A DNA stretch of 14,282 nt from Chytridium lagenaria (lineage: Eukaryota; Chytridiomycota; Chytridiomycetes; Chytridiales; Chytridiaceae). The stretch spans positions 1 to 14,282 of the forward strand of contig JAHLKC010000324.1 of assembly GCA_025449115.1 (NCBI GenBank), read 5' to 3'. Under the pieces are notes generated by a model. It was not told the origin of the DNA and searched no databases. It was given only the letters and a program-made list of their open reading frames with translations. Numbering within the stretch: position 1 is the stretch's first letter; the number at the start of each line of letters is the position of its first letter. The position numbers were made by a program, and so were the translations under genes. Of this stretch, positions 1 through 14,282 are shown one piece after another.

Positions 1-656
1 GCACCCACACTTTCGTGTGCGGTACCAAGTATGTTATCAACGAGAGACTCAACATCTTCTCGAGTTTGTATCAACACCATAGGGGTATCGACGTGATGAT
101 TCTTGTCCACCAACAAACGTATAATGTTAGAACCAGGACCCAAGGGCGCACCGTCTAACTTATCGTATCTCTTGGGTTGTAAAATACAACGTTCATCTAA
201 GTACACATTCATAGTGTTCTTATCAACATAGGGCTTGTATGCTCTAAATTGCTCCATATCACTGATGACACCTCGATGTATCATTATTACTTTAACCCGA
301 TCTCTCGAGTTATCGCTCAGAGGTACTGTTCCCCATAAGGTGTAAAACAACACGGTCTCCACATCATTACCCTCTCGAGGATATCTCATATGAAACTTTC
401 TTAAGTCTCGACGGTCGGCATCATAATTCTGTGGGCACACTAGATAAAATGCGGTCAAGTTGAACTTCATTATCGTGTCAGCGATAACTTCATGCAACTT
501 TCGTGTACTCTTAGTTGGTAACTCATAGGTCAACTTAGATAAGGCTGACTCAACGGTGGCTATGTATTGCGTATAGGCAACAGCAATTCGAGGAAATGAA
601 ACAGCGTACTGCTTCATCCGACTAGGAGGAGCATAGCTCTCTCCATATCGGCAGGA
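1..656 (-). pseudogene. C-terminal extension of the pol polyprotein downstream of integrase, unrecognised, open to window edge
   Basis: An open frame without stops runs from about 656 to base 1, over 200 codons, with its first Met at 617-615. It follows the integrase core after a frame change near 640, and the reading passes smoothly from the end of the integrase into this frame. I recognise no chromodomain or other named domain. The segment is mixed charged/hydrophobic, with a short aromatic stretch around YTLWGTVPLS. Many Ty3/gypsy integrases carry a variable C-terminal tail, so a DNA- or chromatin-binding tail is possible but is inference only. It could also be a separate ORF starting at the Met at 617, such as an env-like or accessory product; no signal peptide or membrane segment is seen. 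The end lies outside the window. Confidence 0.5.
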
Positions 657-1619
657 TCAAGTAACGATACATTAATAAAAGGAACAGGGCCTTCTTCAGC
701 AGTCCACGTGCGTGGATCAGGGTATTCTTCAGCATAAACATCATCAGAAGATATATTTATACCAAACCGTAAGTCGGCAGGCGTGATAGGATCACGACCA
801 AACATTAACAAGAAAGGAGTCTCTTTTGTAGTAGGATGCATAGTAGTTCTATATGCATAAAGGATATATGGTAAAACATTATCCCAATCAGCGTGTGTTC
901 GTTGGTTAACATACGCACGTATCATCTGACATAAAGTCTTGTTAGTTCTCTCGACGAGACCATTAGCTTGAGGCCAATAAGGCATCGAAAAGGATTGGAC
1001 ACCCAAGTATAATGGCAACTTTGCGCATTAACTCGCTTGGGAAAGGGCTTCCGTTGTCAGAGTGCAGCGAGACTGGGATACCAAATCTACAGAAGCACTG
1101 CTCAACAATAATCTTAGCGACAGTATTCGCTTCAATATCAGGTACAGCAAAGGCATCAGCCCAGCGTGTAAAATAGTCGGTAAGAACAACTACATACTTA
1201 TTCCCATTGATGGATTGTTTCAAGGGACCAACAACATCAATTGCCACGCGGTCCCAAGGTTTATCACCTATGGGACTGGCTTCAGCGCACCTAAGCGCTT
1301 CAGATGATCTTTGGACTGTTGACATATTATACATGTGCTCACATGCGTATATAAATCTCTAGTGACGGTAGGCCACCAGAACCTCTCCAACATAGTGGTA
1401 ACAACTTTTTGGCAGCACCCAAGTGTCCACCAGTCATCATATCGTTATGGATCTGCTCCATAGCGACGATGTGTAAACTACTTGGCACACATAATGCTAA
1501 GCGTACAGGGGAACGCCTCAATAAATAGTTATTCACAGTATAACTCGATACAAGAGTTTATTTCTCATAATTGTATGTTGTGCATTCAACAGCACACCTT
1601 TCTTAAGATCTTCATATCT
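633..1619 (-). pseudogene. Retroelement integrase (HHCC finger and DDE core), frame-broken
   Basis: The integrase would insert the element cDNA into host DNA. The N-terminal zinc finger shows His at 1449-1447 and His at 1425-1423 (HX7H), and a CX2C pair at 1333-1331 and 1324-1322 lying in another frame. The catalytic core has Asp in AIDVVG (1238-1236), Asp in HSDNG (1058-1056) and Glu in LVERTNK (952-950), a spacing of about 35 residues between the last two, so all three catalytic acids survive. The conserved core text FTRWADAF and the downstream motif TPFLLMFGRDP are also typical of Ty3/gypsy integrases. Frame changes lie near 1605, 1535, 1390, 1275 and 1010, and another near 640 leads into the C-terminal extension. 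Each break shifts the reading without losing coding character, so this reads as a full-length integrase interrupted by small indels rather than a truncated one. Confidence 0.85.
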
Positions 1620-4600
1620 GGTAAAGCTCCCGTTTCTAGGAACTTGATAATATTCATGTAAGCAGGGTCACTTCTCTGATGCTTACTAAAATCGTCACTT
1701 GTCTTATTAAAGGCTAAGACGTCGTTCAAAGTATCATCTACACGACTTGTACTTTTCTTAGTACTCGATTTACGCGTACTTCTATTCTCCGCATCCTTAT
1801 CTACGTTATTCACGTGAACTTCAGGATCGGTTATTAAGACTGGTAACGTCATCAACGTTTCAGTCCCAGCGAGAAAAGGATCTTCTTGTTCTATCGTCAA
1901 CTCTACGAGTTGATGGTCACTAAGTCCAGACATATATCTATGGTGAACTGACCACCTAGCGTGAAGGCTAGGATCAATCATTATATAGTCGACCCTCCAC
2001 AAGCTCTGGTGTCTGGCTTGCGGGTCATGCCAAGTATAACCTGGGTCGTGTGGATGGCAATGTCTAAAGCCATCAATGAAGCCATGCTTCTTATAAAAAT
2101 ACAACTCGTTGAAGAGCTTAACTTCTTCTTGCTCAAAGCCAGAATAACCAACCATACGCATAGGAAAGCGTATGTCGAATGAGGAACGAGCTACATTAAA
2201 GTCGCCAGCGACGATAGTGCTCTTCCTATGTTTCATCTCCTCGATGAAACTATTGCATTTAGAGAGGAATCTCATTTTATAATCCTGTCTAGCTTGACTT
2301 CTAGACCCGTTAGGGACATACACGTTAACGACGTACATTCCGGGTAGAGAGATAGTCACGCATCGACCTTCACCTCCTTGGCTCCACTCGTTATCAGGAG
2401 CATCCTCACGGAGACAGATGCCTCGGCGGGCCTCTTTCTCTATGACGGGGAGTCCCTTGCGGACAAAAGTAGCGACACCAGCATAACCGGATCTCATGTC
2501 ATCGGCATGCACGTTCCAGTTCTCTAGGTTCATCAACTGATCCCAGAAGAGCTGTCTTTTCTGACTAATGCGTGTCTCTTGGAGACATACTATCTGATAA
2601 CCTTGCTTCTCGAAATATCGAGCGAGGCATTCTGCCGGATTGGCTTCATCGCCTTCCAACTTCTGTCCATAGAGGACCATGGCTAAGCGATGGAGTCCAT
2701 TAACATTCCAGCTCACTATTCGTAGCTTAGAGTCTTCAATCAATGGAGACTTCACTTTTGGGGAAGGTTTAAGTTCCTTCAACGTATTTGGTTTACAGTC
2801 GTTGACCATATTCTCAGGTACTCTTGCAAAGTGCGTGGTACTATTAACTCCATACAACTCTAGTAAGGATAATGGATCCGTCTTACGCTCTTTCCGTTCA
2901 GGAATAGGGTACGTAAGCTCGCGGATATCATAAATACGATAAGCATAATACTTTCTCATATATTCTTCTAATCCCATTGACATAGGATCAGGAAACTCAT
3001 TAGTTCCTGGGGGAATTGGTTTGGAGACATGCATGACGTGGGTAACGGCGCCATGCTTTCTATGAGGCTCGCCGCCTAGAGGATCTCTATCATCATTGAT
3101 ATTAACTATCCAAATTCGTTTGAGACCATCTAGTCTCGCAGGATAATAGACATAGTCCTTAGTACCATTGATAATGTCTTTCAACGGTTCTGGTGTCATT
3201 CTGACGAAGACATCAGATCTCTTACTATACTGCAAGCTTTGACTCAGATTCTCTCTTGAGGGAATATGACTTTTTACCATGTTCACCCACACTTGAGAGG
3301 GCGACGCATCAGCGAGACCAACACCTTCACTGTTATGGGAGGGAGGGCGGGCTATTACTGTCTTGGAATGCCGTAAGGGGAATTCTTCTAAAGCACGCGT
3401 AGGTACATAAGTCCACAAGTGACGATCGGTGATAGTAAAGAAACACCGTATATCCTCAGGGACTAACATGTCCTGTAACTGCAGTACATTATATACTGTA
3501 TAATCATAACCTCCTTCTGATGTAGGGGAAGTGGTAGATAAAGCTTCACTAACTGTGAAGACGTAACGTAATTTATTAACAGGAGACTTCTCAAACACCC
3601 ATACACGGTCGACGCTGTCCGGCAGCGCAAACGGCAGATGAATGGTAGAGATGTTTTGTAACAGCACATCCATGACAATGGCTGGTTGAAGAGGGATAAG
3701 GGCATCCTCTCGTGGTAATACGCTTTCAACGACTGTGGTAATAACTTCTTTCTCCTGAAAGAGTTCACTTTGGAGCATCATCTTGTTCTTAGGACGCGAA
3801 TCTTTGCCGATATGTACTTTGGCAACATTTTCTGGAACAGTAACTACTGTATCATCGGAGGACGTTTCCGCATCCGCCTTAGGTTTGAAGATGCGAGATA
3901 GTGCATCAGCAACAGCCTGACTCTTGCCAGGTGTATGGACCAACTCAATCTCATGATCCTGTAGGGCATATGCCCATCGAGCAAAGCGACCGCGTAAGTC
4001 CCCTTTAGAGAACAAAGGTATCAAGGCAGAATGATCTGTCTCAATGCGATATGGCTTGTGCCATGTGTATGGTTCAAATAAGTTTGCAGACCACACGACA
4101 GCTAATCCTTCACGGTCAGTGTTGGAGTAGTTTTGTTCGGCTTTGTTAAGCGTGCGGGAAGCAAACGCGACAGGAAATAGTTCACCATCACGCTTCACAA
4201 ACAATGCAGCACCAATGCCATACTTGGATGCGTCGCAAGAAATGATAAACTCATCACCGGGTAACGGATTCGTTAACTGGACCTCGGCTTTTAATATAGC
4301 TATTAAGTCGACGGAACGAGGACTCACAAGAGTCCGTCCAAACAAAAGGGTGTCCTTCTGCATCAAGTTAGTCAAAGGATGAGCAACATCAGAGAAGCTT
4401 GGTACAAAGCGACGAAAGTAGTTAGTGAAACCAAGAAAGCGTTGAATATCTAGCAACGATTTTGGGGTAGGCCATTCATCTAGCTTCTTTAACTTCTCAG
4501 GATCAGGCTTGATGCCATCCTTAGAAACGACGTGTCCTAGGAAAGGGAGAACGTTAAAGAAGAATTGGCACTTCTTGGGCTTGAGCTTTAAGTTATGCTC

Positions 4601-5425
4601 GAGTAGTCTGTCAATTACGAGTTGAAGACTTTCAAGATGTGAATCAACATCTTTTGAGAAGATGATAATATCATCAATGTATACCATGCAGTGCATCCAT
4701 TTAAGCCCCGCAAGGACGGTATCCATACTTCTTTGAAAAGTTGGGGGACTATTCGTTAAACCAAAAGGCATAACGTCATATTCATAGAGTCCATCAGGCG
4801 TCACAAACGCCGTCTTATGACGGTCCTCGGGTTTCATGGGAATCTGCCAGAAACCAGAAAGCAGGTCCAGAGATGAGAACATAGTGCTACCGGCAAGACG
4901 ATCAAACATCTCATCTATGCGGGGTAGTGGGTATTTATCCTTAACTGTGACGTTGTTAAGTCGGCGGAAGTCGGTACAGAAACGCATAGTTCCATCCTTC
5001 TTCTTTGCAAGACACACAGGTGAGGCAAAGGGGGAACGAGACTCACGGATGACTCCTGTTTTCAACATCTCGGCGACATGGTCGCGGATAATCTTGGCGC
5101 GCTCCAAACCTACTGGGTATGGTGGGGCATTGGGAGGCCTTGAGAAAGGCATAAGATCAACGGTGTGAACACCGGGGGATTTGTTTCCCGTTACAACATA
5201 TTCACGGAAAACATCGGCGTTGGTTCCTTTAACAAGGAATTGCTTTAATCGCTCCACAGTGTCTTTATCGGCAATATGGGAGTACTCAAACTTAGTGAGA
5301 AGTTCTTCATTAGTGACGGGAGTCATGTTCTTAAGGTAATCCATACGGTCCTCACTGGTATAATCATTAGTCTGAAAACGTATTTCAGCTTCATTATTTA
5401 TGATAGACTCTTCAAGTGATTTCAT
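1586..5425 (-). CDS. pol: Pol polyprotein segment: reverse transcriptase, RNase H, unknown spacer, ExoIII/APE1-like endonuclease
   Basis: This 1,279-codon ORF copies the element RNA into DNA and adds a nuclease. RT lies at about residues 100-300, with catalytic Asp187 in SSLDLLSGF and the YIDD box at 249-252 (MVYIDDIIIFS), plus the MPFGLTNSPPTFQ motif. RNase H lies at about 391-512, with Asp398, Glu439, Asp464 and Asp507 (ADALSR) all present. Residues 512-900 match nothing I know. An EEP nuclease fills 901-1180 with every key residue. Residues 1180-1279 are a Ser/Lys/Asp-rich linker to integrase. The frame is open without an ATG up to 5512, so the Met at 5425 is probably internal to a larger polyprotein. 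Residues about 359-377 are out of frame: the family motif WTDSCE is found in another frame there, so two compensating indels flank 4290-4352. The stop at 1586 falls where the frame slips into integrase, so it is probably not the original end. Confidence 0.93.
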   Translation of the reverse strand: MKSLEESIINNEAEIRFQTNDYTSEDRMDYLKNMTPVTNEELLTKFEYSHIADKDTVERLKQFLVKGTNADVFREYVVTGNKSPGVHTVDLMPFSRPPNAPPYPVGLERAKIIRDHVAEMLKTGVIRESRSPFASPVCLAKKKDGTMRFCTDFRRLNNVTVKDKYPLPRIDEMFDRLAGSTMFSSLDLLSGFWQIPMKPEDRHKTAFVTPDGLYEYDVMPFGLTNSPPTFQRSMDTVLAGLKWMHCMVYIDDIIIFSKDVDSHLESLQLVIDRLLEHNLKLKPKKCQFFFNVLPFLGHVVSKDGIKPDPEKLKKLDEWPTPKSLLDIQRFLGFTNYFRRFVPSFSDVAHPLTNLMQKDTLLFGRTLVSPRSVDLIAILKAEVQLTNPLPGDEFIISCDASKYGIGAALFVKRDGELFPVAFASRTLNKAEQNYSNTDREGLAVVWSANLFEPYTWHKPYRIETDHSALIPLFSKGDLRGRFARWAYALQDHEIELVHTPGKSQAVADALSRIFKPKADAETSSDDTVVTVPENVAKVHIGKDSRPKNKMMLQSELFQEKEVITTVVESVLPREDALIPLQPAIVMDVLLQNISTIHLPFALPDSVDRVWVFEKSPVNKLRYVFTVSEALSTTSPTSEGGYDYTVYNVLQLQDMLVPEDIRCFFTITDRHLWTYVPTRALEEFPLRHSKTVIARPPSHNSEGVGLADASPSQVWVNMVKSHIPSRENLSQSLQYSKRSDVFVRMTPEPLKDIINGTKDYVYYPARLDGLKRIWIVNINDDRDPLGGEPHRKHGAVTHVMHVSKPIPPGTNEFPDPMSMGLEEYMRKYYAYRIYDIRELTYPIPERKERKTDPLSLLELYGVNSTTHFARVPENMVNDCKPNTLKELKPSPKVKSPLIEDSKLRIVSWNVNGLHRLAMVLYGQKLEGDEANPAECLARYFEKQGYQIVCLQETRISQKRQLFWDQLMNLENWNVHADDMRSGYAGVATFVRKGLPVIEKEARRGICLREDAPDNEWSQGGEGRCVTISLPGMYVVNVYVPNGSRSQARQDYKMRFLSKCNSFIEEMKHRKSTIVAGDFNVARSSFDIRFPMRMVGYSGFEQEEVKLFNELYFYKKHGFIDGFRHCHPHDPGYTWHDPQARHQSLWRVDYIMIDPSLHARWSVHHRYMSGLSDHQLVELTIEQEDPFLAGTETLMTLPVLITDPEVHVNNVDKDAENRSTRKSSTKKSTSRVDDTLNDVLAFNKTSDDFSKHQRSDPAYMNIIKFLETGALPDMKILRKVCC
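1883..2725 (-). other. ExoIII/APE1-type endonuclease (EEP) domain inside pol
   Basis: Residues 901-1181 of the pol ORF. Motifs in order: SWNVNGLH (Asn907), VCLQETR (Glu950, the metal ligand), SGYAGVATF, VNVYVPNGS (Tyr1036), VAGDFNVA (Asp1075 and Asn1077), DGFRHCHP, WRVDY (Asp1146) and LSDHQL (Asp1170, His1171). These correspond to the full active-site set of ExoIII/APE1 enzymes. The spacing and the FRHxxP and WRxDY boxes place it with the AP-endonuclease branch rather than with phosphatases or DNase I. This family cuts DNA at abasic sites, and in non-LTR retrotransposons a relative nicks the target to prime reverse transcription. No break interrupts the domain, and it is in frame with RT. Confidence 0.92.
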
Positions 5426-5995
5426 ATCATCACCAGATAAAAGCTGCTCGGGCGGACCCTCAGCACTTGGGAAGTTATCACCAGATATGTAACCTTCATC
5501 TTCAGTGGTCAGTTAACCATGGGCATATGTTCGGGGACATCCATCATAGGGTCCCTGCTCTCATCGCTGTCGGGTTCACCGACGTGGTTTATAGCTTCCT
5601 CAATCTTATTTGAGGCTATGGAACTTACGTTTCCGGGGAACCTTGGAGGACTTCTACTAGCAGAAGGTTTCTCACCAGCAGCGATGCGGGACTTTTCCTA
5701 AATGCATCATTTCCGTGACAAAGAACAAAGTCAAGTTCACATCGTCATCAAAAGCCTCCGATAGGGGAGCTATAAAATCCACCGTGGTTTGATCTGAATC
5801 ATCAAAGAAGGCAACGGGTGTGCCCTTCCTAAGCCACTTGCCATGAGGCCCATGATGGGCTATCTGTAGGGGGAAAGGTTTCATATCCACCTTCTTGCGT
5901 TTGAATCCTGGGGAATCATCAGCAAGATACTTCATGCCATTCTCAAAGAGGTTCATCATGAGAATAGATTGTTCGTTCTGAGGCGACATCTACAT
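5426..5995 (-). pseudogene. Protease-to-RT linker of the polyprotein, frame-broken
   Basis: Three open segments continue the polyprotein between protease and RT. One covers 5989-5672, starting MSPQNEQS, with an acidic stretch FFDDSDQ. The second runs from about 5690 to 5515 and has a Ser/Pro-rich part and an acidic part (EPDSDESRD). The third, 5512-5426, is in the pol frame (ISGDNFPSAEGPPEQ) and leads without a stop into the pol Met at 5425. The changes of frame fall near 5995, 5690 and 5510. No domain is recognised; the composition fits a flexible linker. Confidence 0.55.
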
Positions 5996-7096
5996 TATCC
6001 GTAGAAGGTTCGGCAATGTAATACTTCTGTGGGATATCTGGTAAACGGTCCATGGTGCACATAATCGTTGAACGCATATATGGATCTAAGTACACGTCTT
6101 CTGCGGCGACGCAACGGATAAAAGGTGTTTCACTTTTATACGTAGGGCCAGCTTCCGTGACTTTAGTGGGGTCTCGTAAGCTCTAACGCCTAAATCGGGG
6201 TGACTATAGTAATACTTCAGGGTACTTCTGCTTGTAAGTATATCCATGTAGAATCCAAGTATAACGGCATGCCAAGGATAATAGTTTTGGGCATTCTTTA
6301 ACGATAAAGAATTCAAACCACTTTTTAACGTTGGGAGTGGAAGACCCTGGGGAAACGCTTAAAGTACACTTCCCTAATAATGGTTGTCTACCACCGATAC
6401 CAGTGGAGTATTTCCAGGTTTAAATGAACGACAAAACTTCGCGTCCCTGCCGCATAAGATCATAAAGTAAAGATAATCTGATAACATTACAATTGGCGCC
6501 TCCGTCAAGAAGTGCGTCACAATATAAATACCGGAAACTCGTGAACATATCTGCATAACGTGAGGTTGTTCATGATCTATGAGAGTCTGCGGGACCTCAT
6601 CAAGAATAACGGGATCCGTTTGTATGTCCATGCAACACATTCCTTTGGACTTGTAATATAAATCAAGTTCATCTTCCGTAGTTTCACAACTTAGTACGTG
6701 GGGCTCAAGTTTGGCGTCCAAAGACGCGTCCATTTTTACGATGTTTTCACAAACGACATTGGTGCAAGCTTCTTTATTGAAGAGAGACTCCTTGTCCGTT
6801 ATGGACGCAAATTCCTGTACACCACCGATACTTGAGTGTGTGTTTGTTCCACTATGCTGCTTCTCCAGAGGAGGTGTAGCGTCTGGCCACGGCGGTGTTA
6901 ATACCGTCGGAGGGTCTCGTCTAAATCTACCTGGTAGAGATCTCGAGCGCTTAACAAATTGACGAAACTGTTTTGACGTTTTAGATTCTGAATCTAAACC
7001 TCTTGAAGCTGCAAGCTTCTCTACCCCCTTACGAAATAACGCGTCGCGTTTTTGACGGCGTGAAGGTCGTCGAGATATCGCCTTAATAAAGGTCTA
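5996..7096 (-). pseudogene. Retropepsin-type aspartic protease region with basic N-terminal extension, frame-broken
   Basis: An open frame without early Met runs from 7096 to 6374. It begins with a very basic stretch (SRRPSRRQKRD) and continues through proline-rich and acidic parts. Near 6550 the reading moves to another frame, which carries the active-site box ALLDGGANCNVI with the catalytic Asp at 6506-6504. About 76 codons further on, in a third frame, is the flap-distal motif IILGM at 6279-6268, the usual ILG box of retropepsins. Active site plus ILG at this distance is the protease signature. DGG instead of DTG or DSG is unusual. A TAA near 6426 interrupts the frame that carries the active site, and further frame changes lie near 6240-6300 and 6120. 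The protease would mature Gag and Pol as a homodimer. The basic start may belong to the nucleocapsid end of Gag. Confidence 0.7.
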
Positions 7097-7201
7097 GTTC
7101 CGTCATCGGAAACAGAGGAGTGAGCACTAGATATTGTGACAACAGTCGAAAGGATATCGAATGCGTTATCCCGCATTTGCGAGGTGACGACAACAGGGAT
7201 G

Positions 7202-9185
7202 TTATTCGGGCGGCGAACACGAACGAATGTGTACTGTAAGAACCTTCATCAAAGGGATAGTACCGCTTGGTGTGCTGGTGAACACCCGACATTGGTAGAT
7301 TGGTAGACTAGTGGAGCTATCAACCAAGGGAACAACTTCATGAGTAGGAGTGACGTTATCGGGAACATCAGCGTCTGGAGAGGCGTCAAGGCACCATGCA
7401 TAACAGGTGTCGTCCTCGTCGGTGCAATATCGACGGAAGTTGCCAAAGTCGGTTTTCAAAGCCAACGGTGAAGTAGTGCTTAATTGAATAAGCTCGCCAA
7501 TCAAGAGCTCAGGTAAACGAGGTCGCGTAATAATGATAGAAGCCGCATAATGACGCTTCAAGTAATTAATGTATTCAGCAAGCTGATCATCGCTTTCTGA
7601 AATGTATATGACCTTATCGGCAAAATCAGACGGAAAGTCCTTATAGCCAACAGCGTGAGATAAGACCTTATCGTAGTCAAATTGAACCACATTAGTTTCA
7701 AAGGACCACACGTCGTCGTCTGGATTTTGACTCTTCCGTATAATAGGAGGAGGTGTTTTTATTGAAGGATAAAAATGAGAACACGTAGTAAACAATAAAC
7801 TAGAAGGCACTACATATTTTAAAACTTTTGTTGAGGATAAAAGTGGAGGCGTCATTGTAGGCGCGGTTGACGTAGAAAAAGGCAGGGGTGGAATTTCTAC
7901 TTTAGGGGGATTCCACTTAATTCTATCGAAATCGTCAGAAGGGTTCGTAAAAATAGAACTCTCACCACTAAACAAGGCATAGGCCCTCTGATGATCAGGA
8001 CACACGTCTAGAGCATGGGTGCGGTGGAGGGGGCATATGAACATGCTCTCTGTCTGTCCAGCAGGTAACTGGAGAGAAGATCGATCCTGTGAAGAAGGTA
8101 AAATCACAGGGGTTGGAGCCACTGGCGTCGCATTAGCAGTAGCGGGAGCGAAGCGAGGAGGTTCAACAGAGTTGTCGCGGGATCGATTAGTCCACCCACC
8201 CTTAAAGGTGGAAGTAGGAGGCATGGACCTAGCCATGTTACGACGAAATTGATCAGGATCGCGACGATAATCAGTCATCTTAGCTTCAAAGGCTAAGATT
8301 TCAGGCCTCGACGGTGGAGCAAAGTCGGGGTCAAGAGATCGGTAATCTTCGATGGCGAATTCAGCAACAGCCTTCACGAACTTATCCATGAAAGTGCGGT
8401 CGGTAACGAGGGCAGGTAAAGACTCCTCAAAGCTAGTAAATGCGTAATTAATTAACGGTTTACGCACAGGAGACGTGCCAGGGGTTGCACGTTTTTCCAC
8501 GCTGGCGAGTCTCTGCTCTAGAGCCTTGAGGGTATTGACCATAGTAGCATTAATATGGCCCGACGATCCAGCGTTAAACCGAACTTTAGATGCCATGCCG
8601 CGGAAAAGATCACTCATGTCCAGAGATGTAGAGTCCCATGCCTGACCATCAAACGTTTCAGTCTGGGCAGTGTTGGACCAGTCCAGTCAGAGCAACTCAA
8701 TAAAAGACTTTCGGAGCTGATGATCCGACATACGTTTGACGCGAGGAGAACGTTATTCATGTCTCGAAGGCGAGCCCAGGATTTCTTAGGCGCGTCGGCA
8801 GAGTCGAAGTCCCAGTGAAACGAGTCAACGTCCTTGACGATTTTCGCGTCGGTCACCTTCTCAGCAAAAGAGGTACGAAACTCTTAACGAACGAATCCCA
8901 GGTCTCGGCATTAGTGCAAGACCCAGAAAACCATTTAGCTCCACCTCGAAACATCTTTTCAGCGTTCTTCGTTGAGTTGAAGGCGTCGTCCATGTCAAAA
9001 AAGGCGGGGAGTGCTTCTAGAATTCGACACAGAGACCCCCTGTTCGAGGATATTGCGGTAACGAGCGAGGAAAATCAATGCATCCTGCTCATTCCCTGAT
9101 TGTCGAAAGTCAATTCCTCAACGCGCTTGATAATGCGTTTACGAATGTCCCCATTGCTGGCAGAACCGGTGGCAGTGGTACTCAT
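7202..9185 (-). pseudogene. gag: Gag: capsid region and atypical zinc knuckle, frame-broken
   Basis: A possible start is the ATG at 9185-9183 (MSTTATGSA), which overlaps the upstream stop as ATGA. Short segments in alternating frames then give capsid-type text: DALIFLARYRNILE (about 9095-9040), FRGGAKWFSGS and AETWDSFVKSF (about 8960-8880), FAEKVTD and KKSWARLRDM (about 8870-8750). The AKWF...ETWDSFVKSF pattern is that of Ty3/gypsy Gag. An intact 471-codon segment then covers 8617-7202. It has a short heptad stretch (KALEQRLASVEKR, residues 31-43), Pro/Ser/Thr-rich linkers, and CX2HX2HX4C at residues 195-206 (8035-8000), likely an RNA-binding knuckle. Its last 170 residues are not recognised. 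Frame changes lie near 9080, 9030, 8870 and 8690. Gag would package the RNA and form the particle. Confidence 0.72.
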
Positions 9186-11105
9186 AGAGGAACAACGACG
9201 GAAGTATCAGAGATACGTGAACGAGACGATGATATTGAAGAGTCTCGACTAGAGTCAGAAGCGTGATGGCCTCCGTTTGATCGATATCCAGATGAAGGTC
9301 TGGGAGATAACGAGCGTGACGAACGTGACGATGTTGACGATAAAGAGTCACTAGAGGATCCAGGTGAGGAGGGCGAAAAAGCGTTCTCTTCAACGGCAAA
9401 AATGCGTGGCAACAACAGGATTATCGGCAGCGACGGGCTTAGAGTCTACGATACTCAACATTAGCCTCAGAAAAAGAATTCGTAGGTATAGAGGAATCTC
9501 AAGACTCTCACCAAAGAGGGGTTTTCCCAGGTAACGTAAAAGAAACGAGATCAGGAATTTCGAAGTTGAAAGGGCTGTTGGAGGGAGCACCAAGGTTAAC
9601 CAAAGGTCGGAAAGGTGTACCTTTAGCCTGAATGTAATCAAATGATGAGAACTTACATCAAATAGCAAAGCTCGAGAGTGAGACCTAGGGGACTCAAAGT
9701 AAACGAACTGCGGGCTGCAGTGCAGGTGGAAGCACTGATGGCTGTTTAGATGGAGGATTGGAATACCTCTAATGTCCGACGTATGTTATGATTGGGTCAG
9801 AATTGTCTTGGGTCGTTGTTTTCAACGAGATCTAACAACAAATTTTCAACTTTTATTTTTTGATCGAGGATTGATGCATCGGCGGAACTGCATCCTCACG
9901 AGAGAGGCCGTTGATAGCTTGACGGGTTCTACAGGTAGTGCACTATCTGTTTTGAAAGCGTTAACCTGTAAGAAGGCCTTACTACTCATCTGGATTACCT
10001 CGGGGAGGTAGGTTTCTATAACTTCGTTATATTCTTCTGGATACCACGATTATGGGAAGGGGTGATATTAGGGATCTGGAGGATATACAATCAAAAGGTG
10101 GATCTGGTTGATACTCTGGACAGAGGAAATCGCGAACACGTGGGATTCGACGAGAGGATCCTCGGACTTGATCATGGATGGATCATAATTGGAATTTGGA
10201 ATTAGATCATCAGTTTGAGGAATAATCCATAAGTGGAGAACGGTGAGGATTCTCTTTTTTGATTATGTTCGTAATTTGTCTGTATCTGTTTTAGAGACAG
10301 ATATCCTAACGACACAGGATTAACTCAGGAGGTTGGGATGCTGAATACTCGCGAAGTCGATTTTATGGTGTACAGGGACGAATTATCGACAGCTGGACCC
10401 AAAGGATATGAGCCTGTGGGAGGTTCAACTCCTTCCTCAGGGGAATTCTGAATCAATTCGACACTTTGGGATCGGGAAAGCGACTCTTCGGCATCAAAAA
10501 GGATTCATCTATTTCGGATGGAGAGGATATGAGGATCACCGAAGATGTCGGGAATTGGACCAGGAGCACCTGAAGCAGGAAGGTTCGAACGCCAATATTA
10601 ACGTATGCAACGGTCGGATTCCAAATAGGATGATGAGAATGGTATTTCCTTCCCAATAAACGACGTTAAAACGGGACGGTTCAGGAATAATATTTCCGTG
10701 GGGTATTCCTTTGGGTGCGGGAGCGACATTGTATGGGAATCAGGACACGCAGTAAGTCGGTCATGCTAAAGGTAAGCCTATTATTAGCTACAATAAACTT
10801 TAACAAATACGGTCCTGGAGAAGAACCGCGCGGAACATCGTACTGGAGTGGGAGGAGATGAAGAGGATCAACTGGATTAGAAAGATAAGAGTATAGTCTT
10901 GATTCATCCATGGACGTATCTAACAGTAATGCGTGTTCAAAACCAGTTGAGGTTCGGAGGAAAAACACGGTTATCTGGAGGATAAGAGGACGCCATGGGC
11001 GTCGCTCGTTAGCAGCCGATCGGAAGGGATGGGCCGATAAAAACTCAGAAGATAAAACTTATCTTCTACACCGCCAGTAGGAGGTCGCGGATAGTTTCGG
11101 TTCAT
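9182..11105 (-). pseudogene. Unrecognised Pro/Ser-rich ORF upstream of gag (or Gag N-terminal extension), frame-broken
   Basis: The ATG at 11105-11103 has A at -3 and is the first minus-strand ATG below 12893, which makes it the natural start for scanning ribosomes on unspliced RNA. It opens MNRNYPRPPTGG. Coding-like segments then follow in changing frames: 10968-10681 (LLLDTSMDESRLYSY and later), about 10503-10333 (acidic EEGVEPPTGSY), about 10225-10100, 10010-9852 (containing MSSKAFLQVNAF), 9668-9390, and a strongly Ser/Arg-rich stretch at 9415-9182 (SSSDSLSSTSSRSSRSLS) ending in TGA. I recognise no domain. It could be a separate protein or the N-terminal part of a very large Gag; the ATGA junction at 9182-9185 favours a separate ORF, though the density of breaks makes this uncertain. 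That the whole stretch is coding is inferred from long Pro/Ser/acidic open segments on one strand. Confidence 0.45.
11047..11067 (-). other. Perfect 9-bp hairpin just inside the gag-side ORF
   Basis: AGAAGATAA and TTATCTTCT are exact complements separated by three bases. In the transcript the hairpin begins 38 nt after the first base of the AUG at 11105. Downstream hairpins can help initiation at a preceding AUG, and structured leaders can also serve packaging, but the stem is AU-rich and weak, so no function is claimed. Confidence 0.4.
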
Positions 11106-11231
11106 TATAACTTAATAAATAGTAATAAATAACGTAAAGAATTTTTATTAACGAAGTAGTCGATATTAACGTTCACTAGTATGAGATTAGAAAGCAGATA
11201 CAAATGCTTAATAATCTAAAGGTGTTGAGAA
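11106..11231 (-). other. AT-rich spacer between ORF0 and the gag-side ORF
   Basis: This stretch of 126 nt separates the ORF0 stop from the next ATG. It is very A/T-rich, especially in the last 60 nt before the ATG, and contains no ATG. No LTR end, primer-binding site or splice acceptor with a good pyrimidine tract stands out. Confidence 0.5.
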
Positions 11232-12800
11232 CTAGAAGTGAAACTCTCCAGACAAATCGTTAGGATCAACAAAACCCTGTTCAAGAATCTCGTCAACTTC
11301 CTCGTTGAGGTCGACGTCGATGTCAATATCAGCGTCGGCGTTGGCGTCGATATCAAAGTCGGCGACGATGGTTTCCGCGTTAACAGAAATATCAAGTTCT
11401 CCAGAAGTAGAGTCTTCCACGTTGACAAGGGCTGCAGCACGATGTTCTTCGCGGGAGGCAAGGTAGTCGCGTTGTTGTGCTTGAGGACCTCACGGTTGCG
11501 AGTACGAATTTCGTTTTGACGAGTCTTCACCGTGTGATTGAGGGCGCGTTCAACCGCGTTTAAAGCTCCAGGAGTAAGGATTGAATGCTGATGCTTCAAC
11601 TGGAAGTCTTTAAGCTTCTCGGAGGTAGCGGCAGTCTTCAGGTCCGACTTAGCGTAAAAAATGCAAAGGGTACGGAGGTCCGCGTCGGTAAGTTGAGCCA
11701 ACAAATCGACGTGAGGAAGCTCGGTGGTCTGGCTGGGTTCCAAGAAGTTAAGAACTCCACGTTGATGGAAGAGCAGAGTCTCGTAAACTGTCTCGCGATG
11801 GACCAGATAACGGCGATAATACTCGTTGCAGCGCTTAATAAGCTCGCGACACTCCAGGTCCTATCAACACGATTGTTTCTTTGTCGAGGTAAAAGCGCAA
11901 GCGACCTTTGAGAGCCAAAAGAAGAGGTTCGAGATTTTTGCGAGAGATCTGACCGTTAAGAAACACCAAGTTGGTGTCAAAGATGTAGAGTCGTCAAGGA
12001 GAGAGTTCTCGCGCTCAACAGACTCAACAAAGAGCGATCCGTGAACGAGACGACCTTCAACGGCACAAAAGTATCGGAATCTCCTACAACGTAAGCGGAT
12101 CGGCGAGAGGAGTAGCGGAACGGGAGGCCTGCTCTTTGATGAGAATCTCGGTTGCAGCAGTAAACTGGATAGAAAGACCTTTAGCAACGCGCTTGCTAAG
12201 TTCGACACGAGCCTTCTTCACGACGGCAGCAAAAAGCGATTCCTGCTCCTTGGATTCAGCAAGCTTGAGCTTCAAAGCCTTCTCCTCGTTAAGGTGCTTA
12301 GAGTAGGCGTTCTTCGCGAGAGGGAGAGCCTGTTCGACGTGTTGAGCAACAGAGAGAAACTTCCACTTTGTCTGGTCGATATGAGAAAATCCGCCAGAGA
12401 TTTGGTAGCTCAGGAACTGCTTCTCGTTGAATTCGCTGCGAGGGAACACTCCAGCCTCGAAGAAAACCTCTTTGGAGACCTTAGATTCAGCAACTCGGTC
12501 CCTAGTGGTCTTCTTTTCCGTGAAAGTAAGTTGGTCTCCTCCAAATTGGCCCCTAGCTTTGGTTCTTTTGGAGGAAGTGGGTGGAGGAGGAGGAGGGGGA
12601 ACGTCCTCTGATCCGAAAGTGCGTTTATGCACTAGAAAATAGCAATAAAGGCAATGGTTAGGGCACCACAACAGTGTCCAATCTGGGCAAGCAACGAATG
12701 CTTGTCCTTCTATGCCAATAAAGCCAAGAAAAGGGATAATGAAGGAGAGCAACTGAAATACCGAATGCACTAAAAGAAGCTCCAAAGCAGCACACTCACT
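11232..12800 (-). CDS. ORF0: unrecognised protein, spliced start, frame-broken
   Basis: The start codon is made by splicing: A at 12800 joins TG at 12631-12630, with A at -3. The protein opens MHKRTFGSEDV, then seven prolines and a basic patch (SSKRTKARG) that could act in nuclear import. The first intact part (12631-12084 frame) is largely helical and Lys/Glu/Ala-rich. Later segments lie in shifted frames: about 12090-12000, about 11985-11870 (VFLNGQISRKNLEPL), about 11864-11480 (CRELIKRCNEYYRRYLVHR, and later a segment around DLLAQLTDADL) and 11484-11232, which ends in an Asp-rich tail (DANADADIDIDVD) and TAG. Total length is about 500 residues. I know no family for it. Frame changes are near 12090, 11990, 11867 and 11482. 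No ATG occurs in any frame over the whole gene. It may be an accessory protein of the element; a host gene is the alternative. Confidence 0.6.
12632..12799 (-). other. Spliceosomal intron, 168 nt, splitting the ORF0 start codon
   Basis: The donor reads CAACAA/GTGAGT and the acceptor is TTTTCTAG/TGCAT, preceded by a pyrimidine-rich tract (CCTTTATTGCTATTTTC) with a CTAAC branch-site match about 26 nt upstream (12661-12657). Joining the flanks gives an AUG in frame with ORF0, and that is the first AUG of the spliced message. The intron length is a multiple of three and its ORF0 frame has no stop, so a naive reading runs straight through it and yields a false hydrophobic segment. The intron itself contains no ATG on this strand. 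Confidence 0.75.
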
Positions 12801-12906
12801 TGTTGATGGGTAGATTTGGGGTTCTGGGGAGGTCCGAACGTCTTTAATGTTTTGATTTTGAACTTCGAAAGTCAACAATTCTGAATGTACGCCATTTGGC
12901 GTGAAA

Positions 12907-12921
12907 ATTTTATATATATAA
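12907..12921 (-). promoter_or_regulatory. TATA box of the ORF0/gag transcript
   Basis: The minus strand reads TTATATATATAAAAT here, with TATAAAA at 12914-12908. Transcription would be expected to begin about 25-32 nt downstream, near 12885, giving a leader exon of roughly 85 nt up to the donor site at 12799 with no ATG in it. A stray ATG at 12895 opens only a seven-codon ORF and would lie upstream of that start. The start site itself is inferred, since no initiator motif stands out. Confidence 0.55.
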
Positions 12922-13221
12922 AGAAGTACGATAAGGAAACTATTCGAAGGTAGCGTCATCACTTCGACAGCTACGACTCTCGTCTTTTACCAAAATTCGG
13001 CATCGGAAATGCACTTAGGTAGAAGTTTTATCGACGAAAAAGCTTTTGAAATGACGCCGAAAACGGCGAAAGTTTATAGCGTCGTCATATCTAACATAAT
13101 TAAAATACGATTTCTTTATTAGAAGTCTAATACAATAAAGATTTCGAATGTGCGATTTGAACATGCAAAGTCGTAACGGATGGAGAAAGTCTATTTCGAA
13201 ATTTCATACAACAGGTATGAA

Positions 13222-13242
13222 CTACGTAACGAAGTTGCGTAG
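13222..13242. repeat. Near-perfect inverted repeat with TACGTA-type core
   Basis: CTACGTAAC and GTTGCGTAG are separated by GAA and are complementary at eight of nine positions. It lies 15 bases before a tandem repeat that carries the same TTACGTAA word. Confidence 0.5.
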
Positions 13243-13256
13243 GAAATCATTAATTT

Positions 13257-13302
13257 TTGATCGAAAATGTTACGTAAATTTGATCAAAAATGTTACGTAA
13301 CA
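13257..13302. repeat. Two-copy 23-bp tandem repeat carrying a TTACGTAA palindrome
   Basis: Units begin at 13257 and 13280 with TTGATC and differ at only three of 23 positions (one internal base and the last two). Each contains the self-complementary octamer TTACGTAA, so the same palindrome appears twice at one spacing, as expected of paired binding sites for a dimeric transcription factor. That role is inference. Confidence 0.6.
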
Positions 13303-13690
13303 TTTCGAAAGTGACGAAAAATATTAAGTTCACCACTTCTTTCTCAGAAACGTCGTTCCCAAGGGATCCGTCCAACATAGGATGTTGGAGATTACACCGT
13401 ACTTAAGTAACCATGGCATTGCCAACAGGATTCGCGATTCAATTAATACGTTTACTTAATAAATCTTAAAATAGCTATACCTCGCCCAGATTTTGGTCGA
13501 AATCGTTTATTTTAGTTTATTATGATGCTTGCATATACATGTACTTGTATACAAAAATCGAAAAGGATCGGACGAAAAAATCGTGTATGATGAAAACTCG
13601 GAAACTTGAGATGCATGCAAAATCTCAAAAAGGATTGAAAATGAGTATTTTTAAAGCGAAATCAATAAATACTTGCATACAAAAGACATT

Positions 13691-14106
13691 TTCGTAAGTT
13701 AGAAACGTCCATAAGGCTGTTGCCGTCGTTATCGAAGAATGATGGTGCTTCAAGTCTATCCTTCGAGATCTTAATTGCGCATTCACAAATGGTGACAATC
13801 CCAATTTGTGAGGGACTTTCTTTTGAGAGAGTAAACAGAAACCGTCTCATCGACGATTTTACCGGCGCTATATACGCTAGCCTTTTCATAATTTCGGCAT
13901 TAGCAGATGTTGCTATGCTCTATAACTCTGGAAAATTTCAAAAAGAAAGAATAAAAACTGAGTGCAAAATGCTCAAACGAAAAATATCGTCGACCAAAAA
14001 AGCGACTGAACCTTGCTAAAAAGAAAGATCCAGACACTAAAAGGCTCCTAAAAGCCAAAGGAAACGCTAAAAAGCGATCCAAGATACTGGATGGTGTCCA
14101 GTGTTG
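13691..14106 (+). other. Doubtful plus-strand coding fragment, probably non-coding
   Basis: An open frame without an early ATG runs from 13720 to 14019; its first ATG is at 13789. It contains a hydrophobic stretch (AIYASLFIISALADVAML) and then a Lys/Arg-rich end. A second plus-strand frame, from about 13956 to 14106, is very basic (RRPKKRLNLAKKKDPDTKR) and also lacks a start. The A-rich composition alone would give Lys-rich translations. The minus strand is open here too, with Phe-rich text that mirrors the lysines. I recognise no family. It might be a remnant of a host gene broken by a frame change, but this is weak. Confidence 0.15.
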
Positions 14107-14172
14107 ACAAAGGTGGCGGGGTGCCATAAAGACAAACCCAGTGCCAGGCCTCCATGACAGAGGCCCTTTATG
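14087..14172 (+). other. Cluster of short hairpins, possible structured RNA
   Basis: CTGGA and TCCAG (14087-14101) form one hairpin with a five-base loop. GGCCTC (14147-14152) pairs exactly with GAGGCC (14160-14165), and directly outside it CATAAAG (14125-14131) pairs with CTTTATG (14166-14172) across a 15-base bulge. The base composition here is more GC-rich than the preceding kilobase. No known RNA family is recognised. The rest of the window to 14282 shows only an unsupported open frame running off the end. Confidence 0.25.
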
Positions 14173-14282
14173 TGCTCAGGCCAAGACCCTCGCGTGTCAA
14201 CGAGACCCAAAGACTACCCTGCCAGCAGGGATCGTCAATGGATCGGTAGATCTAGCTAATGCAGCAACATCCCTCATGCCTC

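Follow-up and report, generated by a model that had tools for sequence, protein, structure and literature searches.

Does the pol gene of a Ty3/gypsy-type retrotransposon in the chytrid Chytridium lagenaria carry a complete APE1/ExoIII-type endonuclease (EEP) domain between RNase H and integrase, as a sequence-only reading of one locus had proposed, and what might such an enzyme do there? It is usual to teach LTR elements and LINEs as separate worlds with different cutting enzymes, and it is in LINEs that EEP enzymes nick target DNA. The window analysed is contig C324 at its full length of 14,282 bases, from an assembly of 41.9 Mb in 356 contigs. The features of the element are given below in the direction of its transcription.

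7202..8617, minus strand: candidate gag, 471 aa, from its position and 24-31% identity to the frame upstream of the C76 pol (E 6.7e-11)
6374..6733, minus strand: protease-region fragment, 51% identical to the N-terminal part of C198 (E 5.8e-25)
5672..5989, minus strand: fragment from the protease-RT interval, 60% identical to the C198 frame (E 1.4e-32)
1586..5425, minus strand: pol open reading frame, RT-RNase H-ASCH-ASCH-EEP, 1279 aa (open frame and Pfam)
4529..5005, minus strand: reverse transcriptase (RT), RVT_1, pol residues 141-299 (PF00078, E 1.1e-36)
3956..4306, minus strand: RNase H domain (PF17919, residues 374-458; PF17917, residues 390-490, E 2e-28)
3380..3745, minus strand: probable ASCH-like copy 1, diverged, 19% identical by alignment to the modelled copy
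2798..3226, minus strand: ASCH-like (PUA-like) copy 2, N-terminal to the EEP
1913..2716, minus strand: EEP (APE1/ExoIII-type) nuclease domain, pol residues 904-1171 (PF03372, E 4.9e-17)
1315..1455, minus strand: integrase HHCC finger, approximate, read by eye, out of frame with pol
963..1334, minus strand: integrase core part 1, in its own frame (rve PF00665, E 1.8e-11)
614..1018, minus strand: integrase core part 2 (QANGLVERTNK), weak match to rve_3 PF13683 (E 0.003, 17.7 bits, under the cut-off of 26.5)
3..617, minus strand: extension beyond the integrase core (tblastn to C198, E 2.8e-61, 51%)

The Pfam order here and in many further copies confirms an EEP within a Ty3/gypsy-type pol, between RNase H and integrase. 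The domain covers the Exo_endo_phos profile PF03372 end to end (1-225 of 225), and each of the seven catalytic residues named beforehand was found in the C324 pol (N907, E950, Y1036, D1075, N1077, D1170 and H1171). The further claim of a single open frame with a DDE integrase after it holds for the copy on C198 and fails for the window copy, whose pol frame ends at a stop at 1586, ahead of the integrase. Since the parts of the window integrase sit in frames other than that of pol, this integrase is broken, and the copy is decayed beyond the EEP; the C198 counterpart of its HHCC finger is a clear PF17921 match (E 1.5e-14). The window start falls inside the element, and the window holds no LTR pair, as no direct repeat reaches 40 bases anywhere in its 14,282. 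The protease region gave no Pfam match in the scans of the window and C198, and neither did the candidate gag; C198 has the stretches LLDGGANCNVI and PIILGMP, read by eye, which by their motif we take to be a putative aspartic protease.

Searches of the assembly found at least 134 EEP, at least 86 RT-RNase H and at least 67 integrase matches, which merged by contig, strand and distance (600 bases or less) into 76 EEP, 59 RT and 55 integrase places. With neighbours accepted up to 9 kb upstream for RT and up to 3 kb downstream for integrase (IN), the 76 EEP places comprise 26 with the order RT-EEP-IN, 9 RT-EEP, 18 EEP-IN and 23 without either neighbour. Spacing is regular: the gap from EEP to integrase is 524-698 bases, except on C89 (331) and C14 (2,408), and most RT matches end about 600 or about 1,000-1,280 bases ahead of the EEP, the outlying gaps running from 229 on C135 up to 5,915 on C109. 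C198 has RT, RNase H, EEP, HHCC finger, rve and a chromodomain-like end in a single frame of 2,573 aa, and C95 has RT, EEP and integrase matches in one of 1,604 aa. A more distant set of elements, clade B (C11, C137, C94, C63 and C115), has RTs about 30% identical to those of clade A, likewise followed by an EEP. In the three that were scanned (C11, C115 and C94) RNase H lies between RT and EEP: the Pfam order is RT-RNase H-EEP-HHCC in C11, to which C115 adds the integrase core, and RT-RNase H-EEP in the frames scanned of C94.

A lone composite at this locus, whether an assembly chimera or a chance nested insertion on C324, found nothing in its favour and is refuted by the repeated RT-EEP-IN order and by a protein from another source. 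The same domain order stands on many separate contigs, with EEPs differing by about 60%; C120 repeats the window at 97% DNA identity over 8701-11200, with a 99% identical EEP; and the outside protein, P0199, shows RT-RNase H-EEP.

We also searched for clade-A copies that have no EEP among the 24 RT places (merged) away from any EEP, and found no clear case in the 23 other than C296. Three are cut short: C115:4048-5727 breaks off within ASCH copy 2, C273 runs off the contig end, and C346 begins at contig base 1. The remaining 20 places have RTs at most 42% identical, and the two of them that were scanned, C222 and C44:222161, carry a normal Ty3 pol without EEP. Some stray EEP matches were also seen: C80, C114, C291 and C319 bear short EEP-like pieces, unassigned to either clade, with identical scores and the same extent (query residues 136-206, at 45%), and C158:33701-34450 bears a frame-broken EEP that is distinct from clade A, possibly clade-B-like, and not clearly a host AP endonuclease.

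Relatives outside this genome place the arrangement in a lineage. The ENA protein P0199 is 55% identical in the RT-RNase H part, contains PF00078, PF17917 and PF03372, and continues past the EEP into the region ahead of the integrase core; P0062, a partial protein of Dinochytrium kinnereticum, contains the start of the EEP, matching 43% of the domain at 69% identity, and also the linker, recognized by eye. In an RT tree with 22 sampled outside Ty3-type proteins and without a Ty1/copia outgroup, P0199 joins clade A with support 100/100, C135 being outermost, and every one of the 12 clade-A rows derives from an EEP-matching place. The sequence-only reading was right that this is a real Ty3/gypsy-type lineage with an EEP, given the many copies and the relatives P0199 and P0062; it did not notice the ASCH-like domains, nor clade B, which is more distant and bears an EEP as well. 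We conclude that the element is a divergent Ty3/gypsy lineage with a repair-type EEP in Pol.

Conservation of the EEP was counted over 34 rows, namely unbroken pieces (some from one element) together with P0199 and P0062. Wherever the position is covered, the equivalents of N68 (20/20), E96 (23/23), Y171 (25/25), D210 (24/24), D283 (23/23), D308 (17/17) and H309 (17/17) are invariant, and that of N212 is kept in 22 of 23 rows, the exception being a stop read as X. At the equivalent of Trp280 of APE1, 23 covered rows have W in 19, F in 3 (all the covered clade-B rows) and C in one, the clade-A piece C135; three LINE-like EEPs of the same genome have no Trp at this position. Nei-Gojobori comparison of the unbroken EEP pieces, saturated in 147 of 190 pairs, gave dN/dS of 0.02-0.10 in near pairs (for example dN 0.035 and dS 0.83 for C324-C234) and of 0.17-0.42 in wider pairs with readable dS, with 0.09 at dS 3.06 for the clade-B pair C11-C94. 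The EEP is under strong constraint, which means that it is used, and leaves unspecified which use that is.

The affinity of the domain is to repair enzymes. Among solved structures, bacterial ExoIII-type enzymes and APE1 are the closest to it in sequence, and these also head the Foldseek list (ExoIII 1.3e-17, APE1 1.5e-17) for an AlphaFold2 model built from 27 sequences (pLDDT 80.1). In the EEP tree, clades A and B group with ExoIII/APE, and long branches separate them from the three LINE-like EEPs. A single origin of the A and B EEPs passes the AU test (p-AU 0.276); joining the Ty3 EEPs and LINE-like EEPs in one clade is worse, at a p-AU of 0.118 that lies above strict rejection, so that an origin from a LINE-like EEP is disfavoured by these trees. 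Both the RT and the EEP trees fit with the EEP having been captured once, at the base of clade A or perhaps of A plus B, and then inherited alongside the RT.

Between RNase H and EEP, each element has zero to two copies of a domain with a predicted ASCH-like fold. Nine copies of the region drew no Pfam match even with E allowed to reach 10, its PDB matches to ZmASCH are weak (E 0.079), and a profile search put ZmASCH (0.6) level with a calcium ATPase (0.79); the ASCH fold of the domain adjoining the EEP is a prediction from modelling. Compared with ASCH proteins such as ZmASCH and TRIP4/ASC-1, it has no Pfam-level sequence match and is fused into a retrotransposon Pol. Another ASCH-like domain was noticed at L011:8481-8840.

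LTR pairs were found around the EEP elements of C109, C50, C11 and C137, and around that of C95 with a cut first LTR. The LTRs of these relatives (C109, C50, C11 and others) have TG...CA ends, and a sequence resembling a primer-binding site (PBS), TGGGGGCCCAACC, lies just after the 5' LTR in C109, C82 and C50. Flanks were readable in 27 LTR units from clades A and B; C206b was dropped for repeating the left flank of C206a. Exact duplications of 4 bp or more flank 17 of the 27, nine have none and one has 216 bp. Twelve of the 17, including C206a, were called by script, and five were first read by eye; these five and C206a were then recounted. The duplication of C39 (TTTTT) may be 4 or 5 bp, that of C159 requires placing the LTR start 4 bases left of the match, and of the duplication-free units C91 and C46 resemble ends of partial elements. 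The chance of 17 in 27 is about 1e-34 if p = 1/256. Because these 17 insertions show short duplications at their LTR ends, we take the integrase to perform ordinary insertion. The sole EEP-free Ty3 element so read (C44:219645-225641) has a 5-bp duplication, TTCAG, against the mostly 4 bp of the EEP elements.

The exceptional unit is a clade-A insertion at C95 87226-101606, flanked by a 216-bp duplication (87011-87225 and 101607-101823, 97.7% identical), far longer than the usual one. Its 5' LTR is short of its first 8 bases, and its 3' LTR end is exact. The two copies of the duplication correspond to a single region of C11, a clade-B element, and the clade-B host element of the insertion has its own target duplication, GATG. 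C95:84701-108730 as a whole is a clade-A element nested inside a clade-B element, both of which carry an EEP.

What, then, is the EEP for? We put at about one half the probability that it is a captured repair enzyme, acting at abasic sites and blocked 3' ends of the element's cDNA before integration. The domain would be made as part of the Pol polyprotein and cut out of it as an active nuclease; its presumed substrate would be the element's own cDNA, on which it would incise abasic sites and clear blocked 3' ends; the integrase would then insert the repaired cDNA; and the ASCH-like domain may hold nucleic acid. This use is judged the most likely because the EEP is repair-type and strongly constrained, because insertion looks integrase-like, and because the pol slot is the one in which non-primate lentiviruses carry a dUTPase, between RNase H and integrase. 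That enzyme, too, is captured and DNA-repair-related, with a different activity and chemistry. Since ExoIII/APE enzymes act on further structures too, the domain could have several uses besides cDNA repair. A role in repairing cDNA or abasic sites was among those suggested from the letters, and it is supported as a conjecture.

A related and tentative possibility, less probable than cDNA repair, is that the EEP trims nucleic-acid ends as reverse transcription proceeds or once integration has occurred, removing remnants of the tRNA or polypurine primer or helping in flap and gap repair at the joined ends. The activities of ExoIII-type enzymes include 3' exonuclease, 3'-phosphatase and RNase H-type ones, the PBS-like sequence follows the 5' LTR in three copies, and the domain sits between RNase H and integrase; on the other hand the element already has an RNase H, and the two Ty3-type elements with normal pol in the same genome do without an EEP. 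Somewhat less probable again, and in our judgement unlikely, is nicking of the chromosomal target, as in LINEs, which would open a second, integrase-independent route of insertion. The established behaviour of LINE EEPs and the C95 insertion, with its 216-bp duplication and shortened 5' LTR, speak for it; against this, exact duplications of at least 4 bp accompany TG...CA LTR ends in 17 of 27 insertions, and the EEP clusters with ExoIII/APE, apart from LINE-like EEPs. Moreover, at its 3' side the C95 insertion stops exactly at the LTR end, and therefore one-ended joining by integrase followed by faulty repair accounts for it equally well. The earlier idea that the element pairs two target-cutting chemistries accordingly keeps one 216-bp duplication in its favour and is otherwise less supported, because integrase alone explains the duplications of the 17 and the EEP is repair-type, not LINE-type.

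It is improbable, more so than target nicking, that ASCH-like domain and EEP form one module in which the former reads a modified or damaged base and the latter nicks there, for choice or preparation of the insertion site or for integrase-free insertion, perhaps including the C95 duplication. Least probable among these uses is none at all, the EEP being LINE-derived passive cargo without present function. Mosaic retroelements exist, and a clade of Ty3 and LINE-like EEPs stays above strict rejection; the reading is largely refuted by the strong constraint and by catalytic residues that are unchanged in covered rows bar one stop, and the affinity of the domain to ExoIII/APE also opposes it.

Set beside known systems, the element is like Ty3/gypsy in its ordered RT, RNase H and integrase (a single frame in C198, the integrase out of frame in the window), in the TG...CA LTRs and short target duplications of its relatives, and in an RT that falls among Ty3/gypsy RTs. 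With chromoviruses it shares RT, RNase H, HHCC finger and DDE integrase, and the C terminus of C198 is chromodomain-like (PF00385, E 2.9e-4, 21.1 bits, under the cut-off of 25.1); unlike them it has ASCH-like domain(s) and an EEP between RNase H and integrase. Its EEP shares with APE1/ExoIII the predicted fold, the catalytic set and, in nearly all clade-A rows, the AP-pocket Trp, but is only about 30% identical, has extra loops around domain residues 23-40 and 113-122, and is embedded in a retroelement polyprotein. LINE EEP endonucleases belong to the same superfamily and are likewise borne by retroelements; they represent a different EEP branch and domain order, and LINEs (non-LTR elements) lack integrase and LTRs and insert by target-primed reverse transcription, whereas this element has LTRs, an integrase and short target duplications.

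The RNase H-integrase junction of Ty3/gypsy Pol can thus acquire a repair-type EEP and an ASCH-like neighbour, which makes it testable whether abasic or 3'-end damage in retroelement cDNA selects for a repair nuclease. Should the EEP nick targets, an LTR element would have two ways to insert. Among the matches listed from open-licence literature, none was seen to describe a Ty3/gypsy pol that bears an EEP or an ASCH domain; fungal 'complex transposons' that gained numerous extra domains through several insertions have been reported, in passages that name no EEP (PMC3248453). An RT joined to an ExoIII-like EEP also occurs in proteins of another kind: 58 of the 61 listed as P0001-P0061 have both (PF00078 for the RT), nearly all of these 58 with the group II intron-type domains PF13655 and PF08388, and the EEP is N-terminal in P0001 and P0002.
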